Shown one piece after another: positions 1 through 34,862 of a stretch of DNA of 34,862 nucleotides; position 1 is the first letter of the stretch; every line of letters starts with the position of its first letter. This DNA is from an uncultured Prevotellaceae bacterium. GTDB taxonomy: Bacteria; Bacteroidota; Bacteroidia; Bacteroidales; Muribaculaceae. The translations under genes were made by a program, and so were the position numbers. The notes under the pieces were generated by a model, which ran no database searches, had not been told where the DNA came from, and saw only the letters and a list, made by a program, of their open reading frames with translations. Location: NCBI GenBank assembly GCA_945921235.1, contig CAMEKH010000008.1, forward strand, positions 1 to 34,862, in the 5' to 3' direction.

Positions 1-369
1 TTGGCAACGTCTTCGGCGCTACCAACAATGTGCTAACCATATTCACGCCTCTCCGAGGCGTTACTCGCTCCGCTCGCCACAATCGGCGGTCACCCACAAT
101 CGGCAGAACAAAATTGTTTGGAAAGTGCAGTGGCAGAATACAAGTGGCAGTAACGCACCGTGGCGTACATGAGTTGTGGTAACGTGCTGTGGCAGGAAGT
201 GAATGAAGGAAACGCATGTGGTGGAAATTAGGGAGTTGGTTGGCGACAGCAATATTGTTTCGGTTGCCGTTTTTATTGCAATCAAGAAGTTCTTTGGGTT
301 ATTTGAAGTAATTGAAGTTTGAGGATTTTTGTGATAAGTTATGTGGTATGCAAAGTGTAGAGTTGTGGA
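1..369. other. Intergenic region rich in short repeats, no supported gene
   Basis: I find no convincing gene here. The stretch holds a perfect hairpin (ACGCCTC, loop TCC, GAGGCGT, 45-61), a segment CTCGCTCCGCTCGCCA (64-79) that recurs almost exactly at 26955-26970, two copies of CCACAATCGGC 17 bases apart (77-87 and 94-104), and a degenerate series of GTGG-starting units (130, 144, 160, 176, 189) spaced 13-16 bases. A 74-codon open frame on the minus strand across the repeats has no recognisable domain and repetitive composition, so I treat it as chance. Confidence 0.55.
45..79. repeat. Short intergenic palindromic repeat, copy 1
   Basis: A 7-bp perfect stem (45-51 with 55-61) is followed directly by a GC-rich segment. 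GGCGTTACTCG (57-67) is present in reverse complement at 31569-31579, and CTCGCTCCGCTCGCCA (64-79) matches 26955-26970 at 15 of 16 positions. All three sites lie between genes. The function is unknown; a dispersed non-coding repeat family is the simplest reading. Confidence 0.5.
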
Positions 370-830
370 TTATTCATCTTTAATGAGGTTGTTGATTTGT
401 GAGATTACTTCATCGTTGGTGTGTTGAATTTTGCGATATAATCTAAATGCGTATATTATGCCACAGATGCTTCCTATTATACCTCCTATCAAGCTGCCTT
501 CGAAGAATCCTTTGTGAAAATTGTCGCTTGTCATTGGCATTGATTGCATTATTTCAAATATTGTACATACAAACCAAAAGATGCATAGAGGCATAATAAT
601 TATCATTTGCTTTGTTCTCTTTGATTTCATTTTCATAAGTTTTTTAAGGTACTCATGAGGTTTCCCTTCAGATAGTCGGCTTCGGATAGGGAAGAGAGAT
701 TGATTTTGTAGTCGAAATATACATCGATGCAACATATAATATTGATAAATGCGTAATTCCAACATGAAAGTTCAAATGCGAGTTGGCTTTGTAGTTCTTG
801 AAGTCCTAAGCAATTAATATCGTTTCCCAT
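370..830 (-). pseudogene. Frameshifted small membrane protein, partner of the decayed sigma factor
   Basis: Two overlapping minus-strand frames appear to be one broken gene. The upstream frame starts at 828-830 (MGNDINCLGLQELQ...), overlapping the sigma factor stop, and ends at 633. The downstream frame carries on near base 660-700 (EGKPHEYLKKLMKMKSKRTK) and ends at 370. That second part has two hydrophobic segments (around MIIIMPLCIFWFVCTIF and GSLIGGIIGSICGIIYAF) and a charged C-terminus, so an intact product would be an inner-membrane protein of about 150 residues. ECF sigma genes are commonly followed by small membrane or anti-sigma-like genes, but I recognise no family. The alternative is that only the shorter form starting near 636 is expressed. 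The frameshift is inferred from frame continuity and the overlap, not from an alignment. Confidence 0.5.
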
Positions 831-1329
831 AATGATGAATTTTTATTGTTGTTTGTTGCAGCGGAATTTTTGAGTTGTTGACGAATTCGAAATAGCCGAA
901 TGGACACATTTTTAGGCGATATACCGATTATGGTAGCGATTTCGTAGTAGGAAATATCTTCGAGCCAAAGGAGGACAATAGCTCGGTCGATAGGTTGAAG
1001 AAGGCTGATTCTGCTGTGAAGCATGCGAGCTTGTTCGGTGTTGCGACTCTTGTCGTTGAAAAGGTCGATGGTCATAGAAAGCTGAGCTTTTTGGCGGCGA
1101 CGTTTCTCTTTGTCGAAGGATACGCAGGTGCTGAGAGCTACGCGTTAAATCCACGTTTTGATGTTGCAACGGTGGTCGAAAGAGTTTAAGCCTTGCCATA
1201 GTCTTATCATTACCTCCTGGAAAAGGTCGGCAACTTCCTGCTCATCGCTTGATAACATATAGCACACGGTGTAGATAGTGCTTTTATTCTATTTAATCAG
1301 CAACGTGAATTTTTGTCATCAGGATTCAT
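806..1329 (-). pseudogene. Degenerate ECF RNA polymerase sigma factor
   Basis: Reading the minus strand from an ATG at 1327-1329 gives MNPDDK, then a one-base frameshift at a short A run near 1310-1314, then FTLLIK, a TAG (1289-1291), a region-2-like stretch with DLFQEVMIRLWQG, then a TAA (1145-1147) inside NIKTWI*RVALSTC where ECF sigma factors usually have Tyr (TWIYRVAL). After that the frame is open to 806 and holds a typical region 4 helix-turn-helix (YYEIATIIGISPKNVSIRLF). Regions 2 and 4 are in one frame, so the gene was an ordinary ECF sigma factor of about 170 residues. Three independent lesions make a sequencing error unlikely and a pseudogene likely. A shortened product starting at 1073-1075 would contain only region 4 and could not act as a normal sigma factor. 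Confidence 0.85.
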
Positions 1330-1400
1330 TGTTGTTAATATGTTTTCAAATTGTTTTTAAAGTTAGACATCATTGGTAGAATTATTACTACAGATTGTGC

Positions 1401-1434
1401 AAAAAAATAATCCCCGGCATCGCTGCCAGAGATT
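1401..1434 (-). terminator. Rho-independent terminator or attenuator on the minus strand
   Basis: Read on the minus strand, 1434 to 1424 pairs with 1419 to 1409 as an 11-bp stem (with G-U pairs) closed by a GCGA tetraloop, followed by an A and seven T residues (1401-1408). The wobble pairs become C-A mismatches on the plus strand, so the structure belongs to a minus-strand transcript. It lies between the promoter-like element at 1549-1579 and the start of the decayed sigma gene at 1329, so it would end a short RNA or attenuate the sigma operon. Confidence 0.6.
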
Positions 1435-1548
1435 GCATGTCAAATTAACCTTCTAATACCATTAACATAAACCTAAAAACATAGAACACTTGTCATCTCG
1501 ACAAAAGTTTTTTGTTACCTAAAAACTAATACCATGAAAAAACTGATG

Positions 1549-1579
1549 CAAATGTAGTGTTTTTATGTTATACAACATA
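1549..1579 (-). promoter_or_regulatory. Bacteroidota-type promoter, minus strand
   Basis: On the minus strand TACATTTG (1556 to 1549) matches the TAnnTTTG -7 element. TATG, one mismatch from TTTG, lies 19 bases upstream (1576-1579). It would start a transcript near 1541 that runs into the hairpin at 1401-1434 and, if read through, into the sigma pseudogene. Confidence 0.5.
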
Positions 1580-1815
1580 GTTTTTTGATATAAAAATGCA
1601 TCTTATTAACCTTAATTAAGGTAGAGTGTGGTTTGTTTGATTTATGTTAACAATTGTGCTTAAGAAATAATAGTGAGGTGATGCGATGTGAGAGATAGAT
1701 GTAACAAATTATGCAGCTGCGAGCTAAGAATTTGTGTAATGAGTTATGAAGATATAATACAAATCAGTGATTTTGAGAGTTACGATAAAAAATGGTAAAT
1801 AAATTTACTGAAAAT

Positions 1816-1847
1816 TTTGGCTGCTTGGAGAAAAAGTCGTACCTTTG
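1816..1847 (+). promoter_or_regulatory. Promoter of the rplM-rpsI operon
   Basis: TTTG (1816-1819), a 20-base spacer and TACCTTTG (1840-1847) match the Bacteroidota housekeeping promoter pattern exactly. Transcription should start near 1854, leaving a leader of about 100 bases before rplM. Confidence 0.8.
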
Positions 1848-1873
1848 CAAGCCGATTATATCCAAATTTAACA

Positions 1874-1925
1874 TTTCACGAATGCATGAAAGCTTTTGGC
1901 CGGGCTTAAATGCGTGATGGTGAAA
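1874..1925 (+). promoter_or_regulatory. Structured leader of the rplM-rpsI mRNA
   Basis: Three nested helices fit this 52-base stretch: TTTCAC (1874-1879) with GTGAAA (1920-1925), ATGCAT (1882-1887) with ATGCGT (1910-1915, one G-U pair), and AAGC (1890-1893) with GCTT (1904-1907) closing a 10-base loop TTTTGGCCGG. The element lies between the promoter and the start codon. An autogenous ribosomal-protein leader bound by L13 or S9 is the obvious idea; I recall that L13 leaders have been described for Bacteroidia but could not check this one against that model. Confidence 0.6.
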
Positions 1926-1957
1926 TAATTAATTAACATTTAATCAGGAATAATAAA

Positions 1958-2437
1958 GTGGATACTTTAAGTTACAAGACAATCTCAGCTACAGCTGAAA
2001 GCGCTCAAAAGGAATGGGTAGTTATAGATGCTACCGACCAAGTTTTGGGACGTCTATGCGCAAAAGTTGCAAAAATCGTGCGTGGAAAGTATAAACCATG
2101 CTACACACCGCATGTTGACTGTGGTGACAATGTGATTATTATCAATGCCGATAAAGTGGTTTTGACAGGCAATAAGTGGGACGACCGCAAGTATTTGTCA
2201 TACACCGGATATCCCGGAGGACAGCGTGTGGCAACACCGAGAATTCTTCAATTGAAGTCGGAGAAGCATGCTTTGAAGCCTGGCAAGCACCCGTTGTTCA
2301 TAAAGGTGATGAAGGGAATGCTTCCGAAGAATCGTCTTGGAGCAGCTTTGCTGAAGAACATACATGTGTATAACGGACCGGAGCACCCACATGAGGCTCA
2401 GAATCCTAAGGTAATTGATATCAATAAACTTAAATAA
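1958..2437 (+). CDS. rplM: 50S ribosomal protein L13
   Basis: This is ribosomal protein uL13, an early-assembly protein of the large subunit. The N-terminus DTLSYKTISA, the GRLCAKVAKIVRGKYKP segment, HVDCGDNVIIINADKV, LTGNKWDDRKYLSYTGYPGG and the C-terminal GMLPKNRLG are family hallmarks. The start is GTG at 1958; I accept it because the conserved MDTLSYKT start of Bacteroidales L13 begins there and no ATG fits. At 159 residues it is slightly longer than the 150-153 I expect, because the segment between GGQR and GMLPKNRLG is about 8 residues longer. rpsI follows after 11 bases, so the two are co-transcribed. Expression is probably controlled through the structured leader upstream. Confidence 0.97.
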   Translation: MDTLSYKTISATAESAQKEWVVIDATDQVLGRLCAKVAKIVRGKYKPCYTPHVDCGDNVIIINADKVVLTGNKWDDRKYLSYTGYPGGQRVATPRILQLKSEKHALKPGKHPLFIKVMKGMLPKNRLGAALLKNIHVYNGPEHPHEAQNPKVIDINKLK

Positions 2438-2448
2438 GATTGAAGATT

Positions 2449-2835
2449 ATGGAACAGATTAATGCAGTAGGTCGTCGTAAGGCCGCAATCGCCCGAGTAT
2501 TCGTAACAGAGGGAAATGGCGAAATCACAATCAACAAGCGTGCGCTTGAGGTTTATTTTCCGTCTTCGATTCTTCAGTTTATTGTGAAGCAACCTTTGAA
2601 TCTTCTTGAGGTAGCAGAGAAATATAAAATCAACGTCAACTTGTGTGGCGGAGGTTACAAAGGACAGGCTGAGGCGCTTCGCCTTGCAATAGCACGTGCC
2701 CTTGTGAAAATCAATGCCGACGATAAGGCAGCACTCCGTGCAGCAGGTTTCGTGACACGCGACCCACGTGCAGTAGAGCGTAAGAAACCGGGTCGTCCAA
2801 AGGCACGCAAGAGATTCCAGTTCAGCAAGCGTTAA
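2449..2835 (+). CDS. rpsI: 30S ribosomal protein S9
   Basis: This is ribosomal protein uS9 of the small-subunit head, whose C-terminal tail reaches the P-site tRNA. Markers are GRRKAAIARVFV at the N-terminus, GGGYKGQAEALRLAIARAL in the middle and the very basic tail GRPKARKRFQFSKR ending in Lys-Arg. I start it at the ATG at 2449, which gives the usual 128 residues; an in-frame TTG at 2440 would add three residues and is unlikely. It is the second gene of the rplM operon. No clear terminator follows; the next 140 bases are the structured leader of rpsB. Confidence 0.97.
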   Translation: MEQINAVGRRKAAIARVFVTEGNGEITINKRALEVYFPSSILQFIVKQPLNLLEVAEKYKINVNLCGGGYKGQAEALRLAIARALVKINADDKAALRAAGFVTRDPRAVERKKPGRPKARKRFQFSKR

Positions 2836-2875
2836 TATTTTACTATCGTTTGAGAGAATTGCTTGAAAAAATAGA

Positions 2876-2940
2876 GTTTAGTATCTAAACCGCATGGACT
2901 TGATTTGGCTGAAAGAGCCAAAGTTGGCTACCATGAGGTT
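2876..2940 (+). promoter_or_regulatory. Structured leader of the rpsB-tsf mRNA
   Basis: A two-part hairpin precedes rpsB: the outer stem AACCGCATGG (2888-2897) pairs with CCATGAGGTT (2931-2940) with one mismatch, and inside it TTTGGCT (2904-2910) pairs perfectly with AGCCAAA (2916-2922) over a 5-base loop. A second hairpin, GTTTAG/CTAAAC (2876-2881 with 2885-2890), shares bases 2888-2890 with the outer stem, so the two cannot both form fully. The hairpin ends 39 bases before the start codon. Autogenous control by S2 is a reasonable guess but unproven. Confidence 0.6.
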
Positions 2941-2979
2941 GATTTTAAAAAAAGAAAGTAAACAAAAACAAGAATTAAA

Positions 2980-3825
2980 ATGGCAACACCAAATTTTGAC
3001 CAACTTTTAGAGGCAGGATGTCACTTCGGCCACTTGAAACGCAAATGGAATCCTGCAATGGCTCCTTACATTTTCATGGAGCGCAATGGTATCCACATTA
3101 TTGATTTGTATAAGACTGCTGCAAAGCTCGATGAAGCAGCTGCAGCTCTTAAGAATATTGCAAAATCGGGAAAGAAAGTGCTTTTCGTAGCTACAAAGAA
3201 GCAAGCAAAGCAAGTGATAGCAGATAAGGCAACATCAGTGAATATGCCTTACGTTATCGAGCGCTGGCCGGGAGGTATGCTCACCAACTTCCCCACAATC
3301 CGCAAGGCAGTGAAGAAGATGGCATCAATCGACAAGATGTCGAAAGATGGCACATTCGATAACCTTTCGAAGCGTGAGAAACTCCAGATTACACGTCAGC
3401 GTGCAAAACTTGAGAAGACACTTGGTAGCATAGCTGACTTGAATCGCCTTCCTTCAGCTCTTTTCGTGGTAGACGTGAGGGAAGAGCACATTGCAGTAGC
3501 AGAGGCTAATCGTCTTGGAATACCTGTGTTTGGTATCGTCGACACCAACTCCGACCCCAACCCTGTAGATTTCGTAATCCCAGCCAACGACGATGCATCG
3601 AAGTCGATAGAGCTTATCCTCGATACTGTTTGTGCAGCAATGCTCGAAGGACTTGAGGAGCGCAAAGTAGAGAAGGTGGATAACAAAGATGCAGCCGAAG
3701 GCGAAGAGGCTCCGAAGCCCAAGCGCACTCGCGTAGCACGTCGCAAGGCGGCAGAGGTAGAGGCAGAGGCTGAAGCACTTGCTGATGCTGAAGAAGCACC
3801 TGCTACGGAAGAGGCAGCAGAGTAA
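2980..3825 (+). CDS. rpsB: 30S ribosomal protein S2
   Basis: This is ribosomal protein uS2, a late-joining small-subunit protein that helps anchor S1. The sequence shows LLEAGCHFGHLKRKWNPAM, FMERNGIHIIDLYKT, LFVATKKQAKQVI, RWPGGMLTNFPTI and FGIVDTNSDPNPVDFVIP, all classic S2 segments. The body ends near residue 225; the remaining 55 residues are a low-complexity tail with basic (KPKRTRVARRKA) and acidic (EAEAEALADAEEAP) parts, an extension also seen in other Bacteroidales S2 proteins as I recall. The ATG at 2980 sits after an A-rich stretch without a Shine-Dalgarno sequence. tsf follows 71 bases later in the same operon. Confidence 0.97.
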   Translation: MATPNFDQLLEAGCHFGHLKRKWNPAMAPYIFMERNGIHIIDLYKTAAKLDEAAAALKNIAKSGKKVLFVATKKQAKQVIADKATSVNMPYVIERWPGGMLTNFPTIRKAVKKMASIDKMSKDGTFDNLSKREKLQITRQRAKLEKTLGSIADLNRLPSALFVVDVREEHIAVAEANRLGIPVFGIVDTNSDPNPVDFVIPANDDASKSIELILDTVCAAMLEGLEERKVEKVDNKDAAEGEEAPKPKRTRVARRKAAEVEAEAEALADAEEAPATEEAAE

Positions 3826-3896
3826 ACATGTAAAAGCCTGCAAAAGGCTACAGAAATAACTCAAATAATAACGATTAAAACCATACAAAAAAAGAT

Positions 3897-4889
3897 ATGG
3901 CAGTTACAATGGCAGATATCAGCAAGCTTCGCAGTATGACCGGTGCCGGTTTGATGGACTGCAAGAAAGCTTTAGCTGAGGCAAATAACGATATGAATGC
4001 TGCAATTGAGATTATTCGCAAGAAGGGTCAGGCAGTTGCAGCCAAGCGTGAAGACCGCGAGGCTTCGGAGGGCTGTGTGCTCGCCGATGCAGCTGAGGGA
4101 TTCGCAGCAATCGTTGCTTTGAAGTGTGAGACCGACTTCGTGGCAAAGAATGAAGGTTTTGTGGCACTCACCAAGAAAATCCTTGCTGCTGCAATGGCGG
4201 CAAAGGTGAAGAGTCTCGATGAGCTCAAAGAAGCAGAAGTGGAAGGACGCAAGATTTCCGACCTCATAGTGGAGGAAATCGGCAAGACCGGTGAAAAGAT
4301 GGAGCTTGGTGCCTACGAGTATGTAGAGGGCGTAGATGCTACAGCTTACAACCACTTTGGCAATAAACTTTCCACTATCGCCGCTTTCAATGAGAAACTT
4401 GCCGATGCACATGTGGGCAAGGAGGTTGCTATGCAGATTGCAGCAATGAACCCGGTGGCACTCGATGAGGATAGCATGCCGCAAGAGGTGAAAGACTCAG
4501 AGTATAATGTGGCTGTTGAAAAGACTCGTCAAGAGCAGGTTCAGAAAGCAGTAGAGGTAGCTATCAAGAAAGCCGGATTCAATCCCGCTCACTTCGACAG
4601 CGAGGCTCACATGGAGTCGAATCAGGCAAAAGGTTGGATTACAGCCGACGATGTAGTGGCTGTGAAGAAAATTATTGCCGAAGTTACTGCTGAGAAGTCA
4701 GCTAACTTGAATGAGACAATGATTCAGAACATTGCAAAGGGTCGTCTGAACAAGTTCTTCAAGGAGAACTGCTTGCTCAAGCAAGAGTTCGTGTCGGACA
4801 ATACAATGGACATTGCCACTTACTTGAAGAAGCAGAGCGCAACACTCACGGTTACTGCTTTCAAGCGTGTAAACTTGACTAAAGACTAA
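3897..4889 (+). CDS. tsf: Translation elongation factor Ts
   Basis: EF-Ts is the nucleotide exchange factor that returns EF-Tu to its GTP form in the cytoplasm. The N-terminal UBA-like module (MADISKLRSMTGAGLMDCKKAL) and the TDFVAKNEGF motif that contacts EF-Tu are both present, followed by the two dimerisation-type domains. Its 330 residues are the normal Bacteroidales length, longer than the E. coli protein. It is the last gene of the rpsB operon; a small hairpin (AGCCT/AGGCT, 3835-3849) lies between rpsB and tsf and a strong terminator follows at 4918-4960. Confidence 0.97.
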   Translation: MAVTMADISKLRSMTGAGLMDCKKALAEANNDMNAAIEIIRKKGQAVAAKREDREASEGCVLADAAEGFAAIVALKCETDFVAKNEGFVALTKKILAAAMAAKVKSLDELKEAEVEGRKISDLIVEEIGKTGEKMELGAYEYVEGVDATAYNHFGNKLSTIAAFNEKLADAHVGKEVAMQIAAMNPVALDEDSMPQEVKDSEYNVAVEKTRQEQVQKAVEVAIKKAGFNPAHFDSEAHMESNQAKGWITADDVVAVKKIIAEVTAEKSANLNETMIQNIAKGRLNKFFKENCLLKQEFVSDNTMDIATYLKKQSATLTVTAFKRVNLTKD

Positions 4890-4917
4890 ATAGCTGATAA
4901 GGCTGAAAACTTAATAG

Positions 4918-4960
4918 AACGATGGCGTGCCTGCCCTAAACTTGGCGCGCCATCGTTTTT
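4918..4960 (+). terminator. Rho-independent terminator of the rpsB-tsf operon
   Basis: A 14-bp stem with one G-U pair (4918-4931 with 4944-4957), a 12-base loop and a run of five T residues ending at 4960 form a textbook terminator 28 bases after the tsf stop. Confidence 0.9.
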
Positions 4961-5212
4961 GTCGAATTGCAATAGCAAATTCGGGGCTTTGTGTGGTGAC
5001 TTCAGTGAGGATAAGTTGATAGATATGTAAGCGTGCCAAAAGCAATGATTTCGGCTGTAATATCACAACTTTGCAGTGAGGCTTGCTCCTCTTTGTCGCC
5101 TCAATGGCAGAACTTGTAGCTGAAGTGTTGCTTACTAAAAATGATATTTTAGCGACAACATTTTTACAATGACTTGTAAAATTACTATTTTTGTAGAAAA
5201 GTTTATTATAAA
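4961..5212. other. Intergenic region between tsf and hflX
   Basis: The 323 bases between tsf and hflX hold the operon terminator and, near the end, a promoter-like TATTTTTG (5186-5193) 19 bases before the hflX start codon. The -33 position has T-rich sequence but no exact TTTG. I see no gene or notable repeat in the rest. Confidence 0.5.
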
Positions 5213-6442
5213 ATGATTGAAGGCCATATAATCAATGAAGCCGAGAGCGAGCGTGCCGTGCTTGTGGGGCTTATTACTCCTACGCAAAACGAAATGCGTG
5301 CCAATGAGTATCTCGACGAGCTTGCATTTCTTGCCGATACAGCAGGAGCCGTGTCGGTAAAGAAATTTTTGCAGCGTGTCGACTCGCCAAATCGTGTGAC
5401 ATTTGTCGGAAAAGGGAAATTGGAGGAAATTGCCCGTTATATTGAGGAGAACGAGATAGGATTGGTGATTTTTGATGATGATTTAACCCCAAAACAGGTA
5501 TTGAACATTGAAAAAGAGGTGAAAGTGAAGGTGCTCGACCGCACGAGTCTTATCCTCGATATTTTCGCCAAGCGTGCTCAGACGGCAAATGCCAAGATGC
5601 AGGTAGAGTTGGCTCAATATCAGTATCTGCTACCGAGGCTGACGCGAATGTGGACGCACCTTGAGCGACAAAGAGGAGGAATCGGTATGCGCGGTCCGGG
5701 TGAAACGCAGATTGAAACCGACCGACGCATAATTCTTGATAAAATATCGCTATTGAAAGAGCGTCTGCGCGGGCTCGACAAGCAGAAGACAATACAGCGC
5801 CAGAACCGAGGAAAGCTCACTCGAATAGCGCTTGTAGGCTACACGAATGTGGGAAAATCCACGCTGATGAATCTGCTGAGCAAGAGTGAAGTGTTTGCCG
5901 AGAACAAACTCTTTGCCACGCTCGACACCACTTGTCGAAAGGTGGTGATAGAGAATCTGCCATTTCTGTTGACCGATACAGTAGGGTTTATACGCAAATT
6001 GCCTACTCACCTTGTAGAGTCGTTCAAGACAACGCTCGACGAGGTGCGCGATGCCGATATACTTGTGCATTTGGTGGATATCTCGCACCCGCAATTTGAG
6101 GAGCAGATAGAAGTGGTGAACAAGACACTGAATGAGGTGTGCGATGCAGCCAACAAAGAGATGATAGTGGTGTTCAATAAAATCGATGCATTCACCTACA
6201 AAAAGAAGGACGATGACGACCTCACACCGCGCACGCGCGAGAATATACCGCTTGGGGAGCTGAAAGCCACGTGGATGGCAAAATTGCACGATAATTGCGT
6301 GTTTATTTCGGCTAAAAAGCGTACGAACATCGATGAATTGAAGCAGATGCTCTATCAGAAAGCAAAAATTATTCACACACAGCGTTTTCCATACAACGAC
6401 TTCCTTTTCCAGAAATACGATGAACTTGGAGAGGAGTTATGA
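5213..6442 (+). CDS. hflX: GTPase HflX
   Basis: HflX is a ribosome-associated GTPase that splits stalled or heat-damaged 70S ribosomes and binds 50S subunits. The N-terminal HflX domain includes VGKGKLEEIARYI and the family signature region ending in GMRGPGETQIETDRR. The G domain shows the P-loop GYTNVGKS (residues 209-216), DTVGFIRKLP (G3) and NKID near residue 321 (G4). At 409 residues it has the usual length for the phylum. It is transcribed alone: a terminator precedes it and a separate promoter lies downstream at 6515-6546. Confidence 0.96.
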   Translation: MIEGHIINEAESERAVLVGLITPTQNEMRANEYLDELAFLADTAGAVSVKKFLQRVDSPNRVTFVGKGKLEEIARYIEENEIGLVIFDDDLTPKQVLNIEKEVKVKVLDRTSLILDIFAKRAQTANAKMQVELAQYQYLLPRLTRMWTHLERQRGGIGMRGPGETQIETDRRIILDKISLLKERLRGLDKQKTIQRQNRGKLTRIALVGYTNVGKSTLMNLLSKSEVFAENKLFATLDTTCRKVVIENLPFLLTDTVGFIRKLPTHLVESFKTTLDEVRDADILVHLVDISHPQFEEQIEVVNKTLNEVCDAANKEMIVVFNKIDAFTYKKKDDDDLTPRTRENIPLGELKATWMAKLHDNCVFISAKKRTNIDELKQMLYQKAKIIHTQRFPYNDFLFQKYDELGEEL

Positions 6443-6514
6443 CGATGACAGAGCGTTGCCGGCTCAATAGTGTGAAGGGCAGAAAATAGAGAAGTGAAAT
6501 TAAAGTATATTTTA

Positions 6515-6546
6515 TTTGCTTTTACGCTTGGTGTGGTGTAACTTTG
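6515..6546 (+). promoter_or_regulatory. Promoter of the small exported protein and probably ilvE
   Basis: TTTG (6515-6518), a 20-base spacer and TAACTTTG (6539-6546) match the Bacteroidota promoter exactly. Transcription should begin near 6553, which rules out an upstream TTG start at 6544 for the next gene because that codon lies within the -7 element. Confidence 0.8.
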
Positions 6547-6609
6547 CAATTAAATAGTGCGCAATTGAAGGGAATAAAAGTAGGCGCACTGAAAATTGAC
6601 GTTAGAGCA

Positions 6610-6945
6610 GTGAGAAAAAAATTGTTCATAATGACTGTGACGCTGTGGGCATTGTTTATGCCCATAGCCGATGCTTTTGCCCAGATGCAATGGCGAGAGA
6701 GTTCACAGCCGGTGAACGTTCCGAGCCTTAACGACCCGCGGCAGAGCGATGGAGTGGAGATTTACGGCATCAACAGCTCAATCTATGTTCGCACGCCCCA
6801 CAGAATACAGGTTAAGGTGTTCACCATATTGGGGCAGATGGTGTCGCAGGCAGTGCTAAATCCCGGCACATCGGAGCTAAAAATCAATTCAAGAGGTATT
6901 TATATAGTAAAGATAGGCAATGTAACGCAGAAAGTGGCACTATAG
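6610..6945 (+). CDS. Small exported protein with a sorting-domain-like C-terminus
   Basis: The product has a clear signal peptide: a basic start (RKK), a hydrophobic core of about 15 residues and a cleavage site after AFA before QMQW. The C-terminal half (VKVFTILGQMVSQAVLNPGTSELKINSRGIYIVKIG in outline) resembles the C-terminal sorting domain of the type IX secretion system (motif pattern LGQ...GIYIVKIG...KV), but there is almost no cargo domain before it. I choose the GTG at 6610 because the predicted transcription start is near 6553 and this start gives the basic n-region; an ATG at 6631 is the alternative but loses it. About 111 residues. No type IX genes are in the window, so its role is unknown. 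ilvE follows after about 30 bases, perhaps in the same transcript. Confidence 0.7.
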   Translation: MRKKLFIMTVTLWALFMPIADAFAQMQWRESSQPVNVPSLNDPRQSDGVEIYGINSSIYVRTPHRIQVKVFTILGQMVSQAVLNPGTSELKINSRGIYIVKIGNVTQKVAL

Positions 6946-6976
6946 TTGTCTATCGGGAGCATAAATTAAGGTGAAT

Positions 6977-8014
6977 ATGGAAAAGAACAATGAAAACAAC
7001 GGTTTGGATTGGTCGAATCTGTCGTTCGGTTATATGAAGACCGATTTTAATGTGCGCTGTGCATACAAAGATGGGAAATGGGGCGAAGTAGAGGTGTCGG
7101 AATCGGAATATATCAACCTGCACATGGCAGCAACGTGCTTGCACTATGGGCAAGAAATCTTTGAGGGATTAAAAGCCTTCAAGGGGAAAGACGGCAAGAT
7201 ACGCATTTTCCGCTTGGAAGAGAATGCCAAGCGCATACGTCGCAGTGCTGAAGGAATAAAGATGGCACCACTGCCCGAAGAGAAGTTCCGCGAGATGGTA
7301 GAGAAGGTAGTGAAGCTCAATGAGCGTTTTATACCGCCCTATGGAAGCGGCTCATCGCTATATATCCGTCCGCTTGAAATCGGAATATCGGCACAAGTGG
7401 GAGTGAAGCCTGCAAGTGAGTATCTGTTCTTGATTTTCGTTACGCCCGTAGGACCTTATTTCAAGGAAGGTTTCAAGCCTACAAAGGTGGCAATCTACCG
7501 TGAGTTCGACCGTGCGGCACCCTGTGGCACCGGACGCTGGAAAGTGGGAGGCAACTATGCCGCCAGCCTTGCCGCCGGAGAGCTGGCACGCCAAGGCGGA
7601 TATTCGGCAGTGCTATATCTCGACCCAAAAGAGAAAAAATATATCGATGAATGTGGACCTGCCAATTTCTTTGCTATAAAAGATGGCAAATATATTACGC
7701 CGAAGTCGGGTTCGATTCTGCCGTCGATTACCAATATGAGCTTGCAGCAGATAGCCAAGGATATGGGACTTGAGGTGGAATGTCGTCCTGTGCCGCTCGA
7801 GGAGCTTGACACGGTGGAAGAAGCAGCCGAGTGTGGCACGGCAGCCGTAGCGGCTCCAATCAGCGAGGTGCACGACATCGACACCGGAAAGAAATATGTG
7901 ATAGCTAAAGACGGACAGCCCGGACTGGTGACTACGCAACTTTATAATCACTTGCGAGCCATTCAGCTTGGCGATGAACCCGATGTGCATAATTGGGTTT
8001 CAATAATAGATTGA
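6977..8014 (+). CDS. ilvE: Branched-chain amino acid aminotransferase
   Basis: This fold-type IV PLP enzyme catalyses the last step of valine, leucine and isoleucine synthesis (and the first of their breakdown), transferring the amino group from glutamate. Family features include GYMKTDFNVR, CLHYGQEIFEGLKAF, RIFRLEENAKR, SGSSLYIRPLEIG, and the PLP-binding lysine in GRWKVGGNYAASL (about residue 189), then YIDECGPANFFAI and CGTAAVAAPI. Length (about 345 residues) is normal for the long BCAT type. The ATG at 6977 is preferred over an in-frame GTG at 6971. Its stop codon overlaps the start of the HD-domain gene by one base (TGATG), so the two are translationally coupled. Confidence 0.95.
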   Translation: MEKNNENNGLDWSNLSFGYMKTDFNVRCAYKDGKWGEVEVSESEYINLHMAATCLHYGQEIFEGLKAFKGKDGKIRIFRLEENAKRIRRSAEGIKMAPLPEEKFREMVEKVVKLNERFIPPYGSGSSLYIRPLEIGISAQVGVKPASEYLFLIFVTPVGPYFKEGFKPTKVAIYREFDRAAPCGTGRWKVGGNYAASLAAGELARQGGYSAVLYLDPKEKKYIDECGPANFFAIKDGKYITPKSGSILPSITNMSLQQIAKDMGLEVECRPVPLEELDTVEEAAECGTAAVAAPISEVHDIDTGKKYVIAKDGQPGLVTTQLYNHLRAIQLGDEPDVHNWVSIID

Positions 8015-8592
8015 TGATGATTGATTATATATCGATAATCGAAAAATACTATAGCACGGGCAGTGATGCCTACAACCTATTGATAACACACAGCCGACAG
8101 GTAGCCGAGTATGCCATGCAACTCGCCGACAGGTCGGCTGTGGCTATTGACAGGGATTTTGCCTACGAGGCGGCGATGCTCCACGATATAGGAGTGTTCA
8201 AGACTAATGCTCCCGGCATATTCTGCTATGGCAGCGAGCCTTATCTGCGCCACGGGTTGATAGGAAAGGCAATTCTTGAAGCCGAAGGGCTGCCACGTCA
8301 TGCCCTTGTGTGTGAGCGCCACATAGGAGCAGGGCTTACTGCCGAGGAGATTACAGCACAACACTTGCCGCTGCCGGCTATTGATATGCTTCCGCTCACT
8401 ATTGAAGAGAAAATAGTGTGCTATGCCGATAACTTTTTCTCAAAATCACACATTGCACAGGCAAGAAGCTATGAGCAGGTGTGCCGCCAGATGATGCACT
8501 ATGGAGCAGGCACTATGGCACGGCTCGAGGAGATGCATAGTCTTTTCTGTGAATATCAAGAGCCACAATATGAGGTGGCAACGGCAATATAA
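8014..8592 (+). CDS. HD-domain phosphohydrolase (HDIG type)
   Basis: This is a 192-residue single-domain HD protein, predicted to be a metal-dependent phosphohydrolase acting on an unknown nucleotide or phosphate ester. Visible metal ligands are H26 (ITHSRQVAEYA), the H57-D58 pair (AAMLHDIGVF), H80 (LRHGLIGK), H103 (CERHIGAG) and the Asp of CYADNFFS. I start it at 8014, where ATG overlaps the ilvE TGA, because the upstream in-frame sequence is ilvE coding. It is probably made from the ilvE transcript. Small HD proteins next to biosynthetic genes are common in Bacteroidales, but the substrate cannot be told from sequence. Confidence 0.85.
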   Translation: MMIDYISIIEKYYSTGSDAYNLLITHSRQVAEYAMQLADRSAVAIDRDFAYEAAMLHDIGVFKTNAPGIFCYGSEPYLRHGLIGKAILEAEGLPRHALVCERHIGAGLTAEEITAQHLPLPAIDMLPLTIEEKIVCYADNFFSKSHIAQARSYEQVCRQMMHYGAGTMARLEEMHSLFCEYQEPQYEVATAI

Positions 8593-8593
8593 C

Positions 8594-9130
8594 TTAGAGC
8601 GATGGATACACGTTGCTCTTTATTTTATTTGCTGCGGCTTCAATCTCCTCTTTGGAAAAATCGCCTCGAGTCATAAGCCTCAGTTCTATGGCATTCAGAT
8701 GCTTGGCGTAGGGAGGCTGAATATATTTGAAATCGGCATTGAGCTTAAACCCGAGCGACTCATAGAAGGAAATGCGTTTACGAGTCAAGACATCGACGGG
8801 AGGCTCCACTTCGAGCACTATGCGCGAGCCGACATGAGCTATGAAATCCTCCATTACACTGTGTCCTATCCCTTTGCCACGCATTGCCGTGGCTACAGCC
8901 AAATGCTCTATGTAGTGGAAATCGCCGAAATTCCAGTGACTGACGAAGGCTTGTAGCTCCGAATTCTCACTATCGGTGCAAACACGTATGCCGAAGTCGG
9001 GGTTTTGTTCCAACAAGTCGATAACGAGATTGAAATCGCGGCGTTCGTCGGCGGGGAAAGAATATTCATAAAGATTCTTTATTTCTGTTATAAATGTCGA
9101 CTTAGAGCGTATTTCTTTGAAATTATGCAT
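8594..9130 (-). CDS. GNAT family N-acetyltransferase
   Basis: A 178-residue protein with the GNAT fold: the acetyl-CoA pyrophosphate loop is RGKGIG (residues 84-89) following HYIEHLAVA, and the C-terminal part has RKRISFYESLGF, the usual beta6-alpha region. The acceptor substrate is unknown; the family includes protein and small-molecule acetyltransferases. The C-terminal extension (DFSKEEIEAAANKIK) is not diagnostic. It converges on the HD gene with a single base between the two stop codons, so no room exists for a terminator between them. The gene diverges from the Lrp-type regulator 120 bases away. Confidence 0.88.
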   Translation of the reverse strand: MHNFKEIRSKSTFITEIKNLYEYSFPADERRDFNLVIDLLEQNPDFGIRVCTDSENSELQAFVSHWNFGDFHYIEHLAVATAMRGKGIGHSVMEDFIAHVGSRIVLEVEPPVDVLTRKRISFYESLGFKLNADFKYIQPPYAKHLNAIELRLMTRGDFSKEEIEAAANKIKSNVYPSL

Positions 9131-9250
9131 ACTTTTTTGATAATTTATTAAATGTTTAAGGCTGAAATTTAAATAAAATGATTACCTTTATATGCCAAAA
9201 GCAAAGTAAATACTTTTTCTTGAATTAAAAAAATTAATAGATATTGTCAC

Positions 9251-9715
9251 ATGGCAAATTCACAATTAGATTCTTTAGATTACAGAATTTTGAAGATGTT
9301 ATCGCAGAATGCGAGAAAACCTTATCTCGAAATAGCCCGTGAGTGCAACGTATCGGGGGCTGCCGTGCATCAGCACATACAGAAAATGTACAGTCTTGGG
9401 GTGATGAAAGGCTCGGAAACGCTTATTGAGCCATCGTCGGTGGGCTACGATACTTGTGCATATATAGGATTTTTCCTCACCGACCCATCGAAATTCGATG
9501 AGGTGGTGGAGCAACTCAAAGAGATACCCGAAGTGGTGGAGTGTCATTTCACTACAGGAAAATATGATATTTTCATCAAACTTTATGCGCACAACAACAG
9601 TCATCTGTTGCAGATAATCCACGACAAGCTACAAAATCTTGTGTCGGTGCGCACAGAATCGTTAATCTCCTTCAAAGAGGTCTTTAAGCGTCAAATACCG
9701 ATATCCGAAGAATAA
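9251..9715 (+). CDS. Lrp/AsnC family transcriptional regulator
   Basis: A 154-residue regulator with an N-terminal winged helix-turn-helix (LDYRILKMLSQNARKPYLEIA, then VSGAAVHQHIQKMYSLGVM) and a C-terminal RAM/ligand-binding domain (residues about 70-145, including EVVECHFTTGKYDIFIKLYA). Such proteins form octamers that wrap DNA and sense amino acids. The recognition helix sequence GAAVHQHIQ departs from the classic pattern but the fold is clear. A near-consensus -7 element TACCTTTA lies at 9183-9190. The divergent acetyltransferase gene is a possible target, as is its own promoter; the effector is unknown. Confidence 0.93.
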   Translation: MANSQLDSLDYRILKMLSQNARKPYLEIARECNVSGAAVHQHIQKMYSLGVMKGSETLIEPSSVGYDTCAYIGFFLTDPSKFDEVVEQLKEIPEVVECHFTTGKYDIFIKLYAHNNSHLLQIIHDKLQNLVSVRTESLISFKEVFKRQIPISEE

Positions 9716-9801
9716 TTTTTGTGCCCTATTCCGGTATCGGTAGAACAATCCACGCATAATTGTGGTTATCACTATAAGTGAATAGAAGCATTTTAGAAAA
9801 A

Positions 9802-10593
9802 ATGGATAACGACCAATTGCTACTCGATGCCATTTTTTGCGCTCGCCGGGCGGGAAAGGTGCAACTCGAGTATTTCCGCACGTCGAATCTGGGGATTACG
9901 ACGAAACTGAACGATAGCGACATTGTTACTGTTGCCGACAAGCTCTCGGAAGAGGCGATAATAGACTTTGTGCATGAGCATTATCCCTACCACTCCATTC
10001 TTTCGGAAGAGTCGGGAAGTGAATTGCACGAGAGCGATTATGAATGGGTTATTGACCCTCTCGACGGGACTACGAATTTCAGCTCGGGGTTGCCGACGTT
10101 TTGCGTGTCGATAGGCATTCGCTACAAAGGCACTACTGTGGTGGGCGTGGTCTATGCCCCTTATTTAGATGAGCTTTTCCATGCCGTGCGTGGCGAGGGA
10201 GCTTATCTCAATGGGAAAGCTATTGCAGTGAGTGGAAAGAGCGATATCCACAAGTCGGTGGTATCGACCGGTTTTCCTGTCGACAAAAATGTGAGTGCTG
10301 ATAATAACATGGACAATGTGGAGCGAGTGCTGCCACTTGTGCGAGGACTCAGGCGCTTCGGTGCGGCTGCAGTGGATATATGCTATGTGGCGGCAGGATT
10401 GCTCGATGCCTATTGGGAGCTGAACCTACATGAATGGGACGTGTGTGCAGGATTGCTCATTGCCGAAGAAGCGGGAGCTGAAATAGAGCATTTCCGAACC
10501 GACCGCAATGTGTCGGTTCTTGTGGCAACGCCGGCTATAGCCGAAGTGATTTCGCCACTTCTCGGCAGGGAGCCGCGCACAAAAAATGATTAG
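9802..10593 (+). CDS. Inositol-1-monophosphatase family protein (SuhB-like)
   Basis: A magnesium-dependent sugar or inositol phosphate phosphatase of the IMPase family. The catalytic signature is complete: the metal ligand Glu70 in SEESG, DPLDGTTN (residues 85-92) and the second motif HEWDVCAGLLIAEEAG. At 263 residues the length is normal. I start it at the ATG at 9802 (MDNDQLLLDAIFCARRAG), which matches the usual N-terminal helix; an in-frame GTG at 9778 would add eight residues. Its stop overlaps the stop of the convergent barrel gene. The physiological substrate is uncertain: family members act on inositol phosphate, adenosine bisphosphate or serve in ribosome biogenesis. Confidence 0.9.
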   Translation: MDNDQLLLDAIFCARRAGKVQLEYFRTSNLGITTKLNDSDIVTVADKLSEEAIIDFVHEHYPYHSILSEESGSELHESDYEWVIDPLDGTTNFSSGLPTFCVSIGIRYKGTTVVGVVYAPYLDELFHAVRGEGAYLNGKAIAVSGKSDIHKSVVSTGFPVDKNVSADNNMDNVERVLPLVRGLRRFGAAAVDICYVAAGLLDAYWELNLHEWDVCAGLLIAEEAGAEIEHFRTDRNVSVLVATPAIAEVISPLLGREPRTKND

Positions 10594-11351
10594 AAATTAT
10601 ACCCAAGCGAGAATCTCCATGCTTGGTTCTTCAGCGAGAATCGGCTTGGATTTTCAATGGTGTTCAAAGCTATGTTTTTCAGTCCGGCTTCATAGTGCGC
10701 GCCAATGCAGTAGTGCTTCAGCACTGTAAGCTCCAATCCGAGCACCATTCCGAAGTCGGGACGTTTCACATGAATCAAAGCATCGCTATTGGGACCGAAG
10801 TAGTCGCCTTTACTGAAATTAGAGCCGAAATACCCGTCGGAGTCGTCACTCCCCTGGTATGCGAATGAAGTACGCTTTCGCGAGCCACCAATGCCGTGAG
10901 CTAAATACGCACCCAGTTCAAGACTCAGCCTTGCACTCTCGCCGAGATTGATGGTGGGGCACAATAGGATTGGAATGCTGAAATAATAGTAATTGGAGTG
11001 TGTGTAAGAGCTGTTCATCGATTGAGTTTTACTATCAGACGACATTGCTGTGACGTCGTAGGCTCGCGTCTGGAAATTGCAGCCGGTTTTTATTGAGAAG
11101 AAATTGGTTATAGCCATTTCTGCCATCACTCCTATGTGGAATCCAGAGCGCCAAAACACATTATATTGCGATGTGCGAGGCATAATATTCAGCGTGTTAT
11201 CGGAGATATTGGAAGTTGTTATTCCTGCTCGTAGACCTATTGTCATAAATTTATCGGGCTTTCCGCCATCGATTATTGGCACAGAGGCCACAACACTGAA
11301 ATTCAATGAGAGCAGGAGCGTAATTATTGTGACGATTCTTTTGAGTTTCAT
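10590..11351 (-). CDS. Outer-membrane beta-barrel protein (PorT-like family)
   Basis: The 253-residue product has a signal peptide (MKLKR start, hydrophobic core, cut after VVA) and alternating aromatic/hydrophobic strands typical of small barrels: KFMTIGLRAGITTS, SGFHIGVMAEMAI, FSIKTGCNFQ, YYYFSIPILL, ARLSLELGAYLAHG, DFGMVLGLELTVL, HYCIGAHYEAGL, and a last strand ending in Phe (WRFSLGYNF). The domain resembles the Bacteroidota outer-membrane beta-barrel family PF13568. Function is unknown. A -7 element TATCTTTG on the minus strand (11434 to 11427) fits its promoter. Its stop codon overlaps that of the convergent IMPase gene. Confidence 0.85.
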   Translation of the reverse strand: MKLKRIVTIITLLLSLNFSVVASVPIIDGGKPDKFMTIGLRAGITTSNISDNTLNIMPRTSQYNVFWRSGFHIGVMAEMAITNFFSIKTGCNFQTRAYDVTAMSSDSKTQSMNSSYTHSNYYYFSIPILLCPTINLGESARLSLELGAYLAHGIGGSRKRTSFAYQGSDDSDGYFGSNFSKGDYFGPNSDALIHVKRPDFGMVLGLELTVLKHYCIGAHYEAGLKNIALNTIENPSRFSLKNQAWRFSLGYNF

Positions 11352-11655
11352 AAGTAGGTTCTTTGTGAAAAATAATATTAAATCCTGGCTATAGTGTTAT
11401 AAGCCTTGTATGATTGATACATTTTACAAAGATAGGTAAAATAATCGGTGTGTATTAGTCCATATTTCTTGAAAAGTAGCAATAACGATGATTAACGATG
11501 CTTAAGCAGACTTTTGTACAATTATGATAAAATAAAATTGCTCGAAATAGCTGTTGTTTCGCAGGAATTAGTTAACTTAGCACAGTTTTTTGGCAGCGAA
11601 GTATTGATTTGACGTAATCGGCTGAGAAACATTTTTTTATGTAATATTACAAGAT
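11352..11655. other. Divergent intergenic region between the barrel gene and the YitT gene
   Basis: It contains the minus-strand -7 element TATCTTTG (11434 to 11427), a direct repeat TAACGATG at 11483-11490 and 11493-11500 (10-base period), and directly after it the perfect palindrome TGCTTAAGCA (11499-11508). I find no convincing promoter for the plus-strand gene and no protein gene. Confidence 0.5.
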
Positions 11656-12570
11656 ATGACATCACAAACGAGGAAAAACGTAATAGGCGAACTGAAAGAT
11701 TACATAATGATAGTGGTGGGTCTTGCCCTTTACGCATTCGGGTTCACTGCATTTATTTTGCCGGAGAAAGTGGTTAGTGGCGGACTTGCCGGTGTTGCAT
11801 CGTTGGTATATTTCAAGTTTGGCATACCGGTGGCAATCACCAACTACACTCTGAATATTTTGCTCCTGATGATGGCGTTCAGGGTAGTAGGCAAGAAGTT
11901 CGTTATCCGCACGGTGTTCGGATTCACGGTAATAAGTACTTTCTTTGGAATAATGCAGCCTCTTTTCCCCGAGCCGTTTGTCGATAACCAACCGTTCATG
12001 AACATAATACTCGGCGCCATAATGTGCGGCATGGGAGTAGGAGTGGCATTCGTGCACAATGGTAGCACCGGAGGCACCGATATATTGGCGGCAATGGTGT
12101 CGAAGCGCACCAATGTGACCATAGGGCGCACAATACTCTACACCGATATATTCATCATTTCAAGCTCTTATCTGCTGTTTCACAGCATAGACAAGATAGT
12201 GTATGGCTTTGTGATACTGCTTATTGTGTCGTTTGTGTGTGATTATGTAATCAACACCAACCGACAGGCAGTGCAATTCACTATAATCTCGGAGAAATGG
12301 GAGGAGATAGCCAATGCCATCAATAATGAGGCACACCGAGGTTGCACGATGTTGCATGGCACAGGGTGGTACACCAAGCGCGATGTGAAGTTGCTGATAG
12401 TGATGTGCCGCAAGATAGAGTCGGTGACGATTTTCCGCATAGTCAAGTCGATTGACAAAAATGCCTTTGTCACTCAAGCCAATGTGAATGGCGTGTACGG
12501 AGTAGGCTTCGATGAATTTAAGGTGAAGTTGCAGTCGCATAAGAGTAGTGATGAGGCGACTGAAGCCTGA
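11656..12570 (+). CDS. YitT family membrane protein with C-terminal DUF2179 domain
   Basis: A 304-residue inner-membrane protein. About six hydrophobic segments fill residues 15-205 (for example YIMIVVGLALYAFGFTAFIL, IPVAITNYTLNILLLMMAF and VYGFVILLIVSFVCDYVI) with the conserved GGLAGVASLVY and HNGSTGGTDILA loops of the YitT family. The C-terminal soluble part (residues 215-290; GCTMLHGTGWYTKRDVKLLIVMC in outline, then VNGVYGVGFD) is the DUF2179 domain, thought to be a ligand-binding domain. The transported or sensed compound is not known. The gene stands alone with its own upstream region; the small barrel gene downstream is about 95 bases away. Confidence 0.9.
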   Translation: MTSQTRKNVIGELKDYIMIVVGLALYAFGFTAFILPEKVVSGGLAGVASLVYFKFGIPVAITNYTLNILLLMMAFRVVGKKFVIRTVFGFTVISTFFGIMQPLFPEPFVDNQPFMNIILGAIMCGMGVGVAFVHNGSTGGTDILAAMVSKRTNVTIGRTILYTDIFIISSSYLLFHSIDKIVYGFVILLIVSFVCDYVINTNRQAVQFTIISEKWEEIANAINNEAHRGCTMLHGTGWYTKRDVKLLIVMCRKIESVTIFRIVKSIDKNAFVTQANVNGVYGVGFDEFKVKLQSHKSSDEATEA

Positions 12571-12665
12571 ATGACAGGCGATGATGCTGTCGCAAAGTGA
12601 ACAAAGCGGTGTATTTGGCTGTTATTAATAAAATATAAAAGAGTTTTATTTAAAATGAAATGAAT

Positions 12666-13145
12666 ATGAAAAAGTTTGTTTTGACATTATTATGTGCTGT
12701 TGGTATAACTTCGGCAGCGAATGCCGCAGGTGGAGATATGGCATTTGGTGTAAATATGGCACATGCTTCGTGGGCAAATCAGATGGGTATCGGAGCAAAG
12801 TTCCAGTGTGAGCTTGTCGATGCTTTCAGGGTTGAGCCATCGTTCAATTATTATTTTGAAAATGCCAATTGGCGCTCATGGGACGTTAATGTGGATTTCC
12901 ATTATGTAGTTAATGTATCGAATAAATTTGATGTATATCCATTGGCAGGACTCGGATATTCCAACTGGAAATACGACTTGGGAGAGAACACTACATATAA
13001 TCAGGACCGATTTGTGTTTAATCTCGGTGCCGGTGGCGAAGTCGCTTTAACGGAGCGTATAGCATTGACGGCAGAGTTGCGCTATCAGCTTATGAAGGAT
13101 TTCGGACAATTGGACACTATGGTTGGCGTGAAATATCGCTTCTGA
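12666..13145 (+). CDS. Small outer-membrane beta-barrel protein (porin family)
   Basis: A 159-residue protein with a typical signal peptide (KKF start, hydrophobic core, cut after ANA before AGGDM). The rest is an eight-strand-type barrel: MAFGVNMAHASWA, GIGAKFQCELV, FRVEPSFNYYF, DVNVDFHYVVNV, FDVYPLAGLGYSNW, FVFNLGAGGEVAL, ALTAELRYQLM, and the terminal strand MVGVKYRF ending in Phe. This resembles the OmpX/OprF-N-type barrels of Bacteroidales. The ATG at 12666 puts Lys-Lys right after Met; an ATG two codons earlier at 12660 is equally possible. The metal-binding lipoprotein gene begins 36 bases downstream, so the barrel may be part of the metal-uptake transcript. Confidence 0.85.
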   Translation: MKKFVLTLLCAVGITSAANAAGGDMAFGVNMAHASWANQMGIGAKFQCELVDAFRVEPSFNYYFENANWRSWDVNVDFHYVVNVSNKFDVYPLAGLGYSNWKYDLGENTTYNQDRFVFNLGAGGEVALTERIALTAELRYQLMKDFGQLDTMVGVKYRF

Positions 13146-13181
13146 TAAGTTAAAAAACAAAAGACAACTAACCCCAAATAG

Positions 13182-14072
13182 GTGAAAAGAATAAAAAATA
13201 TGTCGGCATCGTTGCTTTTGGCGGCGATGTCGCTTATCGTGATAGCATCAGGATTGACGTCGTGCGGAGCACGAAGCTCTACCGAGCGGATAATAACAGT
13301 GAGTATTCAGCCACAGCGTTATCTGCTTGAGAGGATTGTTGGCAAACACTTCAAAGTCCTTTGCCTGCTTCCGCAGGGAAGTAATCCCGAGGTCTACGAG
13401 CCGAGCATAAAGCACCTGATGAACCTTGAAAAGAGCGAGGCGTATTTCTGCATAGGCAATATAGGTTTTGAACTTGCTATTGTGGAGAAAGCTAAGTCGG
13501 AGAATCCCGATTTGAAGATTTTCGACAATTCCAAGGGCGTGGAGCTGATTCGCGGCAGCCATGATGTGGAGGAGCATGAAGGACATGTACATGAGGTGGA
13601 CCCTCACATCTGGACGTCGGTAAAAAATGCCTTGATAATTGCAGGAAACATGCTCGAGGCAGTAGTGGAACTTGACTCGGCGCACGCCGATGAGTATCGC
13701 CGAAATTTCGATAAATTGGCTGCCGAACTTCAGAAACTTGATTCTGCTATAGCATCGCAGCTCGAGTCGGTAACAGTGCGCACATTTTTGGTGTGGCATC
13801 CTTCGCTGAGCTATTTTGCCCGCGACTACGCATTGCACCAGGTAAGCATGGAATATAATGGCAAGGAGGCTCCGGTGGCACACCTGAAGGCTGAAATCGA
13901 TGAGGCGCGGAAGAGCGGAGCACACATTTTCTTCTATCAAAAAGAATTCGATAGCCGGCAGATTGCCACGGTGAATGAGCAGATTGGCGCAACAATGGTG
14001 ACTATCAACCCGATGAATTACCAATGGGAAGCGGAAATTAGAAACATAGCAAATGCACTTACCTCAAAGTAA
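13182..14072 (+). CDS. znuA: Zinc/manganese ABC transporter substrate-binding lipoprotein
   Basis: This is a cluster A-I metal-binding protein that captures Zn(II) or Mn(II) outside the inner membrane and delivers it to an ABC importer. The N-terminus is a lipoprotein signal with lipobox LTSC (Cys28). Likely metal ligands are H142 (DPHIWTS) and H206 (VWHPSLSYFARDY). The first canonical His of the family (PHxYEP) is Glu here (NPEVYEPS); I recall the same in Bacteroidales relatives, so it need not mean loss of function. A His/acidic loop precedes H142, as in zinc proteins. The GTG at 13182 is chosen because it supplies the basic n-region (KRIKN). The ATPase gene begins two bases after the stop. 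Confidence 0.88.
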   Translation: MKRIKNMSASLLLAAMSLIVIASGLTSCGARSSTERIITVSIQPQRYLLERIVGKHFKVLCLLPQGSNPEVYEPSIKHLMNLEKSEAYFCIGNIGFELAIVEKAKSENPDLKIFDNSKGVELIRGSHDVEEHEGHVHEVDPHIWTSVKNALIIAGNMLEAVVELDSAHADEYRRNFDKLAAELQKLDSAIASQLESVTVRTFLVWHPSLSYFARDYALHQVSMEYNGKEAPVAHLKAEIDEARKSGAHIFFYQKEFDSRQIATVNEQIGATMVTINPMNYQWEAEIRNIANALTSK

Positions 14073-14073
14073 A

Positions 14074-14751
14074 ATGATAGAGCTGCGCGGCGTGAGCGTG
14101 GATTATAACGGTTATCGTGCGCTGTGTGATGTCGACATGACGGTCGATGAGGGCGATTTTGTGGCTATAACAGGTCCTAACGGCGGTGGAAAAACTACAT
14201 TGCTGAAGGTGATTTTGCAGCTGATAAAGCCCACGTCGGGCACAGTGAACTTTCGCAGTAGCGGAGCTTTGGTGACAAGCCTCAAAATAGGCTATCTGCC
14301 GCAGAAGAATATGATTGACAGTCGGTTCCCGATAACGGTGGAAGATGTGGTGCTGAGCGGATTGCTTGGAGGAAAGGGCATTTTTCATCGTTTTTCCGGA
14401 GAAGAGCGCGCTAAAGTAGATGCAATGCTCGAAGTGGTGGGAATGACCGACAAGCGTAAATCGGCTATCGGCGAGTTGTCGGGCGGTCAGTTGCAGCGCA
14501 CTCTGCTGGGGCGTGCTCTGATTTCCAATCCCTCGGTGTTAGTGCTCGATGAGCCGTTGTCCTATATCGACAAGCGCTTTGAGTCGCATCTTTATGATAT
14601 AATAGCCGATTATGCTCGGCACACCACGATATTGCTTGTGTCGCATGAGATGACTACCATCTCGCAGATGGCAAATCGCCACTTGATTGTCGACAAGACA
14701 GTGCACGATTGCAAGGCGGCTCATCACTATGTTCGCTCGGAGTGTGAGTGA
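14074..14751 (+). CDS. znuC: Zinc/manganese ABC transporter ATP-binding protein
   Basis: A 225-residue ABC ATPase of the metal-uptake type. All motifs are present: Walker A GPNGGGKTT (34-42), Q-loop at YLPQK, signature LSGGQ (135-139), Walker B VLVLDEP (155-161) and the H-loop SHE. The D-loop region PLSYIDKRFE is typical of ZnuC-like proteins. I use the ATG at 14074, immediately after the znuA stop; an upstream in-frame ATG at 14053 would overlap znuA. It should energise import through a membrane permease, but no permease gene follows: the next gene is on the other strand beyond a terminator. Confidence 0.92.
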   Translation: MIELRGVSVDYNGYRALCDVDMTVDEGDFVAITGPNGGGKTTLLKVILQLIKPTSGTVNFRSSGALVTSLKIGYLPQKNMIDSRFPITVEDVVLSGLLGGKGIFHRFSGEERAKVDAMLEVVGMTDKRKSAIGELSGGQLQRTLLGRALISNPSVLVLDEPLSYIDKRFESHLYDIIADYARHTTILLVSHEMTTISQMANRHLIVDKTVHDCKAAHHYVRSECE

Positions 14752-14776
14752 ACGGGCGTAGCCTGAATGTCGCAGG

Positions 14777-14818
14777 AAAAAAGAAGCTGCATAATGGATT
14801 CACCTTATGCAGCTTCTT
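14777..14818 (-). terminator. Terminator between znuC and the rubrerythrin gene
   Basis: A perfect 14-bp stem, AAGAAGCTGCATAA (14781-14794) with TTATGCAGCTTCTT (14805-14818), has a 10-base loop. The run of A residues at 14777-14782 gives a T tract for minus-strand transcripts, so it ends the rubrerythrin message best, and probably also stops znuC transcripts from the other side. Confidence 0.88.
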
Positions 14819-14843
14819 ATTGCTTTAATGCACTGTTATGCTA

Positions 14844-15395
14844 TTATTTCTTGAAATAGCGGTTGAACAAACCTTCAAAGCCCTTGCCGTGGCGAGCTTC
14901 GTCTTTTGCCATTTCATGAACAGTGTCGTGAATAGCGTCGAGGTTAAGCTCTTTAGCACGCTTTGCGATGCGGAACTTGTCGGCATTAGCACCAGCTTCA
15001 GCCATCATGCGCTTCTCAAGGTTAGTCTTGGTGTCCCAAACTACATCGCCAAGCAACTCAGCGAATTTAGCTGCATGTTCAGCCTCTTCCCAAGCGTAGC
15101 GCTTGAACGCTTCGGCAATTTCGGGATATCCTTCGCGGTCGGCTTGACGCGACATTGCAAGATACATACCCACTTCAGTGCACTCACCGTTGAAGTGAGC
15201 GTTGAGGTCTTTAATCATTTCCTCATCGCAGCCTTTTGCTACGCCTATTTCGTGCTCGGATACGAATTCAATAGCGTCGGTAGCTACAACTTCTTTGAAT
15301 TTGCTTGCAGGAACACCGCATTGTGGACACTTCTCGGGAGCTGCATCACCTTCGTAAACGTAACCGCATACTGTACAAATAAATTTCTTTGCCAT
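14844..15395 (-). CDS. Rubrerythrin with N-terminal rubredoxin domain (reverse rubrerythrin)
   Basis: A peroxide-scavenging non-haem iron protein of anaerobes that reduces hydrogen peroxide with electrons passed through its rubredoxin site. The rubredoxin domain comes first (Cys7, Cys10, Cys23, Cys26 in CTVCG and CPQCG) and the ferritin-like di-iron domain second, with EExxH-type ligands in [10 protein letters not shown] and [10 protein letters not shown]. This order is reversed from classic rubrerythrin. It has 183 residues. A PerR-type repressor gene lies immediately upstream on the same strand, and an inverted repeat sits in the gap between them, which suggests peroxide-controlled expression. 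Confidence 0.95.
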
Positions 15396-15428
15396 AGTTT
15401 TTTATTATTTAATTGATTAAATTAAAAA

Positions 15429-15443
15429 TATAATGTAGTTATA
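15429..15443 (-). promoter_or_regulatory. Candidate PerR operator before the rubrerythrin gene
   Basis: TATAA (15429-15433), five bases, TTATA (15439-15443) is a perfect inverted repeat spanning 15 bp, the same length and A/T character as PerR boxes (TTATAATnATTATAA in Bacillus). It lies 34 bases upstream of the rubrerythrin start and 19 bases after the repressor stop. The match to the consensus is partial. Confidence 0.4.
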
Positions 15444-15461
15444 AAAGTTTTATCTTGTCTA

Positions 15462-15872
15462 CTAAAAAAACGCTTCACATTCCGAGCATGTCCCACTATA
15501 GTTTATCTCGGTTTGGTCGACGTGATGCTTGGGAATTAATTTCACTTTCATATACACACTTTCGGGAATGTCGATATCGTAGATTTTGCCGCATTTTCGG
15601 CAAAGGAAGTGCGCATGAATGCTTAAGTCGCCGTCGTAGCGTGTAGTCTTATTATCAATGTTCAAAACCCTGATAGCTCCTTTTTCGCGGAACAGCTCAA
15701 GCGTGTTGTAAATGGTTGTGCGCGACAAAGTGGGCATAGATGGCAATAAGTCGCAGTAAATTACATCTACGGTGGGATGCGTAGGGTGGCTCATCAGATA
15801 TTCCATAATTGCCATTCGCTGTATTGAAGGGCGTATGCCGTGACTCCTGAGATGTAGTGCTATATCAACCAT
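15462..15872 (-). CDS. perR: Fur-family repressor, PerR type
   Basis: A 136-residue metal-dependent repressor with an N-terminal winged helix (SIQRMAIMEYL, then LSRTTIYNTLELF) and a C-terminal dimerisation domain. The five residues that bind the regulatory iron in Bacillus PerR (H37, D85, H91, H93, D104) line up here as H32, D80, H86, H88 and D99, all at the same offset, and the structural zinc cysteines are C91, C94, C129 and C132. The Asp at position 99 favours PerR over Fur or Zur. It would sense peroxide by oxidation of the iron-binding histidines and derepress the adjacent rubrerythrin gene. Assignment rests on residue spacing by eye. Confidence 0.85.
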   Translation of the reverse strand: MVDIALHLRSHGIRPSIQRMAIMEYLMSHPTHPTVDVIYCDLLPSMPTLSRTTIYNTLELFREKGAIRVLNIDNKTTRYDGDLSIHAHFLCRKCGKIYDIDIPESVYMKVKLIPKHHVDQTEINYSGTCSECEAFF

Positions 15873-15909
15873 ATTGTTAATACAAATTTGAAATCATTAC
15901 AAAATTACA

Positions 15910-15926
15910 ATAATGATAGTAATTAT
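15910..15926 (-). promoter_or_regulatory. Candidate PerR operator before perR
   Basis: ATAATGATAGTAATTAT is an imperfect 17-bp palindrome with five perfectly paired outer positions, 38 bases upstream of the perR start. Its A/T-rich half-sites resemble the repeat at 15429-15443, which fits autoregulation. Confidence 0.35.
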
Positions 15927-15991
15927 CAAAATTTTTTTGGTTGCTAATTTATGGAATTCAGCTTTTTTTGCATTTTTGTTAATCGTAAAAT

Positions 15992-16032
15992 TCACTACGA
16001 TAGTGAGATACTCGAAAAAAGTAGTACATTTG
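15992..16032 (+). promoter_or_regulatory. Promoter and palindromic operator of the sialidase gene
   Basis: TACATTTG (16025-16032) fits the -7 element. The -33 position has no TTTG; instead a perfect inverted repeat TCACTA-CGA-TAGTGA (15992-16006) covers it. A promoter lacking a good -33 box with a palindrome at that place suggests an activator or repressor site. Confidence 0.5.
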
Positions 16033-16081
16033 TAAATGTAAATTAATACTTGCTTCAAACAACAATAAAAAGGATATTATC

Positions 16082-17221
16082 ATGGAAAGAATTGTCGGAA
16101 GATGTGTGTTGAACGCTATTGCTATGTGCATGGCATTATTATCGTGGGCAGGTGTGCCCGAGGGTGTGTATTGCAAAACGTCGCTGTTCAAGCCCGGTGA
16201 TGCCGGTTCTAAGTTTTATCGTATTCCGGCACTTCTGACGGCTGCCGACGGCTCGATTATTGCTGCTGCCGATAAGCGCATAAATTGCTTGTGGGATTTG
16301 CCTAATGATATTGATGTGGTGTGCCGCAGAAGTACCGACATGGGGGCAACATGGAGCGATGCCGTGACTATTGCCGGCGAGGATACGACAACCGGATATG
16401 GCGACCCGGCATTGGTTCGCGACCGTCGCCCCCGGAAGGTTCTCAGCTTCATAATGTCTGGAGCCAGCTTTTGGCAGTCGTGTGCCGAGAATTATCAGCG
16501 ACTTATGCTATCGGTGAGCGACGATAACGGACAGTCGTGGAGCAATCCGCGCGACATCACTCCCCAAATCTACGGTCCGGCATGCACCGACACGGTGCGA
16601 AGCAAGTGGCTTGGAGCATTCTTCTCGTCGGGGACAGCTTTGCAGCTTGCCGACGGGCGCATTATGATAGTGATTCCCACTCGCCTCACTCCCGAGCGTG
16701 GAGGGAAAATAAGTTGCTACGCCGTGTATTCCGACGATGGTGGCGACACTTGGAGTGTGTCGGAGAATCCCGGCGACTATGCCGGCGATGAGGCAAAGGT
16801 GGTGGAACTTGAGAGCGGTGATGTGCTGATGAGTATTCGCAATCCTAAGAAGGGGCAACGGCGTTTCTCCATTTCGCACGACCGCGGAATGACGTGGGGC
16901 GAAACGTATTTTCAGCCCGATATTATAGAGCCGGCGTGCAATGGCGATATCATTCGCTATCGTCACGGCTCACGCAGTTTTTTGCTTCACAGTGTGCCTT
17001 TCGATGACAAAGAGCGTAGAAACGTGTCGGTGCTGGCAAGTTTCGATGAAGGGAAAACGTGGCCCGTGAGGCGCACCCTTGTGGAAGGCGGCTCATCGTA
17101 TTCATCGCTGGCAGTGCTCCCCGACGGCACCATAGGGTGCTTTGTGGAGGAGGGCGACTTCAAGCAGGGCTTCGTGCTTAATTTCATACGTTTCTCTCCC
17201 GATTGGCTCCTCGCAAAGTGA
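16082..17221 (+). CDS. Exo-alpha-sialidase (GH33), secreted
   Basis: This enzyme should release terminal sialic acid from host mucin glycans. It is a single six-bladed propeller of 379 residues after a Sec-type signal peptide (hydrophobic residues about 9-24). The FRIP-type motif is YRIPALL with Arg47, the likely acid/base Asp is near 76-78 (NDID), and five Asp-box motifs are visible: STDMGATW, SDDNGQSW, SDDGGDTW, SHDRGMTW and SFDEGKTW. The nucleophile pair is probably Tyr of SSYSSL with Glu of DEAKVVEL. No other glycan-use genes flank it. It is preceded by a palindrome at its promoter and lies divergent to perR. Confidence 0.92.
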   Translation: MERIVGRCVLNAIAMCMALLSWAGVPEGVYCKTSLFKPGDAGSKFYRIPALLTAADGSIIAAADKRINCLWDLPNDIDVVCRRSTDMGATWSDAVTIAGEDTTTGYGDPALVRDRRPRKVLSFIMSGASFWQSCAENYQRLMLSVSDDNGQSWSNPRDITPQIYGPACTDTVRSKWLGAFFSSGTALQLADGRIMIVIPTRLTPERGGKISCYAVYSDDGGDTWSVSENPGDYAGDEAKVVELESGDVLMSIRNPKKGQRRFSISHDRGMTWGETYFQPDIIEPACNGDIIRYRHGSRSFLLHSVPFDDKERRNVSVLASFDEGKTWPVRRTLVEGGSSYSSLAVLPDGTIGCFVEEGDFKQGFVLNFIRFSPDWLLAK

Positions 17222-17262
17222 TTTTTGATAGGAAAAATTGCCGAAAGTTGGAATTATTGTCG

Positions 17263-17270
17263 TATTTTTG
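17263..17270 (+). promoter_or_regulatory. -7 element of the OPT transporter gene
   Basis: TATTTTTG matches TAnnTTTG 49 bases before the start codon. ATTG lies 22 bases upstream in place of a proper -33 element, so the assignment is moderate. Confidence 0.45.
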
Positions 17271-17319
17271 CCGATATATTCGCAGAATGTAATAATAATC
17301 ATAAATATTTTAGACACAG

Positions 17320-19281
17320 ATGCAAAACGAAGAGAAAAATCCGGAAATGAAAGGATTGCCCGAAAATGCCTTTCGGGAATTGAAAAAAGATGAGAAATAT
17401 GTGCCTGTGCTGCGTCCCGATAAGAATTATCCCGAGGTTACACCCTATTCGGTGTCGTTGGGACTTGTTATGGCGGTGATATTCAGCGCTGCGGCGGCAT
17501 ATCTCGGATTGAAAGTCGGACAGGTGTTTGAGGCGGCAATTCCCATTGCAATAATCGCCGTGGGCTTGTCGAGCGCCACGAAGCGCAATAATGCACTTGG
17601 CGAGAACGTAATAATACAATCGATTGGCGCATGCTCGGGAATCGTGGTGGCGGGAGCTATCTTTACCTTGCCGGCACTCTACATACTGAAGGCTAAATAT
17701 CCTGAAATAGCGGTTAATTTCCTTGAGGTGTTCCTCAGCTCTTTGCTTGGCGGTGTGCTCGGAATACTTTTCTTTATTCCTTTCCGCAAATATTTCTGTG
17801 CCGACCAGCATGGAAAATTCCCCTTCCCGGAGGCCACGGCAACCACTCAGGTGCTTATCTCGGGTGAGAAGGGGGGCAATCAGGCTATGCCGCTTGTGAT
17901 AGCCGGAGCTGTGGGCGGTATCTACGATTTCCTGCTTTCCACATTCAACTTCTGGAGCGAAAATCTCACTACAAAGGTTATTCCGTGGTGTAACGAGATT
18001 GCAAGTAATGCCAAAATGGTGATGAAAGTGAACACGAGTGCCGCAATTCTCGGACTCGGCTATATTGTGGGTTTGAAATATAGTTTCATAATCTTTGCAG
18101 GTTCGGCTTTTGTTTGGTTCATTATTGTTCCGCTTATGGGAATGAATCCTGAATTGGCGGCAATGGAGCCGGAGGCAATCTTCAGCGGAGCAGCTCGCTA
18201 TATAGGTATCGGCGGTATTGCCATGTCGGGTGTGATAGGCATTATCAAGTCGTGGCCTATTATCAAGAATGCCGTGGGGCTTGCCGGTAAGGAGCTGAAG
18301 GGCAATAGCGGAGGAGTGAAAAATATTTTGCGCACACAGAAGGATATATCGATGAAGCTGCTTGCTTTTTCTCTGCTTGCAGCTCTTGCAGTGACGTTTA
18401 TTTTCTTCTATGTGGGTGTGATTCATAATCTTATGCAGACTATCGTGGCATTCCTCGTTGTCACGGTTATTGCATTCCTGTTCACCACAGTTGCTGCTAA
18501 TGCGATAGCTATAGTAGGGTCGAATCCGGTGTCGGGAATGACGCTGATGACGCTCATTATTTCCTCCGGAATATTTGTGTCGATAGGACTTAAAGGCTCG
18601 GCGGGCATAATAGCTTCGATGGTGATTGGCGGCGTGGTGTGCACTGCACTGTCGATGGCAGGAGGCATGGTGACTGATATGAAGGTGGGCTACTGGTTAG
18701 GCTCTACTCCCGCAAAGCAGCAGACGTGGAAATTCCTCGGCACACTCGTTTCGGCGGCAACCGTGGGCGGTGTGATGATAATTCTCAACAAAGTGTATGG
18801 CTTTGTAGGCGAAGATGCTCTTGTGGCACCTCAAGCCAATGCAATGGCGGCTGTGATAGAACCGCTGATGATGGGAGGCGCTACGCCGTGGTTGCTCTAC
18901 ATAGTGGGAGCAATCCTTGCCGTGCTTCTCAATTGGCTCGGTGTTCCGTGTCTGGCATTCTCGCTCGGTATGTTCATTCCGCTTCAGCTCAACACTCCGG
19001 TGCTTATAGGAGGCTTGATAAGCTGGTTTGTTTCCACTCGCTCCAAGAATGAAGAAGTGAATAAGGCACGTCATGAGCATGGCACGCTTATAGCTTCGGG
19101 ATTTATTGCCGGTGGTGCTCTGCTCGGTGTGGTGAGCGCAGGCTTGAAGTTTGCAGGATTTGAATATGCGTGTCCCTACGCCGGCGATGAGGCTCTGATG
19201 CAGACTCTCGGGTTGGTTGTCTACATAGCACTGATTGCGTGGTTTGCGTGGACGTGTATTCGTGCAAAGAAAAACGCATAA
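17320..19281 (+). CDS. OPT superfamily oligopeptide transporter
   Basis: A 653-residue inner-membrane protein with many hydrophobic helices (roughly 14 to 16 can be counted), belonging to the OPT family of proton-coupled oligopeptide or metal-chelate transporters. Recognisable parts are YSVSLGLVMAVIFSAAAAYLGLKVGQ near the N-terminus, the conserved FPFPEATA region after GKF, and the repeated glycine-rich helices SNPVSGMTLM and GGVVCTALSMAGGMVTDMKVGYWLG. The first 45 residues are soluble and charged. Bacteroidales members probably import peptides, but the substrate is not proven. It appears to be a single-gene unit; a 9-bp hairpin follows at 19342-19382. Confidence 0.92.
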   Translation: MQNEEKNPEMKGLPENAFRELKKDEKYVPVLRPDKNYPEVTPYSVSLGLVMAVIFSAAAAYLGLKVGQVFEAAIPIAIIAVGLSSATKRNNALGENVIIQSIGACSGIVVAGAIFTLPALYILKAKYPEIAVNFLEVFLSSLLGGVLGILFFIPFRKYFCADQHGKFPFPEATATTQVLISGEKGGNQAMPLVIAGAVGGIYDFLLSTFNFWSENLTTKVIPWCNEIASNAKMVMKVNTSAAILGLGYIVGLKYSFIIFAGSAFVWFIIVPLMGMNPELAAMEPEAIFSGAARYIGIGGIAMSGVIGIIKSWPIIKNAVGLAGKELKGNSGGVKNILRTQKDISMKLLAFSLLAALAVTFIFFYVGVIHNLMQTIVAFLVVTVIAFLFTTVAANAIAIVGSNPVSGMTLMTLIISSGIFVSIGLKGSAGIIASMVIGGVVCTALSMAGGMVTDMKVGYWLGSTPAKQQTWKFLGTLVSAATVGGVMIILNKVYGFVGEDALVAPQANAMAAVIEPLMMGGATPWLLYIVGAILAVLLNWLGVPCLAFSLGMFIPLQLNTPVLIGGLISWFVSTRSKNEEVNKARHEHGTLIASGFIAGGALLGVVSAGLKFAGFEYACPYAGDEALMQTLGLVVYIALIAWFAWTCIRAKKNA

Positions 19282-19341
19282 ATCGCCATAGTGCGAATAG
19301 AATGAAATGTTGAGGCTACATAGGCTTTGATAATAACATTT

Positions 19342-19382
19342 GGACTGCCCCTGTAAGCATTTGTTGCATAGTCGGGCAGTCC
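19342..19382 (+). terminator. Hairpin after the OPT gene, possible terminator or leader
   Basis: GGACTGCCC (19342-19350) pairs perfectly with GGGCAGTCC (19374-19382) around a 23-base loop. No T run follows, and it sits only 16 bases before the next start codon, so it may be a leader hairpin of the barrel gene rather than a terminator. Confidence 0.45.
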
Positions 19383-19398
19383 ATTATTATAAATTGAT

Positions 19399-20664
19399 AT
19401 GAAAAGAATCGCAATGCTGGCTGCACTTATGTTGGGGTGGGCTTGGTGCTTCGGACTGGAGGTGGCTGAGCAAACCTCCGGCAATGATAGTGTGCAGCAT
19501 AGAGGCTCTACGCTGGTGGAAAGAATTGATAACCTTAACCGCAAGGTGATGGGGCGATTGGCTGAAGGCAGAGAGGCATCGACTGCCGGCAGTAGCCGAT
19601 TTAAAGTGATTTTTCTCCCTCCGCCATTGGGCAATCTTCCCGATTATGGCTTTGCGCTCGGTGTGGGTGTGTGCGGATTGTGGAAGACGCAAAATGATGC
19701 ACTGCTCTACACGAGCCGCTTGCCGCTATCGGTGAAATTCGGCTTTACCAATCCGTTCTCTTTCGATGCGAGGTTTCAGCCTACACTCTTTTTCAACCAT
19801 AATGCGCTGAAAGTGTCGGCTGAGGTGTTCTATCGTCATCGCAATGAGCATTATTTCGGCATAGGCTATGATGTGAACCGCAGCTTGGAGTGTGACAGGG
19901 CGGTAACAGGCTATCAGTCGAGGCTACTTGGAATAACTCCTGAAGTGGAACTGCGACTCGGAAGGAGTGATGTGTATGTGGGTGCAGTGGCCGACTTCCG
20001 CTATGAAACTATGCTCAATGCCGGCAGCTATGTGGCTGCTACGCCTGAGTTTGCGACAATAGGTGGCACGGCGTCAAAATCCACGCTGACTGATGTGGGA
20101 GCCGGAGTGGATTTGTCGGTCGATACTCGCGATAATATGCTCTTGCCTAAGAGCGGACTGTCGATTGATGCACGGGCATTGTTCTACTTGAAGGGTCTTG
20201 GCGGCGATTTTAATTACACACGTTTCACGCTCGACTATCGGCATTATCAGCAGCTTTTCGGCTATGGCAACACGCTATCGTGGGGTGTGGCAAGTAGCAA
20301 CGTGTTTGGCGGCAATGTGCCTATGGTGCGTTATGCCACTATTGGCGATTGCTTTGTGTCGAGAGGATACTATGGCTATCAGTTCCGCGACAAATCGGTG
20401 CTGAAAGCACATGTGGAGTATCGATATATGTTCAATTTCAATACGCCGGTAGGGCAGTTACTCATCAATCGCTTCGGCGTGGCGGTGTGGGGCGGTGTAG
20501 CATTCATGGGGCGCAATATGTTGCGCTACGATGCCGCACTTCCCGAGGTCGGTGCGGGATTGCGCATGAAAGTCACTTCGAGGTCGCACATGCGCTTCGA
20601 TTGGGGCTATGGCATAGCTACGCGCGATGTCATGTTCTATGTGGGTGTGAATGAATTGTTTTGA
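19399..20664 (+). CDS. BamA/TamA family outer-membrane protein without POTRA domains
   Basis: A 421-residue exported protein with a signal peptide at the N-terminus (MKR start, hydrophobic core to about residue 20), a 45-residue linker rich in charge, and then an Omp85-type barrel from about residue 68 to the final Phe (FYVGVNELF). Barrel features include YGFALGVGVCGLWK, RDNMLLPKSGLSIDARALF (the usual TRDN..PxxG pattern of this superfamily) and FVSRGYYGYQFRDKSVLKAHVEYRY, where GYY-Y-RDK matches the conserved RGY..-like barrel loop. No POTRA repeat fits in the linker, so it is not BamA itself. Its role is unknown. A DUF1573 lipoprotein gene follows closely. Confidence 0.82.
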   Translation: MKRIAMLAALMLGWAWCFGLEVAEQTSGNDSVQHRGSTLVERIDNLNRKVMGRLAEGREASTAGSSRFKVIFLPPPLGNLPDYGFALGVGVCGLWKTQNDALLYTSRLPLSVKFGFTNPFSFDARFQPTLFFNHNALKVSAEVFYRHRNEHYFGIGYDVNRSLECDRAVTGYQSRLLGITPEVELRLGRSDVYVGAVADFRYETMLNAGSYVAATPEFATIGGTASKSTLTDVGAGVDLSVDTRDNMLLPKSGLSIDARALFYLKGLGGDFNYTRFTLDYRHYQQLFGYGNTLSWGVASSNVFGGNVPMVRYATIGDCFVSRGYYGYQFRDKSVLKAHVEYRYMFNFNTPVGQLLINRFGVAVWGGVAFMGRNMLRYDAALPEVGAGLRMKVTSRSHMRFDWGYGIATRDVMFYVGVNELF

Positions 20665-20689
20665 TTATAAGGCTGGGGAGCTGAGATAT

Positions 20690-21169
20690 ATGGTGGAAAA
20701 ATCGGTAGAGGTGTGGAAATTGGCAGTAAAAGGACTTGCAATGGTGACGGTGCTTATGCTGACGGCTTGCAGTGGAAGCGTAAATCGCAGTGATGGTGCC
20801 GATAGCGTGGAGCAAAGCGTATCGGCAGTTCCGATTGGAGAGAAGAACGCACTACGGGTGACGTTTACCACTCGTACTCACGATTTCGGTGCTGTGAAAG
20901 AAGCGGCAGGTGAGGTGTCGTGCCGGTTTGAATTCGAGAATACCGGCGATAAGCCACTTGTGGTGATGCGCACAGCCACGTCGTGCGAGTGCACGCTTGC
21001 TCGCCATTCGACTAAGCCTGTAAAGCCCGGCGAAAAAGATGAAATAGAGGTGCTTTATAGCCCTATTGGAGTGCGAGGCAAGTTTATGAAATGCGTTTAT
21101 GTGTATTTTTCGGGAACCTCCCAACCCGTCACACTTGTGGTGAAAGGCAGGGTGATTCCCGCTATGTGA
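20690..21169 (+). CDS. DUF1573 domain lipoprotein
   Basis: A 159-residue exported protein. The signal peptide ends in the lipobox LTAC (Cys27 from the ATG at 20690). The mature part holds a DUF1573 Ig-like domain: HDFGAVKEAAGEVSCRFEFENTGDKPLVV, the typical CxCT element in SCECTLARHS, and a final strand after VLYSPIGVRGKFMKCVYVY. DUF1573 proteins are abundant in Bacteroidota and of unknown function. I use 20690 because it gives a proper signal; an earlier in-frame start at 20651 overlaps the barrel gene. The 25-base gap suggests co-transcription with that gene. Confidence 0.88.
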   Translation: MVEKSVEVWKLAVKGLAMVTVLMLTACSGSVNRSDGADSVEQSVSAVPIGEKNALRVTFTTRTHDFGAVKEAAGEVSCRFEFENTGDKPLVVMRTATSCECTLARHSTKPVKPGEKDEIEVLYSPIGVRGKFMKCVYVYFSGTSQPVTLVVKGRVIPAM

Positions 21170-21192
21170 AAATTAAATTTTTTTGCGTCTTG

Positions 21193-21217
21193 TTTTCTGC
21201 GCTTGAGGCGCAGAAAA
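21193..21217. terminator. Bidirectional terminator between DUF1573 and acyl-CoA ligase genes
   Basis: TTTTCTGCGC (21193-21202) and GCGCAGAAAA (21208-21217) form a 10-bp stem with a TTGAG loop. It lies between two convergent genes and has A/T tracts on both sides, so it can serve both. Confidence 0.75.
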
Positions 21218-21220
21218 TTG

Positions 21221-22870
21221 TCAGTGCTGATAGAGGAAACGCTTGATTGAACGCTTTGGTGTCTTTTCAAATTCTTCGTGGAGCACTTTGAGGTCGGCAA
21301 TCTTTGAGTAGCCCGGTAAATCCTTGTTGAGCTGAGTGATATTCTCTTGCATCAACTTTTCCAAATCGCTGAAAGATAGTCCTTGAGCAGTGCCGTTGTC
21401 GATGTCGGGATAAACGAGAGCCACAAGGCGGTGATTCTCCTCCACGATGAGCGACTCGCACACGTAAGGCAGATTATTCAACTTTTGCTCAATCTCTTCG
21501 GGGTAGATGTTTTGTCCTGAGGGACCGAGAATCATGTTTTTGCTACGTCCGCGGATAAATAGGAATCCGTCGCTATCGATTGTGCAGAGGTCGCCGGTGA
21601 GTAGCCAGCCGTCTTTCATAGCGGCATTAGTGGCTTCGGGGTTCTTGAAATATCCGAGCATCACGTTATCGCCTTTCACGCGCAACTCTCCTGCTATGTT
21701 CTCAGGGTCGGGCGAGTCGATTTGTGCCATCATTCGGTCCACGATTTTGCCGCAAGAGTGCTCTTTTGTAGCGTCGCAAGGCGCATAAGTGATGAGCGGA
21801 GCACATTCGGTCATACCGTAACCCACCGTATAGGGGAAATCAATGCGACGAAGGAATTTTTCCACGTCTTTGTTGAGTGCTGCACCTCCCACGATGAGCT
21901 GTTGCAGATTGCCTCCGAAGGTAATTGTAAGCCGCTCCTTGATTTTTCCGAGAAGACGGTCGTCGACAAATGGCATTCGCAACAAGATTTTCATCAGCGG
22001 CTTATCGAGTAGCGGGAACACTTTAGTCTTGATGATTTTTTCTATAATCAGCGGCACTGTAATGATGAGCTTGGGACGCACGGTAGCGAAAGCGTCCATG
22101 ATGACTTTAGGTGAAGGTATGCGTGTGAGGAAATAAATGTGGCAACCTTTCACGAAAGTATGAATCAGCTCTATTACCAAGCCATACATGTGTGCAAGCG
22201 GCAACATACACACCATTCCATCGCCGGGCTTGAGGAATGTGAGATGCTCTATGCCGTATTGGATATTCGATTCTATTGCGCGGTATGGCACCATAACGCC
22301 TTTAGAAAATCCCATGGAGCCTGAAGTGTAGTTGATTATGGCAAGAGAATTGCGGTCGGGGGTTGCATATTTCACATCATCGGGTGTAAATCGCTCGGGA
22401 TATTTGCGTCCGAAGAGTTCGTTGAGGTGCTTTCGGGCATCGTCGAGTATCGAATCATTCGACATCAATACTGAATAGTCGCTTATTTGCAGCACACCAA
22501 TCAGCTTTTCGAAGTGCGAAGAGTCGAGGTTTTCCCAAATTGCTTGGTCCACGAAAAAGAGCCTTGCCTCGCAGTGGTTCACGAGGTGATGGATATTATC
22601 GGGCTTGAATTCATGCAGAATAGGCACAGGGATAGCACCGAAAGTTAGTGCTCCAAACATTGCCACAGCCCATTGCGCTGAATTGCGACCGCAAAGAGCA
22701 ATCTTATCGCCCGGCTTTATGCCGATGTGCTCAAAAAGAATGTGTAACTTGGCTATTTTTCTTGCTATGTCTTTATACTGATAGGATACTCCTTTGAAAT
22801 CTGTCAAAGCCAGCCCTTCCCAGTTTTGGCGAATGGAGTCCTCAATGTATTTATTGATATGTTGTTCCAT
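21221..22870 (-). CDS. Long-chain fatty acid-CoA ligase (AMP-binding enzyme)
   Basis: A 549-residue member of the adenylate-forming superfamily that activates a carboxylic acid with ATP and transfers it to CoA. Motifs are the P-loop-like INYTSGSMGFSKGVMVP, the adenine-binding GYGMTECAPLI, TGDLCTIDSDGFLFIRGR with the hinge, and the C-terminal catalytic lysine region EKTPKRSIKRFLYQ. These fit the long-chain acyl-CoA ligase branch. The gene is likely monocistronic: a -7 element lies upstream at 22900-22907 and a terminator follows its end. The exact acyl substrate cannot be read from the sequence; acyl-ACP ligase activity is an alternative. Confidence 0.92.
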   Translation of the reverse strand: MEQHINKYIEDSIRQNWEGLALTDFKGVSYQYKDIARKIAKLHILFEHIGIKPGDKIALCGRNSAQWAVAMFGALTFGAIPVPILHEFKPDNIHHLVNHCEARLFFVDQAIWENLDSSHFEKLIGVLQISDYSVLMSNDSILDDARKHLNELFGRKYPERFTPDDVKYATPDRNSLAIINYTSGSMGFSKGVMVPYRAIESNIQYGIEHLTFLKPGDGMVCMLPLAHMYGLVIELIHTFVKGCHIYFLTRIPSPKVIMDAFATVRPKLIITVPLIIEKIIKTKVFPLLDKPLMKILLRMPFVDDRLLGKIKERLTITFGGNLQQLIVGGAALNKDVEKFLRRIDFPYTVGYGMTECAPLITYAPCDATKEHSCGKIVDRMMAQIDSPDPENIAGELRVKGDNVMLGYFKNPEATNAAMKDGWLLTGDLCTIDSDGFLFIRGRSKNMILGPSGQNIYPEEIEQKLNNLPYVCESLIVEENHRLVALVYPDIDNGTAQGLSFSDLEKLMQENITQLNKDLPGYSKIADLKVLHEEFEKTPKRSIKRFLYQH

Positions 22871-22899
22871 AAATGATTGCCTTTCTACCTAAATTTCTG

Positions 22900-22907
22900 C
22901 AAAATTA
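22900..22907 (-). promoter_or_regulatory. -7 element of the acyl-CoA ligase gene
   Basis: On the minus strand TAATTTTG fits TAnnTTTG 30 bases upstream of the start codon. No good TTTG is seen at the -33 position. Confidence 0.45.
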
Positions 22908-22997
22908 GCACATTATTTTAAGAGAATGTGCTGCTTAGCTGAAAAATCGCAATAAGTATGATGCAAATTATAACAATTTGTGGAATATTATATTATT

Positions 22998-23312
22998 TTA
23001 GTCGAATGGATATTTGCGCTTGGGATTTCGTGGAAACCAGCCTTTTCGCACACGTTCCTGCTGCTCGAAGATTTCAAGAATAGACCACAGGCAAGAAAAA
23101 CCTGTCACGCCGAGCAGTGCCGACCACAGAACTTGTGTGACTATTAACGAGAGAGCTATGAAGCCTATGCCGAGCAGAAGAAACGCCCACCAGCAGCGTG
23201 TGCCGAAATAGTATTCGCCTTTAATTACTATAGGGTGAAAGATTCCTATAATCAAGAATGTGCTCAACCCAATGACGAGTCCGAGCAAGTTGTTGTCGCT
23301 GAGAAATTCCAT
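22998..23312 (-). CDS. DUF4491 family small membrane protein
   Basis: A 104-residue protein with three hydrophobic segments (LLGLVIGLSTFLIIGIFHPIV, CWWAFLLLGIGFIALSLIV, VLWSALLGVTGFSCLWSILE) and a conserved end, FEQQERVRKGWFPRNPKRK. The pattern GLSTFLIIGIFHPIVIKGEYYFGTRCWW is what I know from the DUF4491 family. Such proteins occur in Bacteroidota and Firmicutes and have no known function. The gene is preceded by TATATTTG on the minus strand (23379 to 23372). It lies upstream of the acyl-CoA ligase gene on the same strand, 127 bases apart. Confidence 0.88.
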   Translation of the reverse strand: MEFLSDNNLLGLVIGLSTFLIIGIFHPIVIKGEYYFGTRCWWAFLLLGIGFIALSLIVTQVLWSALLGVTGFSCLWSILEIFEQQERVRKGWFPRNPKRKYPFD

Positions 23313-23371
23313 ACGATAATCGGTTGTTTTAAATTCGTACTGTGGTAAATATTGTTATGTGATATTCTCTG

Positions 23372-23379
23372 CAAATATA
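23372..23379 (-). promoter_or_regulatory. -7 element of the DUF4491 gene
   Basis: TATATTTG on the minus strand matches TAnnTTTG about 60 bases before the start. ATTG, 22 bases upstream, is the nearest -33 candidate. Confidence 0.45.
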
Positions 23380-23435
23380 CATATATGTTATGAAGAATAT
23401 GCAATTCTTTGTGTGAAAATTGCTTAGCGATAAAT

Positions 23436-23481
23436 CGAAAAAGCCCTTGTCGCTAATGTGTGATTGTGCGACAAGGGCTTT
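23436..23481 (-). terminator. Terminator of the receptor-like barrel gene
   Basis: On the minus strand a perfect 14-bp stem (23481-23468 with 23453-23440) and a 14-base loop are followed by a T tract (the A run at 23438-23442). It lies 21 bases beyond the stop codon at 23503. Confidence 0.9.
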
Positions 23482-23502
23482 ATGAGGAGGCTTGAGTGCT
23501 GC

Positions 23503-25914
23503 CTATTTGCGACCCTGAAGGTCGTCGTTCTCAATTGTTTTTGCCACTTTCTTAACTTGGGCTTTAAGAGAGCCGAAGCGATAGGATACCGACATGAAGA
23601 ATGTGCGAGTGCGCTGAAAGCTCTTGGAGAATCCTGTGGCATCGCCATTCACTGTTCGTGTTTCGCCTACGTCGCTCTTTCCTGAGAATGGGCAATTGGT
23701 GTGTAAATGCACCGTCAAGCGGTCTTCTTTGAGAAATGAACGCTGTAGCCCGAAGCCATAGAAGTAGCGCGCCGGATATTGTGTGTAGACATCGCTGAAT
23801 CCCCAGTCATAACGATTAAAGTAGGCAGAGAAGTGCAGTTTCCATGGCAGCCGTTGTGTGAGGTAGCTCATTACCTCGAAGCACCACTTATTGTTCTTCA
23901 ATCCCTGTTCATCGTTGCGATACTGCACGTTGAAAACATTGCCATTCACCATAAGTTGAGTGGAGGGAGTGATTGACCATTGAGCGTAGATGCGCATGGT
24001 TGTTCGGCGGAATTTGCCTAAATTGGCATAGGTGCTGTAGATAGTGTTGTCGTGCACTTCGGTTATATTCTGAATTAATCCGTTGGAGAAGCGGTGAGAA
24101 ATTGAGGCGTTGAGCACCAATTTCGGAATCATCAGCGTGTAGTCGAGCGAAATGGAGTGGCTACGTGCACTTTTCAGGTTAGGATTACCTTGCTTGAAGC
24201 TGTAGGTGTCGCTGATTATTGCCGGGTTAAGGTAGGCGATGCCCGGGCGAGCTATTCGCGATGCGTAATTGAGCTTCAGCGTGTTGGCATCGTTGAATTT
24301 ATAGCTTGCGCTGAGAGTGGGGACCACATCGTGGAGCGTGCTGTGGAAAGTCGGCAATGAGCCATCGGGGTAGGAGGCATCCATGCGTGCAAACTCATAG
24401 CGCAGACCGGCTCGAGCACCCCATCGGGCACTATTGAATGCATATTCGCTATAGATAGCGCCTACGTGAGTGGTGTGGTGGAAGTCGGTGGTATCGTTGA
24501 GTGTCGCCACATCGTGCGTCTGAAAAGTTTTGCTATTGTTGATACGCAAAATATATTTTGCTCCGGTTTCAAGTTTGTGTCCGCCGGAGAATGGGCGAGT
24601 CCAGTCGAATTGGAATGTGTGCTCATAGAATTTCAGGCGGTCGTCGCTCAACTTGTGCATATAAGCCACGGGGAACGCACCTTCGGTGTAGTCGTAGTCG
24701 GTCTGCCATTTTTGCGTCTGGTTGGTAGTCGATAGCAGATATGAGAATGTCAGAGCCTCGTCCTTGCGTTGTGTGAGGTGCTGATAGTCGATTTTTCCAT
24801 TGAAATCGAAGTAGCTGTAATTGGGCGAAAAGTAGTGTGCGCTATATCTGTAGATATTCTCGCCTGCGGGATTATTCAGCCACGTATCAGCGAAAGAATT
24901 CACATTGAGCTTATAGTAGTAACCGCCAAACGACATAGTAACGAGGTTCAGTGTGTCGATGTCAAGGCTCGCTTCGATATTTCCATAGTGAATAAAGCCG
25001 AAGTTATTCGATGAATTGTTTCCAAAAAGCTCGTTGGCATTGTTCTTGAAAAAACTGTAGCTCTCGTTGTCGGAGCTTGATGTGGTTTTCGATAGATAGT
25101 TGTAGCCGTAGTTTAAGGTAGTGGTGAGTTTGCCGGTTTGGGTGGTGAGATAGATATATGAGTTGGCGGTTCCTGCGTCTTCAACGCCTGCGCCGATGCT
25201 GCCAAGCACCCCTTGCATCGATTGGTTATCCATGGTGACGATATTTAGGATACCGCTCACGCCCTCGGCATCATACTTTGCGCCCGGTTCGGTTATCACC
25301 TCTATGCGCTTAATCATCGATGCCGGAATAGATTTCAGCACCTCTTTCGGGTTGCTCGACCAGCTACTGTTAGGACGCCCGTTCTTAAAAATCTTGAAGT
25401 CGGAGCTTCCATCGATTTTAATGTTGTCTTCGCCGTCAACCGTCACGCGCGGCACCTTTTTCAGCATTTCAAAGATTGTGTTGGTCTTAGACTCTTCGTC
25501 GGCTTGAATATCGTAGCTAATACGGTCGATTTCGGTCTTTATTAACGGACGTTGCGCTACCACCAACACTTCGCCAAGCGTAGTGCCTGCATCTTTCATT
25601 ATGATTTTGCCGAAGTCGAGATTAGACTTTGCGGCGGTGAGTTCAAAATCCTTGTCGAAAGGCGATTTTCCTACCGAAGAAATGCAAAGACGGTATTTCC
25701 CTGCCTGCGACAATTGCTGAGAGAACTTGCCGTCGACGTCGGTAGTGCCGAGTTTCACGGCTTTGGTGGTGTCGTTGCGATTGTAGATTCTAATTGTTGC
25801 GTAAGCCTCACCGGTCCCTGCTGAGTCGACAACCAAGCCGCTTATTCCGAATTGTGCAACAGCTTGCACCGCACTCATTGCAATGACAGCAATGATAGAT
25901 GATAATTTCTTCAT
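23503..25914 (-). CDS. TonB-dependent receptor-like outer-membrane protein (OMP_b-brl_3 family)
   Basis: An 803-residue outer-membrane protein. A signal peptide (cut after AVAQ region, about residue 21) is followed by a carboxypeptidase-regulatory-like domain (residues about 22-110, ISGLVVDSAGTGEAYATIRIY), a plug-like domain (about 115-230; EVLVVAQRPLIKTEIDRISYDI, VPRVTVDGEDNIKIDG, RIEVITEPGAKYDAEGVSGILNIV) and a large barrel. The domain order matches the receptor-like outer-membrane barrels PF14905. It ends in a short basic/acidic tail (VKKVAKTIENDDLQGRK) after the last barrel strand, not in Phe. No SusD partner is adjacent. The ligand is unknown. The transcript has a leader of about 140 bases. 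Confidence 0.9.
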   Translation of the reverse strand: MKKLSSIIAVIAMSAVQAVAQFGISGLVVDSAGTGEAYATIRIYNRNDTTKAVKLGTTDVDGKFSQQLSQAGKYRLCISSVGKSPFDKDFELTAAKSNLDFGKIIMKDAGTTLGEVLVVAQRPLIKTEIDRISYDIQADEESKTNTIFEMLKKVPRVTVDGEDNIKIDGSSDFKIFKNGRPNSSWSSNPKEVLKSIPASMIKRIEVITEPGAKYDAEGVSGILNIVTMDNQSMQGVLGSIGAGVEDAGTANSYIYLTTQTGKLTTTLNYGYNYLSKTTSSSDNESYSFFKNNANELFGNNSSNNFGFIHYGNIEASLDIDTLNLVTMSFGGYYYKLNVNSFADTWLNNPAGENIYRYSAHYFSPNYSYFDFNGKIDYQHLTQRKDEALTFSYLLSTTNQTQKWQTDYDYTEGAFPVAYMHKLSDDRLKFYEHTFQFDWTRPFSGGHKLETGAKYILRINNSKTFQTHDVATLNDTTDFHHTTHVGAIYSEYAFNSARWGARAGLRYEFARMDASYPDGSLPTFHSTLHDVVPTLSASYKFNDANTLKLNYASRIARPGIAYLNPAIISDTYSFKQGNPNLKSARSHSISLDYTLMIPKLVLNASISHRFSNGLIQNITEVHDNTIYSTYANLGKFRRTTMRIYAQWSITPSTQLMVNGNVFNVQYRNDEQGLKNNKWCFEVMSYLTQRLPWKLHFSAYFNRYDWGFSDVYTQYPARYFYGFGLQRSFLKEDRLTVHLHTNCPFSGKSDVGETRTVNGDATGFSKSFQRTRTFFMSVSYRFGSLKAQVKKVAKTIENDDLQGRK

Positions 25915-26062
25915 TTTTCTAATTATCCGTTAAGTTGAGTCATAATTAATGTTGTTGTAGCTTTTTTATCGGTTAGACGAAGCCAACGGAAGAAAAGTTA
26001 CAGGGATAGCAGTAATTTTAACAAAAATTAACCCCGCAGTAGTGCGTGAGGTAAGTTGAGAG

Positions 26063-26096
26063 CAAAGGTAGTGAATAAGGTTCGGCTGAGAGCAAA
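26063..26096 (-). promoter_or_regulatory. Promoter of the receptor-like barrel gene
   Basis: On the minus strand TACCTTTG (26070 to 26063) is an exact -7 element and TTTG (26096 to 26093) lies 22 bases upstream, slightly more than the usual 19-21. It predicts a 5' leader of about 140 bases. Confidence 0.6.
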
Positions 26097-26124
26097 AGGA
26101 GCACGGTAAATTCGATAAATTAAC

Positions 26125-26139
26125 ATTTTAAGTTAAAAT
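26125..26139. promoter_or_regulatory. Perfect palindrome between divergent promoters
   Basis: ATTTTAA-G-TTAAAAT is a perfect 7-1-7 inverted repeat. It lies about 30 bases upstream of the minus-strand -33 box and 87 upstream of the plus-strand one, a position fit for a shared regulator. Confidence 0.4.
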
Positions 26140-26225
26140 AAATCATGGAATTAACGTTGTTGATTTGCTTATTTGGTGTAAATATCTGATTATTAGGTGG
26201 AAAATTTCGGTAGGTAAGTTAAAAA

Positions 26226-26257
26226 TTTGGAGAAGTGAGAAAAAAGTAGTAACTTTG
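26226..26257 (+). promoter_or_regulatory. Promoter of the structured RNA and redoxin-like gene
   Basis: TTTG (26226-26229), a 20-base spacer and TAACTTTG (26250-26257) match the Bacteroidota promoter exactly. The transcript should begin near 26264, about 127 bases before the start codon. Confidence 0.8.
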
Positions 26258-26263
26258 CAGCGT

Positions 26264-26365
26264 TTTAGGAAATCTATTGCAGATTAAATGCCGAAAATCG
26301 GCGAAGGTAGCACTCACGAGATGTTCTCGCAGTGCAAGGTGGGAAGAGGTTCCCGTCGCTACCTT
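26264..26365 (+). ncRNA. Candidate structured RNA leader, unknown class
   Basis: Nearly the whole stretch can pair. Helix 1 is AATCT/AGATT (26271-26275 with 26281-26285). Helix 2 is GCCGA/TCGGC (26290-26294 with 26298-26302). Helix 3, AAGGTAGC (26304-26311) with GCTACCTT (26358-26365), encloses two arms: CGAGA/TCTCG (26317-26321 with 26325-26329) extended below by ACT/AGT, and GGGAA/TTCCC (26341-26345 with 26350-26354). This is a three-way junction. A second AAGGT at 26336-26340 could pair with ACCTT (26361-26365) instead, so two folds are possible. It sits between an exact promoter and a gene. I do not recognise it as TPP, FMN, cobalamin, SAM or other common riboswitch; it is too short for a tRNA. 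Confidence 0.6.
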
Positions 26366-26390
26366 TATTTATGGATTTTAATTGAATTAG

Positions 26391-26873
26391 ATGAAGAAAC
26401 AATTATTGGCAATTGTGATTATTGCCTCAATCTTCATTTTCACATCGGCGAGTTATGAAACGCCTGCCGACAGCCGAATAGGCTATAATGCACCGGGATT
26501 TGCGGTGGAAAATGATGAAAGTGCTGTGGAATTGCAGAGCATGAGAGGTAAATACGTGTTAGTGTCGTTTTGGTCGTCGACCGACGCAGAGTCGAGGATA
26601 GCCAACATCACTTACGACCGCGTGGCGCGGAATCACAAGGAATTATCGTTTGTTGCTGTGAATTACGACCCCTCGGAGGCTGTCTATGGTGAGATTGTGA
26701 AAATCGACAATCTGAGAGTCGGGGCGCAATTTCACGATTCGGAAGGAAGTGCATCGAAAATCTACAAGGCTTATCGCTTGGACGAGGGCTACTGTGCGAT
26801 GCTCATCTCGCCTGAGGGCAAGATTGTGGCAATCAATCCTTCGGAAGAAACTATTGAAACTTACATCGGCTGA
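26391..26873 (+). CDS. Thioredoxin-fold (redoxin) protein lacking the CxxC motif, exported
   Basis: A 160-residue protein with a signal peptide (KKQ start, hydrophobic core to about residue 20) and a TlpA/AhpC-like thioredoxin fold: GYNAPGFAVEN, LQSMRGKYVLVSFWSS, FVAVNYDPS, and the cis-Pro-region-like AMLISPEGKIVAINPS. Where TlpA-type proteins have FWATWCGPCR this one has FWSSTDAESR (60-69), so both redox cysteines are replaced (Asp65, Ser68). The only cysteine is in EGYCAML. It therefore cannot be a dithiol oxidoreductase and may bind a partner or ligand. I recall similar Cys-less relatives in Bacteroides. It is preceded by a structured leader and followed by a terminator, so it is a single-gene unit. 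Confidence 0.85.
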   Translation: MKKQLLAIVIIASIFIFTSASYETPADSRIGYNAPGFAVENDESAVELQSMRGKYVLVSFWSSTDAESRIANITYDRVARNHKELSFVAVNYDPSEAVYGEIVKIDNLRVGAQFHDSEGSASKIYKAYRLDEGYCAMLISPEGKIVAINPSEETIETYIG

Positions 26874-26897
26874 GCCGATACCTTTGCAAATCAAAAA

Positions 26898-26922
26898 GAG
26901 CCCCATAGAGGCTCCTTTTTTT
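26898..26922 (+). terminator. Terminator of the redoxin-like gene
   Basis: GAGCC (26898-26902) pairs with GGCTC (26910-26914) over a 7-base loop; the A run before the stem can pair further with the seven T residues at 26916-26922. It lies 25 bases after the stop. Confidence 0.8.
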
Positions 26923-26954
26923 GTTTCTACTGACCTGAATTTTCTTGCACGGTG

Positions 26955-26970
26955 CTCGCTCCACTCGCCA
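26955..26970. repeat. Short intergenic repeat, copy 2
   Basis: CTCGCTCCACTCGCCA differs at one base from CTCGCTCCGCTCGCCA at 64-79. It lies in the gap between the redoxin-like terminator and the porin promoter, again outside genes. Confidence 0.4.
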
Positions 26971-27053
26971 AAGGGGGTGATGTGCCGGCGGTTGTGGAAA
27001 GTGAGGGGGTGAATAAGTTTTGCACTAAATTTTCGAGTGTCGGTTTTTTTATG

Positions 27054-27061
27054 TAAGTTTG
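27054..27061 (+). promoter_or_regulatory. -7 element of the putative porin operon
   Basis: TAAGTTTG matches TAnnTTTG 22 bases before the start codon. A near copy of the surrounding 18 bases (TAAGTTTTGCACTAAATTT at 27014-27032) lies 40 bases upstream. The -33 position reads TTTC. Confidence 0.5.
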
Positions 27062-27082
27062 CACTCAATTTATAGAATATAG

Positions 27083-29056
27083 ATGAATAATAGGTTATTA
27101 TATATTTTGCTGATAGTGCTTGTGGCACTGCCTGAGGCGGTTATGGCAAAGCGCAATCCAAAGTTGGCGCCGTCGTATGCATGGACTATCAGTGAGCCGC
27201 TCGGGCAACGCTATGAGTCCACTATCGACACGTTGCAGCTCAATTATCACTTGCAAGCCGTGCCCTCTATGGTCAGCAAGGCATACGCCACTACCGGTAA
27301 CCTCGGAGCCGAGGGACAGAACCAGATATTCTTCGACCGCTCGGCAACGTCTGATTTCTTCTTTGAAGATGCCCTTGAAGCATGGCTCCCCTCGCTGAAG
27401 ACGCAGCGATACTATAACACGCGTATTCCTATGACGCTGATGTCGTATAACACCGGAGGCAGCAAGGACAATGTGCAAGACCGCTTTCGAGCCGAGTTCT
27501 CGGGCAATGTTAACAAATCACTACAGATAGGAGCTGCACTCGATTATCTCTATTCGAAAGGCTACTACAATTGCCAAGCCACTAAAGATTTCACATGGAG
27601 GTTTTTCGGCTCATACATCGGCGACCGCTATGAGATGCAGGCTTTCTACAACAATTACAACTTCCTGAACAAAGAGAATGGCGGAATCACCGACGACCGC
27701 TATATCACCGACCCTGCCGAGGTGCAGGGAGGAAGCACCAAAGTCGACTATAAGACCGTGCCTGTGAACCTCACGAATGCACATTCGCAGATTTGGGGGC
27801 ATGAATTCTATATGAACCACCGATATAAGGTGGGATATTATCATGTGGAGCGCGACAGCACCGACTCCATAGTGAGCAAGAACTATATTCCGGTGACGAG
27901 CTTTATCTGGACAATGAAGTATAAGACCAATAAGCACATGTTCCTCAACAGCTCGGCACGCGAAGATACCACATTTTTCAAGAACACCTATCTGAGGCTC
28001 GGAGGTAGCGACGACCGGACTTACTACTGGCGATTGACCAACACCGTGGGCATCTCTATGCTCGAGGGCTTTCATCGCTATGCCAAATTCGGACTTGCAG
28101 CCTATGCCACCTACGAGGTTCGCCAATACACACAAGTCACTGATACCATTGATGCCGGTTCGCTCTCAACGGGCAAATTGACGCCTATGCCCGAAGTGGC
28201 TGTTCCGCACATCTACACCGACAATGTGGCGTGGGTGGGCGGTCAGCTTACCAAGCAGAAAGGTTCGATACTCACCTACAATGCCACGGCGCAATTCGGT
28301 GTGCTCGGCTCGGTGGCAGGCGACATCAGTGTGAGCGGTGATGTGTCGACTAAATTCAAGTTTCGCGGCGATAGCTTGCTGATAACCGGTTACGGCTATT
28401 TCAAGAACGAGGAAGTGCCTTATTTGCTCAAGAACTACATCTCCAATCATTATGTATGGCAGAACTCCTTCGGAAAGATGCGCCGTGTGAGGCTCGGAGG
28501 TATCCTCGATGTACCTTTTGTGGGAGCAAGGATAAATGTGGGAGTTGAGAATATACAGAATTACATATACTTTGGAGAAGATGCTCGTCCGGCGCAGGCA
28601 GGCGACAATATTCAGGTGTTCAGTGCTACATTGTCGCATCGGTTCACGGCAGGTCCGTTCAATTGGCACAATTCGCTCACTTATCAGACGTCGAGCCGGG
28701 AGAGCGTGTTGCCACTACCCAAATTTTCGGTCTATTCCAATATGTACCTGAAATTTGCTATTGCGCGAGTGCTCCTTGTGAATTTTGGAGTGGATTGCAG
28801 TTACTACACAAGTTACTATGCCCCCGATTATAATCCTGCCACTATGGCATTCTATAATCAGCATGAGATAAAGTGCGGAAACTTCCCCTTTGCCAATGTT
28901 TATGCCGATTTCAAGTTGAAAAAGACACGATTTTTCATTATGATGTCGAATGTGACCGATGGCATGATTGGCAAGAAGAATTGTTTCTCTATGCCACACT
29001 ATCCGCTCAATTCGCGCAGGTTTCAGCTCGGAGTGTCTATAGATTTTCAAAATTGA
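27083..29056 (+). CDS. Putative porin (Porin_10-like family)
   Basis: A 657-residue outer-membrane protein with a signal peptide (MNNRLLYILLIVLVALPEAV core, cut after VMA). The mature protein is dominated by amphipathic beta strands rich in Tyr, Phe and Asn, with the recognisable block YYNTRIPMTLMSYNTGG, then RFRAEFSGNVNKSLQIGAAL, YNNYNFLNKENGGITDDRYI and RRFQLGVSIDFQN at the end, where the last strand has the aromatic pattern of outer-membrane proteins. I know this architecture as the Bacteroidota putative porin family. No ligand can be named. A substrate-binding-like gene follows after 30 bases, probably in the same transcript. Confidence 0.85.
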   Translation: MNNRLLYILLIVLVALPEAVMAKRNPKLAPSYAWTISEPLGQRYESTIDTLQLNYHLQAVPSMVSKAYATTGNLGAEGQNQIFFDRSATSDFFFEDALEAWLPSLKTQRYYNTRIPMTLMSYNTGGSKDNVQDRFRAEFSGNVNKSLQIGAALDYLYSKGYYNCQATKDFTWRFFGSYIGDRYEMQAFYNNYNFLNKENGGITDDRYITDPAEVQGGSTKVDYKTVPVNLTNAHSQIWGHEFYMNHRYKVGYYHVERDSTDSIVSKNYIPVTSFIWTMKYKTNKHMFLNSSAREDTTFFKNTYLRLGGSDDRTYYWRLTNTVGISMLEGFHRYAKFGLAAYATYEVRQYTQVTDTIDAGSLSTGKLTPMPEVAVPHIYTDNVAWVGGQLTKQKGSILTYNATAQFGVLGSVAGDISVSGDVSTKFKFRGDSLLITGYGYFKNEEVPYLLKNYISNHYVWQNSFGKMRRVRLGGILDVPFVGARINVGVENIQNYIYFGEDARPAQAGDNIQVFSATLSHRFTAGPFNWHNSLTYQTSSRESVLPLPKFSVYSNMYLKFAIARVLLVNFGVDCSYYTSYYAPDYNPATMAFYNQHEIKCGNFPFANVYADFKLKKTRFFIMMSNVTDGMIGKKNCFSMPHYPLNSRRFQLGVSIDFQN

Positions 29057-29086
29057 CAATGTCGATAACTAAAAGTCTGCTATATT

Positions 29087-29911
29087 ATGGATAGTAATTT
29101 GATGCCCAAGAAGGGGAATGCGGCGGTCTACATAGTGCTGTTGGTGGTGATAATAGCCCTCATGGCAGTGTTGCACAAGTGCAGTACGAAAGGCGGAGCT
29201 TCCTATAGCGATGCTTCAGGAGACGACACGCTACGCGTAGCCATAGAGTATTCGCCACTGTCGTGCTACACCTATAGCGACACACTCGGCGGTTTCTGCT
29301 ACGATGCAGTGAAGCTTGTGGCGGCGTACGGACACAGGCATGTGAAATTCTATCCGCTTGTGCAGCTTGAAGAGGCAATAAAAGGACTCAATGAGGAGCG
29401 TTACGATGTGCTGATAGCTCAATTCCCGGTCACTAAAGAAAGTCGTGAGGATTTCCTTTTCACCGATGAGTTGTATCTCGACCGTCAGGTGCTTGTGCAG
29501 CGTGCCGACTCAACGGGGGTGATGAAAGTGAAATCGCAGCTCGACCTTGCCGGGTGCACATTGCATGTGGTGAAAGGTTCGCCGATGAGGAGCCGAATAG
29601 AGAGCCTCTCGCGTGAGATAGGCGATAGTATATCGGTGGAAGAAGATGCCGATTACGGGCCCGAGCAGCTTTTTGTGCGAGTGGCAATCGGCGAAATCGA
29701 CTATGCCGTAATTAATGAGAGTACGGCAAAACAACTTGCCGTGCGATATCCCGATGTTAACATCGACACAGGCATCAGTTTCACCCAATTTCAGTCGATG
29801 ATAATTCGCAAAGATAATCAAGAACTTTGCGACAGTGTGAATTCATGGCTTCGCACCGCCAAAAAACTTCAGGCATTTGCGTCGCTTCGTGCCCGTTATC
29901 ACCTTGATTGA
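29087..29911 (+). CDS. Membrane-anchored substrate-binding domain protein (SBP_bac_3 type)
   Basis: A 274-residue protein with one N-terminal hydrophobic segment (residues 12-30), then a type 3 periplasmic-binding fold (about 48-274): LRVAIEYSPLSCYTYSDTLGGFCYDAVKLVAAYG, YDVLIAQFPVTKESREDFLFTDEL, VKGSPMRSRI and IGEIDYAVINESTA. The Cys at HKC is not in a good lipobox, so I favour a transmembrane anchor. The fold is shared with amino-acid binding proteins and the N-terminal half of MltF; no transglycosylase domain follows here. No ABC transporter partners are nearby. Its place after the porin gene suggests envelope-related work, but the ligand is unknown. Confidence 0.82.
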   Translation: MDSNLMPKKGNAAVYIVLLVVIIALMAVLHKCSTKGGASYSDASGDDTLRVAIEYSPLSCYTYSDTLGGFCYDAVKLVAAYGHRHVKFYPLVQLEEAIKGLNEERYDVLIAQFPVTKESREDFLFTDELYLDRQVLVQRADSTGVMKVKSQLDLAGCTLHVVKGSPMRSRIESLSREIGDSISVEEDADYGPEQLFVRVAIGEIDYAVINESTAKQLAVRYPDVNIDTGISFTQFQSMIIRKDNQELCDSVNSWLRTAKKLQAFASLRARYHLD

Positions 29912-29991
29912 TAATAGCCGCAGTAGTGCCTATTGCGGGCGTGAGAGGGCAAGCATTTTCCGACTATGAAGAAAAGGCGTTGCCTGAGATT

Positions 29992-31437
29992 CTACAGGAT
30001 AGGGCTAAGGAGGCATACAAGCGATTCCTTGTAGCGTTCTATGGCAGGGCGGTGGCGCCAAGCCGTGGGGTTGATGCGGGTGCAGTCGTTAAGGTCGTTC
30101 ATAAAGATTTCAGTCATGCGGTTGTTGAATGAAGTGCTGTAGATGAAAGCATTACACTCAAAATTATGTTCAAAGCTGCGGAAATCGAAATTCGTGGACC
30201 CTGTGGAACTGAATTCATAATCAATAATCACCGTCTTAGCGTGAAGCATTCCTTTGTCGTAGAGGTAAAACTTTATTCCGGCTTTTAAGCACTCGCTTAC
30301 GTAGGAATAAGAGGCACGGCGTAGCATCGCCGAGTCGCAACGGCGAGGAATCATCACCCTCACATCCACCTTTGCCAAAGCCGCAGCTTGAAGAGCTTTC
30401 AAGAGGCTTTCGGTGGGCAAGAAATAAGGAGTCTGAATGAAGATGCGCTCCCGTGCATTAGAAATAGCTTTAAGGAACAGCAGAGCGATATTGCTCCACT
30501 GGCGGTTAGGTCCGCTTGTGAGCAGATGCACACCGGCATCGGCGTTGTCGTCGACGTCGTAGTGCAAAGTTCGTTCCTCAAGCAGCTGACCGGTAGTGAA
30601 ATTCCAATCGATGGCAAAGGTGTATTGCATGGCACTCACCGATGGACCTATGATTCGCAAGTGCGTGTCGCGCCACACGCTGAACGTTCCGCCGTCGATG
30701 TAGCGGTCGGCAATGTTCATTCCGCCGATATATCCTATTTTACCATCGATAACAAGGATTTTGCGGTGGTTGCGCCAATTGATTCGAGTGGCAAATTGAG
30801 GGAATGTTACACGCAAGAACGGATAGACCTCCACACCATTATCGGTGAGCTCGCGAATGAATTTCTTTTTCACGGGGAAAGAACCCACATGGTCGTAGAG
30901 CATACGCACCTTCACTCCCTCGCGCGATTTCCTGATGAGAATATCCTTAATCTCGTTGCCGAGTTTGTCGGCTTCCACTATGTAATATTGAATATTAATA
31001 TACTTGGTGGCGGCAATCATGTCGCGCTTTAGAGCGTCAAACTTATCGGTTCCGTCGGTGAAAATATCGATTTTATTGCCGGGAAAATAGGTGGCACCGG
31101 TGAGTGAGCGCGCCAGCCTTATTTGCTGCCGACTTGCATCGGTGAGGTGAAGGTTCGACTCCTCGATGAGTCGGAACGGCTCAATGTTGCGCAAGCGCAA
31201 TTTCTTCTTTTTCGATATCAGGTGTTTACTCCTTAGATTTCTGCCGAAAAAAGCGTAGAGCACCATTCCCACTATAGGCAGAAAGAGCATCGCCGTTACC
31301 CACGCCAGCGATTTCACAGGATTGCGGTTCTCTGAAATTACCACAGCGATGATGCTCAGCACAGTTGCTAAATAGGCAGCTATGACAATGACGTAGAGCC
31401 ATTCAGATGTGGTAAGAAATAAGAGATTTATGTTCAT
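29992..31437 (-). CDS. cls: Cardiolipin synthase (phospholipase D family)
   Basis: An inner-membrane enzyme that joins phosphatidylglycerol molecules to make cardiolipin. Two N-terminal membrane helices (WLYVIVIAAYLATVLSIIAVVI and LAWVTAMLFLPIVGMVLYAFF) precede two HKD motifs: NHRKILVIDGKIGYIGGMN with His near residue 224 and LHAKTVIIDYEFSSTGSTN with His near 399. I start it at the ATG at 31435-31437 (481 residues), the usual N-terminus before the first helix; an open frame extends 38 codons further upstream, but that stretch does not look like family sequence. It converges on the binding-protein gene with about 80 bases between them and no strong terminator visible. Confidence 0.93.
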   Translation of the reverse strand: MNINLLFLTTSEWLYVIVIAAYLATVLSIIAVVISENRNPVKSLAWVTAMLFLPIVGMVLYAFFGRNLRSKHLISKKKKLRLRNIEPFRLIEESNLHLTDASRQQIRLARSLTGATYFPGNKIDIFTDGTDKFDALKRDMIAATKYINIQYYIVEADKLGNEIKDILIRKSREGVKVRMLYDHVGSFPVKKKFIRELTDNGVEVYPFLRVTFPQFATRINWRNHRKILVIDGKIGYIGGMNIADRYIDGGTFSVWRDTHLRIIGPSVSAMQYTFAIDWNFTTGQLLEERTLHYDVDDNADAGVHLLTSGPNRQWSNIALLFLKAISNARERIFIQTPYFLPTESLLKALQAAALAKVDVRVMIPRRCDSAMLRRASYSYVSECLKAGIKFYLYDKGMLHAKTVIIDYEFSSTGSTNFDFRSFEHNFECNAFIYSTSFNNRMTEIFMNDLNDCTRINPTAWRHRPAIERYKESLVCLLSPIL

Positions 31438-31550
31438 AATCCTTGTGAAAAAGCATAATATTACGGCTAAATTAGCAACAATTTGCTTAAATTCAATCGC
31501 TGAAGTGTGAAAAAATGTTTTTTGTGACGAATTTTCGCCAATTTTAGCCA

Positions 31551-31610
31551 CAGCATGATGCTGCGTGACGAGTAACGCCTTTGGAGCGGTGCCTTTGGAG
31601 CGGCGATAAC
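31551..31610. repeat. Intergenic repeats near the cls start: palindrome and tandem unit
   Basis: CAGCAT-G-ATGCTG (31551-31563) is a perfect palindrome. CGAGTAACGCC (31569-31579) is the reverse complement of bases 57-67. GCCTTTGGAGCGG occurs twice in tandem (31577-31589 and 31591-31603). The site lies in the divergent gap between cls and the SGNH hydrolase gene. Confidence 0.5.
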
Positions 31611-31683
31611 GATATTGAGAGAAGTAGGGCGAATAAGGCCTTTTTAGAATGGCGAAATGTTTTATTTTTTCACGTATTTGTGC

Positions 31684-31691
31684 TAAATTTG
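31684..31691 (+). promoter_or_regulatory. -7 element of the SGNH hydrolase gene
   Basis: TAAATTTG matches TAnnTTTG 29 bases before the start codon; the -33 position is T-rich without an exact TTTG. Confidence 0.5.
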
Positions 31692-31720
31692 CGCTATATT
31701 GATGTTTTTGAAATTATTTT

Positions 31721-32935
31721 ATGAAGATAATAAATGCGATGGTTATGGCTGTGGCATTGTGGACCGGAGCGGAAGCTCAGACGCTCGATTTCATCAATGC
31801 CGACGCCAACCACATAATAATGAATGGCGACAACTGGGCGTCGTTGCGCTCACGATTGTCGGATATTGAGAATTTACCCGAGGGAAAATTCCGTATTTTG
31901 CAGATAGGCGACTCACACATTCAAGCCGATATGAGTGCGGCAGTGGTGAGACGCACGTTGCAAGGCGAATATGGCAACGGCGGGCGAGGGTGCATAGCCG
32001 CATTGCGCATGGCAGGCACAAATCAGCCCGTTGATTACCGAATGAGTGCCGACACAGCCGCTTTGCGCTGCTCGCGACTGCTTGGCAAAGAGTGGCAAGC
32101 AGGAATGGGCGTTACGGGTGTGGCGGTGGAATTTGCATCGCCTGAGCGCACTTTGCGCATTGCCACCGATGCCGAGTGCGGCGGGTTCACATCGGTGACG
32201 CTGCTGCATGGCAATGGTGCCGGCTATGCTGCGGCAATGATTGCCGACTCGCTATATATGGGCACCCCGCTAACGCCTTACGCCACACGCTATGACTTAG
32301 GCGCAACGACCGACTCGCTGACGCTTGCCACGAGTTTCGACTCGCCCTTCTTCGGTGCCATTCTGCTCCGCAATAATCGCGGATTGGTGCTTGATGCCAT
32401 AGGCAATAATGGTGCGTGCTACAGTAGCTACTTGAAAATTGCAGATTTCGCCAAGCAGACCGCAGTATTTGCACCGGAGCTTATAATATTGTCGCTCGGC
32501 ACTAATGAGGCATTCGGCACCGAGAGCGATGAGCAAATCTATGCCTGCATCGACAGCCTCATATCGCAGTTGCGCAGTGTGCACAAGCATGCTAAATTTC
32601 TGCTCACCACACCTATGGAGTGTCACAAAAAGGTGTGGCGCACCACAAAGAGGCGAATGAAGCGTGGCAAATACCGCTCGCGGCGCACAATGGCATTTGT
32701 CACCAACAAGCGGGTGGCTGAAGTGCGCAAGGTGATTCTTCGCTACGGAAGTGAGCGCAAAGTGCCCGTGTGGGACCTCTATGAGGTTGCCGGAGGTGAC
32801 GGAGCTTCGGCAAAATGGCTCAATGTCGGGCTTATGAATCCTCGCGACCATGTACACTGCCTTAAGAGCGGCTACGAATTGCGCGGTTCGCTCCTTGCCG
32901 ATGCTCTCCTCGAGCGCCTTCGCGAGCAGGAATAA
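31721..32935 (+). CDS. SGNH/GDSL-type hydrolase, exported
   Basis: A 404-residue protein with a signal peptide cut after AEA (residue 19) and an SGNH hydrolase fold, predicted to be a serine esterase acting on acetylated polymers such as polysaccharide or peptidoglycan. Block I is ILQIGDSHIQAD with nucleophile Ser65, the block II Gly and block III-type residues lie in IGNNGACYSSY and SLGTNEAFG (Asn of GTNE), and block V is DHVH (Asp376, His379) in PRDHVHCLKSGYELRG. The GDSH form rather than GDSL is typical of these Bacteroidota enzymes. The segment KKVWRTTKRRMKRGKYRSRR is very basic. Substrate unknown. It stands between cls and rpsA, with its own -7 element. Confidence 0.88.
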   Translation: MKIINAMVMAVALWTGAEAQTLDFINADANHIIMNGDNWASLRSRLSDIENLPEGKFRILQIGDSHIQADMSAAVVRRTLQGEYGNGGRGCIAALRMAGTNQPVDYRMSADTAALRCSRLLGKEWQAGMGVTGVAVEFASPERTLRIATDAECGGFTSVTLLHGNGAGYAAAMIADSLYMGTPLTPYATRYDLGATTDSLTLATSFDSPFFGAILLRNNRGLVLDAIGNNGACYSSYLKIADFAKQTAVFAPELIILSLGTNEAFGTESDEQIYACIDSLISQLRSVHKHAKFLLTTPMECHKKVWRTTKRRMKRGKYRSRRTMAFVTNKRVAEVRKVILRYGSERKVPVWDLYEVAGGDGASAKWLNVGLMNPRDHVHCLKSGYELRGSLLADALLERLREQE

Positions 32936-33130
32936 TGACGGCATAGGTGTCGGGCTATGCGATTATGCGGCGAGCGCATTATCGTGAAAATGAGCCTTTG
33001 GCAGCTTGCGTGGAGCAAGTGATGCCGGAGATAGGGCGGCATTTGGCGAGGCTAAAGCCAAATTGCATGAAAATCAAAGATTTTGATAAAAAAGTGTGGC
33101 GATTTTGCTTGTGAATTACAAAATTGTTAT

Positions 33131-33138
33131 TACCTTTG
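33131..33138 (+). promoter_or_regulatory. -7 element of the rpsA promoter
   Basis: TACCTTTG is an exact -7 element 61 bases before the rpsA start. TTTG at 33104-33107 is 23 bases upstream, and CTTG at 33108-33111 gives a 19-base spacer. The rest of the 264-base gap before rpsA holds only an inverted repeat (ATCAAA/TTTGAT, 33073-33087) and no convincing gene. Confidence 0.6.
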
Positions 33139-33199
33139 CACTCGTGTGTCGAGCAACGACGCCGGTCACATAAAATTAACTTAATTATTAACTATTTAA

Positions 33200-34862
33200 A
33201 TGAGCGAAGAATTAAAAAATTCTCCAATCGCAGACTTCGATTGGGAAGCCTACGAAAAAGGTGAAACTCAAAGAGAGAAATCTTTTGAGGAATTGGAAAA
33301 GACCTATGACGAGTCTTTGAACACTATTAAGGACAAAGATGTAACCGAAGGTACCGTTATCGCACTCAACAAGCGTGAGGTAGTGGTTAACATTGGCTAC
33401 AAGTCAGACGGTATTATTCCTTTTAACGAATTCCGCTACAATCCCGACTTGAAAGTGGGCGACAAAGTAGAGGTATTCATTGAGAACCAAGAAGACAAGA
33501 AAGGACAACTTATCCTTTCGCACAAGAAAGCACGTGCAGCCAAGAGCTGGGACCGTGTCAACGAGGCTCTCGAGAACGACGAAATCATCAAGGGTTACAT
33601 CAAGTGCCGCACCAAGGGTGGTATGATTGTCGATGTATTCGGCATTGAGGCATTCCTCCCCGGCTCGCAAATTGATGTTAAGCCAATCCGCGACTACGAT
33701 GTATTTGTCGGCAAGACAATGGAATTCAAGGTCGTGAAAATCAACCAAGAGTTTAAGAATGTTGTTGTTTCGCACAAGGCTCTTATCGAGGCTGAGCTTG
33801 AACAACAGAAGAAGGATATCATTGCTAAGCTCGAAAAAGGTCAGGTTCTTGAAGGAACAGTTAAGAACATCACTTCCTATGGTGTGTTCATCGACCTTGG
33901 CGGCGTAGACGGTCTTATCCATATCACCGACCTTTCATGGGGTCGCGTGAACCATCCGGAAGAGGTCGTATCGCTCGACCAGAAGCTCAATGTGGTAATT
34001 CTCGATTTCGACGACGAGAAGAAGCGCATTGCCCTCGGCTTGAAGCAACTTCAGCCGCATCCATGGGACGCCCTCGATGCCAACTTGAAGGTGGGCGACA
34101 AGGTGAAAGGCAAAGTAGTGGTTATGGCCGACTATGGCGCATTCATCGAGATTGCTCCGGGTGTGGAAGGTCTTATCCACGTGAGCGAAATGTCGTGGTC
34201 GCAGCACCTCCGCTCGGCTCAAGATTTCATGAAGGTGGGCGACGAGGTAGAGGCTGTAATCCTTACTCTCGACCGCGAGGAGCGCAAGATGTCGCTTGGC
34301 ATCAAGCAACTTAAGCCGGACCCATGGGAGAATATCGAGGAGAAATATGCCGTTGGCACTAAGCACACTGCTAAAGTGCGCAACTTCACCAACTTCGGCG
34401 TATTCGTTGAGCTTGAAGAGGGCGTTGATGGTCTTATCCACATTTCCGACCTTTCTTGGACTAAGAAAATCAAGCATCCGTCGGAATTCACTCAGATTGG
34501 TGCCGATATCGAAGTTCAAGTTCTTGAAATCGATAAGGACAACCGCCGCTTGAGCCTCGGTCACAAGCAACTTGAGGAGAATCCTTGGGACGTATTTGAA
34601 ACTATCTTCACCGTTGGTAGCATTCACGAAGGTACTATCACCGAGATGCTCGACAAGGGCGCTGTGGTGGCTCTGCCTTACGGCGTAGAAGGCTTTGCTA
34701 CTCCTAAGCACCTCGTTAAGGAAGATGGCACTCAGGCTAAGCAAGATGAGAAGCTTAACTTCAAGGTTATTGAGTTCAACAAGGACGCTAAGCGCATAAT
34801 CCTTTCGCACAGCCGCATTTTCGAGGACGAGGCTAAGGCTGAGGCTAAGAAGAGTGCAAAGA
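33200..34862 (+). CDS. rpsA: 30S ribosomal protein S1, 3' end cut by the window
   Basis: S1 binds mRNA and holds it on the small subunit. The frame opens at ATG 33200 (MSEELKNSPIADFDWEAYEKG) and stays open for 554 codons to the window end without a stop. Successive S1 repeats are visible, each with the motif of a GVDGLIHISDLSW-type block: EGTVIALNKREVVVNIGYKSDG, GYIKCRTKGGMIVDVFG, EGTVKNITSYGVFIDLGGVDG, GKVVVMADYGAFIEIAPGVEG, AKVRNFTNFGVFVELEEGVDG and EGTITEMLDKGAVVALPYGVEG, so six domains are complete. The Bacteroidales protein is about 590-600 residues, so only a short charged tail is missing. Long open frames on the opposite strand here are shadows of its biased codon use. Confidence 0.97.
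   Translation, partial: MSEELKNSPIADFDWEAYEKGETQREKSFEELEKTYDESLNTIKDKDVTEGTVIALNKREVVVNIGYKSDGIIPFNEFRYNPDLKVGDKVEVFIENQEDKKGQLILSHKKARAAKSWDRVNEALENDEIIKGYIKCRTKGGMIVDVFGIEAFLPGSQIDVKPIRDYDVFVGKTMEFKVVKINQEFKNVVVSHKALIEAELEQQKKDIIAKLEKGQVLEGTVKNITSYGVFIDLGGVDGLIHITDLSWGRVNHPEEVVSLDQKLNVVILDFDDEKKRIALGLKQLQPHPWDALDANLKVGDKVKGKVVVMADYGAFIEIAPGVEGLIHVSEMSWSQHLRSAQDFMKVGDEVEAVILTLDREERKMSLGIKQLKPDPWENIEEKYAVGTKHTAKVRNFTNFGVFVELEEGVDGLIHISDLSWTKKIKHPSEFTQIGADIEVQVLEIDKDNRRLSLGHKQLEENPWDVFETIFTVGSIHEGTITEMLDKGAVVALPYGVEGFATPKHLVKEDGTQAKQDEKLNFKVIEFNKDAKRIILSHSRIFEDEAKAEAKKSAK

Follow-up and report, generated by a model that had tools for sequence, protein, structure and literature searches.

In the 34,862-nt stretch analyzed here (the window, corresponding to contig C8 of a 2.46-Mb assembly), a gene for a redoxin-like protein is preceded by a structured 5' leader of approximately 130 nt which, judging from comparisons of homologous sequences, probably acts in cis and in a gene-specific manner on the translation or stability of the redoxin mRNA. 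The leader appears to be a new RNA family among structured cis-regulatory leaders, a known kind of element, and its predicted essential core comprises three consecutive hairpins (P1, P2, and P3) and a tail. Few regulatory RNAs have been characterized in Bacteroidales, and the control of translation by leaders is largely an open matter there given the little use of Shine-Dalgarno pairing. A widespread, single-copy leader of one gene, with a diverged form in genetically tractable Bacteroides, is directly testable, and it points to a conserved, uncharacterized thioredoxin-fold protein that lacks catalytic cysteines and is seemingly regulated in these bacteria. The features of the locus are as follows:

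26226-26229, + strand: -33 element (TTTG) of a Bacteroidetes-type promoter, from sequence
26250-26257, + strand: -7 element (TAACTTTG) of the same promoter, from sequence
26271-26275/26281-26285, + strand: P1 hairpin AAUCU-AUUGC-AGAUU, from sequence and congener alignment
26290-26294/26298-26302, + strand: P2 hairpin GCCGA-AAA-UCGGC, conserved more strongly than any other element
26304-26311/26358-26365, + strand: basal stem of P3, 8 bp, extendable to 26303/26366
26312-26314/26331-26333 plus 26317-26321/26325-26329, + strand: hairpin a within P3
26338-26345/26350-26357, + strand: hairpin b within P3
26367-26390, + strand: tail preceding the start codon, from column counts and the Bacteroides alignment A6
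26391-26873, + strand: thioredoxin-fold gene (Thioredoxin_8/AhpC-TSA, ResA-like)
26898-26922, + strand: intrinsic terminator downstream of the redoxin gene

All five Watson-Crick helices proposed in the sequence-only reading were located in the sequence and its fold, directly 3' of the promoter and 24 nt 5' of the redoxin start codon, and the 8-bp stem around two hairpins was found exactly as described. The promoter that had been placed immediately upstream is also present with both elements, and TAnnTTTG recurs upstream of P2, at the equivalent position, in every one of the 48 family leaders with an identified P2; the downstream gene, described as redoxin-like, indeed encodes a thioredoxin fold and may form a one-gene transcription unit with its 3' terminator. 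Neither a terminator nor an attenuator was found between P3 and the AUG in the window leader. Two terminator-like sites were noted on the minus strand, one at the gene start (26408-26426) and one in the leader (26290-26302), the latter being simply P2 read from the opposite strand. An ATG at 26288-26290 (ATGCCG...) was considered as the start of a conserved leader ORF; it is GTG and GAG in the congeners G001 and G002, respectively, and a leader-peptide attenuator or upstream ORF was ruled out because the start codon is not kept. The repeated AAGGT, which had been thought to offer rival partners for ACCTT as in a switch, did not hold up either, as the duplicate is not conserved in the same two congeners.

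The minimum free energy of the leader is -38.7 kcal/mol (z = -2.37, with 4 of 200 shuffles equally good), and the folding energy of this single sequence is weak, suggestive evidence of structure. Such a z-score might be taken to favor chance folding without function, a reading that is hardly credible given the compensatory change across families and the gene-specific retention documented below. Ensemble prediction gave an unpaired fraction of 0.60 for the start codon and 0.42 for the leader, so that the start codon would be neither specially hidden nor exposed.

Among 69 upstream regions inspected from family genomes, 48 shared a common anatomy, that is, TAnnTTTG, a variable P1, a short P2, a variable P3 beginning immediately after P2, the tail, and the AUG in this order. 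The leaders differ from each other through many indels, and the lengths of P1 and P3 vary greatly among relatives. The three-way junction of the sequence-only reading is present in P3 of the window, G001, and G002, but it does not belong to the core, as P3 is mostly a single hairpin elsewhere; it appears to be a genus-level elaboration. The tail of relatives is A/U-rich with a consensus near UAKUAUGAACYUUAA just upstream of the AUG (by column counts), from which the window tail, AUUUAUGGAUUUUAA, deviates.

The sequence-only reading had proposed covariation among homologues as the test of the structure, and comparison of this kind, the decisive test here, supported P2 and P3 as well as P1 of relatives. 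In alignment A1 (30 homologues, aligned by MAFFT with no structure used), 85.6% of the cells of P2 and P3 are paired and the covariation score is 0.401, vs 0.204 for shuffled and at most 0.245 for slid controls. A larger alignment of 56 homologues, which takes in other families and was fitted to the model and is therefore biased towards it, gave 88.7% paired cells and a score of 0.495 (0.208 shuffled, 0.142 slid), with 10 of 13 pairs varying on both sides. P2 is paired in 100% of the cells in these 56 homologues and shows double changes at three of its five pairs; relatives usually have GCCGA-AAA-UCGGC here, the compensatory variants including GUCGA/UCGAC, GCUGA/UCAGC (Barnesiella and Coprobacter), and GCAGA/UCUGC (L084), and its tip mostly reads G-A-R-A-N-U-C. 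In P1, 21 of 48 tetraloop hairpins of relatives carry an AGNG loop (300 shuffles: mean 0.5, maximum 3), which is missing from P1 of the window's genus. The six loop-flanking pairs of 28 distinct AGNG hairpins are 90% paired, vs 46% in shuffled sequences; because selection of these hairpins demanded at least three pairs, fairer evidence comes from pairs 4-6, of which pair 4 is a standard one in 24 of the 28 hairpins and occurs as four pair types. Since homologues share ancestry and shuffles ignore kinship, the covariation scores and loop counts should not be read as probabilities. Overall, the secondary structure of the leader is backed by compensatory change. In three loci (L010, L012, and L015), an AGAG or GGAG tip occurs in P3 and not in P1, as if the hairpin had swapped place relative to P2.

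This pattern also bears on whether the hairpins might be a passive 5' stabilizer, merely protecting the mRNA from decay. The free variation of P1 and P3 would fit such a role, as would the fact that in many leaders no more than approximately 20 nt separate the -7 element from the first hairpin; however, a passive stabilizer leaves the near-invariant P2 tip and tail sequence unexplained, and we consider it rather unlikely. Even so, conservation of the leader could reflect mRNA stability instead of regulation.

We then examined the distribution of the leader and its linkage to the gene. The redoxin-like gene was matched in 238 of 297 family genomes, and the covariance model R2 gave one match per genome in 100 of the 297 (alignment A3 was too diverse for use in the collection scan); in the window's genome, the sole R2 match with an E value below 1e-3 is the leader under study. 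The presence of the gene in 238 genomes but of an R2 match in 100, at the thresholds used, implies that the leader is not needed everywhere. Ninety-six of the 100 matches lie no more than 30 nt from the redoxin-like gene, three lie at 45-76 nt, and one is without the gene. When 80 matches were checked against the gene table, all were on the same contig and strand as the gene, 70 within 1 nt and the rest within 30 nt; translation of the other 20 revealed the gene at 0-1 nt in 16, and for the three at 45-76 nt the distance is to the first open frame found, with masked bases within one of these genes. A weak match in G135 (E = 7.6e-4) had no redoxin downstream and was rejected. The position of the leader upstream of the redoxin-like gene is thus constant, and, because the neighboring genes are different in B. 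fragilis, the leader follows the gene and not the locus. Six loci (L047, L052, L057, L058, L061, and L068, in G183, G037, G056, G239, G219, and G200, respectively) contain a homologue with an MKK-LSY-like start that follows another gene at a short distance; a hairpin, but no P1-P2-P3 leader, separates the two.

Beyond the family, 13 matches with E values below 1e-5 from eight families were detected in an order sample of 198 genomes, 12 of which abut the orthologue while the thirteenth (G484) reaches the contig end. Named genomes with a leader match include Barnesiella, Coprobacter, and Azobacteroides, where it precedes the same gene. Weak order matches of the model R1 (E above approximately 1e-4) were, among those inspected, not upstream of the gene, with the exception of L092, which is upstream of the gene and improved to 5.3e-7 with R2. 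In a phylum-wide sample of 296 genomes, only the window and one other match were observed; the match in G663 (E = 7.8e-4) had no redoxin nearby and was taken as chance.

Nearly all matches sit at an almost constant distance from the same start codon, which also weighs against an independent small RNA, whether stand-alone or cut from the leader, as the sequence-only reading had considered for a processed product. A structured RNA of approximately 100 nt with its own promoter motif would suit this idea, but there is no terminator ahead of the gene and no further copies exist in the genomes, making it improbable.

The downstream protein belongs to Thioredoxin_8 in Pfam and, at a score below the cut-off, is ResA-like in NCBIfam. 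It seems to be exported, with an apparent signal sequence at the N terminus, and this makes it unlikely that the mature protein autoregulates its own mRNA. The window protein is devoid of CxxC, the region reading FWSSTDAESR (SSTDAES), and CxxC is likewise replaced in all members aligned, relatives being FWASYDAxSR-like; within this region, F, W, and S do not vary at all and D and R hardly vary. The nearest solved chain, 4fo5_A, has FWAAYDAESR at the same motif.

With regard to known RNA families, scanning of the window and 40 related stretches against 4227 Rfam 15 families with cmscan yielded no match other than a neighboring tRNA in one stretch, in agreement with the earlier impression that the leader fits no known class. 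Gathering thresholds were used for the window and 20 named relatives, with no match for the leader, and permissive ones for the window region and 20 family leaders; the near-misses CyaR, P9, and sroH were far below gathering scores, and the permissive matches were at chance level. Bacteroidales-1 and Bacteroides-1/2 of Rfam share the taxonomic range of the leader but were among the families without a match in the window or the 40 related stretches. In yeast, AGNN tetraloop hairpins are recognized by the RNase III Rnt1p, and the AGNG loop in P1 of relatives has the AGNN form; however, the leader is part of a bacterial mRNA and P1 of the window has no AGNG loop, so the likeness may serve as a lead only. 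The literature searched contained no description of the leader, the two B. thetaiotaomicron transcriptome papers being covered by chosen words in their main text. The leader resembles orphan candidate RNA motifs from surveys (such as PMC2864571) in being a covarying 5' leader of one gene family in one order, but differs in that its conserved bases are located in hairpin tips and the start-proximal tail and not in an aptamer-like core.

In the proposed mechanism, the leader folds into P1, P2, and P3, leaving the A/U-rich conserved tail beside the AUG, and a trans-acting factor (an RNA-binding protein or a small molecule) might recognize the tail and the conserved loops, namely AGNG of P1 where present and the GARAAUC tip of P2; its binding would then alter how readily ribosomes reach the start codon next to the tail. 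The lack of a terminator between P3 and the AUG, together with a tail adjoining the start codon, suggests that cis action would occur near translation initiation or on stability. Since Bacteroidetes in general rely little on Shine-Dalgarno pairing, a conserved tail where the ribosome lands could plausibly serve as the output element.

Two forms of this cis-leader reading may be distinguished by the kind of factor. In one, an RNA-binding protein or trans-acting RNA would act on the tips, the tail, or both to control translation or decay, for which conservation in short hairpin tips combined with freely covarying stems, common for protein-bound hairpins, and retention of the tail in some Bacteroides with little leader remaining would speak, while the absence of AGNG from P1 in the window's genus means that this tip is not required everywhere; we hold this form as a serious though tentative possibility. 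In the other, the hairpins would form a riboswitch aptamer that binds a small molecule and thereby makes the start codon more or less accessible. A conserved structure that one gene carries in its 5' leader, the conserved loop nucleotides, and the tail at the ribosome site are consistent with it, but the conserved bases are in hairpin tips and the tail instead of an internal loop or junction, the lengths of P1 and P3 are highly variable, neither a terminator nor a conserved rival pairing was found, the downstream gene offers no metabolite clue, and a search of Rfam 15 for a known riboswitch aptamer class in the leader gave no match; a riboswitch is possible but somewhat doubtful. The tip and tail conservation suits a bound protein no less than an aptamer for a small molecule, the chances of the two being about equal. 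More speculatively, the leader might define an order-wide Bacteroidales RNA class by which a thioredoxin-fold protein lacking cysteines is controlled, through a ligand or an RNA-binding protein, without Shine-Dalgarno masking or transcription termination, and it is equally conjectural that this class would comprise the AGNG hairpin, the GARAAUC hairpin, a variable P3, and the start-proximal tail.

The leader that precedes the Bacteroides orthologue has diverged; it includes a stem resembling P3 (YCGGG/CCCGG) and a near-invariant tail, AUAGUAUUAACYAAAACCG, in alignment A6. An R2 scan of the Bacteroides loci gave no match, and no model unites them with the P1-P2-P3 form; based on the gene, position, and tail, the two forms are likely to be homologous. 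A closing helix pairing the 5' end (CGRUUU) with the tail (AAAYCG) was tried and rejected, the combinations observed (G/C 20, A/C 18, A/U 3) showing no clear covariation. Of four Bacteroides genomes, three contain the tail pattern once and one contains it twice. Its segment AGUAUUAACYAAAAYC is nearly invariant in Bacteroides even where the upstream hairpins have apparently been lost, such as in L160, which has little leader left, implying that the hairpins and the tail may have separate roles.
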